A stretch of 64,000 nt of DNA from Prochlorococcus sp. MIT 1223 (GTDB taxonomy: Bacteria > Cyanobacteriota > Cyanobacteriia > PCC-6307 > Cyanobiaceae). The position numbers were made by a program, and so were the translations under genes. Position 1 is the stretch's first letter; each line of letters begins with the position of its first letter. Shown here one piece after another: positions 1 through 64,000 of this stretch. The stretch covers positions 372,001 through 436,000 of the forward strand of contig NZ_CP139303.1 in NCBI RefSeq assembly GCF_034092465.1, given 5' to 3'. Under the pieces are notes generated by a model. That model did not search any database. It had not been told where the DNA came from and worked only from the letters and a program-made list of their open reading frames with translations.

Positions 1-735
1 AGCTTGATAATCACAAGAGTAATGCTATATAACAAACAAGTAAATCCTTGGGGGACAAATAGAGGACTTTTGCTATTGAGAGGTCTTTTAGGAACAATAG
101 CTCTATTATGTATATTCAAAGCATTAGAATTTCTACCACTAGGTTCAGCCACAATTATTCAATATACATATCCAACATACGTTTCTTTAGCCGCATGGAT
201 ATTTTTAAAAGAAAAAATCAATTTACAGATGATTTTATCCGTAGTAATTGGATGGATAGGAGTCTTATTAGTTGTACAGCCAAACTGGATAATCATTAAT
301 GGAATGGAACTCCCAATTGAAGATGTTGCAGTAGCTATTAGCGGCGCTTTATTTACAGCTCTTGCGTACATATGTGTTCGCAAACTATCTAAAGATGAAC
401 ATCCTTTAGTTATTATTCATTACTTCCCGTTGGTTTCTGTTCCATTAACTTTTCCATTTTTTATAAGTAATGGAGTCACTCCTTTAGGTGGAGAATGGCT
501 ATGGCTTATTGGAATAGGAGTTTTTACTCAAATTGGTCAAATAGGAATTACAAAAGGTCTTAAGCATTTACCAGCAGCAAGAGCTAGTTGCATCAGTTAT
601 TCACAAGTTCTTTTTGCAACTATTTGGGGAATAATCATTTTCTCTGAGCAAATTAACGAGTATCTTATTATTGGAGCAATGCTTATTCTTGTTGCCTCTC
701 TTATAAGTATTAACGCCAAACTAAAAGTTATCTAA
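1..735 (+). CDS. EamA/DMT-family permease, 5' end outside window
   Basis: A drug/metabolite-transporter family inner-membrane protein; the substrate cannot be read from sequence. The visible 243 or so residues contain about eight hydrophobic helices and two copies of the EamA pattern, with the typical LGSATIIQYTYPTYV and LPAARASCISYSQVLFA segments that end each half. Family members have about 290-300 residues and ten helices, so the first one or two helices lie before base 1. The TTG at base 4 is open but is not a credible start. The next gene begins 25 bases downstream on the same strand. Confidence 0.85.
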   Translation, partial: SLIITRVMLYNKQVNPWGTNRGLLLLRGLLGTIALLCIFKALEFLPLGSATIIQYTYPTYVSLAAWIFLKEKINLQMILSVVIGWIGVLLVVQPNWIIINGMELPIEDVAVAISGALFTALAYICVRKLSKDEHPLVIIHYFPLVSVPLTFPFFISNGVTPLGGEWLWLIGIGVFTQIGQIGITKGLKHLPAARASCISYSQVLFATIWGIIIFSEQINEYLIIGAMLILVASLISINAKLKVI

Positions 736-759
736 ACTTAACGCAGAGGAATAAAAACC

Positions 760-1137
760 ATGAAACTAATTCTTGCAATTCTTGTTCTCTTCGGTTCAAC
801 ATCACCTTTATTGTCAGAAGAAATTGAGACTTATCGAAAACCTGGGTATTCGAGCACTCGAACATGTACACGTCGTGAATACCGAGAAGAATACATACCA
901 GGCACCCCTGAGAATCCAGGATATGTTAAAAACTGGTATGAATATGTAGAAGTTTCTTGTAATCCCAATAAGAGCGAGGTCATAGATGATAACGACTGCA
1001 AAGAGGGAAGCTTAATAGGTGGACTCCTAGGTGCTGGTTTAGCAGCATCTAGCTCAAGAGGTAAAGGAAGGATGTGGGCAATTCCTGCTGGAGGTGTTAC
1101 TGGAGCACTTATTGGATGCCAAATTGACGGTGGCTAA
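760..1137 (+). CDS. Secreted small protein with glycine-zipper C-terminus
   Basis: Unrecognised 125-residue protein. Residues 1-19 form a signal peptide (hydrophobic core ending SPLLSEE). The middle is rich in Tyr, Arg and Glu with paired cysteines. The C-terminal third holds two Gly/Ala-rich helices (GGLLGAGLAA and IPAGGVTGALIG), the glycine-zipper pattern of envelope proteins. A periplasmic or outer-membrane location is inferred. It lies between the permease and ruvA on the same strand, 15 bases before ruvA, so it may be co-transcribed. No enzymatic motif is visible. Confidence 0.75.
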   Translation: MKLILAILVLFGSTSPLLSEEIETYRKPGYSSTRTCTRREYREEYIPGTPENPGYVKNWYEYVEVSCNPNKSEVIDDNDCKEGSLIGGLLGAGLAASSSRGKGRMWAIPAGGVTGALIGCQIDGG

Positions 1138-1152
1138 AAGCTAAATAATCAA

Positions 1153-1848
1153 ATGATTTGTTGGCTAAAAGGTAAAAAAATTGATGCTTGGAGTACCGGA
1201 AGCAAAAGTGGCGCAGTAGTTTCTTGCGGAGGTATAGGTTATGAAGTACAGCTTTTACCAAGAGATCAAGCTAAAAATAAAGAACTAGAAGAAATAACAC
1301 TATGGATACATCAAATTTTTAGAGAAGATAGCTTTTACTTATTTGGTTTTATCGATAAAAAGGAAAGAAATTTATTTCGGAAATTAATCAAAATAAATGG
1401 CATTGGTCCTCAAAGTGCTATTTCACTTCTTGATAAATATATTTTCAATGAACTGGTAGAAGCAATAAGAAATTCGGATATTTCAAAGTTAACTAAAGCA
1501 TCCGGCATTGGCAAAAAAATCGCAGAAAGGCTAACAATTGAACTTAGAGATAAGCTAGATGAGTTTAATCAATCAAGTTCACAAAAAACTCGGTTACTAG
1601 CTTCCTCTATGCCAAACGATGAGGCTAAGGATGCTGATATTAAAAATGAATTAATCTCTATACTGGCAGGACTGAACTACGAAGAATTTGAAATTATACA
1701 GGCTATAAATGCAGTCTCAACGGAAATACAGCAAGCAAATACAGCAAGCAAACTAGAAGTAGAAACACAAAAAGCCGACACAAAAGACCTATATCTAAAA
1801 AGAGCTCTTGTATGGCTAAGTCAAGATGTTTCATCAAAAGGAACTTGA
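1153..1848 (+). CDS. ruvA: Holliday junction branch-migration protein RuvA
   Basis: RuvA binds four-way DNA junctions as a tetramer and loads the RuvB helicase during recombinational repair. The 231-residue product shows the three RuvA domains. The N-terminal OB fold spans about residues 1-62 ([18 protein letters not shown]). Two helix-hairpin-helix motifs follow ([14 protein letters not shown] and [12 protein letters not shown], about residues 75-125). The C-terminal RuvB-contact helices contain [11 protein letters not shown]. It is slightly longer than most RuvA proteins because of a Gln/Thr/Lys-rich linker before the last helix. The 3' end runs close to rpsO, suggesting a shared transcript. 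Confidence 0.96.
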
Positions 1849-1891
1849 GGAGTTAAATTACTATGAGTTCTATAAAGTTCAGACAAAGAGC

Positions 1892-2161
1892 ATGTCACTG
1901 AATACAGAAGAAAAGCAAAGCCTAATCAATCAACATCAGACTCACCCTACAGATACAGGTTCTGCAGAGATACAAGTCGCAATGCTTACCGAAAGAATCT
2001 CCAAGCTAAGCGACCATCTTCAGGGAAATATTCATGACTATTCATCTAGACAAGGACTTTTGAAAATGATTGGACAAAGGAAAAGACTATTGAACTACGT
2101 AAAGGTTAAAAGTGAGAAAAGATATACACAATTAATAAGTAAGCTTTCTATCAGAGGATGA
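1892..2161 (+). CDS. rpsO: 30S ribosomal protein S15
   Basis: Primary 16S rRNA-binding protein of the small-subunit platform. The start at 1892 gives MSLNTEEKQ and an 89-residue product, exactly the usual S15 length. An upstream in-frame ATG at 1826 would overlap ruvA and add 22 residues absent from the family. Diagnostic segments are [20 protein letters not shown], the [22 protein letters not shown] helix region and the C-terminal [12 protein letters not shown]. The stop codon overlaps the next start as ATGA, so translation of the PAM68 gene is likely coupled. Confidence 0.97.
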
Positions 2162-2586
2162 ATAAAAAGGATACAAAATCAACAGATTTTGAAAATCAAA
2201 TCACTCAAACAGGTTTTAAAGAAAAAGCCTTAACGAAAAAGAAGCAGAAGAATTCATCAGGAAAAAGAGAAACAGGTATTCCCAAGGAAGTTGCCAACAG
2301 AATGGCAAGGAGAATAGCTATCACGACTGGAATACCAACCTTATCTGGAATGGGAGTATTTATTGGTAGTTATTACCTTATAACCAAAGGTATAGCTGAT
2401 ATAGCACCAGTAGTTACTCTCATGACTTCAGGAGGATGCTTCCTTTTCGGACTTTTAGGTTTAAGTTATGGAATTTTATCTGCCAGTTGGGACAAAAGTG
2501 CAGGTACTTTTCTGGGACTTGAAAATATAAATCCAAATATAAGAAGAATGAAAGAAGCATTCAAAGCTAAAGAAAGTACCAATTAA
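2158..2586 (+). CDS. PAM68/DUF3464 photosystem assembly factor
   Basis: PAM68-type thylakoid membrane protein; the family (DUF3464, Sll0933 in Synechocystis) assists photosystem II assembly. The 142 residues have a Lys-rich soluble N-terminus, the conserved [15 protein letters not shown] segment, then two membrane helices (about 67-90 and 97-120). After them comes [11 protein letters not shown], a family hallmark, and a short charged tail. The start overlaps the rpsO stop by four bases. It ends 11 bases before the converging dnaE stop. Function is assigned by family only. Confidence 0.88.
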
Positions 2587-2597
2587 ACATAGTTGGA

Positions 2598-5500
2598 TTA
2601 AGTCAACAAACTCTCGCTCCTAGAGGCTTTAAAAGAATTTTTCTGTAAAGAATTTATAGCGGATTCTGCATCTCGAACACAAAACTGATGACCGAATCTT
2701 ACATAACTAACTTTTGAATTATTGCGTATGGCTGCCACAACAGGAATTCTTACTCCTAGTTCTCCCTTGTTTGGTCGATGTTGATTTAGACATTCCCTAA
2801 GTTTATGTTGTATGCCAATATCATTTGCTTCTTCAGGTAATAAGTCAATCAAAACAACTCTCAAATCATCAATTGCTCTACAGTCATCAACAATTAATTG
2901 AGTAGTCTCGTCCCTACGATCAACAGACCCCCAAACAAGCAATCGGGTTTCAGCTATCAAATGCTCAGATAACCTTATATAACTTTTAGGAAAAACTACA
3001 GCATCACAAGTTCCAGTTAGATCCTCTAATTTAATAATTGCCATTGCATCTCCTTTACGAGTTATTACTCGCCTAATCTCAGGAATCATGGCAATACAGC
3101 TGATTTTAGCTTTATCTGATTGCTCCTCAAGGTTTCCAATACTTATTGGTGCAATAAGCTTTGCAGGCGTTGATAATTGCTTAAGAGGATGATCAGACAA
3201 GTAAAACCCAAGTAAATCCTTCTCATGTTTTAATTTTTCCGTTGCCGAGTAATCATTAACAGAAGGTGCTTTCGGGGCAATAGAGAAATCGGAACTTGAA
3301 TCAGAGGTGGCTATGGAAGATGAAAAATCAAACAAATTTCCTTGCCCACTAGATTTGTCTCTAGCTCTTGAATTTGCCCAGTCAATAACAAAATCTAAAT
3401 CTGCAATAAGTTGAGCTCTATTCGCCTTAGGTTCTAACTTATCAAGAGCTCCACAGTGAATTAAAGATTCAAGACCTCTGCGATTGAGAGAATTGGAAGG
3501 AATACGATCACATATATCTGCTAATGATAAGAACTTACCATCTTTATTACGAGCTAATATTAATTCTTTAATAGCATTATCTCCAAGATTTCTTATAGCT
3601 GATAATCCAAATAGAATCTTATTATTGCTTGGTGTGAAATCAATTCCAGAGGTATTCACATCTGGAGGAAGTACTTCTATCCCTATAGAATTACAATTAG
3701 ATATATAACGATGAACTTTATCACTTGCACCAGAATTGACAGTTAGTAAAGACGCCATATATGCAACTGGATAATGTGCCTTTAAATAAGCAGTTTGATA
3801 AGTAACTGCTCCATAGGCAGTCGAATGACTTTTGTTAAAACAATATTCTGCAAACAAAACCATCTGATCAAAAAGTTTATTTGCCAATGTAGCGTCAACT
3901 TTTTTATCACTTGCTCCTTTAACGAATAACTGGCGATGCCTCTCCATCTCCTCAATCTTCTTTTTACCCATGGCTCTTCTTAATAAATCAGCCTGTCCAA
4001 GCGTATAGCCAGCTAAATCTTGAGCAATCTTCATGATTTGTTCCTGGTAAACCATTATTCCGTAAGTGTCTTTTAAAATTGGTATTAACAAGTCATGAGG
4101 AAAATCTATTTGCTCTTTTCCATGTTTGCGATTTATAAACTTAGGAATAAGACCTGCATCTAATGGACCTGGTCTATAAAGAGCAAGAATTGAAGAAATA
4201 TCTTCTAAAGATGAAGGTTTTAAATCTTTTACAATATTTTTCATCCCACTAGATTCAAGTTGAAATATCCCCTCAAGATCTCCTCTAGATAAAAGATCAA
4301 AAGTATCTTTATCATCTAAAGGAAAATCATCCGGATCTAACTTACAACCTATAGAAGTCTTTAAAAGCTCAACAGTTTTATTAATCATGGTGAGATTTTT
4401 TAATCCAAGGAAATCCATTTTTAGCAAACCTAATGATTCAATATCTTCCATAAAGTATTGGGTAATTATTTGACCATCATTATTTCTCTGAAGAGGCACA
4501 ATTTTATCTAAAGAGTCTGAAGCAATTACAACACCCGCTGCGTGAACTCCAAATGTTTTATTAGTTCCTTCTATACGAATTGCCATATCAACCCATTTCT
4601 GAACTTCTTTATCATTTTTATACTTTTCTCTAAATTCTAAATTTGGTGAATCTTCTCCTATCATTGCTGAAAGTTTAGCTGGCTTACCTCTTACAACAGG
4701 TATCAGTTTAGCTAATCTATCTGCATCTCCATAAGGAATATCTAATACTCGTGCAACATCCTTTAAAACAGCCTTAGAAGTCATCCTGTTAAAAGTTATT
4801 ATTTGTGCAACTTTGTCTTCTCCATATCTTTTAGTAACATAATCAATAACTTCGCTTCGCCTTTCAATACAAAAATCAGTGTCTATATCTGGAAGTGATT
4901 TACGCTCTGGGTTTAAAAATCTTTCAAACAATAGTCCATTCTCTACAGGGTCAATGTTAGTGATGTTTAAGGCATAAGCAACCAAGGAACCTGCCGCCGA
5001 TCCTCTTCCTGGACCTACTGGAATACCTTTATTTCTTGCGAATCTAATGTAATCCCAGACCACTAAGAAATAAGTTGGAAAGCCCATTTGATTTATAATG
5101 CTAATTTCGTGTTCAAGCCTATTTAAGTAGTCTCTCTTTATATCATCTGGACTTTCAACATTAAATCTTTCCTTAAGTCCATCTAAAGCTACCTTTTTTA
5201 AATAGCTGAGAGCGTTAAATCCATCTGGGATAGGAAACTGTGGCATTTTATATTCACCAAGGATGTTATATTCTTCAACTTTATCTGCTACTAATAAGGT
5301 ATTATCTATTGCCTTCCGAACAACTTTAGAGTCCAAGTGATCAGAGAATAATGTAAACATTTCTTCTCTACTTTTTATATATTCTGTACCTGTATATCTT
5401 AGGCGTTTTTCATCACTAACTAATTTACCTGTAAGGATGCATAGCAGTGCGTCATGAGATTCAACATCATTCTTCGATAAATAATGTGCGTCATTAGTTG

Positions 5501-6113
5501 CAATTAAATCTATATTTAATTCTCGTGCAATTCGTACAATTTCTACATTTACTATTCGATCTTCTATTGATCCATGGTCTTGTATTTCGAGATAGAAATC
5601 ATCATTAAATATACTTTTATACCAAGAAGCTATCTCTCTTGCCACATCACTGCGACCTCTTAATATGGCTTGGGGTATTTCTCCTCCTAGACAAGCAGTA
5701 GAAATAATCAGGCCCTCGCTATAGCGCTTTAAATTTTCCTTATCTATACATGGTCTTGAAAATATACCTCTTCCACGCATTCCTCTTAAATGGCTAATTG
5801 TTGTTAGTTTTACAAGATTTCTATATCCAACAGAATTCTTGGCTAATACAACAAGATGGTATCTGCGCTCTTTCTTAGGCTGAGGGTCATCAATAGATCC
5901 ATTTACAACATACATTTCATTCCCAATTATTGGTTTAATATCGCAAGCTCTACAAAGTTTAAAAAGTTCTATAGATCCATACATAACTCCATGATCTGTA
6001 AGAGCAAGAGCAGGCATGCCAAGTTCCTTAGCCCTCCCAACCATCTTGGGCAACTGACTTGCACCATCCAAAAGACTGTAATCACTATGATTATGTAACG
6101 GTACGAATCCCAT
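2598..6113 (-). CDS. dnaE: DNA polymerase III alpha subunit
   Basis: Catalytic subunit of the replicative polymerase, 1171 residues from the chosen start [10 protein letters not shown]; an in-frame ATG six codons upstream is possible but unlikely. The N-terminal PHP domain shows [14 protein letters not shown] and ALTDHG. The palm has [10 protein letters not shown] and the metal-binding PDIDTDFC. The fingers/active-site region includes [13 protein letters not shown] and [10 protein letters not shown] helix-hairpin-helix ([22 protein letters not shown]) and a C-terminal OB fold ([18 protein letters not shown]) follow. The gene is continuous, without the split DnaE intein found in many other cyanobacteria. 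It is convergent with the PAM68 gene and divergent from nothing nearby; gatA lies upstream on the same strand. Confidence 0.97.
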
Positions 6114-6187
6114 TAGAAAGTTAATTCTCAAGCACTACATAGAGTGTAGTATCAAATTCAAGCCTCTATATAAAGTGCCAGACTTGC

Positions 6188-7648
6188 TCAAGAAATGAAA
6201 TCTGAATCAGGTTTATTTTTCATGACATTGGCCGTTTGCTCATATTGATAAGCAACTTGCAATAATTTTGCTTCATCTAAAACATTTCCAATAAATTGCA
6301 GTCCGATTGGTAATCCATTTGAATCAAAACCACTTGGAAGGCTAATCGCAGGCAATCCAGCTAGATTGGCAGGTATTGTCAATAAATCAGAAAGGTACAT
6401 CGATAAAGGATCATTAGTATGTGAACCCGCTTTAAAAGCAGTTGTTGGGGAGGTAGGGGTTAGTAATAAATCAACCTTATTAAAAGCAGATTCAAAATCA
6501 CGACGTATTAAAGTTCTAACTTTTTGGGCCTTTTTATAGTATGCGTCTACATAACCTGCTGATAGAGCATAGGTTCCTATTAAGATTCTCCTTTTAACCT
6601 CATTACCAAATCCTTCTGATCTAGTAAAAGAAGTCATAGAAGAAATATTTTGTTCTTCATTAGATCTATAACCGTATTTGACCCCATCGTATCTAGCCAA
6701 ATTAGCGGAGGCCTCCGAAGGAGCAATAACATAATAAGTAGCTATACCTTCATTGAAGCAAGGACAATCAACTTCTATAAGTTCTACGCCTAATTCCTCA
6801 AGATCCTTGGCGGCTTTCATTGTGGCATTTTTCACATCCAAAGATAACCCTGGCTGATCAAAGCACTGCTTAATCAAACCAACTTTGAGTCCTCTTATTG
6901 GCTTACATAATTCTTTTGCATAATTTGGCACGGATGCCTTTAGACAAGTCGAGTCCTTACTATCTGCTCCTGCTATAACTTGCAGTATTTCTGCTGAATC
7001 TGAAACAGAAGAGGTAAGAGGACCAACTTGATCTAATGAACTTGCAAAAGCTACCAAACCCCATCTGCTAACTCTTCCGTAAGTCGGTTTCAAACCGACA
7101 ACTCCACAAAAAGATGCTGGTTGCCTAATCGAACCTCCTGTATCTGAACCCAAAGCTGACATGCACATTCCAGAAGCCACTGCGGCGGCGCTTCCTCCGG
7201 AACTTCCTCCAGGGACTCTACTTATATCCCATGGATTAAATGTATTCCCAAAGGCTGAGTTCTCAGTGGAACTTCCCATAGCAAACTCATCTAAATTAGT
7301 TTTACCTAAGAGAATTCCACCTGCTTTCCACAACTTATTTGTGACTGTTGATTCATAAGGTGGGATAAAGCCTTCAAGCATTCGGCTTGAACAAGTTGTT
7401 TTTATTCCTTTAGTGCAAAGATTGTCTTTTATGCCAAAAGGGACTCCTGCTAATGGAGGTAACTCATTTCCGGCTATTCGGTCATTATCTATTTTTTCAG
7501 CTTGAGCAAGAGCTTGATCAAAATTAAGTGTTAGATAAGAATGAATGCGATCATCGTTTAATTGGATTTTGTCTATATATTCCTTAACTAGCTCAACAGC
7601 AGATACATTGCCTTCGTTAAGTTGCTTTCGCCAATCGGATATAGACAT
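6188..7648 (-). CDS. gatA: Glutamyl-tRNA(Gln) amidotransferase subunit A
   Basis: The amidase subunit of the GatCAB complex, which releases ammonia from glutamine for conversion of Glu-tRNA(Gln) to Gln-tRNA(Gln) in organisms without glutaminyl-tRNA synthetase. The 486-residue length is normal. The amidase-signature triad is visible: Lys74 in GVPFGIKDN, the cis-Ser around 149-150 in [11 protein letters not shown], and nucleophile Ser173 in [16 protein letters not shown]. The GatA-specific [21 protein letters not shown] region is also present. It is upstream of dnaE on the same strand with a 74-base gap. Confidence 0.97.
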
Positions 7649-7692
7649 TATCTTTAAGATTCAAAATTAAACACTAAATATATCAGAATCAA

Positions 7693-7923
7693 CTATGTAG
7701 TAAGAGGCTCTGAGCGACGACCTCTAATCAAGTTGTGACTTATAGATTGAGCCCCTTCAGTAGACAAGTCTTGAACGAACAAAGACAGATTTCTCTTTAG
7801 ACTTCTACGCGTTAGAAATGGACCAAACCAATAAGTAACATTAGGTTCGGTAGTTTCCACCCTGGCCCACCATGCCAGACCAAAACTATTCCCCAAACTC
7901 CGAATCGCCCTGATTGGGCCCAT
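7693..7923 (-). CDS. DUF1816 domain protein
   Basis: A 76-residue cyanobacterial protein from MGPIRAIRS; an ATG three codons further upstream (to 7932) is also possible. The pattern LAWWARVETTEPNVTYWFGPF matches DUF1816, a small domain related to the CpcD-like phycobilisome linker module. Molecular function is unknown. The basic C-terminus (LIRGRRSEPLTT) is poorly conserved in type. The gene sits alone between gatA and the rRNA methyltransferase with AT-rich flanks. Confidence 0.75.
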   Translation of the reverse strand: MGPIRAIRSLGNSFGLAWWARVETTEPNVTYWFGPFLTRRSLKRNLSLFVQDLSTEGAQSISHNLIRGRRSEPLTT

Positions 7924-7932
7924 GGTAATCAA

Positions 7933-8173
7933 AGCAAATTTTTCCCTACTTTACTTAGATTATTGAAATAATCAAAAAACCTTTTCGTTATTAACTTATG
8001 AGATCTTGAATCCAAAACTAACTCAATAAAACTAACTCAATAAAACCAAATTAATTTAAAAGCATTTTTAAATTGATAGGATGAAAATCCTAAATATAAT
8101 TAGTCGTTATAATTCCGGTAAAAAAATTATATTAACTTATCAAAATTAATTATTTTTTTTGATGTGCAATATT
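7933..8173. other. AT-rich intergenic stretch
   Basis: No coding frame of useful length is seen on either strand. The stretch contains the direct repeat AACTCAATAAAAC near 8019-8045 and homopolymer A/T runs near 8120-8160. It separates the stop of the methyltransferase gene from the DUF1816 start, so it may hold the DUF1816 promoter, but no clear -35/-10 pair can be singled out. Confidence 0.5.
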
Positions 8174-9424
8174 CTATTTACTAGAAAACTTGGCTCTAAG
8201 TAATTTAGGGGATGGTGATTGACCAAATATACCCTTCATCCAAGAATTTCTAGCTATCTCGTATAAGACAACAGAAGTCGCAATTGAAGCATTCAAGCTT
8301 GTAGTTACCCCTCTCAAAGGAATTCTTACGAGATGATCGCAATGCTTTCTTGTTAATAATGACAGGCCTTTGTCTTCAGAACCAATTACAACAACTAAAG
8401 GACCATCTAAATTAACTTCTTGAAGAGTTATTTCTCCTTCCTCTGCTAGTCCGATGATTTTATAACCTTCATTCTTTAACTGAATTAAGGATCGATTTAA
8501 ATTCACCACTCTCGCAACTGGCAAATGTTCTAATGCTCCAGCAGCAACCTTTGCAACTGATCCTGTTAATCCAGCACTGCGTCTTTGAGGTAAAACCAAT
8601 CCATGGGCACCAAGTGCTTCAGCTGATCTGATAATGGATCCTAAATTTTGTGGGTCAGTTAAACCATCTAATGCCAACAAAAGAGCCGATTCATTAAAGG
8701 AACTACAAGCATTAATTAATTTCTTCAAATCTAAAGTTTCAGCAGCAGCTATTTGCAAAGCAATTCCCTGATGAACTGCACCCTTAGTAATTTGTCCTAG
8801 TCTTGCCCAAGAGACCTCCTCAACAAGAACACCTGAACTCTTAGCATCTTTCAGAAATTGAAAGAATTTAGATGAACTTCTAATTTCTGTAGTGCACCAA
8901 ACTCTATGTATAGGACGCCCTGATTCAAAAGCTGCCTCTGTAGCATGTCTTCCCCAAAGCAAATCAATGGATTCTTCCTGTAAATAAACACAGCCTTCTA
9001 ACTTATTGGTTTCTATATTTCTATTTGAGCGATTAATTCCTGAATTAGATCTTAAAGAATAAGGTTTATTATTTTCGTTGAAATTTCCTCTTCTATCTTG
9101 ACTTTTAATCTTATATGTTGAATTATTATTTCTTCTGTAAGGACTAGGGATATTTGATGTTGACCTGGTTGAATTTATGCTTGGATTTCTTTGACCAATG
9201 TAAGTTCCAAAATTCTTATTCTGTAAGGAGTTTTGCTGATCGTTATTTCTATTCTTTATAAAACTTTCTTTGGAGGTACCTGAAACTGGCGAATTCCTAT
9301 TTGAGCGATTTAGATCCTTTTTTACATAATTATTCTCATTACTGTTCCGATTGAATTTTCTATTAGAACCTTTAGAAGAATAATCTCTAGAATTTGTTCT
9401 GTTCCTTCCTGATCTGTTATTCAT
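8174..9424 (-). CDS. rlmB: SpoU/TrmH-family RNA 2'-O-methyltransferase (RlmB-like) with disordered N-terminus
   Basis: A SPOUT-fold methyltransferase, probably acting on 23S rRNA like RlmB. The catalytic half (about residues 150-400) shows an L30-like substrate domain starting LLWGRHATEAAFESGRP. It then carries the three SpoU motifs: LTDPQNLGSIIRSAEALG, VVIGSEDKGLS and IPLRGVTTSLNASIATSVVLYE. The first 140 or so residues are low-complexity, dominated by Asn, Ser and Arg, and are not part of the family core. The start overlaps the stop of the upstream Mini-RNase III gene by four bases, so both RNA-processing proteins are likely co-translated. Exact target nucleotide is inferred by family. Confidence 0.9.
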   Translation of the reverse strand: MNNRSGRNRTNSRDYSSKGSNRKFNRNSNENNYVKKDLNRSNRNSPVSGTSKESFIKNRNNDQQNSLQNKNFGTYIGQRNPSINSTRSTSNIPSPYRRNNNSTYKIKSQDRRGNFNENNKPYSLRSNSGINRSNRNIETNKLEGCVYLQEESIDLLWGRHATEAAFESGRPIHRVWCTTEIRSSSKFFQFLKDAKSSGVLVEEVSWARLGQITKGAVHQGIALQIAAAETLDLKKLINACSSFNESALLLALDGLTDPQNLGSIIRSAEALGAHGLVLPQRRSAGLTGSVAKVAAGALEHLPVARVVNLNRSLIQLKNEGYKIIGLAEEGEITLQEVNLDGPLVVVIGSEDKGLSLLTRKHCDHLVRIPLRGVTTSLNASIATSVVLYEIARNSWMKGIFGQSPSPKLLRAKFSSK

Positions 9425-9840
9425 TTATTTAAAGGATGATTGTCAGAAGGCATTTCATTAAGTCTCTTGAATAATTCCGCAAGTCTCAGAGGGTCTTTTA
9501 AAAATAGCCACCCAATCATTGTCTCAAATCCTGTAGCCATTGCATAAGTTGCAGCCTCTACTTTTTTTGGCCCCCTTCCAGAACTATTCCTACCACGCCT
9601 TACATAATCTTTTTCAATTTGCGTTAAATAGGGTTCCAACACTAAAAGCGCTTCAGCCTGAGCACAGGCTCTTACTTCTGAAACAACTGCTTGATGTAAA
9701 TCTTTTGACCGAGCAGGTTTTTTGCAAAATCTTAACCGTTGATGCATCTCCCAAACAGCGTCTCCTAACCAAGCCAATTGCAATGGGCCTAAAGTTTCTG
9801 GTGACCCAGAAGGAGTCTGTGAGCTTATCCAATCAGTCAA
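9421..9840 (-). CDS. mrnC: Mini-ribonuclease III
   Basis: A 139-residue RNase III-type nuclease lacking the dsRNA-binding domain; in Bacillus this class matures 23S rRNA ends. The RNase III-like segment LGPLQLAWLGDAVWEMHQR carries the metal-binding acid residues. The next conserved block is RRGRNSSGRGPKKVEAATYAMATGFETMIGWLFL, which includes the second acidic site. It overlaps the STAS gene upstream by four bases and the methyltransferase downstream by four bases, forming a tight rRNA-maturation string. Confidence 0.9.
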   Translation of the reverse strand: MTDWISSQTPSGSPETLGPLQLAWLGDAVWEMHQRLRFCKKPARSKDLHQAVVSEVRACAQAEALLVLEPYLTQIEKDYVRRGRNSSGRGPKKVEAATYAMATGFETMIGWLFLKDPLRLAELFKRLNEMPSDNHPLNK

Positions 9841-10193
9841 GCAGTTAACTGTCCCAGGGCTGAATCCAAATCCTCAACTAAGTGAAGAAATTCTTCTAGC
9901 CGAACTAATTTAATAGTTTGCTTAACTCGTGGATTACCAACTACTAAAAAGGAGCGTTTTTGCTTGTTGCAATCCTTTGCTATATGAACCATTGCTCCAA
10001 GACCAGAAGAGTCGATGAAATCAATTTTGGACAAATCTATTACCACTGATAAATCATTAGCTTTAAGAACCTCATCCACAAAATCTGTGAACTGCTTCTC
10101 TGAATAAGCATCCAATTGCCCAGTGAAATAAAACACTAAACAAGCCTTGCGTTTTTCGAATCCGCCTCTCAAAGAGACAGTAAGTCGCTGCAA
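9837..10193 (-). CDS. STAS-domain anti-sigma factor antagonist-like protein
   Basis: A single STAS domain of 118 residues. The key segment VVIDLSKIDFIDSSGLGAMVHIAK contains the Ser-Ser pair where SpoIIAA-type antagonists are phosphorylated by a partner kinase. The product probably acts by reversible protein-protein contact in the cytoplasm. No anti-sigma kinase lies next to it in the window, so the partner is unknown. It is the first gene of the string with mrnC and rlmB, overlapping mrnC by four bases. Confidence 0.9.
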   Translation of the reverse strand: MQRLTVSLRGGFEKRKACLVFYFTGQLDAYSEKQFTDFVDEVLKANDLSVVIDLSKIDFIDSSGLGAMVHIAKDCNKQKRSFLVVGNPRVKQTIKLVRLEEFLHLVEDLDSALGQLTA

Positions 10194-10257
10194 TTCTTTT
10201 ATGGGTTCAATCCCCCAAGACAGACGTATCGTTCGAAGTGTAGTTATTTAAACGAAA

Positions 10258-11412
10258 CTAAACCACGCTTTTACGTCGTTGTTCCATTAGAGAAACAAAA
10301 CGATTGAAATGATGATCAGCGTCATGAGGTCCTGGACTAGCCTCAGGGTGATATTGAATTCCAAATACAGGCTTATCTAGCATTGATATTCCAGCAACTG
10401 TTTTATCATTCAGGTTTAAATGTGTGATTTCAACTATACGTTTATCCAAGGACGATTTGTCTAAGGCAAAACCATGGTTTTGACTTGTGATTTCCAAGCG
10501 TCCTTTTATTCCACAAGGATGATTTAAACCTCGATGTCCATAATCTAACTTAAAAGTCTTTCCACCTAATGCTATTCCCAATATTTGATGGCCTAAGCAG
10601 ATGCCAAACAATGGAATACTCTGATTAATAATTAACTCCTTAGCTAAGGCTATTCCTTCATGTACAGAGGCAGGATCACCAGGTCCATTAGAAAAGAAAA
10701 TACCTTCAGGATTAAAACTCATAACTTTATTAATATCTGAGTTTGCTGGCAATACATTAATTTCACAATTATGCGCAACTAAACGTTCAAGAATGGATTT
10801 TTTTATTCCGAAATCAATCGCAACTACTTTGTATGGTTTATAAGACTTGTGCTTAATGCGTTGATCAAATTCAACTGAAGATAAATTGTTCCAAAAAAAT
10901 TCCTTTTTAGTAGAGACCTCATCGACAAGATTCATACCTGCCATTGATCTATGTCTATCAAGCTGACTTTGTAATTCAAGAATAGATATATTCGCGTCAG
11001 AAGATATAACTCCATTCATAGAGCCTGAACTTCTTAAATGACGAACTAAGGCTCGTGTATCTATTCCATAAATACCTACAATATTCTCTTTCTTGAACCA
11101 ATCATCAATCGAAAAATTAGATCTCCAGTTACTTGGGGAATGCGCATATTGACGAACTATTACTCCTTTAACAGAAGAATTCTCAGATTCATTATCTTCA
11201 TTATTTATTCCCGTGTTACCTATCTCAGGATAAGTAAAGGTAACTAATTGCCCGAAATAACTTGGATCAGTAATAACTTCCTGATAACCAGTTATGCCTG
11301 TATTAAATACGACCTCACCAAAAACTGTTCCTTTTATACCAAATGATAATCCTTCAAAGAAAGTACCATCTGATAGTAAAAGAACTGCAGAATTTTGAGA
11401 ATCTAACTTCAT
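10258..11412 (-). CDS. carA: Carbamoyl-phosphate synthase small subunit
   Basis: The glutaminase subunit that supplies ammonia to CarB for carbamoyl phosphate used in pyrimidine and arginine synthesis. The 384-residue length is normal. The N-terminal CPSase small-chain domain shows GEVVFNTGITGYQEVITDPSY. The class I glutamine amidotransferase triad is Cys272 in FGICLGHQ, with His355 and Glu357 in GIQYHPEASPGPHD. trpD lies 38 bases upstream on the same strand, so the two may be co-transcribed although the pathways differ. Confidence 0.97.
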   Translation of the reverse strand: MKLDSQNSAVLLLSDGTFFEGLSFGIKGTVFGEVVFNTGITGYQEVITDPSYFGQLVTFTYPEIGNTGINNEDNESENSSVKGVIVRQYAHSPSNWRSNFSIDDWFKKENIVGIYGIDTRALVRHLRSSGSMNGVISSDANISILELQSQLDRHRSMAGMNLVDEVSTKKEFFWNNLSSVEFDQRIKHKSYKPYKVVAIDFGIKKSILERLVAHNCEINVLPANSDINKVMSFNPEGIFFSNGPGDPASVHEGIALAKELIINQSIPLFGICLGHQILGIALGGKTFKLDYGHRGLNHPCGIKGRLEITSQNHGFALDKSSLDKRIVEITHLNLNDKTVAGISMLDKPVFGIQYHPEASPGPHDADHHFNRFVSLMEQRRKSVV

Positions 11413-11450
11413 AAAAAAGATAAGAGGTGTTAATGAAAATCAATAATTTA

Positions 11451-12482
11451 TTATTCAGATAAATATCTTTTCAATTTATCAAAGACATTCCAGGGCAATC
11501 CTGACTCTAAACAACCAAGTGATTCCTTAAAACCTAAACCCAAGTCCTTCTCTAATCCAGAAGCCCACAAAACCAAAGTATTATTCAAGGTAAGGGCATA
11601 TTTCTGTGCTTTTGTACCTTCTCCCTTAAGTAAAGAAACTAAAATATCCATGTTCCTATTTAAGTCTCCACCTCTTAATTCATTATTAGAATAATTAGAA
11701 ATACCGAAATCAGAAGCGTCAATAAAAGAAGAAGTTATCTGTCCATTTTCTAAAAACCTAATTTCATTAGGTCCCTGAAGTGACGCTTCATCAAGTCCTC
11801 CAGAACCATGCACTATAACTGCGCGACTTAGTCCTAATTGTTGCAAGGCCTCAGCCATTGGGTCTAGCAACTCAGACTTTGCCACTCCTAACACCTGATA
11901 AGTAGGCCTAAGAGGGTTAACTAATGGACCCAACAAGTTAAAAATTGTTCTTACTCCAAGGCTCTTTCTCAATGGAGCAAGATTTATCAAAGAAGAATGC
12001 CATGCAGGGGCAAATAAGAAAGTAACTTTTGTTGTAGAGACTGCATCTATAACTCTATCCAAAGGCGCATCCAAGCGAATACCAAGTCCTTCAAGAACAT
12101 CTGCTGAACCAACACTACCGCTAGCGCTACGATTACCGTGCTTAGCTACATTTACTCCGCAAGCAGCAGATAAAAAAGCAACACCCGTAGAGATATTAAA
12201 AGTATCTGCACCATCTCCTCCAGTACCGCATGTATCAACTAAAGGGAATTGAGGTATTGGTAAAGGTAATTTGCATGCTTGCCTTAAAACTTTTGCCATA
12301 GCTGATAGTTCTATCCCTGAGACTCCCTTTGCTCTGAATGCGGCAAGCAGTGCACCTGTCTGAACTGGCAAAAACTCCTCTGAGAGCCATGAGTTCATTA
12401 GTTCAGTTGCTTGCAATTCGCTTAAGTCACTTCCTTGTAAGAGGATTTCAAGAATTTCTGGCAATGCAAGCGGAGAAGACAT
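11451..12482 (-). CDS. trpD: Anthranilate phosphoribosyltransferase
   Basis: Second step of tryptophan synthesis: anthranilate plus PRPP gives phosphoribosyl anthranilate. The start MSSPLALPE at 12482 gives 343 residues, the usual size; an upstream ATG at 12512 adds ten atypical residues. Family signatures are [19 protein letters not shown] (PRPP binding), [18 protein letters not shown], and [13 protein letters not shown]. The gene precedes carA on the minus strand. Confidence 0.96.
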
Positions 12483-12574
12483 TTGAATCAAAAAACAAAA
12501 ATTTGTCCACAAAAAATATGATAGAAACGGTTTGTAAAAAAACTAATAAGTAAATCAAAAAAGAGTTTTTTTCT

Positions 12575-12883
12575 TTAAGGAATTACGTTATCTGAGGTAT
12601 CAAAACCTGATCCAACTATTTCCGTCGGATTTTTTCCAGGCCTAAAGCCATCTTCCCAGATTTTCTTTGTTTTGGATTCCAAGGATCCTTTAGTAAGTCC
12701 CCATAAACTCAAGATTCTCTTCATATCAGATTGAATATCCTCTGCCCCTGGGAAGTCGTTATAACGAATTAATAATCTTCCAAGATCTACAAGATCTGCC
12801 TGGTCAGGTAATTTCTTAGCCAACAAACGATTTAAATTATCTCGATCGACCTTATAAAGAGGGTGATTTTGCTCTTTGTTCAT
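12575..12883 (-). CDS. DUF3288 family protein
   Basis: A 102-residue cyanobacterial protein. The N-terminal NHPLYKVDRDNLNRLLA and the RLLIRYNDFPGAEDIQSDM helices fit the DUF3288 family, whose role is not known. No signal peptide or membrane segment is seen, so it should be cytoplasmic. It is divergent from the ABC exporter gene that starts 80 bases to the right, and the two probably share a promoter region. Confidence 0.7.
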   Translation of the reverse strand: MNKEQNHPLYKVDRDNLNRLLAKKLPDQADLVDLGRLLIRYNDFPGAEDIQSDMKRILSLWGLTKGSLESKTKKIWEDGFRPGKNPTEIVGSGFDTSDNVIP

Positions 12884-12963
12884 GATCTCAAGTAATTTCT
12901 ATAAAAAAATAATCGCAATTATGGGCTCTTTGGTCTTAGGTTTAAGTACAGAAATACAAAACG

Positions 12964-14712
12964 ATGAATTCATTGCGATTAGATTTAATAAATAAATACT
13001 TAAAGTCTCACAGAAGAACATTAATTCTTGGTGGCATCACACTTTTGATCGTAAATCTCCTAAGCGTCGCCATCCCAATGGAGGTAAAGGAAATAATTGA
13101 CGGTCTTAAAGATGACTTCACTCTTGCTGATATTTTCAAACAGGCTGGCTGGATTATCGTTTTAGCAACAGCTATGGGTGTTGTAAGACTTTTATCAAGA
13201 CAATTAGTTTTTGGAGTTGGTCGTCAGGTCGAAGTAGAGCTTCGACAGAAACTTTTTAATCATATGATTCATCAGGATCCCAATTGGCTGCAAGAAGTTG
13301 GTAGTGGTGAAATTATTACTCGTTCCACAAGTGATATAGAAAATATAAGAAGGCTATTGGGATTCGCCATTCTCAGTCTTACAAATACTTTTTTAGCTTA
13401 TGCATTCACATTGCCTGCGATGCTAAGAATTGATCCCTTAATGACCTTGGCATCGATTTCCTTATACCCTTTGATGCTCGGAATTGTAGGAATGTTTGGG
13501 GGGAGGATGGTCCGACAAAGAAAAAGACAGCAAGAGTCCCTGTCAGCATTAAGTGAATTAATTCAAGAAGATTTATCTGGAATTAGCGCCATCAAAATAT
13601 ATGGACAAGAGAAGTCAGAGATAAAAGCTTTTTCGACTTTAAACAATAATTATAGAGATTCGGCGATTAAGTTAGCAAGAACTGCAAGCACTTTATTTCC
13701 ACTATTGCAAGGAATTTCCTCAATCTCGCTATTAATACTAATTGCTATTGGTAGTGGAAGGATACAGGAGCAAACAATAACTATAGGAGGGTTAATTGCA
13801 TTAATACTTTATGTAGAAAGATTGGTTTTCCCAACAGCATTATTGGGATTTACATTAAATACTTTTCAATTAGGACAAGTCAGCTTGGATAGAGTTGAAA
13901 AATTACTTAACAGAGAATCACTCATTCAGGACCCAAAAGATCCAGTATCTATAAATAAAAAAATAAAAGGAAAGCTAGAAGCAAGGAACCTGTCATTCAA
14001 ATATGAAGGGAGCAAACAAAATACTCTAAATAATCTAAATTTTACTATTGAACCAGGAGAGTTAATAGCGATAGTTGGACCAATTGGATGTGGCAAAACC
14101 ACACTTTCAAGAGTGATAGGCAGAATGATTCAGGTTTCCAAAAAACAATTATTTTTAGATGGCTATGACATATTAGATCTAAGACTTCATGACTTAAGGC
14201 AAAATATTGCTTTAGTACCTCAAGAAGGATATCTATTCACAAATAGTTTGGCTGATAATCTCAGATACGGAGATCCAAATGCATCTCAAAAAAGAGTAGA
14301 GACATCGGCTTCGCAGGCAAAATTAATAGACGATGTAAGAGGATTCCCGAATGGGTTTAATACTCTTGTCGGAGAAAGAGGCATAACTTTAAGTGGTGGG
14401 CAAAGACAAAGAACAGCTCTAGGAAGAGCTTTATTGATTAAGGCCCCATTAATTGTTCTGGATGATGCATTGGCTAGTGTTGATAATAAAACTGCTTCTG
14501 GAATATTAAATTCAATAAGAAACCAAACTAACAGCACAGTAATTATGATCAGTCATCAATTGTCTGCTGCTGCTGCATGCGACAGAGTTTTAGTAATGGA
14601 AAATGGTGAAATAGTTCAAGAAGGGCATCACTCAGATTTAATTAAAACTAATGGTTTATACAAAAGACTTTGGGAAAGGGAAAAAGCCGTTGAGAGTATT
14701 AAAAAGGTTTAA
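12964..14712 (+). CDS. ABC exporter half-transporter (fused permease and ATPase)
   Basis: A type-IV ABC exporter of 582 residues in the plasma or thylakoid membrane; the substrate is unknown (MsbA/MdlA-like). Six membrane helices span about residues 18-300, followed by the nucleotide-binding domain. Walker A is VGPIGCGKTT (371-380), the signature LSGGQRQR starts at 476, and Walker B is APLIVLD (494-500). Position 501, normally the catalytic Glu, is Asp (LDDALASVD), as in the degenerate ATP site of heterodimeric exporters. The H-loop is SHQLS. No second half-transporter gene is adjacent, so any partner would be elsewhere. Confidence 0.92.
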   Translation: MNSLRLDLINKYLKSHRRTLILGGITLLIVNLLSVAIPMEVKEIIDGLKDDFTLADIFKQAGWIIVLATAMGVVRLLSRQLVFGVGRQVEVELRQKLFNHMIHQDPNWLQEVGSGEIITRSTSDIENIRRLLGFAILSLTNTFLAYAFTLPAMLRIDPLMTLASISLYPLMLGIVGMFGGRMVRQRKRQQESLSALSELIQEDLSGISAIKIYGQEKSEIKAFSTLNNNYRDSAIKLARTASTLFPLLQGISSISLLILIAIGSGRIQEQTITIGGLIALILYVERLVFPTALLGFTLNTFQLGQVSLDRVEKLLNRESLIQDPKDPVSINKKIKGKLEARNLSFKYEGSKQNTLNNLNFTIEPGELIAIVGPIGCGKTTLSRVIGRMIQVSKKQLFLDGYDILDLRLHDLRQNIALVPQEGYLFTNSLADNLRYGDPNASQKRVETSASQAKLIDDVRGFPNGFNTLVGERGITLSGGQRQRTALGRALLIKAPLIVLDDALASVDNKTASGILNSIRNQTNSTVIMISHQLSAAAACDRVLVMENGEIVQEGHHSDLIKTNGLYKRLWEREKAVESIKKV

Positions 14713-14810
14713 TGATTATATATTATTTAAATTAGTATATGTTTGATCTAACCATTTAAAGTAGATGTATTATTAAAAAGTTCGAAGTGGTTAATTCTAG
14801 TTTGCTATTT

Positions 14811-15071
14811 ATGACAAAAAAAAATGGCTATTCGTTAAGATGTAATTTGTCTTTTGGTGACATTTACATACAAATACTTGCTTGGATGGGCGTTATATTT
14901 GTGAGTCTAGCTGCTGGCCTAGGATTAATGGGTTCATCAAGACCTGTTTTTGCTCTTGTTGGAGTTGGATTAATTTTAGTTCTTAGTTTACCGTTTTTAT
15001 TATTTGCATTTGTAACCACACTAATAAACAATATTGAATTAGAATCTTTAGAAGAAGTCAATCCTTCTTAA
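14811..15071 (+). CDS. Small two-helix membrane protein
   Basis: Unrecognised 86-residue protein from MTKKNGYSLR; an in-frame GTG at 14787 would add eight residues. Two hydrophobic helices (about residues 22-42 and 48-70) are followed by an acidic tail ELESLEEVNPS. The loop MGSSRPVFA is typical of picocyanobacterial membrane proteins of this size, but no function is known to me. The msrA start follows 13 bases after its stop, suggesting one transcript. Confidence 0.7.
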   Translation: MTKKNGYSLRCNLSFGDIYIQILAWMGVIFVSLAAGLGLMGSSRPVFALVGVGLILVLSLPFLLFAFVTTLINNIELESLEEVNPS

Positions 15072-15083
15072 ATAGAAACCAAC

Positions 15084-15812
15084 ATGATACTTTCATGGCT
15101 GGGAATAAACCCCATAACAAAAAGAACAAATTCAACTACTACATTGAAGCATCAAGTACTTGGAACTAACTTACAAGCTCCACTAGGATTAGATCAAGAT
15201 GAAATACTGTTTGGCTGCGGTTGTTTCTGGGGAGCAGAAAAAGGCTTTTGGAGATTACCAGGAGTAATTACTACATCAGTAGGTTATTCAGGAGGTTCAA
15301 CAGAGAATCCTTCCTATAATGAAGTTTGTAGTGGATATACAGGACATGCAGAAGTAGTAAGAGTAACTTGGAATAAGGATTTAATAGATATTAGTGATCT
15401 TTTAAAATTATTTTGGGAATGCCACGACCCCACTCAAGGGAATAGGCAAGGCAATGATAGTGGATCACAATATCGTTCTGCAATTTATACATATAATGCA
15501 CATAATTATGAAATTGCAATTAAGAGCAAAGAGTCTTACCAGGAAGAACTAAATAAAAAGAATTATAGAAAGATTACTACTGAGATAATAGAAAATCAAA
15601 AGTACTATATTGGAGAGAGTTATCATCAACAATACTTAGCCAAGCCAGGAAGCAGGCCTTACTGCTCTGCAATGCCGACAAACATAAAATTAGGAAGCTT
15701 TCCCGGCTCTAATTATAAATTAGAGTCAGAGATATGGAGTCATTATGATTGGTCAATCAAGCATTGTGTTCTACGAAGTGATGTAAATCCTATTAAAGTG
15801 AAGGGTATTTAG
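15084..15812 (+). CDS. msrA: Peptide methionine-S-sulfoxide reductase MsrA
   Basis: Repairs the S-epimer of methionine sulfoxide in oxidised proteins. The catalytic Cys47 lies in the hallmark GCGCFWGAEKGFWRLPGV. Downstream conserved blocks are VGYSGG, YNEVCSGYTGHAEVV, WECHDPTQGNRQGNDSGSQYRS and YHQQYLAKPGSRPYC. Length is 242 residues, with a family-typical N-terminal extension before the core. Oxidative protein damage is a natural burden in a photosynthetic cell. A single-helix microprotein follows two bases after the stop. Confidence 0.96.
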   Translation: MILSWLGINPITKRTNSTTTLKHQVLGTNLQAPLGLDQDEILFGCGCFWGAEKGFWRLPGVITTSVGYSGGSTENPSYNEVCSGYTGHAEVVRVTWNKDLIDISDLLKLFWECHDPTQGNRQGNDSGSQYRSAIYTYNAHNYEIAIKSKESYQEELNKKNYRKITTEIIENQKYYIGESYHQQYLAKPGSRPYCSAMPTNIKLGSFPGSNYKLESEIWSHYDWSIKHCVLRSDVNPIKVKGI

Positions 15813-15814
15813 TT

Positions 15815-15982
15815 ATGAATGATCCTATGAATGACAACACCGTAATCTTAATAATACTTGCAACTATTTTACTAATCTTTATAACTATATTTTCCAGTAT
15901 ACCTCGACAAGACTCAGTGAATCAGCAAATGCAATGGAGAGATAGCAGTAACATGCTCTATAATCAAGTAGATAAAATATAA
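15815..15982 (+). CDS. Single-helix membrane microprotein downstream of msrA
   Basis: A 55-residue frame beginning MNDPMNDNTV, two bases after the msrA stop. Residues 9-28 form one strongly hydrophobic helix, followed by a polar tail with SSIPRQDSVNQQMQWRDS. Its position within three bases of msrA argues for translation in the same operon. No family is recognised. Confidence 0.5.
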   Translation: MNDPMNDNTVILIILATILLIFITIFSSIPRQDSVNQQMQWRDSSNMLYNQVDKI

Positions 15983-16027
15983 AACAAATAGAGCCATAAT
16001 TATTAAATATCAAAATTATTATACTTT

Positions 16028-16390
16028 ATGAATTCAAATACAGACAAACAGGAAACCTTTAAAACTGATACTCCTAAGTTTCTAATAAATCTTTATGGTT
16101 TTATGGCGATTATATTTGTTTTAATGCCAGAATGGATTGCCGAATTTGGTTTAGTTCTAAAGAATAATGAGTTCAAAAGTGACTTTTCTATAGATGAAAG
16201 TTTATATCACAATAACCCTCAAATATTCATATCAGGTTTAGACATTAAGCGGTTAAGGTTAATTGGCTCAGAACTAAATCTATTTGGGTATTCCGCAGAT
16301 TCGAGAATAGTATTAGAGAAAAGAATTATAAGAAAATTAAAGCACAAGAAATCAGTTAAAACACTAATGAAAAAATGTAAGATGGAATAA
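16028..16390 (+). CDS. Conserved-looking hypothetical protein with one membrane helix
   Basis: A 120-residue product. Residues 17-40 (FLINLYGFMAIIFVLMPEWI) form a hydrophobic segment; the rest is soluble and ends in a Lys-rich tail. The segment DIKRLRLIGSELNLFGYSADSR looks like a small helical domain resembling SAP-like or regulator-type helices, but this is only an impression. The tRNA-Pro gene follows 20 bases after the stop. Function unknown. Confidence 0.65.
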   Translation: MNSNTDKQETFKTDTPKFLINLYGFMAIIFVLMPEWIAEFGLVLKNNEFKSDFSIDESLYHNNPQIFISGLDIKRLRLIGSELNLFGYSADSRIVLEKRIIRKLKHKKSVKTLMKKCKME

Positions 16391-16410
16391 ATTATGTTAG
16401 CTTAAATATA

Positions 16411-16484
16411 CGGGGCGTAGCGCAGCTTGGTAGCGCACCACTTTGGGGTAGTGGGGGTCGTGGGTTCAAATCCCGCCGCTCCGA
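16411..16484 (+). tRNA. tRNA-Pro (anticodon GGG)
   Basis: A full cloverleaf of 74 bases can be folded. The acceptor stem is CGGGGCG with CGCTCCG (one G-U pair), and the D arm is GCGC/GCGC. The anticodon stem CCACT/AGTGG encloses loop TTGGGGT, giving anticodon GGG. The T arm is GTGGG-TTCAAAT-CCCGC. The CCA end is not encoded. No integrase or island border is seen beside it. Confidence 0.95.
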
Positions 16485-16566
16485 TTAAATAGAGTAAGTT
16501 CAACTTATTATTCACTTTTCCTCTCTATTCACTATTGCTGATTGAAATAATTTAAGAGAGCTAATT

Positions 16567-16683
16567 ATGACTGCTACAAAAGTAAAACAAGTTAGAAGTG
16601 ATAAAATAATAACTGTGAGTAATGAAAGCTCCATCTCACCAAACGAAATGCTCGAAAGAGTTAAATACATAAATGAAAAATAA
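16567..16683 (+). CDS. Possible 38-residue soluble microprotein
   Basis: An ATG frame reading MTATKVKQVRSDK to ERVKYINEK, preceded by AAGAGAG five to ten bases upstream, a plausible ribosome-binding site. It is polar with no helix of membrane type. Composition looks like coding sequence, but the frame is too short for a firm call. It lies between tRNA-Pro and the converging uppP gene. Confidence 0.4.
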   Translation: MTATKVKQVRSDKIITVSNESSISPNEMLERVKYINEK

Positions 16684-16771
16684 TATTATACTTTTTCAAG
16701 TCTAATTTATATGCTCTTAATAAGAGTATGTACAATTTGCAATAGTATACATAAAGAGTAACATTAAAAAT

Positions 16772-17617
16772 TTACCTAAGAAACAAAAGAATTATAATAC
16801 CAAATGCGACTCTGTAATATACAAAACTAATCAATGATTTTCTTTTTAGGTAACTAATAAGGAAATCGATAGATATCCATGATGTTATTCCAGCAGTTAT
16901 AATACCCACAAATAAAGTAATAATGTTAAATTCTGATGGTCTTGCAATTGCTGATTGTATTTCTACTAAAGAAGATAAAGCAATTGCTGGTATACCAATC
17001 AAGAAGGAGAATCGAGCAGCTGAGTGTCTGTTAACATTACGAATCAAAGCACTAGATATAGTCATACCAGATCTAGAGGCCCCAGGTAAAAATGCAAAGA
17101 TCTGGGAAATTCCAATGATAAAAGAATCCATAAAAGTAATATTATCTATATTTTTATTATGACTTCCTATCTTTTCAGAAAAAGCCAGAAACAGACCCAT
17201 AAAGATTGAAATTATAGCTATTGAAGTTGGAGTTCTTAATACTGACTGTTCATAACCAGACCATTTTAATTTAATTATTATACCTACAATTACGATTGGA
17301 ATATTAGCTATTATTATTGTCAATGCTAATTTAGAGTATAATTTTTTTGAATATCCCTTAAGGAAAAGACTAACAAAGGACTTACTTAGGCGACAAAGAT
17401 CATTCCAGAAGTAAATAAGAACAGCTATCAAGCTTCCAAGCTGTATTGAAGCAATATTCGTAATTCCCGGATCCTCAATACCTAAAAGCCTAGGAAGAAT
17501 TGTCAGATGAGCAGTACTACTAATTGGGATAAATTCAGTTAATCCCTGAATAATACCAAGTAAAACTTGAATTAAAAGTTCATTGATGAAAACTGGTGAG
17601 GCTATAAAAAGATTCAT
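16772..17617 (-). CDS. uppP: Undecaprenyl-diphosphatase
   Basis: Membrane phosphatase (BacA family) that regenerates undecaprenyl phosphate, the lipid carrier for peptidoglycan and surface polysaccharides. The 281-residue protein has about eight hydrophobic segments. The two family motifs are GIIQGLTEFIPISSTAHL near the N-terminus, with catalytic Glu and the Ser pair, and FLPGASRSGMTISSAL in the second half, with the essential Arg. A short inverted repeat at 16711-16729 lies downstream of its stop. Confidence 0.95.
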   Translation of the reverse strand: MNLFIASPVFINELLIQVLLGIIQGLTEFIPISSTAHLTILPRLLGIEDPGITNIASIQLGSLIAVLIYFWNDLCRLSKSFVSLFLKGYSKKLYSKLALTIIIANIPIVIVGIIIKLKWSGYEQSVLRTPTSIAIISIFMGLFLAFSEKIGSHNKNIDNITFMDSFIIGISQIFAFLPGASRSGMTISSALIRNVNRHSAARFSFLIGIPAIALSSLVEIQSAIARPSEFNIITLFVGIITAGITSWISIDFLISYLKRKSLISFVYYRVAFGIIILLFLR

Positions 17618-17704
17618 ATATAGAAATATACTAAATTAAAGTTATCTAATTCAAGTAAATAAAGTAAAATCTATTTCATTGTGACTTACAGTAGCACTAA
17701 AGTA

Positions 17705-18004
17705 ATGAATCAGATTCAACAAAAAATCTCATTTAAATTTATACCATCATTTTTATTTTCACTTGCTTTTCTATTGAGCACAGCTCAGATTGCAAATGCA
17801 CAATACAGGCTAGTAATTGGTAGTTATAGACAGGGACCAGGATCTAAGCCGCATGTTAGCGGCATAACAAGTCCTTCATTATTTGCAATTCCAACAGAAA
17901 CATTAAAGCAATGCCAAGATGCTGGGGAAAAGATAAGTAAAGAGATTTATAAACCTGTATGGCAGTTCGATAATATGTGGACTTGTATTTACACTGGAAA
18001 ATAA
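17705..18004 (+). CDS. Small secreted protein
   Basis: A 99-residue product from MNQIQQKISF; a GTG start eight codons upstream is possible. A clear signal peptide ends STAQIANAQ, with cleavage likely after Ala. The mature part (YRLVIGSYRQGPG onward) has two Cys (KQCQDAG and MWTCIYTGK) that could form a disulfide, and looks like a compact SPOR-like or lysozyme-inhibitor-size fold. I do not recognise the family. The reverse microprotein gene ends three bases after its stop. Confidence 0.65.
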   Translation: MNQIQQKISFKFIPSFLFSLAFLLSTAQIANAQYRLVIGSYRQGPGSKPHVSGITSPSLFAIPTETLKQCQDAGEKISKEIYKPVWQFDNMWTCIYTGK

Positions 18005-18007
18005 TCC

Positions 18008-18142
18008 TTATCTTTTAACATCATGTGCACATCCGTCACCTTTATAATCATCACTGTTATAGAAACCATTTTTAGTACCGAAATAGATAGTAGTAAACGC
18101 AAAAGGTATTGACATTACTAGTAAGAACGAAGACAGGTTCAT
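18008..18142 (-). CDS. Membrane microprotein (44 residues)
   Basis: The reverse frame reads MNLSSFLLVMSIPFAF then TTIYFGTKNGFYNSDDYKG to HDVKR. The first 22 residues form one hydrophobic helix; the tail is polar and has one Cys. The segment TIYFGTKNGFY is recalled from small proteins of marine Synechococcus and Prochlorococcus, though I cannot confirm the family here. It is convergent with the secreted-protein gene at 17705. Confidence 0.6.
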   Translation of the reverse strand: MNLSSFLLVMSIPFAFTTIYFGTKNGFYNSDDYKGDGCAHDVKR

Positions 18143-18284
18143 AGAGACGTATAACTTACACAATCAATATATATTGATAGATTCTTATATGCTCTGGCTT
18201 TAAGGATATCTTTCTTTTTTATTAATTTATTTAGATACTTATAAAAATAATTCTATCTTTTGAGGATTGGTCAATTATTTAGGC

Positions 18285-19283
18285 TTAGTTATTGTCAGTA
18301 TGTATTACTTGTCTAAATTGGTTTAAGACTATAGTGAAATCAGACTTTAATGATTGCAAACTTTGCAAGGGAATACTCGCTTGTATCATTCTTATGAAAG
18401 AATTCAATCTTTCACCTCTAAGTGAATTTCCTTTTAACTTAAATAATTGATCTTCTTGCTGCTTTTTCCAAATAGAAGTATAAAAGAAATCATAAGCCTT
18501 TATATGTACTATTTTATCAAGAAAACTCCATAAAGATGAATATCCTTCCAATGAGTTTTGCACATTAATACGGTATTTACACTCCAAATCACTTAAAGGA
18601 GGTAGGAATAATGCTCTGTATTCTTCTTTATTTAAATCAGAACTATCAATTGGATAACAGCCAAGAAACCATCCTTCAAGAATCAAAACTTTTGGATGCA
18701 TCCTTATCCATCCAGTACGGTCACCAAGACCGCCACGTAATGATTTATCGAACTGTGGTGCTTTTAAAAAACCATTATCTACAAAATTATCCAAAGATTC
18801 TCTGATCTCTTCTATTGAATGACTACCAGGAAGGCCCCTTGGAACACCCCAAGGATTGCCTCTCATCGCAGTTTCCAATTGCGTCGATTGCATATAGAAA
18901 TCATCCAATGAAATACTCTTTACATCTATTCCATGACTTAGCGCAAATTGCTCGAAATTACTTCCAAAAGAAGATTTACCACTACCTGGTAAACCTGAAA
19001 TACCTATAACTAAAGGTTTTTCTGATCTTCTAAGTTTTAACTTAATTGACAATAATAGAGGTAAGTAAAGTGACCATAACCAATCTTTTGTAATAAGAGG
19101 ACTTTTTAATATATTCTTTTGTATAGTATTTTGATTTTGATGGAAGTAATTTACAAGTAAATTTTTATCTAATTCTAGTTTAGCCAACATTTCCTCATAA
19201 GGCTTAATTGGAAATAAGAACTCGGATTTACTATTATCCTGCCACGGATTAATTAAAAGATTAGTTTTATTATTAAATTTCAT
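18285..19283 (-). CDS. D-glycerate 3-kinase-like P-loop kinase
   Basis: A 332-residue kinase of the plant/cyanobacterial GLYK type, which phosphorylates D-glycerate to 3-phosphoglycerate. The P-loop GLPGSGKSSFG begins at residue 97. Then come LDDFYM (the acidic base region), RGNPWGVPRGLPGSHS, and LILEGWFLGC, all typical of this uridine-kinase-related family. It is the last gene of a three-gene minus-strand operon, five bases after the GpgP stop. Here it could rephosphorylate glycerate released by the GH13 phosphorylase, or serve photorespiration; the operon favours the former as at least one role. Confidence 0.85.
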   Translation of the reverse strand: MKFNNKTNLLINPWQDNSKSEFLFPIKPYEEMLAKLELDKNLLVNYFHQNQNTIQKNILKSPLITKDWLWSLYLPLLLSIKLKLRRSEKPLVIGISGLPGSGKSSFGSNFEQFALSHGIDVKSISLDDFYMQSTQLETAMRGNPWGVPRGLPGSHSIEEIRESLDNFVDNGFLKAPQFDKSLRGGLGDRTGWIRMHPKVLILEGWFLGCYPIDSSDLNKEEYRALFLPPLSDLECKYRINVQNSLEGYSSLWSFLDKIVHIKAYDFFYTSIWKKQQEDQLFKLKGNSLRGERLNSFIRMIQASIPLQSLQSLKSDFTIVLNQFRQVIHTDNN

Positions 19284-19288
19284 TTAAT

Positions 19289-20083
19289 TTAAATAAATTT
19301 TATCAAATCTTCTAGTACATAAGACCAACCTTTTGCACCTTCATAAGGTGCAACTATATAGTCTTTATTATTCATTCCAGAAACTAAAGCTTTATTTGGT
19401 CCAGAACTACCAGGAACTATTACAGATATATCTGCAATTTGCAGCAAAGGTAAATCATTAGGTGAATCACCCAGTCCTATAACTTTAACATTTTTAGCCT
19501 TAAGAAATTTCTTCAGATGAGTAACGGCCTTTCCTTTATGACTTCCTCTTCCAAGAAGGTGACTCATTCTGTTCCCTTGAAATATATTTATCTTATATTT
19601 GTCTAATAGCGTATTAAGTTTTTGGTGATACTTCTCTGGAGGATTTAAAAAAGGAACACTCCAATGTCTTTGCAAAGCAAGGTCAATTTGGCTATTATTT
19701 AAACCTGTAAGCTTATTAATCTCTCCATTAGATAGATCATTTAAGGCTATAAGCGAATAGCCTATCTCAGCTGATAAGCTGTCAAATATTTTCCTAAGCT
19801 GTTTATAACTACTACCTAATACAATCTCCCATTCTTCATTCGTATTTTTATGATTTCCATAGATTGCACCTCCATTTTCAATGATGAAAGGATCTATATT
19901 ATCTATTTCTTTTCTTATTAATCTAACCTCTGCAGAGGTTTTGCTTGTACATAATATAACTGGAATAGAGTTCTTCTTTAACAATGAAAGCGTAGGTAAT
20001 GCAGGGGAAAGATCATAATGGTGATCCATTAATGTTCCATCAACATCTGTAACGATCCATACTTCGCTGGTGAGATCTAGCAT
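19289..20083 (-). CDS. gpgP: Glucosyl-3-phosphoglycerate phosphatase (MpgP-like HAD)
   Basis: HAD-superfamily phosphatase of the mannosyl-/glucosyl-3-phosphoglycerate phosphatase family, 264 residues. Motif I is VTDVDGTLMDHHYD with nucleophile Asp13 and Asp15. The Ser/Thr motif is VILCTSKTSAEV. Motif III/IV is KVIGLGDSPNDLPLL. The cap carries FIIENGGAIYG. It should dephosphorylate glucosyl-3-phosphoglycerate made by GpgS (21905 onward) to glucosylglycerate. The start overlaps the stop of the GH13 gene by one base, so the two are translationally linked. Confidence 0.85.
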   Translation of the reverse strand: MLDLTSEVWIVTDVDGTLMDHHYDLSPALPTLSLLKKNSIPVILCTSKTSAEVRLIRKEIDNIDPFIIENGGAIYGNHKNTNEEWEIVLGSSYKQLRKIFDSLSAEIGYSLIALNDLSNGEINKLTGLNNSQIDLALQRHWSVPFLNPPEKYHQKLNTLLDKYKINIFQGNRMSHLLGRGSHKGKAVTHLKKFLKAKNVKVIGLGDSPNDLPLLQIADISVIVPGSSGPNKALVSGMNNKDYIVAPYEGAKGWSYVLEDLIKFI

Positions 20084-21870
20084 TAATTAATTCTCTTTAA
20101 CCACATAACATTATAAGGTGGCACCTCTAGAATATTATTAATAATTAATTTATCTTTTAAAAGATCAGACCATTTAGATGACGAATCTTCTGAATAAGAA
20201 AAAATACTATCAAGTAAAGAAATAGTCAATCTAGAGTTTGTCATATTATGAATAGCCCAGATCTTATCCTTATTTTCTCCTCTAGTGATAATAACCACAT
20301 CACTTCTATCTTTCGTTAAACAATGCATTGGAGAATCAGGATGAAATGAAATTTCTTTTGTTCTTTTTTCCATGGCTGAATTTAATTCTCTAATAATCTG
20401 ATTAGGGAAAGATTGAATATCTTTTAATTTCAAATAAAGTTTTTCAACATCGAATCTCTCTCTATTAAGATCCCTTCTTTCACCAGAACGGCCAAAGCTT
20501 TTTATATCATTTTCAGAAGCTAAAACGGCAGGCAAGTAAAAAGCGGGAACTCCTTGCAATGCAATTGTAAAAAGCTGGCTTAATAAGAACCTTTGAACTT
20601 GTAGATAAGATGGATCTATTCCGCTATCAGACATTGCACTCCACCAACTGATATTTAATTCATAAGGACTATCTTCACCATTTTCCATTTTTCTATGGCT
20701 TATTAATCCACCCCTTTTCTCACAATTTACTAAAAGTTCATGAAGTCTATTTTGTGTCATAAGGCCTTCAAGAGGTCTCAATCCAATGCCATCATGAGAT
20801 GCCGTAAAGTTTAAAAATGTTGTTTTAAAAGGAAGAGAAGGCCAAGAACAAAGCCATTTATTTAATAAATCTGCTTTATTACTTACCAGAGCCTCAAGTA
20901 ATAAAGGAGGTAATGGAAAATTGTATGCCATATGAGCTTCGTCTCCGGATTTTAGGTATGAAAGGTTTTCTGCCTCTGGAACATTGGTTTCTGTAATAAT
21001 TACTCCTTTGTTAACAAGGTTCTCCAAATAAAATCTAAGTAGTTTTACTATTTGATGAACCTGATCACGATGCAGACATGATGTATTCTTTTCTTTCCAA
21101 ATAAAAGCTATTGCGTCTAATCGAATCCAACTAACCCCATTCTTTAAGTAAAGGACTATAAGTTTTAAAAATTCAATCAAAATATCTGGATTTTGCCAAT
21201 CCAGATCAATTTGGTCTGGCCCAAAGGTAGTCCAAGTATTTTTCAAGCCTTCTTTAGTCGCTAACTTTATAAATAAAGAAGTGTTCCTAGGTCTAATAAC
21301 TTTATCCCAACCATTTAAGTCTCTAGGAGACAATATATATGAAGTTCCTGGATTGATTGATTGTATAAATTGCTGAACCCATTTATGAGAAGAAGAGACA
21401 TGGTTGAGAACTAAGTCTGCCATTATATTATGATCTTTTGAAAGTTTTTTAAGATCACTCCAATTACCAAAACTAGGTGCTATCTGGTCATGATTAGATA
21501 CAGCAAATCCTCCATCACTTGTAGAAGGTAAAAAAGGTAAAACATGAATTATCTTTGCTATGTTTCCTAATTTCTTATCAATAAAATCTGAAAGTGTCTT
21601 TAAACTATCTTCACCCTTTCTAAAAACTGTATCAGGATATGTAATTAAAACAACTGAAGAAGAGTCCCATAATTCTGGGCTAGAAGCACTCTCAACATCT
21701 CTAATATCACTATTCTCTTGGAGAATCTGCAACATTTGACACGTCAGCTTCTCAATCTTTTCTTCAGACTGTTCATTGTAAATTTGCTTAAGGCAGCACC
21801 TTAGGATTTGATACTGCTTGTCTTCGTTTAACATGATGTCTCTACTTCCGGTTAACTCAGGTTCGTCCAA
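20083..21870 (-). CDS. GH13 glucosylglycerate/sucrose phosphorylase-like enzyme
   Basis: A GH13 subfamily-18 type phosphorylase, 595 residues if started at 21870, or 583 from MLNEDKQYQ at 21834. The second choice leaves more room for the divergent promoter. Catalytic residues are visible: nucleophile Asp252 in WIRLDAIAFIW, acid/base Glu294 in VIITETNVPEAEN and stabiliser Asp360 in FTASHDGIGLRPLEGL. The SHDGIGLRP form is closer to glucosylglycerate phosphorylase than to sucrose phosphorylase (THDGIG followed by VVD). With GpgP and glycerate kinase in the same operon, the likely reaction is glucosylglycerate plus phosphate to glucose-1-phosphate and glycerate. Substrate is inferred. Confidence 0.8.
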   Translation of the reverse strand: MDEPELTGSRDIMLNEDKQYQILRCCLKQIYNEQSEEKIEKLTCQMLQILQENSDIRDVESASSPELWDSSSVVLITYPDTVFRKGEDSLKTLSDFIDKKLGNIAKIIHVLPFLPSTSDGGFAVSNHDQIAPSFGNWSDLKKLSKDHNIMADLVLNHVSSSHKWVQQFIQSINPGTSYILSPRDLNGWDKVIRPRNTSLFIKLATKEGLKNTWTTFGPDQIDLDWQNPDILIEFLKLIVLYLKNGVSWIRLDAIAFIWKEKNTSCLHRDQVHQIVKLLRFYLENLVNKGVIITETNVPEAENLSYLKSGDEAHMAYNFPLPPLLLEALVSNKADLLNKWLCSWPSLPFKTTFLNFTASHDGIGLRPLEGLMTQNRLHELLVNCEKRGGLISHRKMENGEDSPYELNISWWSAMSDSGIDPSYLQVQRFLLSQLFTIALQGVPAFYLPAVLASENDIKSFGRSGERRDLNRERFDVEKLYLKLKDIQSFPNQIIRELNSAMEKRTKEISFHPDSPMHCLTKDRSDVVIITRGENKDKIWAIHNMTNSRLTISLLDSIFSYSEDSSSKWSDLLKDKLIINNILEVPPYNVMWLKRIN

Positions 21871-21904
21871 GGTTCGTTCCTAATTCTGTTGCACTAAATA
21901 CCCA

Positions 21905-23092
21905 ATGGACTTTCAACAGGGTTTAATTACAACAATTCATGAGTATGGGATATCAAAGGATTCCCTTGAAGAGCTAAGCCTTGAGCTAAAAAAAAGACCA
22001 ACTGCCATATTAATACCTTGTCTATTTGAAGAGTTTGGAAGACCCGCATTAAAAAACATCAAAAATGTTTTATCTAAGCTTGATGGTTTAAACGAGTTAG
22101 TAATAGCACTATCAGCAAAATCGGAAAATGAAGTAACTCAAGCAAAAGCATTTTTTAATGAAATGCCTTTCACTGTTCATGTTCACTGGACCAACAGTCC
22201 TAAAGTAAAAGAACTCCTAAAAAGTCAGGAGGGAAGTGGTCTAGATCTACTAGTTACACCTGGAAAAGGTTGGGCAGTGTGGCAAGGTATTGGAATAGCT
22301 TCTATCACATCTGAAGTCATTGCTCTTTTTGACGCTGATATAAGAACATTTAGCCCTTCATACCCAATAAGAATGCTCCAACCACTATTAAATCAATCAC
22401 ATGGAATTTCATATGTAAAAGCTTTCTATAGTCGCCTTTCACTAGAAACGAATGCACTTAAGGGAAGAGCAACAAGACTTTTTGTAGGTCCACTCTTATC
22501 AAGTATGGAAGAACTTATAGGGCATGGTCCATTTTTAGACTATCTACAAGCTTTTAGATATCCATTAGCTGGAGAATTCGCTTTCAATAGAGATTTGGCA
22601 ATGAATTTAAGAATTCCCTGTGATTGGGGTCTAGAGATAGGACTTTTATCTGAAGTGTATAGAAATGTCAGAATATCTAGAATAGCCCAAGTGGATTTAG
22701 GTGTTTTTGATCATAAGCATAAAGAAATAGGAGAAAATCCATCTGAAGGATTACAGAAGATGTGTACAGAAATTCTTTCAAGTGTTCTTAGAGGAATAAT
22801 GGAACACCAAGCTGAAACACTCAATAACTCACAACTATCTACCCTGGAAGTTTTATACAGAAGAATTGGTGAAGACAGAGTTATGCAATTCAGCCTCGAT
22901 TCTGCAATCAACAAACTTCCGTATAACCTTCATGATGAGAAGTTATCAGTCCAAAGGTTTGGAAAACTTTTACGGCCGGCCATAATAAAATTTCTTGAAT
23001 CTCCAGTTAGCCAACAACTTCCTAGTTGGGCAAGGGTAATATCATGTGACAGAAATCTGCCTATAAACTTATTAAATGCAGGTAAAATATGA
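21905..23092 (+). CDS. gpgS: Glucosyl-3-phosphoglycerate synthase
   Basis: GT81-type glycosyltransferase joining glucose from an NDP-glucose donor to 3-phosphoglycerate, the first step of glucosylglycerate synthesis, a compatible solute of picocyanobacteria under salt or nitrogen stress. The 395 residues include PTAILIPCLFEEFGRPAL (nucleotide-binding start), the PGKGWAVWQGIG loop, and IALFDADIRTFSP with the metal-binding DAD at 143-145. Further acceptor-region motifs are YPLAGEFAFNRDLA and IPCDWGLEIGLLSEV. It is divergent from the phosphorylase-phosphatase-kinase operon across 34-70 bases, depending on the start chosen for the other gene. Confidence 0.9.
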   Translation: MDFQQGLITTIHEYGISKDSLEELSLELKKRPTAILIPCLFEEFGRPALKNIKNVLSKLDGLNELVIALSAKSENEVTQAKAFFNEMPFTVHVHWTNSPKVKELLKSQEGSGLDLLVTPGKGWAVWQGIGIASITSEVIALFDADIRTFSPSYPIRMLQPLLNQSHGISYVKAFYSRLSLETNALKGRATRLFVGPLLSSMEELIGHGPFLDYLQAFRYPLAGEFAFNRDLAMNLRIPCDWGLEIGLLSEVYRNVRISRIAQVDLGVFDHKHKEIGENPSEGLQKMCTEILSSVLRGIMEHQAETLNNSQLSTLEVLYRRIGEDRVMQFSLDSAINKLPYNLHDEKLSVQRFGKLLRPAIIKFLESPVSQQLPSWARVISCDRNLPINLLNAGKI

Positions 23093-23142
23093 ATTATTCA
23101 CTAAAATAAAAGGAAAAGATTTAGAAAATTAAATTAATAAGA

Positions 23143-23385
23143 TTAAGCTGTTGGGAAGTTATCTGGAAAAGGAGTTTCTTGATTTTTAACAGCTGTAGTT
23201 TCGCTTTTCAACCAATCCTTGAATCCATTGGGTTTGACAGTTTGAGAATTACGCGCTGCAAATATTATCACGTGAAATGGTATAACAATTGCAAAGAAAA
23301 AGAAATGGAGTAAATACAAGTCCCAAGGTACGCCATTTGCTCCGTAATCTGGGAAAAATAAAGCTGTAAGGAAAGTGAACGCCAT
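23143..23385 (-). CDS. Small membrane protein
   Basis: Unrecognised 80-residue protein. Residues 1-10 and 24-44 are hydrophobic (LYLLHFFFFAIVIPFHVIIF), with ARNSQTVKPNGFKDW and an acidic/polar C-terminus. The FPDYGANGVPWDLYLLHFF pattern suggests a conserved picocyanobacterial membrane protein. Convergent with gpgS; function unknown. Confidence 0.65.
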   Translation of the reverse strand: MAFTFLTALFFPDYGANGVPWDLYLLHFFFFAIVIPFHVIIFAARNSQTVKPNGFKDWLKSETTAVKNQETPFPDNFPTA

Positions 23386-23491
23386 AACAAGAAATGGTTT
23401 TTATTTTATATCCTGATTTTGGACCAGAAACCTCTTAATTTTAAACACATCTAAAAAAAGTTTACGTCAATACAAAAACTACTGTTTTGAG

Positions 23492-24268
23492 CTAATTGAG
23501 AAAGCCTCTTGCAATAAGGCTTATTCCCATCAAAACAGAAATGTTTTCAAAGATTTTTTTTACGAAAGTATTGCCTTTAAGAAGGGACAAGTCTGCCCCT
23601 AAATAACCTCCAATCAATGAGCCAACAAAAAGCATAGGGATCCATTCCCACATAATTTGACCACCAAAGCCAAGTACAAAAGCACCCGTTCCATTCCAAA
23701 ACAAGCCCACAAGAATAAGTGTATATGCAACGGCATTTGTGTAAGTGAGGCGAAACCAATGAACAAGCCACATCGTCACGAAAAGTCCTGTACCAGAACT
23801 TAATGATCCGTTTAGAAAACCAATAAAAAAGAGGACTAGACCTCCAAAATAAAAATTAATTTTATCAAGTTTTACTTCTCTATCCTGCAGTCCAAGATTA
23901 GGTCGACGTAAAGAATAAAATCCAAGAAATAGTGTAAGTAAACCTAATAAAATTGAAGAAAATTTATTGGAAAGATAAAGAGCTGTTTGAGAACCTAAAT
24001 AAACTCCAGGCAATCCAGACAAAAGAATAAATAATGATAATTTAAAATCTAGTTTTCTTGATTGTAGATGCCTAACTGTAGCTCCAAAACCAAGTGATAC
24101 ACTCGCAACCTTATGTGTTGCAAGGGCTATATTGAAAGGCAATCCCAAGAATATAAGTATTGGCAATTGGACAAGTCCTGCTCCTCCCCCTGCTAAAGCT
24201 GATAGCAAATTGGCTAATATTGCCACACTAAATAGTAATATTTGAAAAAAGATAAATTCTAAGCTCAT
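23492..24268 (-). CDS. TauE/SafE-family membrane permease
   Basis: A sulfite exporter TauE/SafE family protein (DUF81) of 258 residues with about eight hydrophobic helices. Typical features are the N-terminal ALAGGGAGLVQLPILIF and the THKVASVSLGFG segment, mirrored in the second half by GTGLFVTMWLVHWF and GGQIMWEWIPMLFVGSLIGGYLGA. Such proteins move organosulfur or small organic anions; the actual substrate is not shown. It stands alone in a group of tiny genes. Confidence 0.88.
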   Translation of the reverse strand: MSLEFIFFQILLFSVAILANLLSALAGGGAGLVQLPILIFLGLPFNIALATHKVASVSLGFGATVRHLQSRKLDFKLSLFILLSGLPGVYLGSQTALYLSNKFSSILLGLLTLFLGFYSLRRPNLGLQDREVKLDKINFYFGGLVLFFIGFLNGSLSSGTGLFVTMWLVHWFRLTYTNAVAYTLILVGLFWNGTGAFVLGFGGQIMWEWIPMLFVGSLIGGYLGADLSLLKGNTFVKKIFENISVLMGISLIARGFLN

Positions 24269-24348
24269 ATAAACCTAAAGCCAAACTCCTTAATTAATTA
24301 ACTTTATTTATTACGTCTTTTATATTACATGCTGAATGATTTGAAGCA

Positions 24349-24546
24349 TCAATTTTCTAATCTAATTAAGTCAATGCTGTTTGGATGATCATGTATATAT
24401 TTATTGAACTCCATTGCTAACATTCTAGCTTCATAAGCATCTGAAGCATAAAAACAATTTTCTATCCTTCTGTTTTCACAGGTCCTGTAGTGAACTGTAT
24501 AAGCCCTTAAAGAGTCTTGAGCATCAAGCGACTTATTAGACTGCAT
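24349..24546 (-). CDS. Small soluble hypothetical protein
   Basis: A 65-residue product with no membrane helix. The central YTVHYRTCENRRIENCFYASDAYEARMLAMEF looks like a compact alpha/beta fold with two Cys. The ASDAYEARMLA stretch resembles small domains that pair with a beta hairpin. No family is recognised. The TauE gene lies 81 bases downstream on the same strand. Confidence 0.6.
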   Translation of the reverse strand: MQSNKSLDAQDSLRAYTVHYRTCENRRIENCFYASDAYEARMLAMEFNKYIHDHPNSIDLIRLEN

Positions 24547-24855
24547 TCACTTTGATTTGATATATATATTATTTATGCATCTAAACCATTTATTTATCTA
24601 CAGATATGTTGTAATCAGAATATGTCTTTAAAAATGTCTTTAAACCAAAGTAAAGCTCAGAAAAAATGTAATTGTCAATACATAAGGCACGTAAATCCTA
24701 TGACTGATAATAGATCTACCAATTTTTGTATGGAGAAAACATGTCTCTTCGTAATTCAGGAAAAACATTATTCATATTTTCATTTGCCAATAAAATATTT
24801 CTAGAAAGCTTAATTTCGCATTTATTGCTAACAAGAAATTAGATATCTTTAGAAT

Positions 24856-25029
24856 ATGGCTTTCTTAAAGAATTCTTCAGACAATTCAATTGCAAAATTC
24901 TTATTTTCGCTTGCTAAACAAAAATCTATATCTAGTAGAGACTCAAAAGCTGAAAAAGGTATTTCAATATCAAAAAATCAGGAGAGATACTTCGAATTAC
25001 TAAGAGAAGGAGGTTTCTGGCTTTCCTAA
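24856..25029 (+). CDS. Possible 57-residue soluble protein
   Basis: The frame starts MAFLKNSSDNSIAKFLFSL and ends REGGFWLS. A central Lys/Ser-rich helix (KQKSISSRDSKAEKG) precedes NQERYFELLREGGFW, which reads like real protein. An ATTCTTCAG-type leader gives no strong ribosome-binding site. The region to the left (24550-24855) holds only short, competing frames that I could not tell apart. Confidence 0.45.
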   Translation: MAFLKNSSDNSIAKFLFSLAKQKSISSRDSKAEKGISISKNQERYFELLREGGFWLS

Positions 25030-25136
25030 GGAATGGTAACAACCAAGTTAGGCTCCAAAATTACCTGTAGTTTTGAAAATATGAATAAGATTATCCTTCC
25101 TTTTGATAAAATAATCTTATTAAATGACATCCAGAA

Positions 25137-25328
25137 ATGGATATATTAAAGAATTTAGACCTAGGCTCAACGCTACTATCAATAGCCATAGCATTCGGTC
25201 TGATAGCATTTTTCATCTTAATTGTTAGGACATTGTTAATCGGAATCAGTTACATAACCGAAAATATAAAACAAGCATCACAAACAACTGATGAGGACAT
25301 TTTAAAAGAAAGAAAAAAAGGTTTCTAG
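25137..25328 (+). CDS. Single-helix membrane protein
   Basis: A 63-residue protein beginning MDILKNLDLGSTL. Residues 12-38 form one long hydrophobic helix (IAIAFGLIAFFILIVRTLLIGI) and the rest is a polar tail ending ERKKGF. The stop lies just after a run of seven A bases. The +1 frame continues open for about 40 more codons (see the finding at 25306). Function unknown. Confidence 0.6.
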   Translation: MDILKNLDLGSTLLSIAIAFGLIAFFILIVRTLLIGISYITENIKQASQTTDEDILKERKKGF

Positions 25329-25458
25329 AAAAGATTTAAACATTAAGCAGAAATCAAAAAATCAAAGAAATGCTTTAAGACAAATTATTGCCTACAGAGC
25401 CTTATCAGAAAAAAGACAAGATTCACATGCTATTGTTAGGTAGATTTACTTAGACTAA

Positions 25459-25887
25459 TTGGATAGGGTCGGGGCAAATGATGTTGTGTTCTCTTTAGGC
25501 TCAATGGTTAAAATTGACCTAGTGAAGGTTATTGAACATTTACCCGCAGGGATAGTTGATCAATTAAAAAAAAATCCCATTGGAAAGGTTATTGATTACA
25601 AAATGACAGACGCAACAGGAATAGGAGTAATAGTTCAACTTGAAAATGGGCAAACTTGTTGGTTCTTTAAAGAAGAAATAGAAATAACAGAAGACAATTT
25701 AATGCTTGGTAAAAATAAAGAGATAAATAAGGATAAATTAAGTTATCAAAAGGCTTTTAGAAACAATCAAGATACTATCAATACTTCAATTTCTATTTCA
25801 TACAACAACGACAAAAATATTAAACGCTTAATTAACCCAGTAACTTTTATTAAATGGCTTATATATAGTACAAAGGATATCGTCTGA
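25459..25887 (+). CDS. DUF2862 domain protein
   Basis: The conserved part (about residues 12-75) is a small beta-rich domain. It reads SLGSMVKIDLVKV, then IGKVIDYKMTDATGIGVIVQL and QTCWFFKEEIE, matching DUF2862 of cyanobacteria. It parallels the gene at 35950 (VGRLVGYKMVDGNQFGLVVEL, TQWFFEKEL). The TTG at 25459 or GTG at 25486 must be used, because the first ATG (25504) would cut into the domain. After residue 80 comes a polar, unconserved extension. Molecular role unknown. Confidence 0.7.
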   Translation: MDRVGANDVVFSLGSMVKIDLVKVIEHLPAGIVDQLKKNPIGKVIDYKMTDATGIGVIVQLENGQTCWFFKEEIEITEDNLMLGKNKEINKDKLSYQKAFRNNQDTINTSISISYNNDKNIKRLINPVTFIKWLIYSTKDIV

Positions 25888-25921
25888 ATTATAAGTATTT
25901 AAATTGTGTAATTTATGTCTA

Positions 25922-26506
25922 TTATCTTTTATTCCTATTGCTAATGCGCTCTGACCCTCCAATATTCCTAGAATTGGATAATTGAAATATCCTCTCATGC
26001 AAGCTATCAGGAACTTGTCTAGAAGAGTCTGATATATAGAACCATGAATCGTCATATAAAATATCTACTTGATTTCTTATTCCCAAATCGCAAAGAGTGG
26101 TAGACAAAGTGTTCCATTTACCATCAAACGATCTATAGCCAACTTCTAAAAGTATTTTTCCATCATTAATAGGTGAATAAAAGCATGTGCTATTAAGGTT
26201 TTTATTAACTTCTATCTCCTTCATAATACAGGTTCTTTGATTCGTTGTATCAAATTTAGTAATATCTGCTATTCGAATTCCCAAGCAATATATACTTTTA
26301 TCTTTAATAGTCTTTTGATCGCCTTTAGAGAAAAACCAACTACACTTAATTTGGCCCTCATTATATGAATCGAAAAACAATTGACTATTCTTATAGTAAA
26401 AAATATTTCTTATATTACTAATATTATTTTTAGCTTTATTCTTAAATTTATTTTTTAACATCACAAACCAATTAATCTTTTTCGAAACAGACCTTCGTAA
26501 AGACAT
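25922..26506 (-). CDS. DUF4912-like protein
   Basis: A 194-residue protein with a basic N-terminus. The core pattern QIKCSWFFSKGDQ, CLGIRIADITKF and GKILLEVGYRSFDGKWNTLS follows the order of DUF4912. In that family a ligand-binding beta sandwich carries a W.[FIL]S segment, a RI.D[VI]T strand and an E[LV]GY...DG.[WF] strand. Family assignment is tentative. The C-terminus is Ser/Arg/Asn-rich and probably disordered. It ends 34 bases from the DUF2862 gene on the opposite strand. Confidence 0.55.
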   Translation of the reverse strand: MSLRRSVSKKINWFVMLKNKFKNKAKNNISNIRNIFYYKNSQLFFDSYNEGQIKCSWFFSKGDQKTIKDKSIYCLGIRIADITKFDTTNQRTCIMKEIEVNKNLNSTCFYSPINDGKILLEVGYRSFDGKWNTLSTTLCDLGIRNQVDILYDDSWFYISDSSRQVPDSLHERIFQLSNSRNIGGSERISNRNKR

Positions 26507-26599
26507 CTTGAAAAAATCAATAATTTAAAATTTTAGTTGCCTAGAATTGAATTGCAAGAATGATCTCATTCAATAACAAGCTACTAACCAAAATTAAAA

Positions 26600-26767
26600 A
26601 TGGATGCTTTTGACCCGGCTCTTCACTATGGACCAAACGACGCAGGCATATCTGCCTTAACAATAGCAATAGCTATTGCATCGCTAATTTTTGGTTCTTG
26701 GCTGCTAGGGGCCGTTTACACCTATATCGTAGGGATTATCCAGAAAATATCTAAACCAGGTGAGTAA
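26600..26767 (+). CDS. Single-helix membrane microprotein
   Basis: A 55-residue frame: MDAFDPALHYGPNDAG, then a helix of about 25 hydrophobic residues (ALTIAIAIASLIFGSWLLGA), then VGIIQKISKPGE. The ordered acidic N-terminus, single helix and basic tail resemble small photosynthetic-complex subunits, but it is not one that I recognise. Confidence 0.55.
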   Translation: MDAFDPALHYGPNDAGISALTIAIAIASLIFGSWLLGAVYTYIVGIIQKISKPGE

Positions 26768-26862
26768 TCAATACTGGTTTTAAAGAAAGGAGTTGGCAGT
26801 AATTTACAAATTACCATTATTGAATAAAATTATGGTATTTATAAATAACCTATAAAATATTT

Positions 26863-26982
26863 ATGCTTACTTCAATGCTTCACAGTGAGTGGTCAGCTCC
26901 ATTAGGTTTACCAGCTCCAGTATGGGGAATCTTAACTTTAATTGGCTACCTTTTATTTTGGAGGGTTGCATTAAAGAGATAG
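26863..26982 (+). CDS. Single-helix membrane microprotein
   Basis: A 39-residue frame, MLTSMLHSEWSAPLGLPA, then VWGILTLIGYLLFWRVAL and a KR end. The compact N-out/positive-in layout is typical of small thylakoid subunits. It is eight bases before the next gene on the same strand, suggesting co-transcription. Family unknown. Confidence 0.5.
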   Translation: MLTSMLHSEWSAPLGLPAPVWGILTLIGYLLFWRVALKR

Positions 26983-26990
26983 TCATTAAA

Positions 26991-27194
26991 ATGAATTCAT
27001 TTTTAAAAATTTTAGTTAGAAAGCTAATAAATATAATAGGACTGAATATTTTTTTATTTTTCAATCTTTATTCGTATAGTCATTCTCATCTATACGAAAA
27101 TATAAACAATGAAAATGGAACAACTCAAAATGAAGCTGGGGTTATTTGCTATGAAGATGGTTCAAGCAACAAAAAACAAATGTGTCGTGGATAA
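26991..27194 (+). CDS. Small secreted or membrane-anchored protein
   Basis: A 67-residue product starting MNSFLKILVRKLINIIG. An N-terminal basic-hydrophobic segment (about residues 1-30) is a signal peptide or anchor. It is followed by SHSHLYENINNENGT and a Cys pair in GVICYEDGSSNKKQMCRG that may form a disulfide outside the cytoplasm. The start lies eight bases after the preceding microprotein stop. Confidence 0.5.
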   Translation: MNSFLKILVRKLINIIGLNIFLFFNLYSYSHSHLYENINNENGTTQNEAGVICYEDGSSNKKQMCRG

Positions 27195-27209
27195 ATAATA
27201 CTTTAAGCC

Positions 27210-27302
27210 TTAGAAAATACCAATAAAAGAAATAAATACTATTAGGACCATGGCAAGTCTTCCATAAAATACCTCTGCCTTAGCTAAATTTGCAAAAGAC
27301 AT
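27210..27302 (-). CDS. Minimal high-light-inducible (Hlip) protein
   Basis: A 30-residue frame MSFANLAKAEVFYGRLAM followed by one hydrophobic helix ending FIGIF. The chlorophyll-binding helix signature of Hlips (A-E-x-x-N-G-R-x-A-M) is visible as AEVFYGRLAM, with the Glu and Arg that pair across a dimer and Tyr in place of Asn. Hlips protect photosystems and store chlorophyll under stress. This one is at the short end of the family, with almost nothing besides the helix. A GGAGA ribosome-binding site lies a few bases upstream. Confidence 0.75.
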   Translation of the reverse strand: MSFANLAKAEVFYGRLAMVLIVFISFIGIF

Positions 27303-27331
27303 AGTAATTTCTCCTATAGAGTTAAAGAAAG

Positions 27332-27357
27332 GACCTCTTGAAACAAGGTCATTTTTT
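27332..27357 (-). terminator. Hairpin between microprotein gene and hlip
   Basis: GACCT and AGGTC form a stem around a nine-base loop at 27332-27350. On the minus strand it is followed by CTTTCTTT, and on the plus strand by ATTTTTT. It could end transcription from either side: the 27379 microgene (minus) or the small-gene run ending at 27194 (plus). Direction is uncertain. Confidence 0.4.
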
Positions 27358-27378
27358 ACCAATGCCGTTTGATCCCCA

Positions 27379-27468
27379 TCACCCGGCAATCAAAAAATAG
27401 AAGATTAAAAAGCTAATGCCATGAGTAATTAGTCCTAGAAACGCTACTGATGGTGTCATCAAGTGCAT
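27379..27468 (-). CDS. Possible 29-residue membrane microprotein
   Basis: The reverse frame reads MHLMTPSVAFLGLITHG then ISFLIFYFLIAG, almost entirely one membrane helix. It is upstream of the hlip gene in the same direction. Its size is like small photosystem or cytochrome subunits, yet it matches none that I know. It could be chance, given the AT-rich DNA. Confidence 0.35.
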   Translation of the reverse strand: MHLMTPSVAFLGLITHGISFLIFYFLIAG

Positions 27469-27506
27469 AATACAGCGCTACAGGTAGATAAATTAGGAAT
27501 CGTTCC

Positions 27507-28010
27507 CTACCACATTGGATCTATCTTAAAAATTGAGTCATTGGATAAAATGGGTCGAAACTTATGGAGTTGGTCTATCTGACGTTCCAATTCAGCGCTA
27601 GATCCAATAAGCCCTTTAGAGAAAGATGTTTTTTGGAAATTAAGTTCCCCGCGACATTTCAATAATCCAAGACATTTACTCCATAAAAATTTATCTTTAT
27701 AAAGATTAAACCAAAAATCAAAAATTTCTTGAAGCACATCCAAAGGTATGTCATAAGAAAACCCTCTTGAAGGTTTATTTAAAATAAAACCATCCAATTC
27801 ACAATCTTTTATGAGATTAGTAATATTCAAAGAAATCGTATTTGATATCTCCTTTGCACAAATACTAGTTACTTTTTCTTTTCGATAACATTCCAAAAAA
27901 TGTTTTTTATCTAATTTTAAAGGGTCCTCTAAATGAGTAAAGCCTATTTTCCAGAACTTCTCTCCTAGTTTTTCACCATTAACAAGATAAAGCATCTTAT
28001 TCTGTATCAA
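27507..28010 (-). CDS. Hypothetical protein, possibly GIY-YIG-like
   Basis: A 167-residue soluble protein. The N-terminal LYLVNGEKLGEKFWKIGFTHLEDPLK resembles the opening beta strands of GIY-YIG/T5orf172-type domains (a Y.[LV]..., then [FW]KIGFT...DP). The later catalytic Arg/Glu arrangement cannot be shown. The rest is helical with several Trp and Cys. The assignment is weak and the gene may be specific to this lineage. Confidence 0.5.
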   Translation of the reverse strand: MIQNKMLYLVNGEKLGEKFWKIGFTHLEDPLKLDKKHFLECYRKEKVTSICAKEISNTISLNITNLIKDCELDGFILNKPSRGFSYDIPLDVLQEIFDFWFNLYKDKFLWSKCLGLLKCRGELNFQKTSFSKGLIGSSAELERQIDQLHKFRPILSNDSIFKIDPMW

Positions 28011-28161
28011 TTGTTATAAGATGGACTTTAGTATATTTCTATTTTTATCTTAAAAGTCACAATAGGCAAGTATATAAATACTTATAGAGTACTCTAATTA
28101 ATATTTCTATGTTTCTATATTTATAAGTAGGTTATAAATATAGAAAATTAATAAGATTGAA

Positions 28162-28508
28162 ATGAAACAAATAGACGAACAAACAATTATCATTATTGGA
28201 GGTTTATTAATTATAAAAGAAGCCTATAAAGAAATGGCAAAAGTCATATCAATTAAGGCTAAGCAAGCCTTATATATTGTTAATGTAAAGAGAATTGAAT
28301 GGTTACTTACAAATCTTTAATTGGCACCTCAGATATTTCTGGAGATGGTTTAGTTCCTATAGATTAAGCACTATTAAAAGGTTCTAAAAAAATAATACTT
28401 AAAAAGACTTCAGATGGAGAACTATTTGGTAAAGAGTGGTATTGTTCTAAAATTAGAGTAGAAGAATGGTGGGGAAAAATTAAAACTAATCATTACATTA
28501 AAGATAGA
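28162..28508 (+). pseudogene. Remnant of an alpha/beta-hydrolase (lipase-like) gene
   Basis: Two pieces of one gene remain. Frame one (28162-28320, 52 codons) reads IIIIGGLLIIKEAYKEMA through IEWLLTNL, like the N-terminus of the cyanobacterial alpha/beta-hydrolase family. A different frame (28299-28508) gives YKSLIGTSDISGDGLVPID, an in-frame TAA, then ALLKGSKKIILKKTSDGELFGK and WWGKI, like that family's C-terminus. The middle, about 150 residues with the nucleophile serine, is missing. The pieces join near ACTTACAAAT at about 28302-28314. The catalytic His expected in a TSHG motif reads TSDG. Decay by deletion, frameshift and stop is the simplest reading. Confidence 0.7.
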
Positions 28509-28692
28509 TAATTGTGTAAATTAATTTCCAACATGATTTTCATACAAATACTTAGTACACAAAAACTATATAAACAGTGAGACACACGGGAAAACGATAG
28601 TAATTATTGCTTAGGTACTTTATCTTTGTTAATTAATTTGATCAGAATGATTAATTATATGCTAGAAGTGTATTTAGTTAGTATTAGCACGG

Positions 28693-28845
28693 ATGAGCCT
28701 TCATCAGAATGATATTTTAGACAAAGATGATATGGACTCAATTGATTCATACTTTGAGTGCGTCACTGCTTGTTCTATAGAAGATAAGGGAATTGAATGT
28801 ATATCTGAATGCGTTGAGGTTCATCTAAAGTCAGAGAACAGCTGA
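28693..28845 (+). CDS. Twin-CX3C small acidic protein
   Basis: A 50-residue soluble protein: MSLHQNDILDKDDMDS, then FECVTACSIEDKG and IECISECVEVHLKSENS. Two CX3C motifs are separated by eight residues inside predicted helices, as in helical-hairpin proteins with two disulfides or a metal site. No signal peptide is visible. No family is recognised beyond the motif. Confidence 0.55.
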   Translation: MSLHQNDILDKDDMDSIDSYFECVTACSIEDKGIECISECVEVHLKSENS

Positions 28846-29070
28846 TTTCTAAAGTATTTATACTATAATTTCTTTTAAATTAAATATACAAGTTAAAAAA
28901 TTGATTAAATACTTATATATATAAGCATTACTTAAATTTGGATATAGCTAAAGCAATATTTTCTAAGATTTATTCTAATAATATCAAGCTAAAATTTAGA
29001 ATATTAATGTAAGTTTATAAGAATTTAATTAAATCATCAGATATATTCCTTGGAGCCTTTCTTGTTTCAG
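28846..29070. other. AT-rich gap
   Basis: No protein-coding frame or stable hairpin could be supported here. It lies between the twin-CX3C gene and the minus-strand gene ending at 29071. Confidence 0.5.
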
Positions 29071-29316
29071 CTATTCGTCAGCTGTTTTCTCCTCCTGCTT
29101 TGATGAAGCGGCTTGAGCCTTTAATTCCTCATACTCTAATTGGTGCTGCAATTTACCAGTAGAACGAAGCCATCCATTGACAGTCGCTTCTTTCCCCTCA
29201 GCCTCACATTGCTCTTGATATCTTAAGAATGGGAACCAATGGTGGTTGGCACTTCTAGGGTCACTTGCATTTTGAGGATCAGTAGCCACTTTAAAAATAC
29301 TCGTTTCAACCATCAT
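29071..29316 (-). CDS. Small soluble conserved-looking protein
   Basis: An 81-residue product with MVETSIFKVATDPQNASDP, then NHHWFPFLRYQEQCEAEGKEATVNGWLRS and a Gln/Glu/Ala-rich tail. The WFPFLRYQEQCEAEG helix is distinctive, and the C-terminus (KAQAASSKQEEKTADE) looks disordered. No domain known to me; possibly picocyanobacteria-specific. Confidence 0.65.
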   Translation of the reverse strand: MMVETSIFKVATDPQNASDPRSANHHWFPFLRYQEQCEAEGKEATVNGWLRSTGKLQHQLEYEELKAQAASSKQEEKTADE

Positions 29317-29469
29317 CGCATTACAATTACAAGTTCAAAACATTAAGTTAAAACAATTAATCGATCTATATATTAAAACCAAAATTCAACTAAACAAACC
29401 CGGTTTTAAAGGAGTTGCTAAAATGGTGTGAATAGGTTAAAATACCGATACGCAAATGAAATTATAAGG

Positions 29470-29598
29470 ATGAACCCTATAAAACAACATGCCAAACTGC
29501 TTAATCTTCAGGCTAAGGCGCAAGAATGTCTCTCTAGAAAAGAAGCTCAAAAAATTATAAAAAAAGCTGATAAGGCTCATAAAAAGCTTTCTAAATAA
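29470..29598 (+). CDS. Lys/Ala-rich microprotein
   Basis: A 42-residue frame MNPIKQHAKLLNLQAKAQE to KKLSK, preceded by AAGGA six to ten bases upstream of the ATG, a good ribosome-binding site. It should form one long amphipathic helix. Strongly basic; function unknown. Confidence 0.5.
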   Translation: MNPIKQHAKLLNLQAKAQECLSRKEAQKIIKKADKAHKKLSK

Positions 29599-29664
29599 AG
29601 TTCCAACGTAAACTAAATATATTGCTAAATTAGGATAATAAAGTTGAGAATTTTCGACTATAAA

Positions 29665-30057
29665 CTATACTTCTTTAAACATGATTCCATCATACTTAGA
29701 GAAGTTAATACTTTTAACTATTGTAGATATATCTTTTAATTCATTTATAAAAACATCTGTTTCATTAGTTTCTATCCATTTGTTTTTTAATATAGGTAGT
29801 TTTGATCTCATTAAATCGAAGGAAATCTTTATTACAAAAAGGCTATGATTAGTTAATATTCTTCGAAAATTCTGTGTCTCACATTTCTCCAAAACCCTAA
29901 ATAATAATTCTAATGATACTATCTTGGCCTTATTTTCAGGGAAAATCTCTTGGTCTTCTTTTAATGTTAATGATTTACCCCCAAAAGGCATTGCCCTTTT
30001 ATCGGAGTTCTCAATTAAAGAAATAGCTACTATATAATGTGGGTTATCCATCATCAT
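29665..30057 (-). CDS. Hypothetical soluble protein
   Basis: A 130-residue protein starting MMMDNPHYIVAISLIENSD. The pattern is alpha/beta with KIVSLELLFRVLEKCE and LTNHSLFVIKISFDLM as probable helices and strands, and no membrane segment. No motif allows a functional call. It is divergent from the ABC-2 transporter genes that begin at 30218. Confidence 0.55.
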   Translation of the reverse strand: MMMDNPHYIVAISLIENSDKRAMPFGGKSLTLKEDQEIFPENKAKIVSLELLFRVLEKCETQNFRRILTNHSLFVIKISFDLMRSKLPILKNKWIETNETDVFINELKDISTIVKSINFSKYDGIMFKEV

Positions 30058-30217
30058 TTAATCCAAATTCAACACTAGATTATCTTAAAGCTTCTATAAG
30101 ATATGCTTAAGACTAGCAATACATTATTTATTGATATAATGAAAAATTTACTAGAAATTCTTAGTCTTAACATAAAAAAAACTAATGAAATGATTTTTTA
30201 TCACTGCAATACTAATA

Positions 30218-31207
30218 ATGATTAAAAAGGATCTCATAGAAGTTGAGCAACTAAACAAGGTGTATAAAGTTGCGAGCAAAAGGCCTGGAATTAAAGGTAC
30301 TTTCTCACATTTCTTTAAAAGAACATATGAAGAAGTTTTAGCAGTAAAGAATATTAATTTCTCGATCAAGGAAGGTGAAATAGTTGGATTTCTAGGGGCG
30401 AATGGAGCTGGGAAGACCACTATATTAAAAATGCTTTGTGGACTTATTTACCCAACGTCTGGTTATTTGAGAGTGTCAGGGTTTTTACCACAGAAAAGAG
30501 AGACGGATTTTCTAAAAGCAATCACTCTTGTAATGGGGCAAAAGCAGCAACTAATCTGGGATCTCCCCCCAATGGATTCACTACAAGTAAATGCTTCAAT
30601 TTATGGAATATCTGATAAAGAAGCAAAGATCAGAATTAACGAATTAGCGGACATGCTTGAAATAGGAGAAGAATTAACAAGACCTGTTAGAAAGTTATCT
30701 TTAGGCCAAAGGATGAAAGCAGAACTACTTGCGGCCCTCCTTCATCATCCAACGGTATTGTTTCTTGACGAACCAACTTTAGGTCTAGATATAAATGCTC
30801 AATCGAGAGTTAGAAACTTTTTAATCGAGTATAACCGCAAGACTGGAGCCACAATATTGCTTACAAGTCATTACATGGCTGATATAACAGCATTATGTTC
30901 ACGAGTTTTATGCATTCATAAAGGTGAATTGTTCTATGACGGCGAATTAGAAGATCTTGCAAATAAACTTTCACCTAATAGACAAATTATAGTTGAATTG
31001 AAAGAAAATATAAATCGAGCTAATTTGGAATATCTTGGCAATATTGAATACCATTCAGGGAGATATATTCATTTATCAGTTGAACGGAAAGATCTAAAAT
31101 CTGTTGTAAATAAATTGCTTGAGAACTTCGAGGTAATAGATATTAAAATAAATGAGCCACCTATTGACGAGTTAATTGGTGGTTTATTTAGGAGTGGCAA
31201 AGTTTAA
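30218..31207 (+). CDS. ABC-2 type transporter ATP-binding protein
   Basis: Nucleotide-binding subunit (329 residues) of an uncharacterised ABC-2 export system resembling COG4586. Walker A is GANGAGKTT at 60-68, the Q-loop region is VMGQKQQLIWDLP, the signature LSLGQRMKAEL starts at 160, and Walker B is VLFLDEPTLGLD at 180-191. The H-loop is LLTSHYMAD. The C-terminal 90 residues form the extra domain typical of this class. Two permease genes follow with 6-base and zero-base spacing, so the three form one operon. Confidence 0.93.
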   Translation: MIKKDLIEVEQLNKVYKVASKRPGIKGTFSHFFKRTYEEVLAVKNINFSIKEGEIVGFLGANGAGKTTILKMLCGLIYPTSGYLRVSGFLPQKRETDFLKAITLVMGQKQQLIWDLPPMDSLQVNASIYGISDKEAKIRINELADMLEIGEELTRPVRKLSLGQRMKAELLAALLHHPTVLFLDEPTLGLDINAQSRVRNFLIEYNRKTGATILLTSHYMADITALCSRVLCIHKGELFYDGELEDLANKLSPNRQIIVELKENINRANLEYLGNIEYHSGRYIHLSVERKDLKSVVNKLLENFEVIDIKINEPPIDELIGGLFRSGKV

Positions 31208-31213
31208 TACATC

Positions 31214-32011
31214 ATGAGATTAGGAGGCTTAAATTTACAAGTGAGTAAGGCGTTATTGTCAACGCAATACGCAAACATGCTGGAGTACAGAGTAGAGATA
31301 GCACTATGGGCACTATCAGGAGTACTGCCTTTCATTATGTTGACTTTATGGAATCAAACTGGAGCAAGCACTGATTTCGGATTTAGTTCTATAGATTTAT
31401 CACGCTATTTCCTAAGCGCCTTTTTAGTAAGACAATTCTCTGTCGTTTGGGTAGTATTTTCATTTGAAGAAGATGCTCTATTAGGAAGACTATCTCCATA
31501 TTTACTTCAACCTCTACATCCTCTTTGGAGATATGCCTCAGCACATTTAGCGGAACAATTTACCAGATTACCTTTTGCAGCTCTAATTACCTTGATTTTC
31601 TTCATTATTAACCCAAAGAGTTTTTGGGTTCCTTCCCTTAGTAGTTTTTTATTAGCCTGGCTATCAACATTGTTAGCATTTACTATTGCGTTTTTACTAC
31701 AAAGTCTCATTGCTTCCTTTTGTTTTTGGAGTGAAAAAGCCAGTGCTTTTGAAAGGTTACTTTTTGTCCCGTATTTATTTCTATCAGGACTACTGGCGCC
31801 TTTGGCCTCTTTCCCTATAGAGATCTCAAAATTAGCTTTATGGACTCCTTTTCCTTACTTAATTAATTTTCCTGCAAAGATCTTATCAGGTATAAATGTA
31901 AATATCATAGAAGGATTTCTGGCCCAAATTTGCTGGATAATAATATTACTTCCACTAGTTATAATATTTTGGAGGCTAGGTGTAAGGCATTACACAGCAA
32001 TGGGGGCTTAA
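31214..32011 (+). CDS. ABC-2 family transporter permease
   Basis: Membrane subunit (265 residues, about six helices) of the ABC system encoded with the ATPase at 30218. The segment RYFLSAFLVRQFSVVWVVFSFEED and the Leu-rich YLLQPLHPLWRYASAHLAEQ match the DUF990/COG4587 permeases. The substrate is unknown. The stop abuts the next permease start, so both are probably made in equal amounts. Confidence 0.85.
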   Translation: MRLGGLNLQVSKALLSTQYANMLEYRVEIALWALSGVLPFIMLTLWNQTGASTDFGFSSIDLSRYFLSAFLVRQFSVVWVVFSFEEDALLGRLSPYLLQPLHPLWRYASAHLAEQFTRLPFAALITLIFFIINPKSFWVPSLSSFLLAWLSTLLAFTIAFLLQSLIASFCFWSEKASAFERLLFVPYLFLSGLLAPLASFPIEISKLALWTPFPYLINFPAKILSGINVNIIEGFLAQICWIIILLPLVIIFWRLGVRHYTAMGA

Positions 32012-32800
32012 ATGAAACGTTATTTTAAAACATTATTTATATTCTGGAGCAACTCTATAGCAGTGCAATTGGAATATAAGATAAACTTTTTCATAGAGTT
32101 TGTATCAATGTTTGGAACATTATTAGGAAGTATATTTATATTATCTTTGTTTTTTATGAATAATAATCAACTAGGAGAGTGGACTTGGGAGTCAGCACTT
32201 GTTATTCAAGGAGTATACACATTCTTAGATGGTATAACTAATACATGGCTAAGACCTAATCTTACTGAGATAGTTAATCATGTTAGAGAAGGCACTTTAG
32301 ATTTTGTACTTGTAAAGCCAATAGATAGTCAATTTTGGATATCTAATCGTACAATATCCCCTTCTGGTATACCAGAAATGTTACTTGGTATTATCATAAT
32401 AGTTTGGTCAGTAACAAGAACTAGTAATAGTTTTAACCCTGGATTATTGCTACCTAGTATAATAATGGTATTAGCCGGTGTGGTTATACTTTATTCTCTA
32501 TGGTTTCTTGTTGCTGCAACAAGTATTTGGTTCGTAAAAACATGGAATGCCACCGAAGTACTTAGAGCCGTATTATCAGCTGGTCGTTTTCCAGTAAGCG
32601 CATATCCCAATACTTTAAGGATAATATTTACATTAATAATTCCAATTAGTTTCTTAACTACTGTCCCAGCAAATACAATACTTGGATCTATACAACCGCT
32701 AACAATATTACTTGGTATATCTATTTCTATTATATTCTTTTTAATTAGCAGATATTTCTGGTTATTTGCTCTTAGATATTACACTTCAGCATCTAGCTAA
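32012..32800 (+). CDS. ABC-2 family transporter permease, second subunit
   Basis: The partner permease (262 residues, about six helices) of the COG3694/DUF990 type. Family features are VQLEYKINFFIEFVSMFGTLLG near the N-terminus, VREGTLDFVLVKPIDSQFW in the middle and the C-terminal FLISRYFWLFALRYY. Its start immediately follows the upstream stop. A heterodimer of the two permeases with the ATPase dimer is the inferred complex. Confidence 0.85.
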   Translation: MKRYFKTLFIFWSNSIAVQLEYKINFFIEFVSMFGTLLGSIFILSLFFMNNNQLGEWTWESALVIQGVYTFLDGITNTWLRPNLTEIVNHVREGTLDFVLVKPIDSQFWISNRTISPSGIPEMLLGIIIIVWSVTRTSNSFNPGLLLPSIIMVLAGVVILYSLWFLVAATSIWFVKTWNATEVLRAVLSAGRFPVSAYPNTLRIIFTLIIPISFLTTVPANTILGSIQPLTILLGISISIIFFLISRYFWLFALRYYTSASS

Positions 32801-32959
32801 CTAATATAAAAATAAAAATATTGTGAATTCAAACTAGTTTTTTTATACATATTCAAGAAATTCTATTCCCTACTCACGATAACTTAATTTAATAGCTAAA
32901 GTAGTAATGAACACTTAAAGGCTTTTTTTTTCAAAGACTAAATAGAAATCTATAGATAG

Positions 32960-33892
32960 ATGAAAGACTTCAATGCTACAAACAAAAAACCAATAATTGC
33001 AGTAACCATGGCCACAGGCCGTCAGGGAATGGGGGTTGTAAAGGAACTTTCACTAAGAAATGAATTCCAAGTCAGGGCAATTACGCGAGATGCTTCCAGT
33101 AAAAGAGCTATAGCATTATCTAAACTAGCAAATGTCGAAATAGTTGAGGGAGATCTGCTTGATAGCGCAAGTCTTTATAAATGCTTCGATAAAGTATATG
33201 GAATATTTGGAAATACAACTCCAACAAAAGGTTTAAAACCTCTCGTAAGAGAATATGAGATAGAGCAAGGAAAAGTACTCATTGACGTAGTAACTGATTT
33301 AAAGAAAAAGAATAATTTAAAACACTTTGTATTTAGTTCTATCTGCAAGGCAAAAGACCCTCTAAACAATGAACCCGCTCCTGGTCATTTCACTAGCAAA
33401 TGGGATATAGAAGAATATCTTTCGCAGAATAAACTTAATGAAATTACAACAATAGTTAGGCCGGCAAGTTATTTTGAAAATTTTGACGGTGATCTACCCG
33501 GTCTAAAAATCACTGATACTAATTTCCCTGGGGTTGTAAGACCAGATAAGGTATGGCAAACCATTGCTGTGAATGATGTTGGTATTTGGAGTGGAGCAAT
33601 ATTTGCAAATCCAAAAAGATTTATAGGAAAATCATTTAACCTAGCTGGCGAAGAGTTAACAGGACGACAAATGGCAGAACTTGTTCAAAAAGTTAGAGGA
33701 AAAGGGAGCAAGAAAGTAAGATATCTTATGGCTCCTAGAATATTACTAAAACTATTTGTTAATGATATTGGAGTAATGGCAGACTGGATAGAGAGAGCTG
33801 GTTATGGAGCAGACATTAGCAACCTAAAAAGAATTGCTAATGAAGAAGGTATAGAGATGACATCACTTGCTAGCTGGCTTAAAGACAAGTAA
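32960..33892 (+). CDS. NmrA-like NAD(P)-binding protein
   Basis: An atypical short-chain dehydrogenase of 310 residues. The dinucleotide motif is VTMATGRQGMGVVKEL. The remainder follows NmrA: VRAITRDASS, EGDLLD, FVFSSIC, STYF-type active region replaced by VRPASYFENF, and a C-terminal substrate lobe. Such proteins sense redox state or act as reductases. No YxxxK catalytic pair is evident, favouring a regulator or an atypical reductase. It stands alone on the plus strand. Confidence 0.8.
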   Translation: MKDFNATNKKPIIAVTMATGRQGMGVVKELSLRNEFQVRAITRDASSKRAIALSKLANVEIVEGDLLDSASLYKCFDKVYGIFGNTTPTKGLKPLVREYEIEQGKVLIDVVTDLKKKNNLKHFVFSSICKAKDPLNNEPAPGHFTSKWDIEEYLSQNKLNEITTIVRPASYFENFDGDLPGLKITDTNFPGVVRPDKVWQTIAVNDVGIWSGAIFANPKRFIGKSFNLAGEELTGRQMAELVQKVRGKGSKKVRYLMAPRILLKLFVNDIGVMADWIERAGYGADISNLKRIANEEGIEMTSLASWLKDK

Positions 33893-33905
33893 AAACTTGT
33901 ACTTA

Positions 33906-34418
33906 TTAGTAATTCTTATTACTAATAAATCGCCTAAACAATAAGAACAACATAAGTACAAATACAAGTGTAGGTAAAATATAAATCGCCGCTGCGATAC
34001 CTATAATAAATATAAAGCAAATAAAACTGATTAAGAAGAATATAGTTATCAAAGAGAGTAATTTTCTAAATCTCTTAGGCCAAGTCTGACCAGTCATTCG
34101 ATCAAGTTTACTCTGTAAAAATTTTCTTTCTGCAGATAAATTAACTAATCTTTCTTGATGCCAGAGCAATGAATTGGTCGCTGACGTCTCAACAAATCTT
34201 TGCTGCAATCCTTGAAAAAAATTATTAGAACCAGAGAATAATGTCCTAACCCTAACTAGCTGAGCTTGGAAAATATTTTTACTAGTTTCAGCAATCTCAT
34301 AGTCTAGAGTTTTAATCCTTGTAGAGAGAGAGTCAATGGAATTAGGTAAGCTTGTATATTTTTCAATCTTCTGAAGTGATCTAATGTTTTTTTTAAAGAA
34401 CAACAAATAAAAATTCAA
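33906..34418 (-). CDS. Coiled-coil protein with C-terminal membrane helices
   Basis: A 170-residue product. Residues 10-60 and 75-110 are helical and probably coiled (IDSLSTRIKTLDYEIAETSK, LVNLSAERKFLQSKLDRM). Two membrane helices follow at about 115-140 and 142-160, and the end is FLLFRRFISNKNY. Convergent with the NmrA gene. Family not recognised. Confidence 0.6.
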   Translation of the reverse strand: MNFYLLFFKKNIRSLQKIEKYTSLPNSIDSLSTRIKTLDYEIAETSKNIFQAQLVRVRTLFSGSNNFFQGLQQRFVETSATNSLLWHQERLVNLSAERKFLQSKLDRMTGQTWPKRFRKLLSLITIFFLISFICFIFIIGIAAAIYILPTLVFVLMLFLLFRRFISNKNY

Positions 34419-34605
34419 CTCATATTTATATTACATACTAAAATAAAGAAATATCTAATAAAAAGAAGTCATAAATAACGAATAAAGGCTAATCTTAATA
34501 AAGATTTAACTAGAATCTAATATTAATCTCTATACCTTATGAAAAAGATTTTAATAGACAAAAGAAGATGGGCTTTAATTATGCACAAATAATTATGGCC
34601 TCAGC

Positions 34606-34764
34606 CTAGATAGGCTTACCCGTAATGAAAGCATGAACAGATGGAACTGTTCTATCAAGAATTACAGCCAAAACAACCATTAAATTTAGAGCAACCACCG
34701 CCCCACCAATAAATATGTTGCCCCCACGGGTCGTGTAATCCCATTTAGGTTCACTTTCAGACAT
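34606..34764 (-). CDS. Single-helix membrane microprotein (VPSxH type)
   Basis: A 52-residue frame: MSESEPKWDYTTRGGN, helix IFIGGAVVALNLMVVLAVI, then LDRTVPSVHAFITGKPI. The tail motif D[RK]xVPS[VF]H recurs in the 59-residue gene at 46515. The overall plan of acidic N-terminus and single helix resembles small thylakoid proteins. Function unknown. Confidence 0.6.
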   Translation of the reverse strand: MSESEPKWDYTTRGGNIFIGGAVVALNLMVVLAVILDRTVPSVHAFITGKPI

Positions 34765-34976
34765 TTCCTAAAAAACGAAGATCAATTTCACTGATTGGAT
34801 TTAGAAGCATTCGTTCAAGACTAGGCTTCTAATAAAAGTGATTTATTAACTATATAAATTATTTCCTCTAAAAACACAAAATTCATTTTGAGAAATGAAT
34901 TTTTTAATACGTTTATTCACGAAACCCCAAAAGGCGGGGACGACGTGCGAATATCTTTCGAATTTCTTAAGGTTTA

Positions 34977-35264
34977 ATGGATAAGGGGTACTGGCTAAAA
35001 CAAGCAAAAATTGCAGATACTGATGTATTCATTGAATATGTAAAGACTGTCGTTCCCTGGCTAAGATCTGTTGGAGGGACAATTATCGCAAAGGATGTTA
35101 ACCAAAACTCAGATTTAAACGAATGGGATGGGGGGCAACTGGGCCTGATAATAGAATTTAATTCAAAAGAGGCTGCTCAAAAGGCTTTTGACTCTCCAGC
35201 ATTTCAGAGTTACATAAAGGGTAAGGGACTACAAACAGACCTTAGTCTCTCAATTATTGGATGA
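34977..35264 (+). CDS. DUF1330 family protein
   Basis: A 95-residue ferredoxin-like (dimeric alpha-beta barrel) domain. It follows DUF1330: MDKGYWLKQAKIADTDVF, VVPWLRSVGGTIIAKDV and LGLIIEFNSKEAAQKAFDSPAFQSY. Some members of this structural class bind small aromatic molecules or haem, but no role is established for this one. A GC-rich patch (CCCCAAAAGGCGGGG at 34925-34939) lies in its leader. A second copy is cut by the right edge of the window. Confidence 0.8.
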   Translation: MDKGYWLKQAKIADTDVFIEYVKTVVPWLRSVGGTIIAKDVNQNSDLNEWDGGQLGLIIEFNSKEAAQKAFDSPAFQSYIKGKGLQTDLSLSIIG

Positions 35265-35386
35265 TTGACATTTATGGTTACAAACTCCCAAGTGAATATA
35301 AAAAGGTCAATTAAGACAAGATCTTAATTAAATTTTGGTTAAGAAAGGAAAACGGATTATGGTTTTGTTAATTAAAAGAGTTCATT

Positions 35387-35527
35387 ATGAACACTGACAA
35401 TCTGGTTGTCATCAACCTTGCAGCTATTCTCGTAGGTTCAACCTACAATTCAGAACAGAAAGTAATTAAGTGGGGTGGGGTAATTATTGCCGTAGCTTCA
35501 GTTGCCAGCACACTTCTAGGAAGCTAG
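35387..35527 (+). CDS. Single-helix membrane microprotein
   Basis: A 46-residue frame: MNTDNLVVINLAAILVGST, YNSEQKVIKWGG, then VIIAVASVASTLLGS. Two short hydrophobic stretches are separated by a polar turn. A strong intrinsic terminator follows eight bases after the stop, which supports the frame as the end of a real transcript. Confidence 0.55.
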   Translation: MNTDNLVVINLAAILVGSTYNSEQKVIKWGGVIIAVASVASTLLGS

Positions 35528-35534
35528 AGATCCC

Positions 35535-35563
35535 AAAAAAGCCCTTTTCATAGGGCTTTTTTT
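35535..35563 (+). terminator. Rho-independent terminator
   Basis: AAAAAAGCCC and GGGCTTTTTTT form a stem of about ten pairs with an eight-base loop (TTTTCATA) and end in a T tract. It closes the transcript of the microprotein gene at 35387 and possibly the DUF1330 gene before it. This is the clearest intrinsic terminator in the window. Confidence 0.85.
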
Positions 35564-35949
35564 AATACTTATTATTTGAGAAGGCAGTAGTAAAAAAACT
35601 TTAAATGATTTGAAGTTTCTCTAAAACCTTCTCACATTTTAAAAGCATCTAAAACTACTATTTTAAAATTGTTTGCTTTATCCAATTCAGAATTAGGAAT
35701 AAGCAATTTAACCAAAATTTAATCCCTTATAGTTCAGCTTTTATAGCATTCATTTTACCAATGTTTTTCCTTTTTAAGAGTTCAAGAGGAACAGCTCTTT
35801 CAAAATTCTAAGAAGGTTTAATAATAACTTTTTAGTCTTGTATAAAAGCACATGAAAGGAGATAAATTTAAATACTCTTTAAATTAATAGACAATTCATA
35901 ATTAATTAGATATTAATTAAAAGATATATAATTTTTTTCAGACCTAGAT
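35564..35949. other. AT-rich gap without recognised gene
   Basis: A 386-base stretch after the terminator with no supported frame on either strand. It should carry the promoter of the DUF2862 gene at 35950, but many TATAAT-like boxes occur (for example in GATATATAATTT near 35923), so none can be chosen with confidence. Confidence 0.5.
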
Positions 35950-36183
35950 ATGATTAAAGACTCTTCCAAGCTAATAAAAGGGCAAAAGCTTAAAGTTGAC
36001 CTAGATTCGGTAGAAGATAGACTTTCAATTAAACTTATAAATGCTCTTCAAAAAGATTCGGTTGGTAGATTAGTGGGCTATAAAATGGTAGATGGCAACC
36101 AATTTGGCTTAGTAGTTGAACTAAATATAGGCATTACTCAATGGTTCTTCGAAAAAGAACTATCAGAAATAGATGAGCCCTGA
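35950..36183 (+). CDS. DUF2862 domain protein
   Basis: A 77-residue stand-alone DUF2862 domain: LIKGQKLKVDLDSVED, VGRLVGYKMVDGNQFGLVVEL and ITQWFFEKELSEID. It parallels the longer protein at 25459 but ends right after the domain. The conserved WFFE element and the YKM.D strand suggest a small SH3-like barrel. Function unknown. Confidence 0.75.
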   Translation: MIKDSSKLIKGQKLKVDLDSVEDRLSIKLINALQKDSVGRLVGYKMVDGNQFGLVVELNIGITQWFFEKELSEIDEP

Positions 36184-36247
36184 AGTAGACCTGGAATTAT
36201 CCTTAAAAATACATTTCTAAAGATACCTAATTTTCTAATTAAGATAT

Positions 36248-36418
36248 CTAAGCAAAATCATCAAAGTCAGAACTGAAAAGAAGTGATTCAGGTATATAAT
36301 GTTTTTGTCCGTCTGGACATTTATAAACTCTTTCAAAAATCCCATTATTCTCTACTACTTCCTCTACATAACATCCCATTGGAAGAAGATTGTTCTCATA
36401 TTTTGTTGCTCTACTCAT
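36248..36418 (-). CDS. Small soluble protein
   Basis: A 56-residue reverse frame reading MSRATKYENNLLPMGCYVEE, then GIFERVYKCPDGQKHYIPESLLFS and DFDDFA. The alternation suggests a small beta fold with Cys16 and Cys34. The acidic C-terminus is typical of small cyanobacterial proteins. Family unknown. Confidence 0.55.
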   Translation of the reverse strand: MSRATKYENNLLPMGCYVEEVVENNGIFERVYKCPDGQKHYIPESLLFSSDFDDFA

Positions 36419-36568
36419 TAATTTATTACAGTTACTCTATTAGAACAAAAAGCTAATGGATTGCAATAAGTATTTAAACTCCTATTAAAAAAATTATTCA
36501 AATAAAGTTTTGGATTTTATTAGAATAGATATTTATATATATTAAACTTCTAAAGTGATTTAGTTTAA

Positions 36569-36751
36569 CTATGTCCAATCTGTATCTTCTAAAAGGTCAG
36601 AGTATAAAGGTGAAACAACTTTATTGAGATTTTTAATTCCCCAATCTGTATCTTCTAATAGATCTGAATACTCATTAATCTTAATTAATTGAAAAAACTC
36701 CCTGGTGAATGGATGCATTGCATTCTTAATTAATAAATCAATACTAACCAT
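36569..36751 (-). CDS. Small protein with duplicated YSDLLEDTDW motif
   Basis: A 60-residue soluble protein. The N-terminal helix (LLIKNAMHPFTREFFQLIK) is followed by EYSDLLEDTDWGIKNL and, 22 residues later, by YSDLLEDTDWT at the very end. The DNA copies (CCAATCTGTATCTTCTA at about 36578 and 36642) are nearly identical, so the duplication looks recent. The gene at 42357 carries one copy of the motif at the same C-terminal position. Function unknown. Confidence 0.6.
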   Translation of the reverse strand: MVSIDLLIKNAMHPFTREFFQLIKINEYSDLLEDTDWGIKNLNKVVSPLYSDLLEDTDWT

Positions 36752-36815
36752 AATTCAATATATGTCATGGTAAGTATTGATTTTCTAAACTTTGCTCATA
36801 TTCAGAACTATTAAC

Positions 36816-37001
36816 CTAGTAATTTAGTTCTTTCCTATCTATAGGGACTTCACTGTCAGTAGGACCGGTCCAAATAGCCCATATAAATAGAATAGTTACC
36901 GGAGATAAAAGTATTCCGACAAGAGGAGAAAAGTATTTCAACCATCTTAAATTTTTTAGCAAGATATAAAAGTAGTTTATATTACCAAATATTTTTAACA
37001 A
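36816..37001 (-). CDS. Single-helix membrane protein
   Basis: A 61-residue frame with one clear membrane region (YFSPLVGILLSPVTILFIWAIW, about 24-45) and a polar tail TGPTDSEVPIDRKELNY. The first 20 residues may be dispensable; MLKIFGNIN is the only ATG start. No family recognised. Confidence 0.5.
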   Translation of the reverse strand: MLKIFGNINYFYILLKNLRWLKYFSPLVGILLSPVTILFIWAIWTGPTDSEVPIDRKELNY

Positions 37002-37038
37002 GGATTATAATTTAAAGCAAGCATAATTGCTTATTAAC

Positions 37039-37275
37039 TCACCTGAAGCAAGCATCTCCCACAAGTCGAATTTTTTTTAATTTTCCAGTTTCATTCTTTT
37101 CTAAAATATATTTTGGGTTTACAGCCATTACAGCTCTCATATCAACCTTATCTTCTTTTGCACTAATAATAATATCAAGTGCACAAGCCCAATTATCTCT
37201 TCTAGCAATACCTGGCCATGCAATCCATAATCCACCAAAAAGGCCAATACTCAGAAGGAAAAAGGTTCTAAACAT
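37039..37275 (-). CDS. Small secreted or anchored protein
   Basis: A 78-residue product. Residues 1-22 (MFRTFFLLSIGLFGGLWIAW) are a signal peptide or anchor. The remainder, DNWACALDIIISAKEDKVDMRAVMAVNP and VGDACFR, has two Cys that may pair outside the cytoplasm. The DNWACA/DACFR bracketing looks conserved in style. Function unknown. Confidence 0.6.
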   Translation of the reverse strand: MFRTFFLLSIGLFGGLWIAWPGIARRDNWACALDIIISAKEDKVDMRAVMAVNPKYILEKNETGKLKKIRLVGDACFR

Positions 37276-37505
37276 AATGTGCCCGTTTCAAACAGTAACG
37301 ATTGAATAATCTAGATTCTATAATGTATAAGTATATAAAATTTCATTTAAATACTAATTTTAGATTTAATTTTTTATAGAATTAATTTATAAGGCATAAA
37401 CACATATCAATCAAAGTATTTTGTAAATAATTATTTGTATTAACGCTTTTTACTGAATAGTATTTTAATATTTGAATATATTCAAAGTGTAAAAGTAAAT
37501 TGAAG

Positions 37506-37694
37506 ATGCTTGCAGATGCAACAATAAATAATCCTATTTTCTTAACTTTAATGATTTTGATTGTTTGGTTTGCACCTGGAATAATTGCAAGACGTATAGC
37601 CGAAAAAAGGTTTATAGACTCAAAACTAGAAGAACAAGCCAAAAAAATATCAAAATTGTATCCTAAAAAAAATCTTAAGTTAGATAATCAGTAG
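37506..37694 (+). CDS. Single-helix membrane protein
   Basis: A 62-residue frame from MLADATINNP. One helix (PIFLTLMILIVWFAPGIIA) is followed by a Lys/Arg/Glu-rich amphipathic tail (RIAEKRFIDSKLEEQAKKI). A competing minus-strand frame over the same bases lacks helix logic and is taken as a shadow. Its last seven bases overlap the stop of the convergent gene at 37688. Confidence 0.55.
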   Translation: MLADATINNPIFLTLMILIVWFAPGIIARRIAEKRFIDSKLEEQAKKISKLYPKKNLKLDNQ

Positions 37695-37840
37695 CTACCG
37701 GATAACACAGGTTGCAGTACTGGAGAGCCAGTTCCACCACCATCTTGGTCATCGTCATCGTCAAACCCAGACGAGAGGGCAAGTATTCCTCCTAGTGACA
37801 AAACCAGCGAAAACCCTATAGCTAGAAGATCTGACTCCAA
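37688..37840 (-). CDS. Single-helix microprotein with DDDDD motif
   Basis: A 50-residue frame starting at TTG: MESDLLAIGFSLVLSLGG, ILALSSGFDDDDDQDGGG and TGSPVLQPVLSGSY. One helix, then five Asp, then a Gly/Pro-rich tail. I recall this layout (helix plus SGFDDDDD) in picocyanobacteria, which supports it despite the non-ATG start. The Asp run could bind divalent cations; that is speculative. Confidence 0.6.
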   Translation of the reverse strand: MESDLLAIGFSLVLSLGGILALSSGFDDDDDQDGGGTGSPVLQPVLSGSY

Positions 37841-38107
37841 ATTAAATTTAAAAATTCCAACGACAATACACTATTTCAGCTCAAGAAGCTAGTTCTAAGA
37901 GAATTTTCTTGAATATTTAATATTTTCCATAGATTAATAAAAGTCCTAGGGTCAATTGATCATTTGTTCAGGAAAATGTCCAATGACTCAAGACTCAAGA
38001 CTCAAGTTTGATCATTTTTTTCTCACCCTTTATACATAAGCAAACAAGCCAAATTCTGTACAGCTATATCAAACAACTAAGAGATCATAAGTTAGTGAAG
38101 AAGTAAA
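37841..38107. other. Gap with short tandem-like repeat
   Basis: No supported gene. The sequence GACTCAAGACTCAAGTTTGATC near 37986-38007 has two adjacent copies of GACTCAA, and CAATTGATCATTTG occurs just before it. It lies upstream of nothing on the minus strand and after the DoxX stop, so it may contain the DoxX 3' end signal. Confidence 0.4.
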
Positions 38108-38560
38108 TTAGTTAATCTTATCGTGAAATATGTTCTTTATTGTTTTATAAAAAGAGGTAATAAAGCTAGCTATAGAAGCCTCTATTGAACTTTGAGCATA
38201 AGGAATTGAGCGTGTTAAGGAGATAGTTAAACCTCCTATAAGACCTAAATTCATAAAGAATTTCACAGGCTCAAATGGCGATAAATGCATTATCAAAGTT
38301 GTAGGTATAAGAAAAACCAAAAGAAAGGTAGATCCAATATTCTGCTTATCACTAAAAAGAATAAATCCCACCCCAAAAACCAAACAAAATATTGCAGAAA
38401 TCAAAAGAAAAAGAGAAATAGACTGGTGTATACCCTTTTGGCTGATTAATCGAACAAAGAATGAAAAGTTAGATAATTTCGGAGGTATTGATATAGCAAA
38501 TGCAGCTGCCAGGCAAAAACGTCCGACAAAATCAAAAACTCTTCGATATTCGAGGATCAT
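38108..38560 (-). CDS. DoxX-family membrane protein
   Basis: A 150-residue protein with four membrane helices, started at MILEYRRVFDF; the open frame reaches 38623, but the extra N-terminal residues are untypical. The DoxX pattern is seen in FVGRFCLAAAFAISIPPKLSNF, FLLISAIFCLVFGVGFIL, FLLVFLIPTTLIMH and FFMNLGLIGGLTI. The family includes quinone-oxidase-linked and redox-related membrane proteins; the role here is unknown. Confidence 0.75.
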   Translation of the reverse strand: MILEYRRVFDFVGRFCLAAAFAISIPPKLSNFSFFVRLISQKGIHQSISLFLLISAIFCLVFGVGFILFSDKQNIGSTFLLVFLIPTTLIMHLSPFEPVKFFMNLGLIGGLTISLTRSIPYAQSSIEASIASFITSFYKTIKNIFHDKIN

Positions 38561-38686
38561 TAGCAAAATTACGATATCTCGAATTAAGCAGAACTCACAT
38601 ACTCGCGCCAGACCCAACGTCATAATTAAAATCTTTTAACTAGCAGCGACAACGTGCTAGGCTTTTGTTAAGTTAGGCAAAGAAAG

Positions 38687-38770
38687 ATGAAGAAAATTTT
38701 ACCATGTGCTTTGGCCTTGCTCTCAGCAATTTTTGTTGCTGCGAACAGCTCGAGTATTGGAATGGCTTAG
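38687..38770 (+). CDS. 27-residue free-standing signal-peptide-like frame
   Basis: The frame MKKILPCALALLSAIF to SIGMA has an excellent ribosome-binding region (GAAAGATG) and a perfect n-h-c signal peptide pattern, then stops. Either it is a real tiny secreted or inner-membrane peptide, or the N-terminal remnant of a deleted gene. Nothing downstream continues it in any frame. Confidence 0.4.
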   Translation: MKKILPCALALLSAIFVAANSSSIGMA

Positions 38771-38824
38771 AAACTGATCAACTTGAAATTACATAAATTC
38801 ACCTAATTAAAGAATATCTTTTTT

Positions 38825-39127
38825 CTAAGCCGCTTCGGAACTGATGCCCAGTTCGTAACCACAGTCAAAAAGCCTTTGGTAAGTAAAACCAGCCTCATAG
38901 CTACTAACAGGTTTTATTTTTCCCTCGTTTTTTTGGATATAGATGAAATTCCCATCAATCCTACTTTTAGTAAAAGTAAAAACATCACCAGATTTACTTA
39001 GAGTCCAAGATTTATTTGAATTTCTCTCTAAATCCCAAGGACAATTCCTTGGAGACCTCTCCCTTAATGCCATTTTCAAAATTGTATTTACACTTTTCAT
39101 ATAAACGGACGAGCTGTTTTCTGACAA
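38825..39127 (-). CDS. Hypothetical soluble protein
   Basis: A 100-residue product. An initial helix (VNTILKMALRERSPRNCPWDLE) is followed by beta-rich sequence (KSWTLSKSGDVFTFTKSRIDGNFIYIQK) and AGFTYQRLFDCGYELG. It looks like a compact single domain but matches nothing I know. Confidence 0.6.
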   Translation of the reverse strand: MSENSSSVYMKSVNTILKMALRERSPRNCPWDLERNSNKSWTLSKSGDVFTFTKSRIDGNFIYIQKNEGKIKPVSSYEAGFTYQRLFDCGYELGISSEAA

Positions 39128-39440
39128 GAGGTCCTACAAAAATTAATTCGATTTATATTTAAAGTCTATGGTCACTCAGCTTGAGTGGATAAATCAGAAT
39201 TCGTTTCCTATTTCTGCTCAAAAATCTTGAGAACAGAATATAAGGTGACATATATCATCATGTTTAAAGAATTAAATATATCCATGATCTTCTGATCAGT
39301 TTCTATTGCGATACTTAACAATTAGCCTGCAAGAAATAAAAGTTTCTACCTTTATATCTATTGTGCCAAAAGTGTATTAAGATTTAAACTATTGAACATT
39401 TAGATATATTTGCTAAGAATAATATGGTTAATATATAAAG
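39128..39440. other. Gap without recognised gene
   Basis: A 313-base AT-rich stretch between divergent genes. It should hold the promoters for the genes at 38825 (minus) and 39441 (plus). Only very short frames are present. Confidence 0.45.
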
Positions 39441-39662
39441 ATGGTAATCGAAAACAACAGCAAAAAAGAAGAATTACTAAATATTGCACGAGATGTGATT
39501 TCAAAAGAATTAGCACTACTAAGAGATTATGGGATATCAGATGAAGAGATTTATAAATTTGTCAACTCAGTAACTTCTCATTATCATCCTGACGAAACAA
39601 AAAGACTACAAGACCTATCCGATAAACAAGATGCTCTGTGGAGAGAAGCTAATGATTTCTAA
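39441..39662 (+). CDS. Small helical acidic protein
   Basis: A 73-residue soluble protein, MVIENNSKKEELLNIARDV, then LALLRDYGISDEEIYKFV and TKRLQDLSDKQDALWREAND. Three amphipathic helices are predicted; the IARDVISKELALLRDYGIS segment looks conserved in style. The thiol-oxidoreductase-like gene follows 57 bases later. Confidence 0.6.
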   Translation: MVIENNSKKEELLNIARDVISKELALLRDYGISDEEIYKFVNSVTSHYHPDETKRLQDLSDKQDALWREANDF

Positions 39663-39719
39663 AATTTTTTTCATTAAACATGGCTAGAATTGCTATATCT
39701 ATGAATAAACTGAGTCAAT

Positions 39720-40088
39720 ATGACTAATAAATTGATTTTTATTTATGACGGAGAATGCCCTTTTTGCAACAAATTCGCTGAATTGCTAGAGCTAAAAAGT
39801 AATTTGCCCGAAATCCAAATTAAGGATGCCAGAGATAAGCCATCAGAATTACCTAAAGACTATGATATAGATATAAAAGGTGCTTTACTTATTAAAGAGA
39901 ATAAAATACTAACTGGTTATGAAGCTATAAATTTCATATGTTCTCAAATCAAAGCACCTTCAGATGCTTTATTAGAAGTTATAAAAATAATATTTAGATC
40001 TAAAAAAAGATCGAAGTTATTATTTCCTATTCTCTTATTGGCTAGGCGATTTACGTTGATGGTTAAAGGTGTATCTATTAAGTTATAA
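39720..40088 (+). CDS. DCC-family (DUF393) thiol-disulfide oxidoreductase-like protein
   Basis: A 122-residue thioredoxin-fold protein. The family hallmark YDGECPFCNKF near residue 9 contains the CxxC redox pair, and DARDKPSELPKDYDIDIKGALLI and TGYEAINFICSQI follow as in DUF393. Small DCC proteins are thought to act in redox reactions, but no substrate is known. The C-terminal basic helix PILLLARRFTLMVKG may touch the membrane. Confidence 0.85.
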   Translation: MTNKLIFIYDGECPFCNKFAELLELKSNLPEIQIKDARDKPSELPKDYDIDIKGALLIKENKILTGYEAINFICSQIKAPSDALLEVIKIIFRSKKRSKLLFPILLLARRFTLMVKGVSIKL

Positions 40089-40417
40089 AGTAAGACTTGC
40101 TAATGTGAAATATCTATTATCTAAAATAATTTTGGTTAGTAGTAAATCCTGGTTAAAGACATTTATAATAAAATATTTCTAAAATTGTTCATTGTAAAAA
40201 GATATGGAAATTTATCTTAAGAACTAATTATTGCCGATTGATCATATTGACTTACTAATGGAATGATAAGATTTTTCGTAATTTAAAAGAAGAGTTCCTT
40301 TTTTATTAAATTCTTTTATGATTACATAGTTTTTCTTTTTTCATTTTGACCGTCACTATGATTTTATAATAGTTTTAGATATTAATACAAACCTTCTTTC
40401 CATATAGCATAATTGCT
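40089..40417. other. Gap without recognised gene
   Basis: A 329-base AT-rich region. No supported frame on either strand and no strong hairpin. It precedes the coupled gene pair at 40418 and 40525 and probably carries its promoter (TATAATAG at about 40365 is one candidate -10 box). Confidence 0.45.
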
Positions 40418-40528
40418 ATGTTACTAGAGATATTCAGCCATAGCACTCCATTTCTAGCTGTTTTTCTTCTTTTCCTAGCAATAATGCTGGGTCTCAAAGC
40501 TAACAATCAAAAGGATTCTGAAAAATGA
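40418..40528 (+). CDS. Membrane microprotein coupled to TIGR02450 gene
   Basis: A 36-residue frame: MLLEIFSHSTPFLAVFLLF, LAIMLGLKANNQKDSEK. One hydrophobic helix and a polar tail. Its stop overlaps the next start as ATGA (40525-40528), which strongly suggests a translated, coupled pair. Confidence 0.55.
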   Translation: MLLEIFSHSTPFLAVFLLFLAIMLGLKANNQKDSEK

Positions 40529-40749
40529 GATGGCCTCCAAACAAAGCCTGGACATCCAGCGAGCCCAGAGAAGGTTTTAGGCACTTTGAAGTAGATAGTT
40601 ACGGCGGGAAAGGAGATGAGCGATGGGTAGAACTTATTGCGATTTTAGATGAGAGCATTCGATTTAAAGTTTCATGGACAGAGTTAAAAACATTCGCTAA
40701 ATGGACCAGTGGATGGCTTCAATTACCAAAACAAGATGAAAACACATAA
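40525..40749 (+). CDS. TIGR02450-type Trp-rich small protein
   Basis: A 74-residue soluble protein with seven Trp. The beginning MRWPPNKAWTSSEPREGFRHF and the end WTELKTFAKWTSGWLQLP agree with the TIGR02450 tryptophan-rich family (an initial Trp segment, then W.ELK....W..GW). The role of the family is unknown. It starts within the stop of the membrane microprotein at 40418. Confidence 0.7.
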   Translation: MRWPPNKAWTSSEPREGFRHFEVDSYGGKGDERWVELIAILDESIRFKVSWTELKTFAKWTSGWLQLPKQDENT

Positions 40750-41249
40750 ATATTCTTGGTATTTTATAATTTAATAAATTTTTATACTGATTAAATTCAA
40801 ATGACATTTAATTTAAATAGTAATAATTAAAGTTATATTTCATTAAAATGTGCCTTTTTCAAGGTTGATAGAAAAAATAATTACTTTGTAAAATATTGAT
40901 TAATACGTAAAAGTTTTTATAGGTAAACCTTATTTAGGAATTACAAGTTGATTACATTTAATGATGAAGTTTGAGTTATACCCATTAACTATCAACAAGA
41001 AAGAATTAATGTCCAACGATATAAGCTAAAAAATAAATATAGTCACTTCCTAAAATGAAGATATAGTCAACTATCTAGTTGCTACATTGACGAGTAAAAA
41101 GGACTCGAGATAAATACTATGAAATCGAATTAAGTGATTTGATCTAAAAGCAAATCACAGATAATTCAACGTTAATCTTTTACAGATTTAAATATAGTAT
41201 TCTACATACATATAATATATTCCGCCACTAAAATATATTTAATAATTCT
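40750..41249. other. 500-base gap without recognised gene
   Basis: No frame longer than about 25 codons looks coding. A 22-codon ATG frame at 40961 is considered chance. Base composition is extremely AT-rich, and no strong stem-loop was found by eye. Confidence 0.45.
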
Positions 41250-41867
41250 TTAGCTCTTCTGCCACAAAGCAAGTCCTCCTCCTCTACCTCTACCTGAAAG
41301 CCACGAATTAGTTATTGACATAGAGACAATTAAAAAGAATGGCTTATTCTTATCCTCAGGTATTGGAATAGAACGCTTAAATACATTTTTAGAAGATAAG
41401 TATAGCTCTATAGAATCAAAATAAAATATCAATCTAGGTTGATTACCAACTAATTTACCTTCTCCGCTGAACTTAAGCTGCAACAAACCAAATTTAATAG
41501 AGTTATTAATTAAGAATGAAGTTTGATCTTCAATATTTTTAGCCTTAGAAAGCTGAAGACAAGCAGAAAATTTCCTTAATAGCAAACTTGTGAAGAAATC
41601 TTCCTTGTCAGAGAGAGGTTTCCATACAGAAACAAATTTCCATACACCAATTAATGGCTCAAGAGTTACATTGCTTCCTTCTTTTCTTGCAACTTTTTCT
41701 AGCTCTAGAAGATCATTTAAATTTGGAAGGTTAGTTAATTCTAAGTAATTAGCACTATTTTTAGCCGAATAATTCGAGTTTTTACTGAGATTAATATAGA
41801 CTAATACAGAAAATAAAGAAATTATTATTATTGTTAGTTCAATTAAACTATAGGTTGACTGTACCAT
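41250..41867 (-). CDS. Membrane-anchored protein, perhaps fibrillin-like
   Basis: A 205-residue protein. One N-terminal anchor helix (LTIIIISLFSVLVYINL) is followed by a soluble domain. The segments LIGVWKFVSVWKPLSDKED, LQLKFSGEGKLVGNQPRLIFYFDSIEL and the C-terminal SWLSGRGRGGGLALWQ resemble the lipocalin-like barrel of PAP/fibrillin proteins, in which strands surround a lipid site. This is an impression from pattern only. Confidence 0.5.
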   Translation of the reverse strand: MVQSTYSLIELTIIIISLFSVLVYINLSKNSNYSAKNSANYLELTNLPNLNDLLELEKVARKEGSNVTLEPLIGVWKFVSVWKPLSDKEDFFTSLLLRKFSACLQLSKAKNIEDQTSFLINNSIKFGLLQLKFSGEGKLVGNQPRLIFYFDSIELYLSSKNVFKRSIPIPEDKNKPFFLIVSMSITNSWLSGRGRGGGLALWQKS

Positions 41868-42099
41868 TTGAAGAATTTTGTTTTCTAATACTTATTAATG
41901 ATAAGTGCATAGTAAAAAAAAATCAGTAAACGGATAAATATTACTAAGTTAAGTCTTATATAAATTGAAATTGAAAATAAATAGAATAATAATAACTAAT
42001 CAATAGTTTTAGAAACAATTAATATTAGAGTTAAACTTTTGCGTGTTCCACAAATAAAATAGTTTTATAAATAAATTTTCTCGTAATTGAGACCTAGTC

Positions 42100-42303
42100 A
42101 TGAATTCAATATTAAAGCAAGAGCTCCTAGAACTCAAAGGGACCACAAATTACTGGCTGTCAATTGGATGGATACTTGCCATTATTATGGCCCTAGTTTC
42201 TATCGCTATTGTAATTGTAAGAAAATCAGTCATGGAAAACTCTACCCAGGAGGTAAAAGTCAAGCCATTAGAGACCAAAGGTAAAGGTTTTACTGAATTG
42301 TAA
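42100..42303 (+). CDS. Single-helix membrane protein
   Basis: A 67-residue product: MNSILKQELLELKGTTNYW, then helix SIGWILAIIMALVSIAIVIV, then a basic and polar tail (RKSVMENSTQEVKVKP). An overlapping frame from 42087 lacks membrane logic. Family unknown. Confidence 0.55.
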   Translation: MNSILKQELLELKGTTNYWLSIGWILAIIMALVSIAIVIVRKSVMENSTQEVKVKPLETKGKGFTEL

Positions 42304-42356
42304 AAATTGGATAGCTAAAACGATAAATCAGTTACTGAAAAGAAAATTATATTTAA

Positions 42357-42503
42357 TCAGCTAACCCAGTCACTATCTTCTAAAAGATCTGAATAGCCTT
42401 CAGCAATAAAAGGGTAGTGATGCTTATAGATATCTGTAATTTCATTAAAAACTTCGGTGTCATCCTGAATTCGAGAAAACCACTCTTTAAATAAAGGTGT
42501 CAT
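42357..42503 (-). CDS. Small protein with C-terminal YSDLLEDSDW motif
   Basis: A 48-residue reverse frame MTPLFKEWFSRIQDDTE to HHYPFIAEGYSDLLEDSDW and VS. The ending matches the motif that occurs twice in the gene at 36569. In both genes a helix of the type HPFTREFFQLI / PLFKEWFSRIQ precedes it. This supports a real small family. Function unknown. Confidence 0.6.
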   Translation of the reverse strand: MTPLFKEWFSRIQDDTEVFNEITDIYKHHYPFIAEGYSDLLEDSDWVS

Positions 42504-42965
42504 AGAAAGTAAGAGGTTATTTAAAAAATAGTTACTAAACTGGATAAGGTTGTTAAATTAATAGCTATTTCTTTATATTCTGTACAAAAATACATACATA
42601 TTTTAGGAGTTACGCTAAGCACCGATCAATAAAGAAATAAAAATAAAGCAACCAAGTAAGCAGTAGCAGCATAAACAGCCCTATCAGAGGAACAAGCGAT
42701 AGGTAGAATAACTTAGTTGCTGATTTTCAACGAAGAACGAGAGGAACAATGTACTTACTTATCTTATGACTTTACTAGCTATATCAATGAGTGCTCTAAC
42801 AGAAAACCTTTGCCTTGCTGATAAAGAATGATATTATTTTACTGATTGAAGAAACTAAATACTTGAATCAAACATTCCTACTTACTACATATAATCAAAT
42901 GTAAAAAATAATTCTTGCTTAAATATGTTTAACTTATTAATATATAAATAAATATAGATCTAACT
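42504..42965. other. Gap with minor frames only
   Basis: A 462-base stretch. A minus-strand frame at about 42611-42700 encodes a hydrophobic run (RAVYAATAYLVALFLFLY) but has no clear start, so it is not called. Nothing else is supported. Confidence 0.45.
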
Positions 42966-43130
42966 TTGGATAAAGATTCAACACAGGAAGAAATAGCTAG
43001 TGGCCTTGCTCAAAAAATGGCTGAGAACGCATCGGAACATGAGCTAAGAAGGTTATACGAAGAGACTATGTTTCAGCAGTTTATGACAATGAATAAAAAA
43101 GAATTGCAGTCTATGCTCTGGCATGGGTAA
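42966..43130 (+). CDS. Small helical acidic protein (TTG start)
   Basis: A 54-residue frame: MDKDSTQEEIASGLAQKMA (from TTG), ENASEHELRRLYEETMF and NKKELQSMLWHG. Two amphipathic helices and an ending of aromatic residues read like real protein. An ATG at 43020 would discard the first helix. Family unknown. Confidence 0.5.
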   Translation: MDKDSTQEEIASGLAQKMAENASEHELRRLYEETMFQQFMTMNKKELQSMLWHG

Positions 43131-43244
43131 CTTAATATTAGATAAGTCAATATTTATCAAACATATTTTCTATTTAAAAACCTAAATAACATTATACTTA
43201 GTAATATAATCATGTATTTGTAAGTGTAATTTCTATTTTTACCT

Positions 43245-43469
43245 CTACAAACAAACTGAGGCTTCAAATCTTTCCCATATCTGTCTTCTTATCTGCGCAC
43301 AATCAGAACATTTACAAACCCAGGAATCACCTACGCCCCAAGCCTCTCCTACACCATTAGCTCTGCCACTACGAGTATGAAAGGTTTCTGGGAAAATCTT
43401 ACTCAGCATTTCATTACTAATAGAATCAGCTAATTCCAAATTCTGATCATTTACTGTTTTATCAAGCAA
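43245..43469 (-). CDS. Small protein with CxCxxC motif
   Basis: A 74-residue soluble product. Its middle has THTRSGRANGVGEAWGVGD-like Gly-rich sequence (HTRSGRANGVGEAWG) followed by WVCKCSDCAQIRRQIWERF. The three cysteines in CKCSDC could bind zinc or iron, or form a redox site. No family is recognised. Confidence 0.6.
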   Translation of the reverse strand: MLDKTVNDQNLELADSISNEMLSKIFPETFHTRSGRANGVGEAWGVGDSWVCKCSDCAQIRRQIWERFEASVCL

Positions 43470-43627
43470 AACGTAAGGTTCCCTCTATAATTGCAACTTA
43501 ACAAGTTAACCATAAAATAGCCATATATATAGGAAAATAGATGTTTATTAATATAGTAATAGATCAGAGTAATTCGAGAAGATATGTCTTTCAGAGTCAA
43601 TCATATAATGTGGATGAAGCATTAATT

Positions 43628-43646
43628 GGGGCTTTGCGAAAGCCCT
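43628..43646 (+). other. Strong hairpin in an otherwise empty region
   Basis: GGGGCTTT pairs with AAAGCCCT across a three-base loop (GCG), eight pairs with one G-T. It is followed by ATTATTTTGGG rather than a clean T run. It falls inside a 65-codon frame (43541-43738) of doubtful reality. It may be a terminator or part of a small RNA. Confidence 0.45.
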
Positions 43647-43738
43647 ATTATTTTGGGAATTTGCTACTATTGATTTTAGATAGTAGTCCTATAGTCAGGT
43701 ATACATTGAATATTTTCCTCTCCAACCTAAATCTATAA

Positions 43739-44105
43739 TAAAGATATTTAATATGCAAAAAATCAATTTTTTTACTGTAAGCATTAATTGTAGTATCTCT
43801 AATAGGAAAACTACTTATGGGTTAATTATTCTAATTTGATATAAAAGTTTAATTCTCATTTGAAATAACCTAGCAAAACCAATCTTTTAGATATATTATT
43901 AATTGATTAAATAATCTCTAATTTGCCTTTACTATTTTCAATAAAATGCTTTTAAGAAACTTTTAACATAAAAATCAATACTCTAGAAAAATCAATTTTT
44001 ATATTATAAATAAAAATTATTTTACTTCATCGCTACAATTTATTAATAAAATACTGGCAAAGAAGCTATAAATGTTGCATCATATACGTAAGCATTGAAA
44101 TTCAA
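43739..44105. other. Gap without recognised gene
   Basis: A 367-base AT-rich stretch with no supported frame on either strand. It precedes the membrane-protein gene at 44106. Confidence 0.45.
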
Positions 44106-44312
44106 ATGAATGATCTCAAAGAAGACCTGCTAGACACTGTTGCAATTTTGAAAGGAAGGTTAAATAAATATCAGTACCTAAATTGGGTTTACAACTTAAT
44201 AATACTAATACTTTTCCCCATATTCTATATTTTACTTGCCTTTGGTTTCGTAAAAATAATAATCTCTTTTATAGGCTCTTTTTACATTATCAATAAACTT
44301 AGGAAAGATTAG
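44106..44312 (+). CDS. Two-helix membrane microprotein
   Basis: A 68-residue protein: an amphipathic start MNDLKEDLLDTVAILKGRL, then two hydrophobic helices (YNLIILILFPIFYILLAFG and IIISFIGSFYII) and a basic end NKLRKD. Convergent with the DUF2130 gene. Family not known. Confidence 0.55.
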   Translation: MNDLKEDLLDTVAILKGRLNKYQYLNWVYNLIILILFPIFYILLAFGFVKIIISFIGSFYIINKLRKD

Positions 44313-44343
44313 CTAATTTTACTTCTCTTTTAATTTGCTCCTA

Positions 44344-45657
44344 CTAATTTTGTTTATTAATTTTGAGATCTTTAAACTTTGTTGCCATTGTAGGGTTGTT
44401 TTTTGTTAATTTTTTTACACTGACCTCTTGAAGCTTATTATTGGCAAGGCGAAGATTTCTATCTGCTCCAAGGAGTGCATCCTTTGTTTTCTGCAAATTA
44501 TTAATTGATTTATCAATTTGATCAATTGCAGACTCAAATCGCCTTGTGGCAAGCTCATAATTTTTACCAAAACCCTTTTTAAATATATCTAAATCATTTT
44601 CAAAATTTGTTATATCTATATTCTGACTCTTAATAATTTCAAGTTCAGATTTGTACTCCAGTGACCTAAGTCCTGCATTTCTCAAAAGTGTAATTATTGG
44701 AAGAAAAAACTGCGGTCTCACAACATACATTTTCTTATAACGATAGGACATATCAACAATTCCAGAATTATATAGATCATTACTTGGCTCAAGAAGTGAT
44801 ACTAATATTCCGTATTCACAATCTTTTTCAACTCTATCCTTATGGAGCTCTTTCAAAAAATCCTCATTTTTCTTTTTTGTAGCCGTTAAATCAATCTCGT
44901 TTTTCATTTCAAACATTATTGATACTATTTCAACACCTGAATCATCAAAATCACGAAAGATGTAGTCCCCCTTACTTCCTGTACTTATGTCACTGTCTTT
45001 CTCAAAATATGCTTGTGGGAAAGCTGTTGCCCTAAAGCGATTAAACTCAGTTTCACAATGCTGTTCTAGTGTTTCTCCTACCATTTTGGTAGATAGTCGT
45101 ATTTTCATATCCCTTAGTCTCTCAATTGCCATATCACGATCCTTTATCTGGCATTCATATTTCTCTGATATAGATTTCTCAGATAATTCTTTCTCAAGTT
45201 CTGCCTTTTGAAGATCATTTTTAAGTAAATCGCATTCCTTCTGAACCTCATTTACTGCTTCAGAAATTGCTATTTTATGAGCATAGTTATTTACTTGGGT
45301 TTCTCTTTCCTTATTTGCCATAAATTGTGTGAGTTGATTATTAATTTCATCCTTTTCCTTCTCCAAAAGACTCCTCACATTGTTAACTGCCAACGTCTTC
45401 TCGAGTTCAGCTGCCTGTAATTTTGATTTAAGTTGGTGAATTGCGGAATCCTTTTCACGAGAAGATTCTTGTATCTCAATTTTTATCTTTTGTTGCAGAA
45501 GCTCAATTTCGTTCTTTTTATCCTTCTCCGCTAAAAGAAGACGTTCTTTTAGTTGGTTCTGAAATTCATCATCTCTAACTTGCTTCAAAATATCTGAGTA
45601 ACTAGTTTCATCAATCTTGAAAAGCTTCCCGCAGTTTGGACAATTAATCTCACTCAT
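44344..45657 (-). CDS. DUF2130 protein: zinc knuckle, coiled coil, nuclease-like domain
   Basis: A 437-residue DUF2130 protein. The N-terminus has a CPNCGKLF knuckle (Cys6, Cys9). Residues 35-185 are a long Glu/Lys-rich coiled coil. The conserved domain (about 186-345) contains [28 protein letters not shown] (Asp231) and IMFEMKN (Glu250, Lys252). That spacing of D and E-x-K looks like a PD-(D/E)xK nuclease core, which is my inference. A second coiled region follows. Such genes are scattered in bacteria and are uncommon in compact picocyanobacterial genomes, suggesting gain by transfer. Confidence 0.85.
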
Positions 45658-45787
45658 TATTATTGGATTATTAAATTAATCAAATGATAGCAGAAAGTTT
45701 GAATCCTTGTTTATAACCTTTAAAGAGGCAAATATAAGCAAGTAAATAATTTAAATAATTACATATATTTATAAATTCAGTCTAAAA

Positions 45788-45946
45788 TTATCTCAATAGT
45801 TTTTTAGATCCTAGTTGAATCTCAAGTTCCATTTTCCTTACTTCTAACCGTGGTGCGCTTTTTATAAAAGCAATTCCCAGCCAAGCAGCACCTATTCCTA
45901 ATAAAGCTGGAATCCCAATATTCATAAGTTGCGTGTTTCTATTCAT
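45788..45946 (-). CDS. Single-helix membrane microprotein
   Basis: A 52-residue frame: MNRNTQLMNIGIPALLGIG, AAWLGIAFIKSAPRLEVRK and MELEIQLGSKKLLR. One helix, then a charged amphipathic helix. It lies upstream of the DUF2130 gene on the same strand. Family unknown. Confidence 0.55.
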   Translation of the reverse strand: MNRNTQLMNIGIPALLGIGAAWLGIAFIKSAPRLEVRKMELEIQLGSKKLLR

Positions 45947-46045
45947 TTATAGACCACATAATTTACTATTTATAGCAAATAACAACCATGAAATTACTTG
46001 AATATTAAAAAAAAATTGCTATTGTATTGATATTACATAAAATTC

Positions 46046-46183
46046 ATGGAAATAATAGAGTCTCATAAGAAATTAATCCTATGGTACAAAAAAAAGCTAG
46101 GTTTGTCAGATTATGGAATGCTATGGTTAGTATTTTTTAAAGGTATTTTCGTTACTCTTTTAATTCAATATATATTCTACTAA
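46046..46183 (+). CDS. Membrane microprotein
   Basis: A 45-residue frame: MEIIESHKKLILWYKKKLG, LSDYGMLWLVFFKGIFVTL, LIQYIFY. An amphipathic basic helix followed by one membrane helix. The layout LILWYKKKLGLSDYGMLW is similar to small picocyanobacterial proteins that I recall, but I cannot name the family. Confidence 0.55.
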   Translation: MEIIESHKKLILWYKKKLGLSDYGMLWLVFFKGIFVTLLIQYIFY

Positions 46184-46514
46184 ATCACAAGATTATGAAT
46201 TTTACTCTTGCTATATTCAATATATTTATCCAATCTATATTTTATTAACGATGGATAGGATTTGCTATAGGTATTATACAGTCAAAAAAATTAGTAACTA
46301 TAAAATGATAATTGATAGTTACTAATTCATTATAAAACATTTAAATTATTATAAGTAGGCTATATGTGATGAAAGAATTAATACAGAATGATGGTGAATA
46401 AGAATAACTTTATAAAATCTTATCCCTAGAATATATTAATATATAGGCAGATTAAGTGGTTTTGATAAATTTAATTAGATATACATTTATAGTCTCAAAT
46501 TATCAAGCGACAAT
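46184..46514. other. Gap without recognised gene
   Basis: A 331-base AT-rich stretch between the genes at 46046 and 46515, with only very short frames. No stem-loop with a T tract was noted. Confidence 0.45.
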
Positions 46515-46694
46515 TTAATTACAAAGTATTCCAACCTTGGCCATCGAAATCAAAATTAAATTGTGAAAACTTGGTACTGCTTTATCTAATGCCACTAAGA
46601 ATATCAAAAATGACATTGAGGTCATTGATAAATATTGAAGCCAGTGAATGCCAGCACCATCAAGTCCGTTCTTATCAAACCCAGTACTAGTCAT
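46515..46694 (-). CDS. Single-helix membrane microprotein (VPSxH type)
   Basis: A 59-residue frame: MTSTGFDKNGLDGAGIHWL, QYLSMTSMSFLIFLVALDK, AVPSFHNLILISMAKVGI. It shares the order helix then D[KR]xVPS[FV]H with the 52-residue protein at 34606. The two are probably distant members of one family. Confidence 0.55.
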   Translation of the reverse strand: MTSTGFDKNGLDGAGIHWLQYLSMTSMSFLIFLVALDKAVPSFHNLILISMAKVGILCN

Positions 46695-46830
46695 TTAGGA
46701 AACGCAAGGTCTGACACATTAGCGCATTAAAACTTTTTGTGTGTTTTCTAGATAAAAGAAAAATATAAACTCAGTTGATTAAGGAATATATCTTATTAGT
46801 GCTATAGGAAATGTTTGGAATTATGTAGAG

Positions 46831-46949
46831 ATGGACTCAGTAACAACCTTAAGTAAGTCAATGATGCTGATGGATTGGGACCCTTACGTTATTTTCGTAT
46901 ATTTCCTTGCCTAGGTGCCTTATTCATATGGCCTCTTATCACAGCCTAA
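46831..46949 (+). pseudogene. Frameshifted membrane microgene
   Basis: The ATG frame MDSVTTLSKSMMLMDWDPY to VIFVYFLA ends at TAG (46912). In the adjacent frame GCCTAGGTGCC reads on as LGALFIWPLITA and ends at TAA (46947). Restoring one base after GCC would give a continuous protein of about 40 residues with one helix. Either this is a recent inactivation or the short form is the real product. Confidence 0.4.
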
Positions 46950-47005
46950 AAAAAAGTGATAAAGGGAGATGGGTGGTTTAAGTTAAATAAAGATATTGAG
47001 GAATT

Positions 47006-47275
47006 ATGCGAAACCTTTTACTTGCTCTATGCCTAATCACATCAATTCTTCTGACTGGTTGGAGCAGCATAAGTGCAAACTCTGACCAGCTAGAAAGTCT
47101 CATCCAAGAGCCAACCTTATCCTCAGAGGAAGAGGAAAGTACACTTGAAATGATAGTTGGACCAACTCAAGCAGATAAACCTATAGAGAAGCTATTTGGG
47201 GAACAAAAAGAAATGAGCATGGAAGAAATATTTGGGAGCGAGCAGGTATTTCCTTTTGAGCCAGGATTTAGCTAA
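47006..47275 (+). CDS. Small secreted protein with EIFGxE..FPF motif
   Basis: An 89-residue product. A signal peptide covers residues 1-25 (LLLALCLITSILLTGW to SANS). The mature part is acidic and contains IVGPTQADKPIEKLFGEQ and, near the end, MEEIFGSEQVFPFEPGFS. The latter parallels LDEILGPEDNFPFLPD in the secreted protein at 49549. The motif may bind a partner in the periplasm or lumen; that is inference. RBS GAGGAA lies just upstream. Confidence 0.65.
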   Translation: MRNLLLALCLITSILLTGWSSISANSDQLESLIQEPTLSSEEEESTLEMIVGPTQADKPIEKLFGEQKEMSMEEIFGSEQVFPFEPGFS

Positions 47276-47396
47276 CTAATTTCGAGATATTACCAAAGTA
47301 TTAGTAGACGATCCTTTAACTAGAGTAAAAAATCAATTTTACATCTAAATTAGTAGTTAAACTTATATTAGTATATAAATAGTCAATATTAATTAT

Positions 47397-47531
47397 TCAC
47401 TTCTTCAATTTGCTCTCCAAGCCTTGAGCTTTCATATTGGTTGAGACCCCAGCAAAGCCAATGACAAAAAAGGCTATGTAGAATAAGGCCGCAGAGAGTA
47501 TTATTAAAGAAATCAGAAGCAATGGATTCAT
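47397..47531 (-). CDS. Single-helix membrane microprotein
   Basis: A 44-residue frame: MNPLLLISLIILSAALFYI, AFFVIGFAGVSTNMKAQGL and ESKLKK. One long helix of about 30 residues with a basic tail. Convergent with the 47006 gene. Family unknown. Confidence 0.55.
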   Translation of the reverse strand: MNPLLLISLIILSAALFYIAFFVIGFAGVSTNMKAQGLESKLKK

Positions 47532-47982
47532 TTGTGTTTTAATAATTAATGATAGAGTCTAGATTATTATAAGCTTAGGAAAAAGTACTAAGTTAATTTA
47601 TTATAATAGACAAAAAAATAATAAAAAAGGGTTTCTAGAAAACTTATAAGTATAGATTTGTATGATAGGTTAGCAAGCTTTTCTAATAACAATCCTTAAA
47701 AAAATTTTTTGAGAGTTCTATCGATTAAATGGATCAGGACGTTTAAGATCAAACCATGAATAGAAATATAGTGATTGCTTTTAACTCTAAGGAAAGACAA
47801 TTTAAAATTACTAAGAAATTTATTTGTTTTTTAAAGTTCCATATTCAGCTGTTAATATTTTAATTCTGGTTATAAAGAAAAGAATAGAAGATAAAGTTAA
47901 GAATTAATTATAGAGAAAGTAATAAATAATTTTAAAATAATAATAGAGCGTGGCAAATTTTAAATATAATTATATTTACTAA
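47532..47982. other. Gap with minor frames only
   Basis: A 451-base AT-rich region. The minus-strand phrase SWFDLKRPDPFNR (about 47727-47767) ends at a stop and looks protein-like, but the open frame has no start codon. A 35-codon plus-strand frame at 47757 overlaps it. Neither is called. Confidence 0.4.
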
Positions 47983-48396
47983 TCATTTCCATAGTCCATT
48001 TTTAGATAAAAGATCTTGTATATTAGGCCATGCTGAAATCAATTCCTTAATTGTCTTACGATTGGGAGTATAGAAAACACATGAGAATGTACTTAAGATA
48101 TAAACACAAAACCAAAGATTACTAACACGGAAAATAATTATAAAAGAAAAAATAAAGCTAACTAAAAAGAACAACAATAACGAACGGTTAATTATTTCAA
48201 GAGGTGACTTCCTAAGCCTTAAAAAATGTCTATTTAAGTATTTTCTCTCATATACTAACCTCTTCTCCTCGTCTCTCTCCTCCTGAATAAATCTTGCAGC
48301 TTCATCATCTAACTCATTATTTGAGTTTACAATGTCAGCTATTTGATCATTGGATATGTTTCCAAAAGGATCGTAAGCCTTTTTTCTGTCTAACAT
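47983..48396 (-). CDS. Two-helix membrane protein
   Basis: A 137-residue product. A soluble acidic N-terminus (AYDPFGNISNDQIADIVN) and a charged helix (ARFIQEERDEEKRLVYERKY) precede two membrane helices at about 70-110. The end AWPNIQDLLSKNGLWK is soluble. No family recognised. Confidence 0.6.
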   Translation of the reverse strand: MLDRKKAYDPFGNISNDQIADIVNSNNELDDEAARFIQEERDEEKRLVYERKYLNRHFLRLRKSPLEIINRSLLLFFLVSFIFSFIIIFRVSNLWFCVYILSTFSCVFYTPNRKTIKELISAWPNIQDLLSKNGLWK

Positions 48397-48643
48397 AAAT
48401 ATTCAGTACTAAAAAAGGTCTTTAATTAATTTAGACAGAAACTATCATAATTATATTGAATTATGATTATACCATAATGTTTTAAAATTTATTTATTTAT
48501 AGAACATCATTGATTTATCAGCAGATTGTGCAGATTTAATGATTATCGAAACTTTTAAAAATATCATCTTAAAAAAGCAGAAGATAAGATAATCATTACA
48601 TTAAATTGAAGATTTGCACCATCTCGTCAAGGTATTTATAATC

Positions 48644-48659
48644 AGCATACGTATATGCT
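48644..48659. promoter_or_regulatory. Inverted repeat upstream of CNGR-family gene
   Basis: AGCATA-CGTA-TATGCT lies 12 bases before the ATG at 48671. The right arm overlaps TATGCTAAT, a possible -10 element, so a protein bound here could block transcription. This is only a candidate; an uncommon 6-base arm can occur by chance. Confidence 0.3.
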
Positions 48660-48670
48660 AATAGACTTTC

Positions 48671-48898
48671 ATGACAAAGAGAAATTCTTTTCTTAAGAAG
48701 ATTTATAAAATTAACAAACATGGATATATTACAGGATCTTCTCTTATATTGATAGCAATTTGTCTAATCCCTGGAGCAATAAAAAGCGCCAGTGAGGTTT
48801 TTTGTATAGGTCAATCCTCTAATAAAATTTGGCTTTTAGAAAATAACCACTCAGAAGCCAATATGATAGCTGTACAACGTTGTAATGGTAGAAATTAA
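48671..48898 (+). CDS. Small anchored protein with C-terminal CNGR
   Basis: A 75-residue product: basic start MTKRNSFLKKIYKINKHG, one helix (GSSLILIAICLIPGAI), then ASEVFCIGQSSNKIWLLENN and IAVQRCNGRN. The two Cys outside the membrane may pair. The tail matches AVRKCNGR in the gene at 51478, which also has one Cys 20-25 residues before it. Confidence 0.6.
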   Translation: MTKRNSFLKKIYKINKHGYITGSSLILIAICLIPGAIKSASEVFCIGQSSNKIWLLENNHSEANMIAVQRCNGRN

Positions 48899-49228
48899 TG
48901 GCATTTTTATCTCGTTTCTTTATTTATATTGAAAGGAACCTTTTTATTATTTAATTAAGTCTTTTACCTTATTGCTAATCTTCACGCCAATTATAAGAAT
49001 ATTACAAATTTCTCATAGTTTAAGTTATCTAAATTTAATATTTTATTTAGTCATGGTTTATTAAAATTATTTAATAATTTTTCATATAAAAGTCTTTTAA
49101 GAATTTAAAAGGTATGAAATACAAAGAGAACTTCTGAATCAAATGTCTTGATTAGCTAAAAGTTAATGACAAAAGCAAATTTATTTATTTTTATGTGAGA
49201 TGCTTTTGTTCATACTATTTAGCCTGTC
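48899..49228. other. Gap without recognised gene
   Basis: A 330-base AT-rich region, no supported frame. It should contain the promoter of the DUF3303-like gene at 49229. Confidence 0.45.
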
Positions 49229-49552
49229 ATGCAACTTTATCTAGTTGACGCACAATTCCCAAATATCGAAAATCAGATTGCTGCCTATAAGCAATTTATA
49301 AAGGTTTGGGAGAATGGTGAGATGGCAAAACAAGATAAATTTGATGGATTTGAAATGCTGTTTAGAGTTCATGCTCCCGCAGAAGGTCGGGTAGTTCTAC
49401 TTTGTAAGGCAAATAGTGATAAAGAGCTATTTGCTCACTTTGCTCCTTGGCGTGCTCAGTTTGGAATCGATATGGAAATGACTCCAGTAATCAGTTGTCA
49501 GAATGTAGTTGACTACCACAAAGATCTTTTCTCGAAAATGGGAGAATTATGA
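49229..49552 (+). CDS. DUF3303-like protein
   Basis: A 107-residue dimeric-barrel type domain. It follows DUF3303 in outline: FPNIENQIAAYKQFI, GFEMLFRVHAPAEGRVVLLCKAN, then ELFAHFAPWRAQFGIDMEMTPVIS. No role is known. The stop overlaps the next gene start as ATGA, linking it to a secreted FPF-motif protein. Confidence 0.7.
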   Translation: MQLYLVDAQFPNIENQIAAYKQFIKVWENGEMAKQDKFDGFEMLFRVHAPAEGRVVLLCKANSDKELFAHFAPWRAQFGIDMEMTPVISCQNVVDYHKDLFSKMGEL

Positions 49553-49812
49553 AAAAAATAAAAAGAACATTTTTTACTTTTTGCCTTGTTCTTTTTATCT
49601 TTCTTCAGATTATTCCGGACAACGTACAAGCAGGTTATTTGCCTTTCGATGAAATCAATGAAGCGCAAAGTAAACTCAGTTATAAAAATACGAAGGAGAA
49701 AAACTTAGACGAAATTTTAGGTCCAGAAGATAATTTCCCATTTTTACCAGATAATCATCGAGACAGCTCTAATCCGATTGGCAGAATAGGAAAGATAACT
49801 GAAGTACCTTAA
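49549..49812 (+). CDS. Small secreted protein with EILGxE..FPF motif
   Basis: An 87-residue product with a signal peptide ending NVQAGY (about residue 28). The mature part has LPFDEINEAQSKLSYKN, then LDEILGPEDNFPFLPDNH and a basic end. The EILGPED.FPF segment matches that of the protein at 47006. Start overlaps the DUF3303-like stop, so the two are co-translated. Confidence 0.65.
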   Translation: MKKIKRTFFTFCLVLFIFLQIIPDNVQAGYLPFDEINEAQSKLSYKNTKEKNLDEILGPEDNFPFLPDNHRDSSNPIGRIGKITEVP

Positions 49813-49931
49813 TTGCTTATTTAAAATAACTAATAATTATGAAAATAATATATAAAAGTGAATTCATGGAAAAACATAAGCCCATTTTGCATTTTAGTTA
49901 GTTAAATTAATTATTAGCCAGTATAACTTTA

Positions 49932-50168
49932 ATGTATTTATTAGGTCTTGGATTATTATTTTTAAGCTCTTGGTACCTTATTAAGCTTTATAGGGTTTTC
50001 AATAATGATCCAATAGCCAAGAAAGAGGTTAATCAAGCTTGGGAGGAGGCAAAGAAAGGAGCAAAAGGAAAGAATCCATTTGCTCCTGGAAGAATAAAAA
50101 ATGCTATTAACTCTTATCAGTCAGATATGAGGCCAAAAGATTCAGAAAAAAATTTAGAAAAGGATTAA
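49932..50168 (+). CDS. Membrane-anchored small protein
   Basis: A 78-residue product. Residues 1-20 form one helix (MYLLGLGLLFLSSWYLIKLY). The rest is a soluble Lys/Ala-rich tail, NQAWEEAKKGAKGKNPFAPGR. The GKNPFAPGRIKNAI phrase looks conserved in style, but no family is known. Confidence 0.6.
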   Translation: MYLLGLGLLFLSSWYLIKLYRVFNNDPIAKKEVNQAWEEAKKGAKGKNPFAPGRIKNAINSYQSDMRPKDSEKNLEKD

Positions 50169-50287
50169 AGAATAAGAGAAAATAATAAATGAAAAGTATT
50201 CTTATACTATAGATAAATTTTTATAGTAGAATATTAATTATTTTTCTATTATACTATTCTATAAAATAGGTTAACCAGATTTATCAA

Positions 50288-50479
50288 ATGAATCCTATCT
50301 TTACTCCTATGGGATCGTTAACTTTAGCTTTTGCAATAGTTTCTATATTCTGGATTGCAAAAAATATAGTAGAAGGAAGGAAGGCAGAGAATCAAATTAG
50401 AGAAGCTAAGATTAAAAAATTTAATAATTCTTCTATTTATGAACAAAAGAAGCGTTTGAACCAAATTCTAAATAAGTAG
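50288..50479 (+). CDS. Single-helix membrane protein
   Basis: A 63-residue frame: MNPIFTPMGSLTLAFAIVS, IFWIAKNIVEGRKAENQIR and a Lys/Asn-rich tail. One helix with a cytoplasmic basic amphipathic extension is predicted. Family unknown. Confidence 0.55.
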   Translation: MNPIFTPMGSLTLAFAIVSIFWIAKNIVEGRKAENQIREAKIKKFNNSSIYEQKKRLNQILNK

Positions 50480-50760
50480 TCATTTTATATATCTTGACAA
50501 ATTTTAGGCACGTATTCGAATGAATTGATTCAATTAAACCTACTAAATATTATACATAAGCCAATCATAAGCTGATAGATTTGTCTGATAATATTTTACT
50601 TTTATGCCAATATATTAACATTTACTATTTAATTTGTTACTAAAATCTATTCTAAATGGAACAATTTTACAAATAGAAAAAGTGAAATATAAAGCATAAT
50701 TACTTATTATTAATAAGATATAGTTTCCAATAGTAAGAGCTTAAAAATTACTATGAAATA

Positions 50761-51282
50761 TTATTTAGTTATATCGACACTACCTGTAGGAGCAAGGAAA
50801 TTGACTATTGCTGGTATCAGAAAAAGAACTGTTATTAATCTAACTGCATGAAGAGCTGCAACTGCTGCGCCAACTCCAAATTCAGCCCCAACTAGGCTCA
50901 TGCCTATCGTCCCTCCAGGAGCTGCACCTAATAGTGCTACGACTTTTTCTACTCCAAGGAATTTACTAATTAATAGACCAACGAGAATGCCTGTTATCAA
51001 GAGTGTAAATGTAATAACTAGTGCTGGTTTCCAGAGTAATTGCAATTCTCCAAGTGTTTCTCTATTGATCCCTGTCCCAATTACTGTTCCTATTCCTATT
51101 CCTAATATTGTTTTTGTTCCCAAGGGCCATGATGCAACCTCAATCTGGCCACTAACACTTAACAAACCAGCACCAATTATCGCTCCAAGAAGAGGTGCTG
51201 CAGGAATCCCAGTTAAAAGCATAAGAGAACCCAAAGAAGCACCCCCAAGGATGTAAAGCAGCAAATTCAAGAAGGAAGGCAT
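50761..51282 (-). CDS. AbrB-type duplicated membrane protein (AmoA/Gneg_AbrB_dup family)
   Basis: A 173-residue membrane protein with about five or six helices of the TIGR03082-type family. Clear features are LYILGGASLGSLMLLTGIPAAPLLGAI, WPLGTKTILGIGIGTVIG and VVALLGAAPGGTIGMSLVGAEFGVG, the last being diagnostic. Full-length relatives have two such halves (about 350 residues); this protein has one, as in many cyanobacteria. Despite the name it has no DNA-binding domain here; transport is the likely role. Confidence 0.85.
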   Translation of the reverse strand: MPSFLNLLLYILGGASLGSLMLLTGIPAAPLLGAIIGAGLLSVSGQIEVASWPLGTKTILGIGIGTVIGTGINRETLGELQLLWKPALVITFTLLITGILVGLLISKFLGVEKVVALLGAAPGGTIGMSLVGAEFGVGAAVAALHAVRLITVLFLIPAIVNFLAPTGSVDITK

Positions 51283-51477
51283 GTAAATTCAATTTGGCTA
51301 TATTTCAAGTCTCGCTTTTAAGATTGATTTATCAAGGCCATCATCAAGAAAGCTTGATTTGGAGAAAAGAAGGTGAGGCAAAATCCATTGAAAACTCTTG
51401 TAAAAATTATTTGCCTAAAGTTGCAAAGAATAATAGTTAAAAATATTCTAAGTAAAGTCTGATTACAGGAAATATTA

Positions 51478-51705
51478 ATGACTGAAGAAAAAAACGAATC
51501 TCCAATCAACTGGATCAAAATCCTTTTTGGAACTACATTAGCTTTGTGTGCTCTTAGTCTTGCCTTAATTGCTATAAATTTACGTCCTCTAGCAATATGG
51601 GCAAATTATCAAAGCGCATGTATTGAGAAAGAAAGTAGTAAAGCTCCAATTGAATGGGCTGTCAGGAAATGCAATGGTCGTTCAAAAGTTTATCAAGTGA
51701 AGTAA
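51478..51705 (+). CDS. Small anchored protein with CNGR tail
   Basis: A 75-residue product: MTEEKNESPINWIKILFG, helix TTLALCALSLALIAINL, then WANYQSACIEKESSKAPIEW and AVRKCNGRSKVYQVK. It parallels the gene at 48671 in helix position, a single Cys after the helix and the CNGR tail. A disulfide between the two Cys outside the membrane is plausible. Confidence 0.6.
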   Translation: MTEEKNESPINWIKILFGTTLALCALSLALIAINLRPLAIWANYQSACIEKESSKAPIEWAVRKCNGRSKVYQVK

Positions 51706-51822
51706 AGAATATAAAAATTAAATAAAAGAAAAAAGTTTAACAACGTTTATTAACTGTATATATTAGATCTAAGCAATTTGCTAAATAATAGTGAAAATAA
51801 TATTCGATTAAAAGGTAATACT

Positions 51823-51996
51823 ATGGGAGAAGCCAAAAGAAGAAAAGAGCAAGGACTACCTGCTAGAAAGAAAAATTCAACTTCCTATTCGAACTCTAAA
51901 ACTCTTTTGGCAAAATATCCTATTTTTACTTTCATACTTATAGGGCTTTTTCTTGTTTTCTTAATTTACGACTTAATCAAATACTATGGTTCATAG
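51823..51996 (+). CDS. DUF2839-like small membrane protein
   Basis: A 57-residue protein from MGEAKRRKEQGLPARKK; the open frame extends to TTG at 51778, but the MGEAKRRK start is the family signature. A basic N-terminus is followed by one helix (IFTFILIGLFLVFLIYDL). DUF2839 is cyanobacterial and of unknown role. The last 13 bases overlap the converging gene at 51984. Confidence 0.7.
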   Translation: MGEAKRRKEQGLPARKKNSTSYSNSKTLLAKYPIFTFILIGLFLVFLIYDLIKYYGS

Positions 51997-52211
51997 CTCT
52001 GCTTAATTTGCAATTCAGGGAAACAGCTAGTTAATTGTATTAAGTCCAAGATCTCTGAACGATCATACGAAGAAATATTTTTACCTAAAATTCCACTGCC
52101 CTCTTGCAATGCTTCGACCTCCATTTTTTCTCTAATCAATTTTTTCCGTTCTTTACTCGACATTGCCTTAAATCGTAATTTCCTTTCTTCAGGTGATTCT
52201 TGATTTTTCAT
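51984..52211 (-). CDS. Small charged protein
   Basis: A 75-residue soluble product. The N-terminal MKNQESPEERKLRFKAMSSKERKKLIREKM is a highly charged helix, followed by LGKNISSYDRSEILDLIQLTSCFPE. The gene is antiparallel to DUF2839 with a 13-base tail overlap. No family recognised. Confidence 0.55.
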   Translation of the reverse strand: MKNQESPEERKLRFKAMSSKERKKLIREKMEVEALQEGSGILGKNISSYDRSEILDLIQLTSCFPELQIKQSYEP

Positions 52212-52411
52212 TAGTATTGATTATCAGATTATTAATATTAAATATAGGCTAAATTTTGAAAAATTGTTCTATAAAAATAATGGAATTAAAAAATAATTAT
52301 TAGACTTAAAAAAAGATGTAATTATAAACCCCAGTGAAACCTTCAATGCCGACACCCTCAAAAAACGTAGTTTTCCATATCTAGTGTTACGAAGTTACCA
52401 AGGCGAGAAGC

Positions 52412-52555
52412 ATGGCGCTATATTCAGAGTGCATGCTTTTTTTGCTAGAAAAAAGAGTGAAAATTATCCGCCATTCGTTTCCATTAAAAGATGAAGCAAA
52501 ATTGGTCTTCAAAATCTTTGGAAATATACCAACAATTCAAATGACAAGGTTATGA
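52412..52555 (+). CDS. Possible small protein upstream of 52552 gene
   Basis: A 47-residue frame: MALYSECMLFLLEKRVKII, RHSFPLKDEAKLVFKIFG and NIPTIQMTRL. Its stop overlaps the next start (TTATGA), favouring coupling. A rival frame over the same bases (EKHGAIFRVHAFFARKKS) ends earlier and has no start codon. The call is tentative. Confidence 0.35.
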   Translation: MALYSECMLFLLEKRVKIIRHSFPLKDEAKLVFKIFGNIPTIQMTRL

Positions 52556-52761
52556 AAGACATGAACAGCTTAAATTACTTGAAAAATCCAAGGCAAAGTG
52601 GCAATAAAGTTTCTAATCCATTTGAAGCTGATATAAACATTTTCAAAATACCCCAAGGCTTAGAAAGTCCTGACAAAGCCAAAGAAACTTTACGTATGGA
52701 AAGAATCAGACTTTTAGAAGATAGTGTTGTGCAAGACGTAGTAAGCTCAAAAATCAACTAG
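52552..52761 (+). CDS. Small soluble protein
   Basis: A 69-residue product: MNSLNYLKNPRQSGNKVSN, PFEADINIFKIPQGLESPD and ETLRMERIRLLEDSVVQDVV. No membrane segment. The C-terminal helix is amphipathic. A minus-strand frame of similar length is a shadow. Family unknown. Confidence 0.55.
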   Translation: MKDMNSLNYLKNPRQSGNKVSNPFEADINIFKIPQGLESPDKAKETLRMERIRLLEDSVVQDVVSSKIN

Positions 52762-52818
52762 AACTAATTTTTGTTTAAGTTGTCAAAATAAGATTATGAT
52801 TAAATGCCTTTAAAGCAA

Positions 52819-53004
52819 ATGGCAAAAGAAAAGGAAGAAAAAGGTTTTCTTAAAAAATTTGGAAAATGGGCTCCGATTATTGGTGTGGCTTGGGTCCTAT
52901 TGAATATTATTGTCCCTCTAGCCTTATTACGGATTCCTTTTGTCCATAAATACCTAGTAGCGCTAACCGAAAAGCTTCCTTTTGCTATCCCTGGGGTTAG
53001 TTAG
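52819..53004 (+). CDS. Single-helix membrane protein
   Basis: A 61-residue product from MAKEKEEKGFL; an ATG five codons upstream (52804) is the alternative. A basic helix and APIIGVAWVLLNIIVPLALL membrane segment are followed by IPFVHKYLVALTEKLPFAIPGVS. The pattern recalls small membrane proteins of marine cyanobacteria. It converges with the microgene at 53018. Confidence 0.6.
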   Translation: MAKEKEEKGFLKKFGKWAPIIGVAWVLLNIIVPLALLRIPFVHKYLVALTEKLPFAIPGVS

Positions 53005-53017
53005 ATGAGAGAAGAAC

Positions 53018-53110
53018 TTATTTGCTTTTCCTTGCTTGGTATTTCAGCATTGCTTCTAAATGCTGGACTCTCCTCTCAAGCTCTTCCACTCTTTTGGATA
53101 ATTCTTCCAT
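53018..53110 (-). CDS. Coiled-coil microprotein
   Basis: A 30-residue frame MEELSKRVEELERRVQHLE to AMLKYQARKSK. The heptad pattern (L/V at a and d) predicts a short parallel coiled coil. Small SlyX-like products of this kind occur in bacteria. It is convergent with the gene at 52819. Confidence 0.5.
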   Translation of the reverse strand: MEELSKRVEELERRVQHLEAMLKYQARKSK

Positions 53111-53155
53111 CTGTTATAAAAATCTTTTCAGAGACTAATAAAAGATTGGGACACT

Positions 53156-53272
53156 ATGAAATATCTTAAGGAAGCAGAAGTATTGGTCCAAAGGCTAAGA
53201 AGTTTCATTGTAGACTATAGATTCCGACTAATTTGGAAATTAAAAGAACAACAAGTTGCTATCCCTTATTAA
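53156..53272 (+). CDS. Small basic helical protein
   Basis: A 38-residue frame MKYLKEAEVLVQRLRSFIV to DYRFRLIWKLKEQQVAIPY. It is a likely amphipathic helix with a conserved-looking RFRLIWKLKEQQ core. It starts 46 bases after the divergent coiled-coil microgene. Function unknown. Confidence 0.5.
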   Translation: MKYLKEAEVLVQRLRSFIVDYRFRLIWKLKEQQVAIPY

Positions 53273-53652
53273 TGAAGGCATAGCTACAACAAAAGAGATC
53301 ATATGATTTAAAAGTTATCGTATACAAAATTTGCAGCATTAATTGGACATCCTGTCCGAGTTCATAACTCTAGGTATAGCAATTGGACATCAAGCGATAA
53401 TTGAAGACGAAATTAATGGTGATCAATTTCCTTTTAGATCTAGGTTGCAATGCGCAGAGATTATGATAATGAAGCCCGTAAAACTGCTGAAACAGCCTCC
53501 GATTAGTTATTCTAATTTCTGCCAAACCTCTTGAAGAGGGAACTGACACCAGAACCAGTACCTAGTACTTATTTACACATAAAGAGTATTTGCTCCAATT
53601 TCAAGATTGGAATTTCTCGCTAAGCATTAATAGTAGAACTGTTTATTGATTA
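53273..53652. other. Gap with unclear frames
   Basis: A 380-base stretch. A 63-codon frame at 53343 (MDILSEFITLGIAIGHQ) competes with a short one at 53449 (RRDYDNEARKTAETASD), and neither is convincing. The word AATTGGACATC occurs twice (about 53340 and 53380). Confidence 0.4.
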
Positions 53653-53847
53653 ATGAATGCTGATTTAAAACTAAAAGAAACCTTGCACATGGCTATTAAT
53701 AATGCTGTATCAAGAATGGAAAAATTAAAAGAAGCGGCTGATAGGCGCTGCTTATTCCAGGAATACAAGGAATGGCTAGGAGAAAATATTAATGATGAAG
53801 TTTGGGCTATCCCGATAGAGGCTATTCAGAAAGATATTGGTAAATAA
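53653..53847 (+). CDS. Small helical soluble protein
   Basis: A 64-residue product: MNADLKLKETLHMAINNAVS, RMEKLKEAADRRCLFQEYK and EWLGENINDEVWAIPIEAI. Two or three helices. It lies 33 bases before the Nif11-type gene on the same strand. No family recognised. Confidence 0.6.
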   Translation: MNADLKLKETLHMAINNAVSRMEKLKEAADRRCLFQEYKEWLGENINDEVWAIPIEAIQKDIGK

Positions 53848-53880
53848 AACACTCAAATAAAATCTCCCCCCCAAAGCGGC

Positions 53881-54147
53881 ATGATGGATGAAAGATACGC
53901 AAAAACACATCAATTGTCAGTAGAGAACCTAAAAGCCTTCCTACAAGAGATTCAAAAGAACAAGGAATTACTTAAATCGGTGAAGGAAGCTGCAACGGCT
54001 AATGAAATTGCTGAAATCGCTTCTAATGCTGGATTTGAATTCAGTGGGGAGGAATTGAAATCCGTATCGAATCAAAATGTTTCAGGAGTAAAAGTTAAGA
54101 AACAGGACACTTCTCCCTCCTATAGTTTTGGTGAAAGTGGAAATTAA
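53881..54147 (+). CDS. Nif11-domain protein
   Basis: An 88-residue protein. Residues 12-62 match the Nif11 domain: LSVENLKAFLQEIQKNKELLKSVKEA, then EIAEIASNAGFEFSGEELKSV. In picocyanobacteria this domain is best known as the leader peptide of lanthipeptide precursors (prochlorosins). The C-terminal 26 residues contain no Cys and no double-Gly cleavage motif, so it is not a lanthipeptide precursor by sequence. No LanM enzyme is seen. A stand-alone Nif11 regulator or a fossil precursor are possible. Confidence 0.8.
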   Translation: MMDERYAKTHQLSVENLKAFLQEIQKNKELLKSVKEAATANEIAEIASNAGFEFSGEELKSVSNQNVSGVKVKKQDTSPSYSFGESGN

Positions 54148-54209
54148 GAACTCTCTAATTCTTGCTTTTCAATCTGATTAGAAACAAAAACTTCTGTATA
54201 GCTGCCATC

Positions 54210-54407
54210 ATGAGAACAAAGATGTCCCCCAGAAGAGCTTGCCTTACAGCAGCAATAATGTCAGCAACACCTACTCTTCTTTTTATAATTAATTCAAACA
54301 GATTTCCAAATTATTCAGTCTTTATTGGATGCATTCTCATTAATTGGCCACTTATACGATGGCTAGATGATCGTCAGTGGTATAGAGAATGGAAGAGAGA
54401 GGAATAA
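54210..54407 (+). CDS. Small membrane protein with basic start
   Basis: A 65-residue product from MRTKMSPRRACLTAAIMS; a TTG at 54162 is an unlikely alternative. Two hydrophobic segments (LTAAIMSATPTLLFII and YSVFIGCILINWPLI) end in RWLDDRQWYREWKREE. Convergent with the oxygenase gene. Family unknown. Confidence 0.6.
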   Translation: MRTKMSPRRACLTAAIMSATPTLLFIINSNRFPNYSVFIGCILINWPLIRWLDDRQWYREWKREE

Positions 54408-54461
54408 CTGCAAATCATAAATCCCTTTATAAATAGATTTTCTAGCTTTTCATAATCAAAT

Positions 54462-55097
54462 TTAAGAAACAGCTAATCGAGAAATATACGAATCTCTATT
54501 ACCTGCATTTATCCATCCCGTAGCGATTGTCTTGACATGTGTTGTATTTACTCTGCCTCGATGAATGTGCGATAAACCAGCCGGAAAGATAAGGAGTTTG
54601 CCGCGCTTCGCTTCTTCATGACACCCCTGCCAATAAAATTCTGTGCCTCCTTCCTCTATATCATTGCAATACAGAATCCAGGCTAATACTCTCTTTACAG
54701 GTTCAGTGGCTTCTTCACTTACAGTCCAATCGCAATGCCATTGCTTAAATCCTTCCCCTGGAGCATAACGTTGTAAATTAAAAATCGGATTAATAAACAG
54801 AGACTTCTCCGGACAGCATTCTCTAAAAAGGGGGCGTTCATCGAGATACTTTTCGAGCCCAGCATTAACACCTCTAATTATCACTTCAGAAATAGCGAAT
54901 GATTCCGGATCAGTACGATCAATAGAAACAAGACTGATATCTGTAGAAACCTTTGCTGGTTCAGAACTATGGCCAAAAGCGATTCCATTACGATATAAAT
55001 CCTTACGTCGATCAAAAAACGATATAACTCCATCAGCAACTGCTTCGAAACCTTTATTGCTATAACTAGCAATCAAATCCATAGGTTTGTTGCTCAT
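54462..55097 (-). CDS. 2OG-Fe(II) oxygenase (prolyl 4-hydroxylase-like)
   Basis: A 211-residue double-stranded beta-helix dioxygenase using Fe(II) and 2-oxoglutarate. The metal ligands are His121 and Asp123 in QWHCDWTV and a His around 177-179 in FPAGLSHIHRG. The basic residue binding 2-oxoglutarate is probably Lys189 in VKTIATGW. The surrounding LAWILYCNDIEEGGTEFYWQG is typical of P4H-like enzymes in cyanobacteria and phages. The substrate is unknown; protein hydroxylation is a reasonable guess. Confidence 0.88.
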   Translation of the reverse strand: MSNKPMDLIASYSNKGFEAVADGVISFFDRRKDLYRNGIAFGHSSEPAKVSTDISLVSIDRTDPESFAISEVIIRGVNAGLEKYLDERPLFRECCPEKSLFINPIFNLQRYAPGEGFKQWHCDWTVSEEATEPVKRVLAWILYCNDIEEGGTEFYWQGCHEEAKRGKLLIFPAGLSHIHRGRVNTTHVKTIATGWINAGNRDSYISRLAVS

Positions 55098-55326
55098 CAG
55101 ATGTTAATTATGTTCTTTTAACTTTAAATGTGCAAATTCAGGTGAATCATTTTTCCTTCATAGACTAAACAAGATGAAAAGAAATATAAAGAATAAATCT
55201 AGAATTCCTTTTCTAAAATCAAATATTTAGACTCTTCAGAACAAGGCTAAACGAAAGAATTAGAGCTATTTAGTAATCTCAAACTATTGATGAAAATCAA
55301 ACTTTTTAGAATGAAATTGCTCAGTT

Positions 55327-55539
55327 TTAACAACAAGAGCAATTACCATCGCCATCATTGGTAGTAGATTCAAAGGCTTTTGCAATGTCTCTAAGCATTA
55401 TTGCTACAAACTCTGGTGGACATTGAAGTTCATTGATATAACCAGCACATGTTTGGGCTATGTCCTGCATACCTGGAAGAATAATTTTATCCACTTGTTC
55501 TTGTGTTGGTTGCCACGTGATTTGACAGTTATCAGTCAT
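55327..55539 (-). CDS. Small protein with Cys-rich tail
   Basis: A 70-residue protein from MTDNCQITWQPT; ATG codons a few residues upstream (to 55551) are less likely. The helix EQVDKIILPGMQDIAQTCAGYI and a second one (PPEFVAIMLRDIAKAFES) precede the end NDGDGNCSCC. The terminal CSCC could bind a metal. No family recognised. Confidence 0.6.
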   Translation of the reverse strand: MTDNCQITWQPTQEQVDKIILPGMQDIAQTCAGYINELQCPPEFVAIMLRDIAKAFESTTNDGDGNCSCC

Positions 55540-55840
55540 TAGTAAAAGCATTTATCAATACATCATGGCAGAAGGTATAAAATATTATGAGACATATCAG
55601 GATTTTAATTAAATCCTTAATGAGCAAAAACCATAACAAAAGCCTTTAGTAAGATATGGAGACCTATATAACAGTCATATTGATACAATTGGAATTTGTA
55701 CTTTTTAGATTACAATATTCTTGATGGTCGACTATGTTGTAGAATTATATTTAAGATTTTCAAATAAAATCAACTGAAGAAACCAAGTCTAATTTTCTAA
55801 ATCAATCATTAAGCTACTATGAACTATAAGGGTATCTGGT

Positions 55841-57211
55841 TTGAATAATTTATTTGATATAATTCAATTCAAGAAAAACACCTATAGATATTTTATATCA
55901 TTATTATTTATATGGGCTCTAGTTCTCATAATTGGGTTCATCTTAAGGGAGCAAGATTTTGAATACCTATGCCAGTCTTTTAAAACATGTAAGGTACAAA
56001 TTGATGCGGCCCTAAGCTTAAGTGAAGGAAATCCTTTTAGGATGTTTGGATTTTGGAAATGGTTTACATATAATACAGAAACAATATATCTAAGTTTTCC
56101 AATATTTGCATATCTACCAACCACATTATTAATAAAATTTTTTGGCGCTGATTCAATTTATTTCTCAAGAGAAATACTTACTTATTCACAGATTGGAATA
56201 ACTGGTACGCTTTTATATTTATTATTAAATACATCTCGAGCAAAAGATATACAAACTTCTTTAAGTACTACTGGTAGCCTTGGCATAGGACCAAGTATAT
56301 TATTAATAACTAACCCAGCCATACTATCTATTCTAGTTGAACCAGTGTGGGACGAATTTTTCATTACAACGTCACTTTTGGGATTACTACTGATATACAA
56401 TTCAAGATTTAAAATTCTAGGTGAAGGAATACTTACTTTTGCTTTTATAAATTATTTTCCAGGGGCCTTGGCATATATAGCGGCTAAATTTCTTTCTTTC
56501 CTTAGAAAGGGAAGATATCTTCTCTCTAGAAATATAACTCTTAAAGATATTTTTGTTTTTATATCTAGCAATTTGAAAACTCAACTCAAGACTACTTCGA
56601 TTTTACGATCGGCCTATTTAGGAATAGGAATATATACAATATGGAGATTAATAACTTACTTTATACTTAATATGAATGAAATACCCGTTGGAGGAAGTTC
56701 CCTAATTACTAGAATTGGAATAGATCCTAATGATGACTTCTATGGTGGGGTAATAAATTTTGCACGAGTTCTTATACCCATACCAAACAAAGATTATTTT
56801 CAGAATTTTAATTCTGATCTATCGTCGGCTTGGAAACTGCTAAATCTTTTTACTATAATAATAGAATATCTAACTCTTACAAGTATAGGGATTTTATATG
56901 GGTTAAAGTTATTAAATAAGCGACCCAATGACAAGGCTACTTTTCTCAAAGATATTCCATTAAAAGTTCTTACCTTTTATGGGGTTATCAGTTTATTTCA
57001 AATGATATTACTACCTCAGATGGCAACTGTTCACTTTAGGACGACCGCAAGAATCCTATCTCCTTTTATTAGTATCTCTTTAGCAACATTTGTCTTAAAC
57101 GTCACTAAAAGGTTTATATCAAATAAGAATAATGCTTACGCTGTTTATATTTCTATTCTATGGTTAATCACAATAGACCAGATTAGAATTTTCATGACTT
57201 TATATTTATAG
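55841..57211 (+). CDS. Multi-pass membrane protein, likely surface-polysaccharide related
   Basis: A 456-residue integral membrane protein with about ten helices. The TTG start (MNNLFDIIQFKKNTYRYF) is needed; no ATG occurs until later. A long loop with FPIFAYLPTTLLIKFFG and ILVEPVWDEFFITTS looks like a GT-C/DUF2029-type glycosyltransferase or a polymerase, but no DxD-type motif is certain. Its place upstream of the nucleotide-sugar genes suggests a role in assembling the same glycan. Confidence 0.6.
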   Translation: MNNLFDIIQFKKNTYRYFISLLFIWALVLIIGFILREQDFEYLCQSFKTCKVQIDAALSLSEGNPFRMFGFWKWFTYNTETIYLSFPIFAYLPTTLLIKFFGADSIYFSREILTYSQIGITGTLLYLLLNTSRAKDIQTSLSTTGSLGIGPSILLITNPAILSILVEPVWDEFFITTSLLGLLLIYNSRFKILGEGILTFAFINYFPGALAYIAAKFLSFLRKGRYLLSRNITLKDIFVFISSNLKTQLKTTSILRSAYLGIGIYTIWRLITYFILNMNEIPVGGSSLITRIGIDPNDDFYGGVINFARVLIPIPNKDYFQNFNSDLSSAWKLLNLFTIIIEYLTLTSIGILYGLKLLNKRPNDKATFLKDIPLKVLTFYGVISLFQMILLPQMATVHFRTTARILSPFISISLATFVLNVTKRFISNKNNAYAVYISILWLITIDQIRIFMTLYL

Positions 57212-57957
57212 TAAATTATGTATGTTTGACTATAAATTTTAGATATTTTTTATTCTTATAATTTTCCAATTACTGTATTAATAAATAGTTAGAGTTTATA
57301 TTAAAGAAATAATACATTTGAAGAGAAAGCTTGATCTTAATAGCTTTATCTATCAGTTTTCGTAAAGTATGCCTATGATGGCTAACTGCTTTCCTAAAAT
57401 CTCATAATTAGTAAATTCGATGACTTAGTAAATAATACTTCTTATTTCGATCAGTAAAAATATTGACTTTAGCTTTTTCAATATCAACAATATAGTAAGA
57501 AGTGGTATTTACATCCTCATAATAGAGATTAATTTAATATTGCTATGAATAACAACTAATTCAGTTCATATATATAGGTAAGAGTCAAATAAAAATGGAT
57601 ATCGAAGCGCAAATGTTTAAGAAGTACATTCTAATTCTATTTTGACTATTTTATATTACATATTTATATTAATGCTAATTTATTTACAAGTGACTATAAA
57701 AGACTGGGAGAGGCACTTAATTGAAAAGATAAAGCTATTTGTATCAATTCAAAGGATTATCAAACCAATATAGTTACTCTTTGAAAGATAGAGCTTTAAT
57801 AAGATAAATATAAAAACTTATAATGGTTATAGGAATAAGTGTTTAATTTTTACCAAGAGAAGAATTAATGGCAAATCCATTTAAGAAGCAAGAGGCTTTA
57901 CGAAATAAATAAAGAAAACAAAATCATTGTTAATATCATAAAAGTTAATTCCTCATT
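57212..57957. other. 746-base AT-rich gap
   Basis: The longest gap in the window. No gene is supported; a 14-codon frame at 57868 (MANPFKKQEALRNK) has a fair ribosome-binding site (AGAAGAATTA) but is too short to call. It separates the membrane protein from the nucleotide-sugar genes and may contain their promoter. Confidence 0.5.
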
Positions 57958-59160
57958 ATGGACATAGAAAAAATTTCCTATGCCAAAACCGTTTATGGAC
58001 AAGAAGAAATTAATGCGGTAATAAAATGCCTGAATGAATCAACTCAAATGGGAAGATATTCAAGAGAATTCGAAAAGAAGGTAGCAAAATTATTTAGCAA
58101 GAAAAACTGTGCATACGTAAACTCAGGCTCGTCGGCATTGTTTTTAGGTATAGAGGCACTAAATTTCCCAAAAGGCAGTGAAGTTATAACTCCAGCTTTG
58201 ACATTCTCAACAACAGTAGGATGCTTAGTTAAGAATAATCTTATCCCAAGCTTTGTTGATGTAGAACCGTTAAGCTATTGCATTGATCCAAATAAGATTG
58301 AGGAGCTAATTAATAGCAATACAGTAGCCATATTAGCTCCAAATTTGTTGGGTAATATATGCGACTGGCCCAAGATTAGGGAAATTGCAAATAAACATAA
58401 TTTAGTCGTAATAGAGGATAGTGCAGACACTATTGGCGCAAAAATAAATAATATCAAGACAGGAGAATATACCGATATGTCCATAACTAGTTTCTATGGA
58501 TCTCATATAATAAATTGTGCTGGCAATGGGGGTGCACTATCTGTAAATGATGATTCAGTTTTTACAAGAGTTAAATTATTGCGATCATGGGGAAGAAGCT
58601 CATCATTATTTGATGAAAATAGTGAATCTATTGAAAATAGATTTAATGTTAATTTAGATGGAATTGAATATGATGCGAAGTTTGTTTTTGAAACTATTGG
58701 CTATAATCTAGAAGGCAGTGAAATAGGAGCAGCCTTTGGTTTAGAACAATTAAAAAAATTATCTACTAATATTCAGACAAGAAGGATAAACTTTGATAAA
58801 CAGCAACGTTTCTTTTCTAGATATGATAGTTATTTCTCAACTCCAGAAGAACTTAAAGGTTCTGAAACAGGTTGGCTTGCATACCCATTACTTATAAAAG
58901 AAAAGGCTCCATTTTCGCGGAAGGAATTTCAAATATATCTAGAACAACAGCAAATACAAACAAGAGTGATTTTTACAGGGAATATATTAAGACAGCCCAT
59001 GTGTAAGAATATTGTTAAGAGTCTAAATCAAAAAGGTTATAAGAACTCAGATAATATAATGAAGAATGGTGTCCTCTTGCCTCTGCATCACGGAATGTCT
59101 GAAAGTATGTTTAATAGATTACATCAAACAATAGAAGATTTTCTTAGCGTTAGAAAATAA
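57958..59160 (+). CDS. DegT-family PMP-dependent 3-dehydratase (RfbH/ColD-like, no Fe-S ligands)
   Basis: A fold-type I aminotransferase family protein of 400 residues. Typical motifs are NSGSSALFLG, VITPALTFSTT and VIEDSADTIGA with Asp154. The PLP-lysine position is His183 in SFYGSHIINCAGNGG, the mark of 3-deoxygenating dehydratases (E1/RfbH and ColD). Canonical RfbH carries Cys ligands after RDWGRD; here the region reads RSWGRSSSLFDEN with none. Thus it is probably a ColD-like, glutamate-dependent enzyme acting on a CDP- or GDP-4-keto-6-deoxyhexose. rfbF and rfbG follow, favouring a CDP sugar. Confidence 0.8.
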   Translation: MDIEKISYAKTVYGQEEINAVIKCLNESTQMGRYSREFEKKVAKLFSKKNCAYVNSGSSALFLGIEALNFPKGSEVITPALTFSTTVGCLVKNNLIPSFVDVEPLSYCIDPNKIEELINSNTVAILAPNLLGNICDWPKIREIANKHNLVVIEDSADTIGAKINNIKTGEYTDMSITSFYGSHIINCAGNGGALSVNDDSVFTRVKLLRSWGRSSSLFDENSESIENRFNVNLDGIEYDAKFVFETIGYNLEGSEIGAAFGLEQLKKLSTNIQTRRINFDKQQRFFSRYDSYFSTPEELKGSETGWLAYPLLIKEKAPFSRKEFQIYLEQQQIQTRVIFTGNILRQPMCKNIVKSLNQKGYKNSDNIMKNGVLLPLHHGMSESMFNRLHQTIEDFLSVRK

Positions 59161-59234
59161 AATCCAAATAATAAATTTATTTTATACATAAATTAAATAA
59201 GCTATAATAATGGTAAATTTAACCTTCCAATATC

Positions 59235-60005
59235 TTGAAGGCTGTAATCTTAGCTGGAGGCTTAGGAACAAGACTAAGTGAAGAAACTCACTTAAAGCCA
59301 AAGCCTATGATTGAAATAGGAGGGAGACCTATCCTTTGGCATATAATGAAAATATATAGTTTTCATGGAATTAATGATTTTATAATATGTTGTGGCTATA
59401 AAGGTTATCAAATTAAGCAATATTTTTCTAACTATTGGCTCCATATGAATGATATTACTTTTCATATGGATTTAGGGGATATTGAAGTTCATCAAAAAAA
59501 AGTTGAGCCATGGAAAGTAACACTAATCGATACAGGTGAATCAACTATGACTGGAGGAAGACTGAAAAGAATATCAAGCTTTCTAGAAGGTGATGATTTC
59601 TGCATGACTTATGGTGATGGTTTATCTGATGTCAATATTAGTAAATTAATTAAATTTCATTTAACACATAAATTATCAGCCACTATCACTTCTGTTCGCC
59701 CTCAAGCAAGGTTTGGAGCTTTAGAGGTTGGGAAAGATGGGATAGTCAATAGATTCAATGAAAAGCCTATAAGTGAAGGTGGAAGAATAAATGGCGGTTT
59801 TTTTGTTCTCAATCCTAGAGTTATAAATGAGATTGACTCTGATAATACAATTTGGGAACAAGATCCTCTTTGTCGGTTAGTAAAAAGCAAGCAACTTAAA
59901 GCATATAATCATGATGGTTTTTGGCATCCAATGGATACATTAAGAGATAAAATTTACCTAAACACTTTGTGGAATGATAATCAAGCTCCCTGGAAAGTAT
60001 GGTGA
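59235..60005 (+). CDS. rfbF: Glucose-1-phosphate cytidylyltransferase
   Basis: Makes CDP-glucose from CTP and glucose-1-phosphate, opening the CDP-deoxysugar pathway. The 256-residue enzyme starts at TTG. Family hallmarks are MKAVILAGGLGTRLSEET, KPKPMIEIGGRPILWHIMK, FMTYGDGLSDVN-like (DDFCMTYGDGLSDVNI) and GFWHPMDTLRDK. The last bases overlap the rfbG start by seven bases, so the pair is translationally coupled. RfbF proteins normally form hexamers. Confidence 0.95.
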   Translation: MKAVILAGGLGTRLSEETHLKPKPMIEIGGRPILWHIMKIYSFHGINDFIICCGYKGYQIKQYFSNYWLHMNDITFHMDLGDIEVHQKKVEPWKVTLIDTGESTMTGGRLKRISSFLEGDDFCMTYGDGLSDVNISKLIKFHLTHKLSATITSVRPQARFGALEVGKDGIVNRFNEKPISEGGRINGGFFVLNPRVINEIDSDNTIWEQDPLCRLVKSKQLKAYNHDGFWHPMDTLRDKIYLNTLWNDNQAPWKVW

Positions 60006-61081
60006 ATATTAATTTTGGTTTTTGGAAAGATAAAAGAGTCCTTATTACAGGCCATACTGGTTTTAAAGGAACTTGGTTGCTAATTTGGCTTATTCAACTA
60101 CAAGCTGATGTTTACGGTATATCTATCTCTGACGGTCAAGATGGAAACTTATATAATTCTGTAAAAAACTCTATAAAAAATAAATTCATTAGTAGGCATA
60201 TAGATATAAGAAATTCAGAGAAACTTTTTAAAGCTGTTAAAGAGATAAAGCCAGATGTGATAATTCATTTAGCTGCTCAAGCACTTGTAAAAGAAAGCTA
60301 TAAAGATCCGATTTCAACATGGTCAACAAATGTTATGGGTACAATAAATTTACTAGAATCATTGCATAATTTAAACTCACAATGCTCTGTTGTATGTGTC
60401 ACAACTGATAAGGTCTATGAAAATAAAAATTGGTGTTATGGATACAGAGAAAATGATTCTCTTGGTGGAATAGATCCCTACAGTGCTAGTAAAGCAGCTA
60501 CAGAAATAGCTGTAAATAGCTGGAGAAATAGTTTCTGTGGCGAAAAGAATTATCAAAAATCTAATCTAGGAATAGCTACTGCTAGGGTTGGTAATGCTAT
60601 AGGCGGTGGAGATTGGTCTAAAGACAGACTAGTTCCAGATTGTATAAGAGCACTAATTGAGAATGAGTCAATCAAAATAAGATATCCAAATGCAGTTAGA
60701 CCATGGCAATTTGTACTTGAACCTTTAGTTGGATATCTTTTATTAGCAGAAAAACTTTCTGAGTCAACATTTACTTATTCGACTGAGTATAATTTCGGGC
60801 CGAATGATGAAAGTAATAAGACAGTTCTAGAAGTAGTTAAAAAAATAGCTTATCTTTGGGGTGGAGAATATCTGATCGAAAAAGAATTAAATAGTTATCA
60901 TGAAGAAAATCTATTAAAATTAGATATCTATAAAGCAAAGAATTTATTAGGTTGGTATCCAAAGTGGGGATTTGATAAATCTATAAGTCAAACCATTAGT
61001 TGGTATCGAAATATAGCGTTAGGTTCAGAACCTTATCAAGAGTGCCTGCAAAATATAAAAATATTTGAAAGTAAGAATTAA
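59999..61081 (+). CDS. rfbG: CDP-glucose 4,6-dehydratase
   Basis: Extended SDR enzyme converting CDP-glucose to CDP-4-keto-6-deoxyglucose. The NAD motif is ITGHTGFKGTW (residues 17-27). The active site has VTTDKVY (Thr136-Asp137-Lys138) and YSASKAATE with Tyr161 and Lys165. Length 360 residues is normal. It overlaps rfbF and precedes the reductase/epimerase by 57 bases. The product should feed the dehydratase at 57958. Confidence 0.95.
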   Translation: MVNINFGFWKDKRVLITGHTGFKGTWLLIWLIQLQADVYGISISDGQDGNLYNSVKNSIKNKFISRHIDIRNSEKLFKAVKEIKPDVIIHLAAQALVKESYKDPISTWSTNVMGTINLLESLHNLNSQCSVVCVTTDKVYENKNWCYGYRENDSLGGIDPYSASKAATEIAVNSWRNSFCGEKNYQKSNLGIATARVGNAIGGGDWSKDRLVPDCIRALIENESIKIRYPNAVRPWQFVLEPLVGYLLLAEKLSESTFTYSTEYNFGPNDESNKTVLEVVKKIAYLWGGEYLIEKELNSYHEENLLKLDIYKAKNLLGWYPKWGFDKSISQTISWYRNIALGSEPYQECLQNIKIFESKN

Positions 61082-61138
61082 GTTTCCTTATAATATCCTT
61101 ATAATAACGCTAATGCTGATTATAAAACGCATATTACT

Positions 61139-61999
61139 ATGAAACTATTTATAACAGGTGCAAATGGAAGTATAGGCAGCGAATTATGTAAACTAAGTCA
61201 CTCAAAGAATATTTATAATAAAGTTTTTATTCGTAGAAATAGCCAATGTAATCACAATTACTATCAAGAGAAGGTTGTTCTTAATGATATATCAGATGTT
61301 AATGAAAATGAATTCAAGAATATTGATGTTTTGGTTCACTTGGCAGCTGTTGGAGTAGATCAATCAAAGTATTATGAACCCAAAGATGTTTTCAACTTTA
61401 ACGTATTTAAATCGACAGAATTAATATTAAAGGCAATTAATTCAGGAATTAAAAAATTTATAATAATAGGTAGTTGTACCGAATATGGAAAGACTGCAGA
61501 TATGTTAAAAGAAAATATTTCGGTAATGGATACATTATTACCAACAAGTATTTATTCGGCCAGCAAGGCTGCCTTTAGCTCTTCGTGCATAGGATTAGCC
61601 TATTCGTATGGAGTTTCAATCTATATACTTAGACCATTTAATGTTTATGGTGAGACTGAGGCAAGTAGCAGGCTATATACAAGTTTAATTAATAAGGCTG
61701 AATGTGGAGAGGATTTTCATATAACACAAGGGGATCAAATAAAGGATTTTTCTAGTTATTCTGAGACTGCTCAAAGAATTTTTGATGAAATATTAATTAT
61801 AAATGAGTCTAAAGACAGAACAATAAAGATTAAAAATCTTGGCAGCGGGAATCAAATTTCTGTATATGAATTTGCTAAAAAAGTCTGGTTAGAGAAATCT
61901 GCAAAAGGAAAGATAATAAAAGGAGCACTACCGTATAGAAAAAATGAACCAATGAAATGCATACCAGACCTGAAATTAATATTCGAAGACATTGTATAA
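61139..61999 (+). CDS. SDR epimerase/reductase of nucleotide-sugar type
   Basis: An extended SDR protein of 286 residues. The Rossmann motif is ITGANGSIGSEL, the Ser is in IIIGSCTEYG (Ser112), and Tyr139-x3-Lys143 is in YSASKAA. Such enzymes follow RfbH-type dehydratases as CDP-abequose or CDP-paratose synthases (4-keto reductases) or as epimerases. The C-terminal part is short, as in RfbJ. The exact product stereochemistry cannot be read. Confidence 0.75.
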   Translation: MKLFITGANGSIGSELCKLSHSKNIYNKVFIRRNSQCNHNYYQEKVVLNDISDVNENEFKNIDVLVHLAAVGVDQSKYYEPKDVFNFNVFKSTELILKAINSGIKKFIIIGSCTEYGKTADMLKENISVMDTLLPTSIYSASKAAFSSSCIGLAYSYGVSIYILRPFNVYGETEASSRLYTSLINKAECGEDFHITQGDQIKDFSSYSETAQRIFDEILIINESKDRTIKIKNLGSGNQISVYEFAKKVWLEKSAKGKIIKGALPYRKNEPMKCIPDLKLIFEDIV

Positions 62000-62125
62000 A
62001 ATAGATTTAAAAAATATTATTATCAATTATAATATTTTAATTAATTATTAAATCCTTTTATTGAATAGAGTACAATATAAATATAACCTAATTTCAGACT
62101 TCTGATCAGGTATAGATCTCTACAA

Positions 62126-63094
62126 ATGAAAATGGAAAAAACAATTAACATAGAGTTTGTTATTCCGACCTATAACGAAGAACTTAATATTGATGATTTA
62201 TTTGAACTCTTATTCAGAATAAAGAAAATTATAAATACTAGTTATTTAACCAAAACATTATCTTGGGCAATATTGGTAGCTGATAATGGGAGCACTGACA
62301 ATACTATAGAAAGATTAAATTCTTATAAGGACAAACTCGTTAACTTTAAGCTGCTATCCTTCCATAAAAATTATGGTTACGCCTTTTCCACTTCCTATTT
62401 GCTTCATAAGTCAACAGGAGATATATGCATCCTTATCCCTGCAGATGGACAAATACCTATTGATGTAATTATCAATGGAATAAAGCAATCTATAAATGAT
62501 TTTAGGAATGTTTTATTTGTGAGGTCCCCAGATACACGATCTATGCATATTGGAATAAATATAGTAAATTTATTCAAAAGACTATTCTATTTTATAGTTA
62601 ATAGATTCAACGATGATTCACCGATAGGATATTTCGGTATGGGAGTATATCTTGGACATTCACTTCTTCCTATTAGGCAAATGCCAAGAGGTTTTATACC
62701 TTTTCAGAATAGATCTATCTTACCTAAAATTTTAAGACAATATAATTTGTTGACATTTAAAGAGTTAGATAGGCGAAAAGGTAAAAGCGGATTTAATTTA
62801 TCAAATTATATTTATGAAGCAATTTCAATAATTGCAAGATCTGAATATATCAGTAGATATGGGGTTCAATTAATAATCTCATTAATATTCTTGCTGTTGC
62901 TAATCGTAAGCTCAACAGTATTTCTAATAAAACTATTAATTCCAGCCGCTATTATTCCAGGATTTGCTACCATTATACTAGTTGTATTGACATCTACAAT
63001 GTTAAATGTTTTAAGTATTTATTTATTTGCTATAAGAATAGAGAAGATTCTATTAATGCCTTCCAATAATGAGCCTATAATTAAAGATATATAG
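62126..63094 (+). CDS. GT2-family membrane glycosyltransferase
   Basis: A 322-residue transferase with the GT-A start EFVIPTYNEELNIDDL, then VADNGSTDNT and IPADGQIPIDV (in place of the DxD). Two C-terminal helices (about 240-265 and 270-300, LIISLIFLLLLIVSS and IPGFATIILVVLTST) resemble the DPM1/GtrB/ArnC class, which moves sugar to undecaprenyl phosphate. It may attach the CDP-derived deoxysugar to the lipid carrier. Last gene of the polysaccharide cluster. Confidence 0.85.
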   Translation: MKMEKTINIEFVIPTYNEELNIDDLFELLFRIKKIINTSYLTKTLSWAILVADNGSTDNTIERLNSYKDKLVNFKLLSFHKNYGYAFSTSYLLHKSTGDICILIPADGQIPIDVIINGIKQSINDFRNVLFVRSPDTRSMHIGINIVNLFKRLFYFIVNRFNDDSPIGYFGMGVYLGHSLLPIRQMPRGFIPFQNRSILPKILRQYNLLTFKELDRRKGKSGFNLSNYIYEAISIIARSEYISRYGVQLIISLIFLLLLIVSSTVFLIKLLIPAAIIPGFATIILVVLTSTMLNVLSIYLFAIRIEKILLMPSNNEPIIKDI

Positions 63095-63187
63095 TATATA
63101 AGATTAAGATGTTTTATCTATAAGCATATAATAAATATATTAAAAGAGAATTATTTATATTAGTAAATACTATAAATAATTGATTAT

Positions 63188-63415
63188 CTAAGCTGCAACT
63201 GAATCTCCGACTTTAGATGCAACCACTCTAAGGCGTTGTTCTAAATGTGGTCCATAGGACTCTATTCCCCAAATTTCTAACTGTGAACCTTCTGGTGCCA
63301 TAGATGAGAAAAGTTCTTGAGGGAAAATAACTCTTTCTAAAAAAAATCCATCTGGTCCAATGCATTTCAAAACAACCATATTGGAAGTTATGTTTTGATA
63401 AGAGAAATCGACCAT
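63188..63415 (-). CDS. DUF1830 domain protein
   Basis: A 75-residue protein starting MVDFSYQNITSN; an ATG two codons upstream is also possible. The pattern YQNITSNMVVLKCIGPDGFFLERVIFPQEL, then LEIWGIESYG is that of DUF1830, a small cyanobacterial domain of unknown role. It is convergent with the GT2 gene. Confidence 0.75.
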   Translation of the reverse strand: MVDFSYQNITSNMVVLKCIGPDGFFLERVIFPQELFSSMAPEGSQLEIWGIESYGPHLEQRLRVVASKVGDSVAA

Positions 63416-63463
63416 AAGCAAAATTAATCAAATAAATTAAAACAAACTATTTATAAAATATTT

Positions 63464-63670
63464 GTGATTTCTAATACCAAAATCAACTCTTTAATTCATA
63501 AGAAAAAAGATAGTTGTGAAACAAAGGATTTCCTGGGCTTCTTGTCTGAGGTGCGACTTGATCTTGTCGATCCTGTAAACAAGGCTGCCGCCAAGAGATA
63601 TAACAATCTTATTGCACTAATAACCAAACTCCAAAAGATTTACGAAGGGAATCATCTTAAAAACAAGTAA
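63464..63670 (+). CDS. Small soluble protein (GTG start)
   Basis: A 68-residue frame from GTG: ISNTKINSLIHKKKDSCET, KDFLGFLSEVRLDLVDPVN and KAAAKRYNNLIALITKLQKI. Two helices with a FLSEVRLDLVDP core that reads as conserved. No ATG precedes the core. Divergent from DUF1830 across about 50 bases. Family unknown. Confidence 0.55.
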   Translation: MISNTKINSLIHKKKDSCETKDFLGFLSEVRLDLVDPVNKAAAKRYNNLIALITKLQKIYEGNHLKNK

Positions 63671-63734
63671 TGGTGTTGCTACCCTTGCTATCCTATTTTT
63701 TATTAAAGATTTATTAGTTGTTTTTTATTTTCTA

Positions 63735-63827
63735 TTAATTAGTCGACCTAAATTTTGCCTTGAAATTCTTAAAGAACTTTTTCCAGTACTCAATAACAGA
63801 ATCAGGAATGGGTTTGTTAATTGGCAT
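63735..63827 (-). CDS. Basic microprotein
   Basis: A 30-residue frame MPINKPIPDSVIEYWKKFF to KNFKAKFRSTN. The compact PIPDSVIEYWKKFFKNF phrase is protein-like and basic. Nothing else is known; it lies downstream of the partial DUF1330 gene on the same strand. Confidence 0.45.
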   Translation of the reverse strand: MPINKPIPDSVIEYWKKFFKNFKAKFRSTN

Positions 63828-63853
63828 GCTATAGCTTTCAAAAATTTACTGTT

Positions 63854-64000
63854 TTAATGAGTCACATCGCCATCCATGATGGTGATGTTGGTATCTGTTG
63901 AAGTAGCCCAGCGTAACTTGCTTAGTTCTTGATATTCGGAACTGTTATAACAATCAATAGCAGCCTGCTTTGATGGGAATTCAATAATAACTGCTAACTT
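63854..64000 (-). CDS. DUF1330 family protein, 5' end outside window
   Basis: The last 48 residues of a DUF1330 protein, open to the window edge: KLAVIIEFPSKQAAIDCYNS then SEYQELSKLRWATSTDTN and MDGDVTH. It matches the second half of the complete protein at 34977 (LIIEFNSKEAAQKAFDSPAFQSY). The N-terminal half lies beyond base 64000. Confidence 0.8.
   Translation of the reverse strand, partial: KLAVIIEFPSKQAAIDCYNSSEYQELSKLRWATSTDTNITIMDGDVTH

Follow-up and report, generated by a model that had tools for sequence, protein, structure and literature searches.

A predicted iron-sulfur-free 3-dehydratase beside the CDP-glucose genes of Prochlorococcus, and the bacterial branch to which it belongs

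Introduction

The standard account assigns the C3 deoxygenation of CDP-sugars to the iron-sulfur pair E1/E3 and that of GDP-sugars to the simpler ColD route. This account may be brought into question by a gene of Prochlorococcus sp. MIT 1223, which adjoins genes of CDP-glucose metabolism and encodes, in the place of RfbH, an E1-like protein without the iron-sulfur ligands. Which reaction is to be expected of such a protein, on which nucleotide sugar it would act, and how far the combination extends beyond this locus are the questions considered here. The window analyzed comprises 64,000 nucleotides (contig NZ_CP139303.1, positions 372,001 to 436,000), and the coordinates below refer to it unless a homologous locus is named.

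The three reference enzymes E1, ColD, and SpnQ share a common start, consisting of the formation of a pyridoxamine phosphate (PMP) Schiff base, proton abstraction by a histidine, and loss of the C3 hydroxyl (PMC8987622). E1 and SpnQ each contain a [2Fe-2S] cluster and depend on a reductase, whereas ColD has neither; its intermediate is hydrolyzed, and PMP is regenerated from glutamate (PMC8987622). The C3-dehydratases of Campylobacter GDP-heptose are ColD-like, with 2-oxoglutarate formed and solvent oxygen introduced into C4 (PMC10440746), and for GDP sugars the route through PLP and glutamate is an established one (PMC8987622, PMC10440746).

The Gene, the Protein, and Its Fold

The gene (57958..59160, + strand) begins with ATG and forms a single open frame of 400 residues within a complete genome of 1.80 Mb. 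Its product, a predicted Fe-S-free nucleotide-sugar 3-dehydratase, has the DegT/DnrJ/EryC1/StrS fold (PF01041, E-value 2.1e-80; 271.1 bits against a gathering threshold of 19.8), and its nearest relatives in named records include Prochlorococcus. Among the solved relatives, E1 (3bcx) ranks first by sequence (E-value 2.8e-54), followed by a sugar aminotransferase, ColD, and GDP-perosamine synthase. The AlphaFold model (pLDDT 94.1, pTM 0.92) is likewise nearest to E1 in the fold comparison (Z 50.4, rmsd 2.1 Å, 381 residues), with GDP-perosamine synthase and ColD behind at Z of about 48, a gap too small to over-read. The protein scores 301.7 bits with the E1/RfbH equivalog model NF011936, below its cut-off of 423 bits, and the scanned members of its branch reach 271–302 bits, as against 673–784 bits for RfbH proteins with the cluster.

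Active Site and Iron-Sulfur Ligand Positions

The active site was compared in a main alignment of 51 sequences, comprising the dehydratase, 25 members of its branch, 3 dTDP-associated homologs, 7 RfbH proteins with the cluster, 5 ColD-type, 3 phage, and 7 Lys-type sequences. The earlier note on this DNA had placed a histidine where aminotransferases hold the PLP lysine, and the alignment bears this out: His183 (codon 58504..58506, + strand), within the stretch 177-TSFYGSHIINCAGNGG-192, falls in the column of E1 H220, ColD H188, and the aminotransferase lysine, the last represented also by five paralogs from the same genome. Alignments of 37 and of 40 homologs show no variation at this residue, and a broader motif scan found the histidine in each of 85 homologous ORFs. 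A hidden lysine or a shifted alignment was ruled out by the position of His183 at the canonical DegT spacing after SFY.

Further residues of the dehydratase signature are retained. The segment Asp154-Ser-Ala-Asp157 (58417..58428, + strand) corresponds to the E1 motif EDCCD minus its cysteine, and Asp157 matches E1 D194, in a column that is acidic in the dehydratases and occupied by Gln or His in the Lys-type enzymes compared; Tyr180 corresponds to E1 Y217. The histidine at the lysine position, the acidic residue at 194, the aromatic residue at 217, and a tryptophan just before E1 position 345 are common to the branch and E1, mostly also to ColD, and are not found in the Lys-type paralogs.

The [2Fe-2S] ligands of Salmonella RfbH, C193, C251, C253, and C261, follow the pattern C-x57-C-x-C-x7-C, and at these four positions the dehydratase has A156, S215, L217, and I225, in agreement with the reported loss of the motif. 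The segment RSWGRSSSLF (residues 209–218; 58582..58611, + strand) stands where E1 has RDWGRDCYC, and the last three cluster cysteines are gone from this point on. Every branch homolog inspected is without the ligand motif, and alignment with the ColD and RfbH families, the check that had been proposed, uncovered neither a lysine nor an iron-sulfur motif. The seven cysteines of the dehydratase all lie off the ligand positions, with only C187 kept in most relatives; a substitute cysteine cluster was ruled out, as the branch has no conserved set of four. The reading as a decayed RfbH or pseudogene was also rejected, the active-site residues being invariant across the branch.

Relatives of the protein, where annotated in RefSeq, are named aminotransferases, and an aminotransferase is what these product names and the membership in PF01041 would indicate. 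Such a function is nevertheless highly improbable, as no branch member has the cofactor-position lysine and the scores of the protein with the curated aminotransferase models (PseC, LegC-family, WecE, ArnB-type) are far under every cut-off.

Phylogeny and Distribution of the Branch

In the maximum-likelihood tree, a dehydratase superclade of 44 rows (support 100/100) unites ColD-type enzymes, E1-type enzymes, and the branch of the Prochlorococcus protein, itself supported at 100/100. In the best tree E1 is the sister of this branch, with weak support (89/67), and the ColD clade excludes the dehydratase. The alternative topologies, joining the cluster-free branch with ColD or E1 with ColD, are not rejected (p-AU 0.145 and 0.36), and the trees are compatible with a gain of the cluster in E1 as well as with its loss in the branch. 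Judged from these sequences, the Fe-S-free enzymes are a third, well-supported branch beside E1/RfbH and ColD, a branch that reaches beyond a single genome.

A homolog scan with one genome per species gave, as its best 80 loci, sequences with 52–72% identity from Cyanobacteriota, Pseudomonadota, Bacteroidota, Acidobacteriota, and Gemmatimonadota, and plasmid records extend the branch to Roseobacteraceae, Stappiaceae, and Ensifer. The combination of a cluster-free enzyme with CDP-glucose genes, described earlier as unusual, is unusual relative to enteric bacteria and widespread elsewhere.

Two side observations concern picocyanobacteria. Close cluster-free relatives occur in genomes of 1.4–1.8 Mb, and most of the genomes with an RfbH over the cut-off (21 of 151 sampled picocyanobacterial genomes) are larger; an explanation by iron saving is tempting, with small numbers uncorrected for kinship or genome completeness. 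Two His-type picocyanobacterial relatives under the RfbH cut-off (L153, 6102-7415; L154, 8604-9857) look unlike the three main branches; cluster-like cysteines are kept in the first and gone in the second.

Gene Neighborhood and Substrate

The dehydratase gene is followed on the + strand by rfbF, rfbG, an SDR gene, and a GT2 gene, in this order, with rfbF and rfbG overlapping. Both of the genes said to follow the dehydratase gene are confirmed by curated models: rfbF (59235..60005) as glucose-1-phosphate cytidylyltransferase (TIGR02623, 436.8 bits, cut-off 300.25) and rfbG (59999..61081) as CDP-glucose 4,6-dehydratase (TIGR02622, 466 bits, cut-off 278.45). The SDR-family NAD(P) enzyme (61139..61999, +, PF01370) is a predicted 4-ketoreductase for a CDP-4-keto-3,6-dideoxy sugar, and the family 2 glycosyltransferase (62126..63094, +, PF00535) is possibly the user of the finished sugar; a GT2 gene lies within 8 kb at 44 of 92 homologous loci (one reference). 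A multi-pass membrane protein (55841..57211, +), with no Pfam or NCBIfam match, precedes the dehydratase gene and is assigned to the cluster by position only. Just past the window, the stretch at about 437675-465000 of contig 1 of the host assembly G000 (L018 from 12675 onward, and L019) looks mobile by eye: some of its ORFs resemble recombinase, ParA, or phage primase genes, several proteins are TPR-like, and L018 yielded no tRNA.

The link with CDP-glucose recurs among the homologs. At 66 of 92 loci, rfbF and/or rfbG lie within 8 kb (both at 60, neither at 26), and among 23 genomes with a locus lacking these genes, 18 hold a CDP-glucose 4,6-dehydratase over the curated cut-off elsewhere, as compared with only one of 14 control genomes. 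In one cyanobacterium (L023, 2179-6884), the dehydratase gene lies beside those of a TPP enzyme and a 509-residue protein that is NeuB-like by eye, and rfbG is found on another contig (G121:C21).

It is conceivable that the linkage with rfbF and rfbG is incidental and that the enzyme acts on a dTDP or GDP sugar. Three homologs with 43–44% identity to the dehydratase (L025-L027; gene region of L025, 11268-14566), which belong to the 26 loci with neither gene nearby, adjoin RmlA/RmlB in near-complete picocyanobacterial genomes in which no CDP-glucose 4,6-dehydratase was found; to judge from this context they probably use a dTDP sugar and are candidate dTDP-4-keto-6-deoxyglucose 3-dehydratases. 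These three form their own deep group in the tree, however, whereas the dehydratase and most of its closer relatives adjoin rfbF/rfbG. A GDP-mannose context (gmd, ColC-type reductase), such as the gmd adjoining the ColD homologs L129-L131 and L133, is not that of the dehydratase locus, which has rfbF and rfbG instead. For the Prochlorococcus enzyme, a dTDP or GDP substrate is therefore regarded as very unlikely, and a CDP sugar as the predicted one.

The Question of a Reductase

The absence of a reductase of the RfbI/AscD type had been offered as an argument for a one-enzyme reaction. The absence itself was confirmed, as no E3-type gene lies near the dehydratase gene, and an E3 query against the complete 1.80 Mb genome returned nothing beyond a ferredoxin-like match of 76 residues and a second match of 56 residues, with no Fer2-FAD-NAD fusion. 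E3 genes are also missing from all 92 homologous loci; Fer2-FAD proteins are encoded in some of 27 homolog genomes, never beside the dehydratase gene, and the picocyanobacterial homolog genomes gave short matches or none. As a diagnostic argument, however, the missing reductase fails. In related picocyanobacteria, none of 11 iron-sulfur RfbH loci (the motif displayed for 10, the eleventh identified by score) has an E3 gene beside it in the stretch read, and on plasmids E3 accompanies two of seven RfbH loci. Since E3 is missing beside iron-sulfur RfbH as well, its absence alone is uninformative and was dropped as positive evidence; the Fe-S-free reading stands because the cysteines are lost, the dehydratase residues are intact, and the two enzymes are exchanged in otherwise matching gene clusters.

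The same observation lends some plausibility to a reductive 3-dehydrase of the E1 kind that has no cluster of its own and takes electrons straight from cellular ferredoxin or a flavin reductase encoded elsewhere, since unlinked electron donors would then serve picocyanobacterial RfbH too. E1, with its reductive chemistry, is the nearest enzyme in sequence and structure, and the genome does contain the short ferredoxin-like and reductase-like matches. We know of no cluster-free reductive 3-dehydrase, however. E1 and SpnQ need their own [2Fe-2S] cluster together with a reductase (PMC8987622), and all four ligands are gone throughout the branch, which makes electron transfer of this type improbable.

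Exchange with Iron-Sulfur RfbH and the Predicted Product

Two loci in the branch contain a further gene that is informative about the product. At the Endozoicomonas locus (L051), rfbF, rfbG, and the gene of the cluster-free dehydratase are followed by a 4-ketoreductase-type gene, whose product has 35–36% identity to the CDP-paratose synthase of Salmonella, and then by the gene of a CDP-tyvelose 2-epimerase with 69% identity to that of Salmonella. In a cyanobacterium (L021, genome G151), the cluster comprises the cluster-free dehydratase, rfbF, rfbG, an SDR, and a tyvelose 2-epimerase (52% to the Salmonella enzyme). A matching five-gene set, with iron-sulfur RfbH as its dehydratase, occurs in other picocyanobacteria (L149, L150, L152), with SDRs 28–35% identical to that of the window and tyvelose 2-epimerases at 52–55%. 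By this correspondence of gene content, one of the two enzymes, the cluster-free one or iron-sulfur RfbH, has taken the place of the other in an otherwise matching pathway. Tyvelose epimerase acts after 3-deoxygenation and 4-reduction, and the cluster-free enzyme should therefore match the output of E1 plus E3, namely CDP-4-keto-3,6-dideoxyglucose.

The SDR of the window shares 35–37% identity with the SDRs encoded after iron-sulfur RfbH in related cyanobacteria (L147, L149), 34% with the one adjoining the tyvelose 2-epimerase in L021, and only 23% with Salmonella CDP-paratose synthase; it is too divergent to be assigned as a paratose or abequose synthase from identity alone. As the window contains no tyvelose epimerase, the end product of its cluster is probably CDP-paratose or CDP-abequose.

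It may also be considered that the dehydratase is of a similar kind and its product is used for a branched sugar, with a C-methyl group or a two-carbon branch, rather than for a simple 3,6-dideoxyhexose. Among the 92 loci, 27 have a C-methyltransferase (PF08421 + PF08484 type) and 11 an acetolactate-synthase/YerE-kind TPP enzyme within 8 kb. Neither gene is present in the window cluster, however, and visual inspection of the ORFs to about 30 kb downstream revealed no such gene, so that such a fate is unlikely here; it would alter the later steps only, with 3-deoxygenation unchanged.

Elsewhere, many Alphaproteobacteria have the order rfbF, rfbG, cluster-free dehydratase, C-methyltransferase (PF08421/PF13489/PF08484), SDR, and GT2 (L014, 8014-14597; L015, L016, L053, L063, L070, L075, L084, and others), a gene content which points to a C-methyl-branched CDP-3,6-dideoxy sugar not yet described. 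Acetolactate-synthase/YerE-kind TPP enzymes are found near cluster-free dehydratases (L022, 13372-15216; L037, L049, L058, L059) and near iron-sulfur dehydratases (L148, L151), and their presence beside both types suggests yersiniose-like branched sugars.

Proposed Reaction

Sequence evidence covers the fold, the His/Asp/Tyr signature of a dehydratase, the loss of the cluster site, the presence of CDP-glucose genes, and the exchange with RfbH; the reaction, the stereochemistry at C4, and the use made of the sugar we infer from it. The protein is probably a reductase-independent CDP-4-keto-6-deoxy-D-glucose 3-dehydratase. RfbF would make CDP-glucose, and RfbG would convert it to CDP-4-keto-6-deoxyglucose. 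In the dehydratase, PMP would condense with the C4 ketone, and His183 would abstract the proton of the PMP methylene as the C3 hydroxyl leaves, giving a 3,4-ene intermediate. For a branch that lacks the cluster, the simplest reading is the ColD route: without electron delivery from an iron-sulfur center, the aldimine would be hydrolyzed to PLP and an enamine, which would tautomerize and shed ammonia to yield CDP-4-keto-3,6-dideoxyglucose. L-Glutamate would then re-aminate PLP to PMP, a recycling step suggested by the lost iron-sulfur site together with the ColD-type precedent. The SDR would reduce C4 to give CDP-paratose, CDP-abequose, or an isomer, and the glycosyltransferase would move the dideoxy sugar into a surface polysaccharide.

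For the lineage as a whole, the analysis favors, with rather less assurance, a cluster-free glutamate-driven deoxygenation of CDP-4-keto-6-deoxyglucose in at least five phyla (of a dTDP sugar in one sub-branch), which would replace E1/E3 and supply precursors for C-methylated and two-carbon-branched dideoxy sugars.

Comparison with Known Enzymes and Significance

The E1/RfbH/AscC enzymes of Yersinia and Salmonella are closest to the dehydratase in sequence and fold and share the catalytic histidine, the equivalents of Asp194 and Tyr217, and the rfbF-rfbG-SDR context; the dehydratase differs in having neither the four [2Fe-2S] ligands nor the N-terminal extension, and no E3 partner was found for it. 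With ColD, the GDP-4-keto-6-deoxymannose 3-dehydratase of the colitose pathway, and with the Campylobacter GDP-heptose C3-dehydratases, it shares the catalytic histidine and the lack of iron-sulfur ligands, but it belongs to a separate branch, with 28–29% identity to ColD and a CDP rather than GDP context; the Glu and Phe of the ColD-type rows, which keep one cysteine (column 193), are replaced in it by Asp and Tyr. Of the earlier proposal of a ColD-like enzyme acting on a CDP sugar, the His-type, Fe-S-free 3-dehydratase and the CDP substrate are upheld by rfbF/rfbG and the two tyvelose 2-epimerase loci, while the enzyme, outside the ColD clade in the best tree, is probably not itself a ColD. 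PMP- and His-dependent C3 deoxygenation is also carried out by SpnQ, the dTDP-4-keto-2,6-dideoxyglucose 3-dehydrase (PMC8987622), which differs by its iron-sulfur cluster and its dTDP 2,6-dideoxy sugar substrate. A literature search, with most subscription papers outside its reach, found no characterized member of the branch and no cluster-free CDP-sugar 3-dehydratase; neither the reaction type nor the fold is new, and the combination and the branch appear to be undescribed.

If the reading is correct, the cluster-free CDP branch would uncouple nucleotide from mechanism, related cyanobacteria would provide a naturally occurring exchange of two mechanisms within one pathway, and many database entries named aminotransferases would need correction. 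One published effort to produce CDP-tyvelose by way of recombinant E1/E3 was unsuccessful, and dysfunctional clusters were the cause suspected by its authors (PMC7851689); this difficulty would not arise with a single enzyme driven by glutamate.

Among the remaining His-type sequences, an RfbH-type protein of Streptomyces that has the cysteines (L125) groups with E1, outside the cluster-free branch. Nucleotide-sugar 3-dehydratases are also encoded by phages, namely cyanophage S-H68 (L126, 7863-9158), cyanophage ACG-2014f (L127, 3890-5083), and an uncultured large phage (L128); two of them carry the E1 iron-sulfur cysteines, and one is ColD-like and adjoins a GDP-mannose 4,6-dehydratase.
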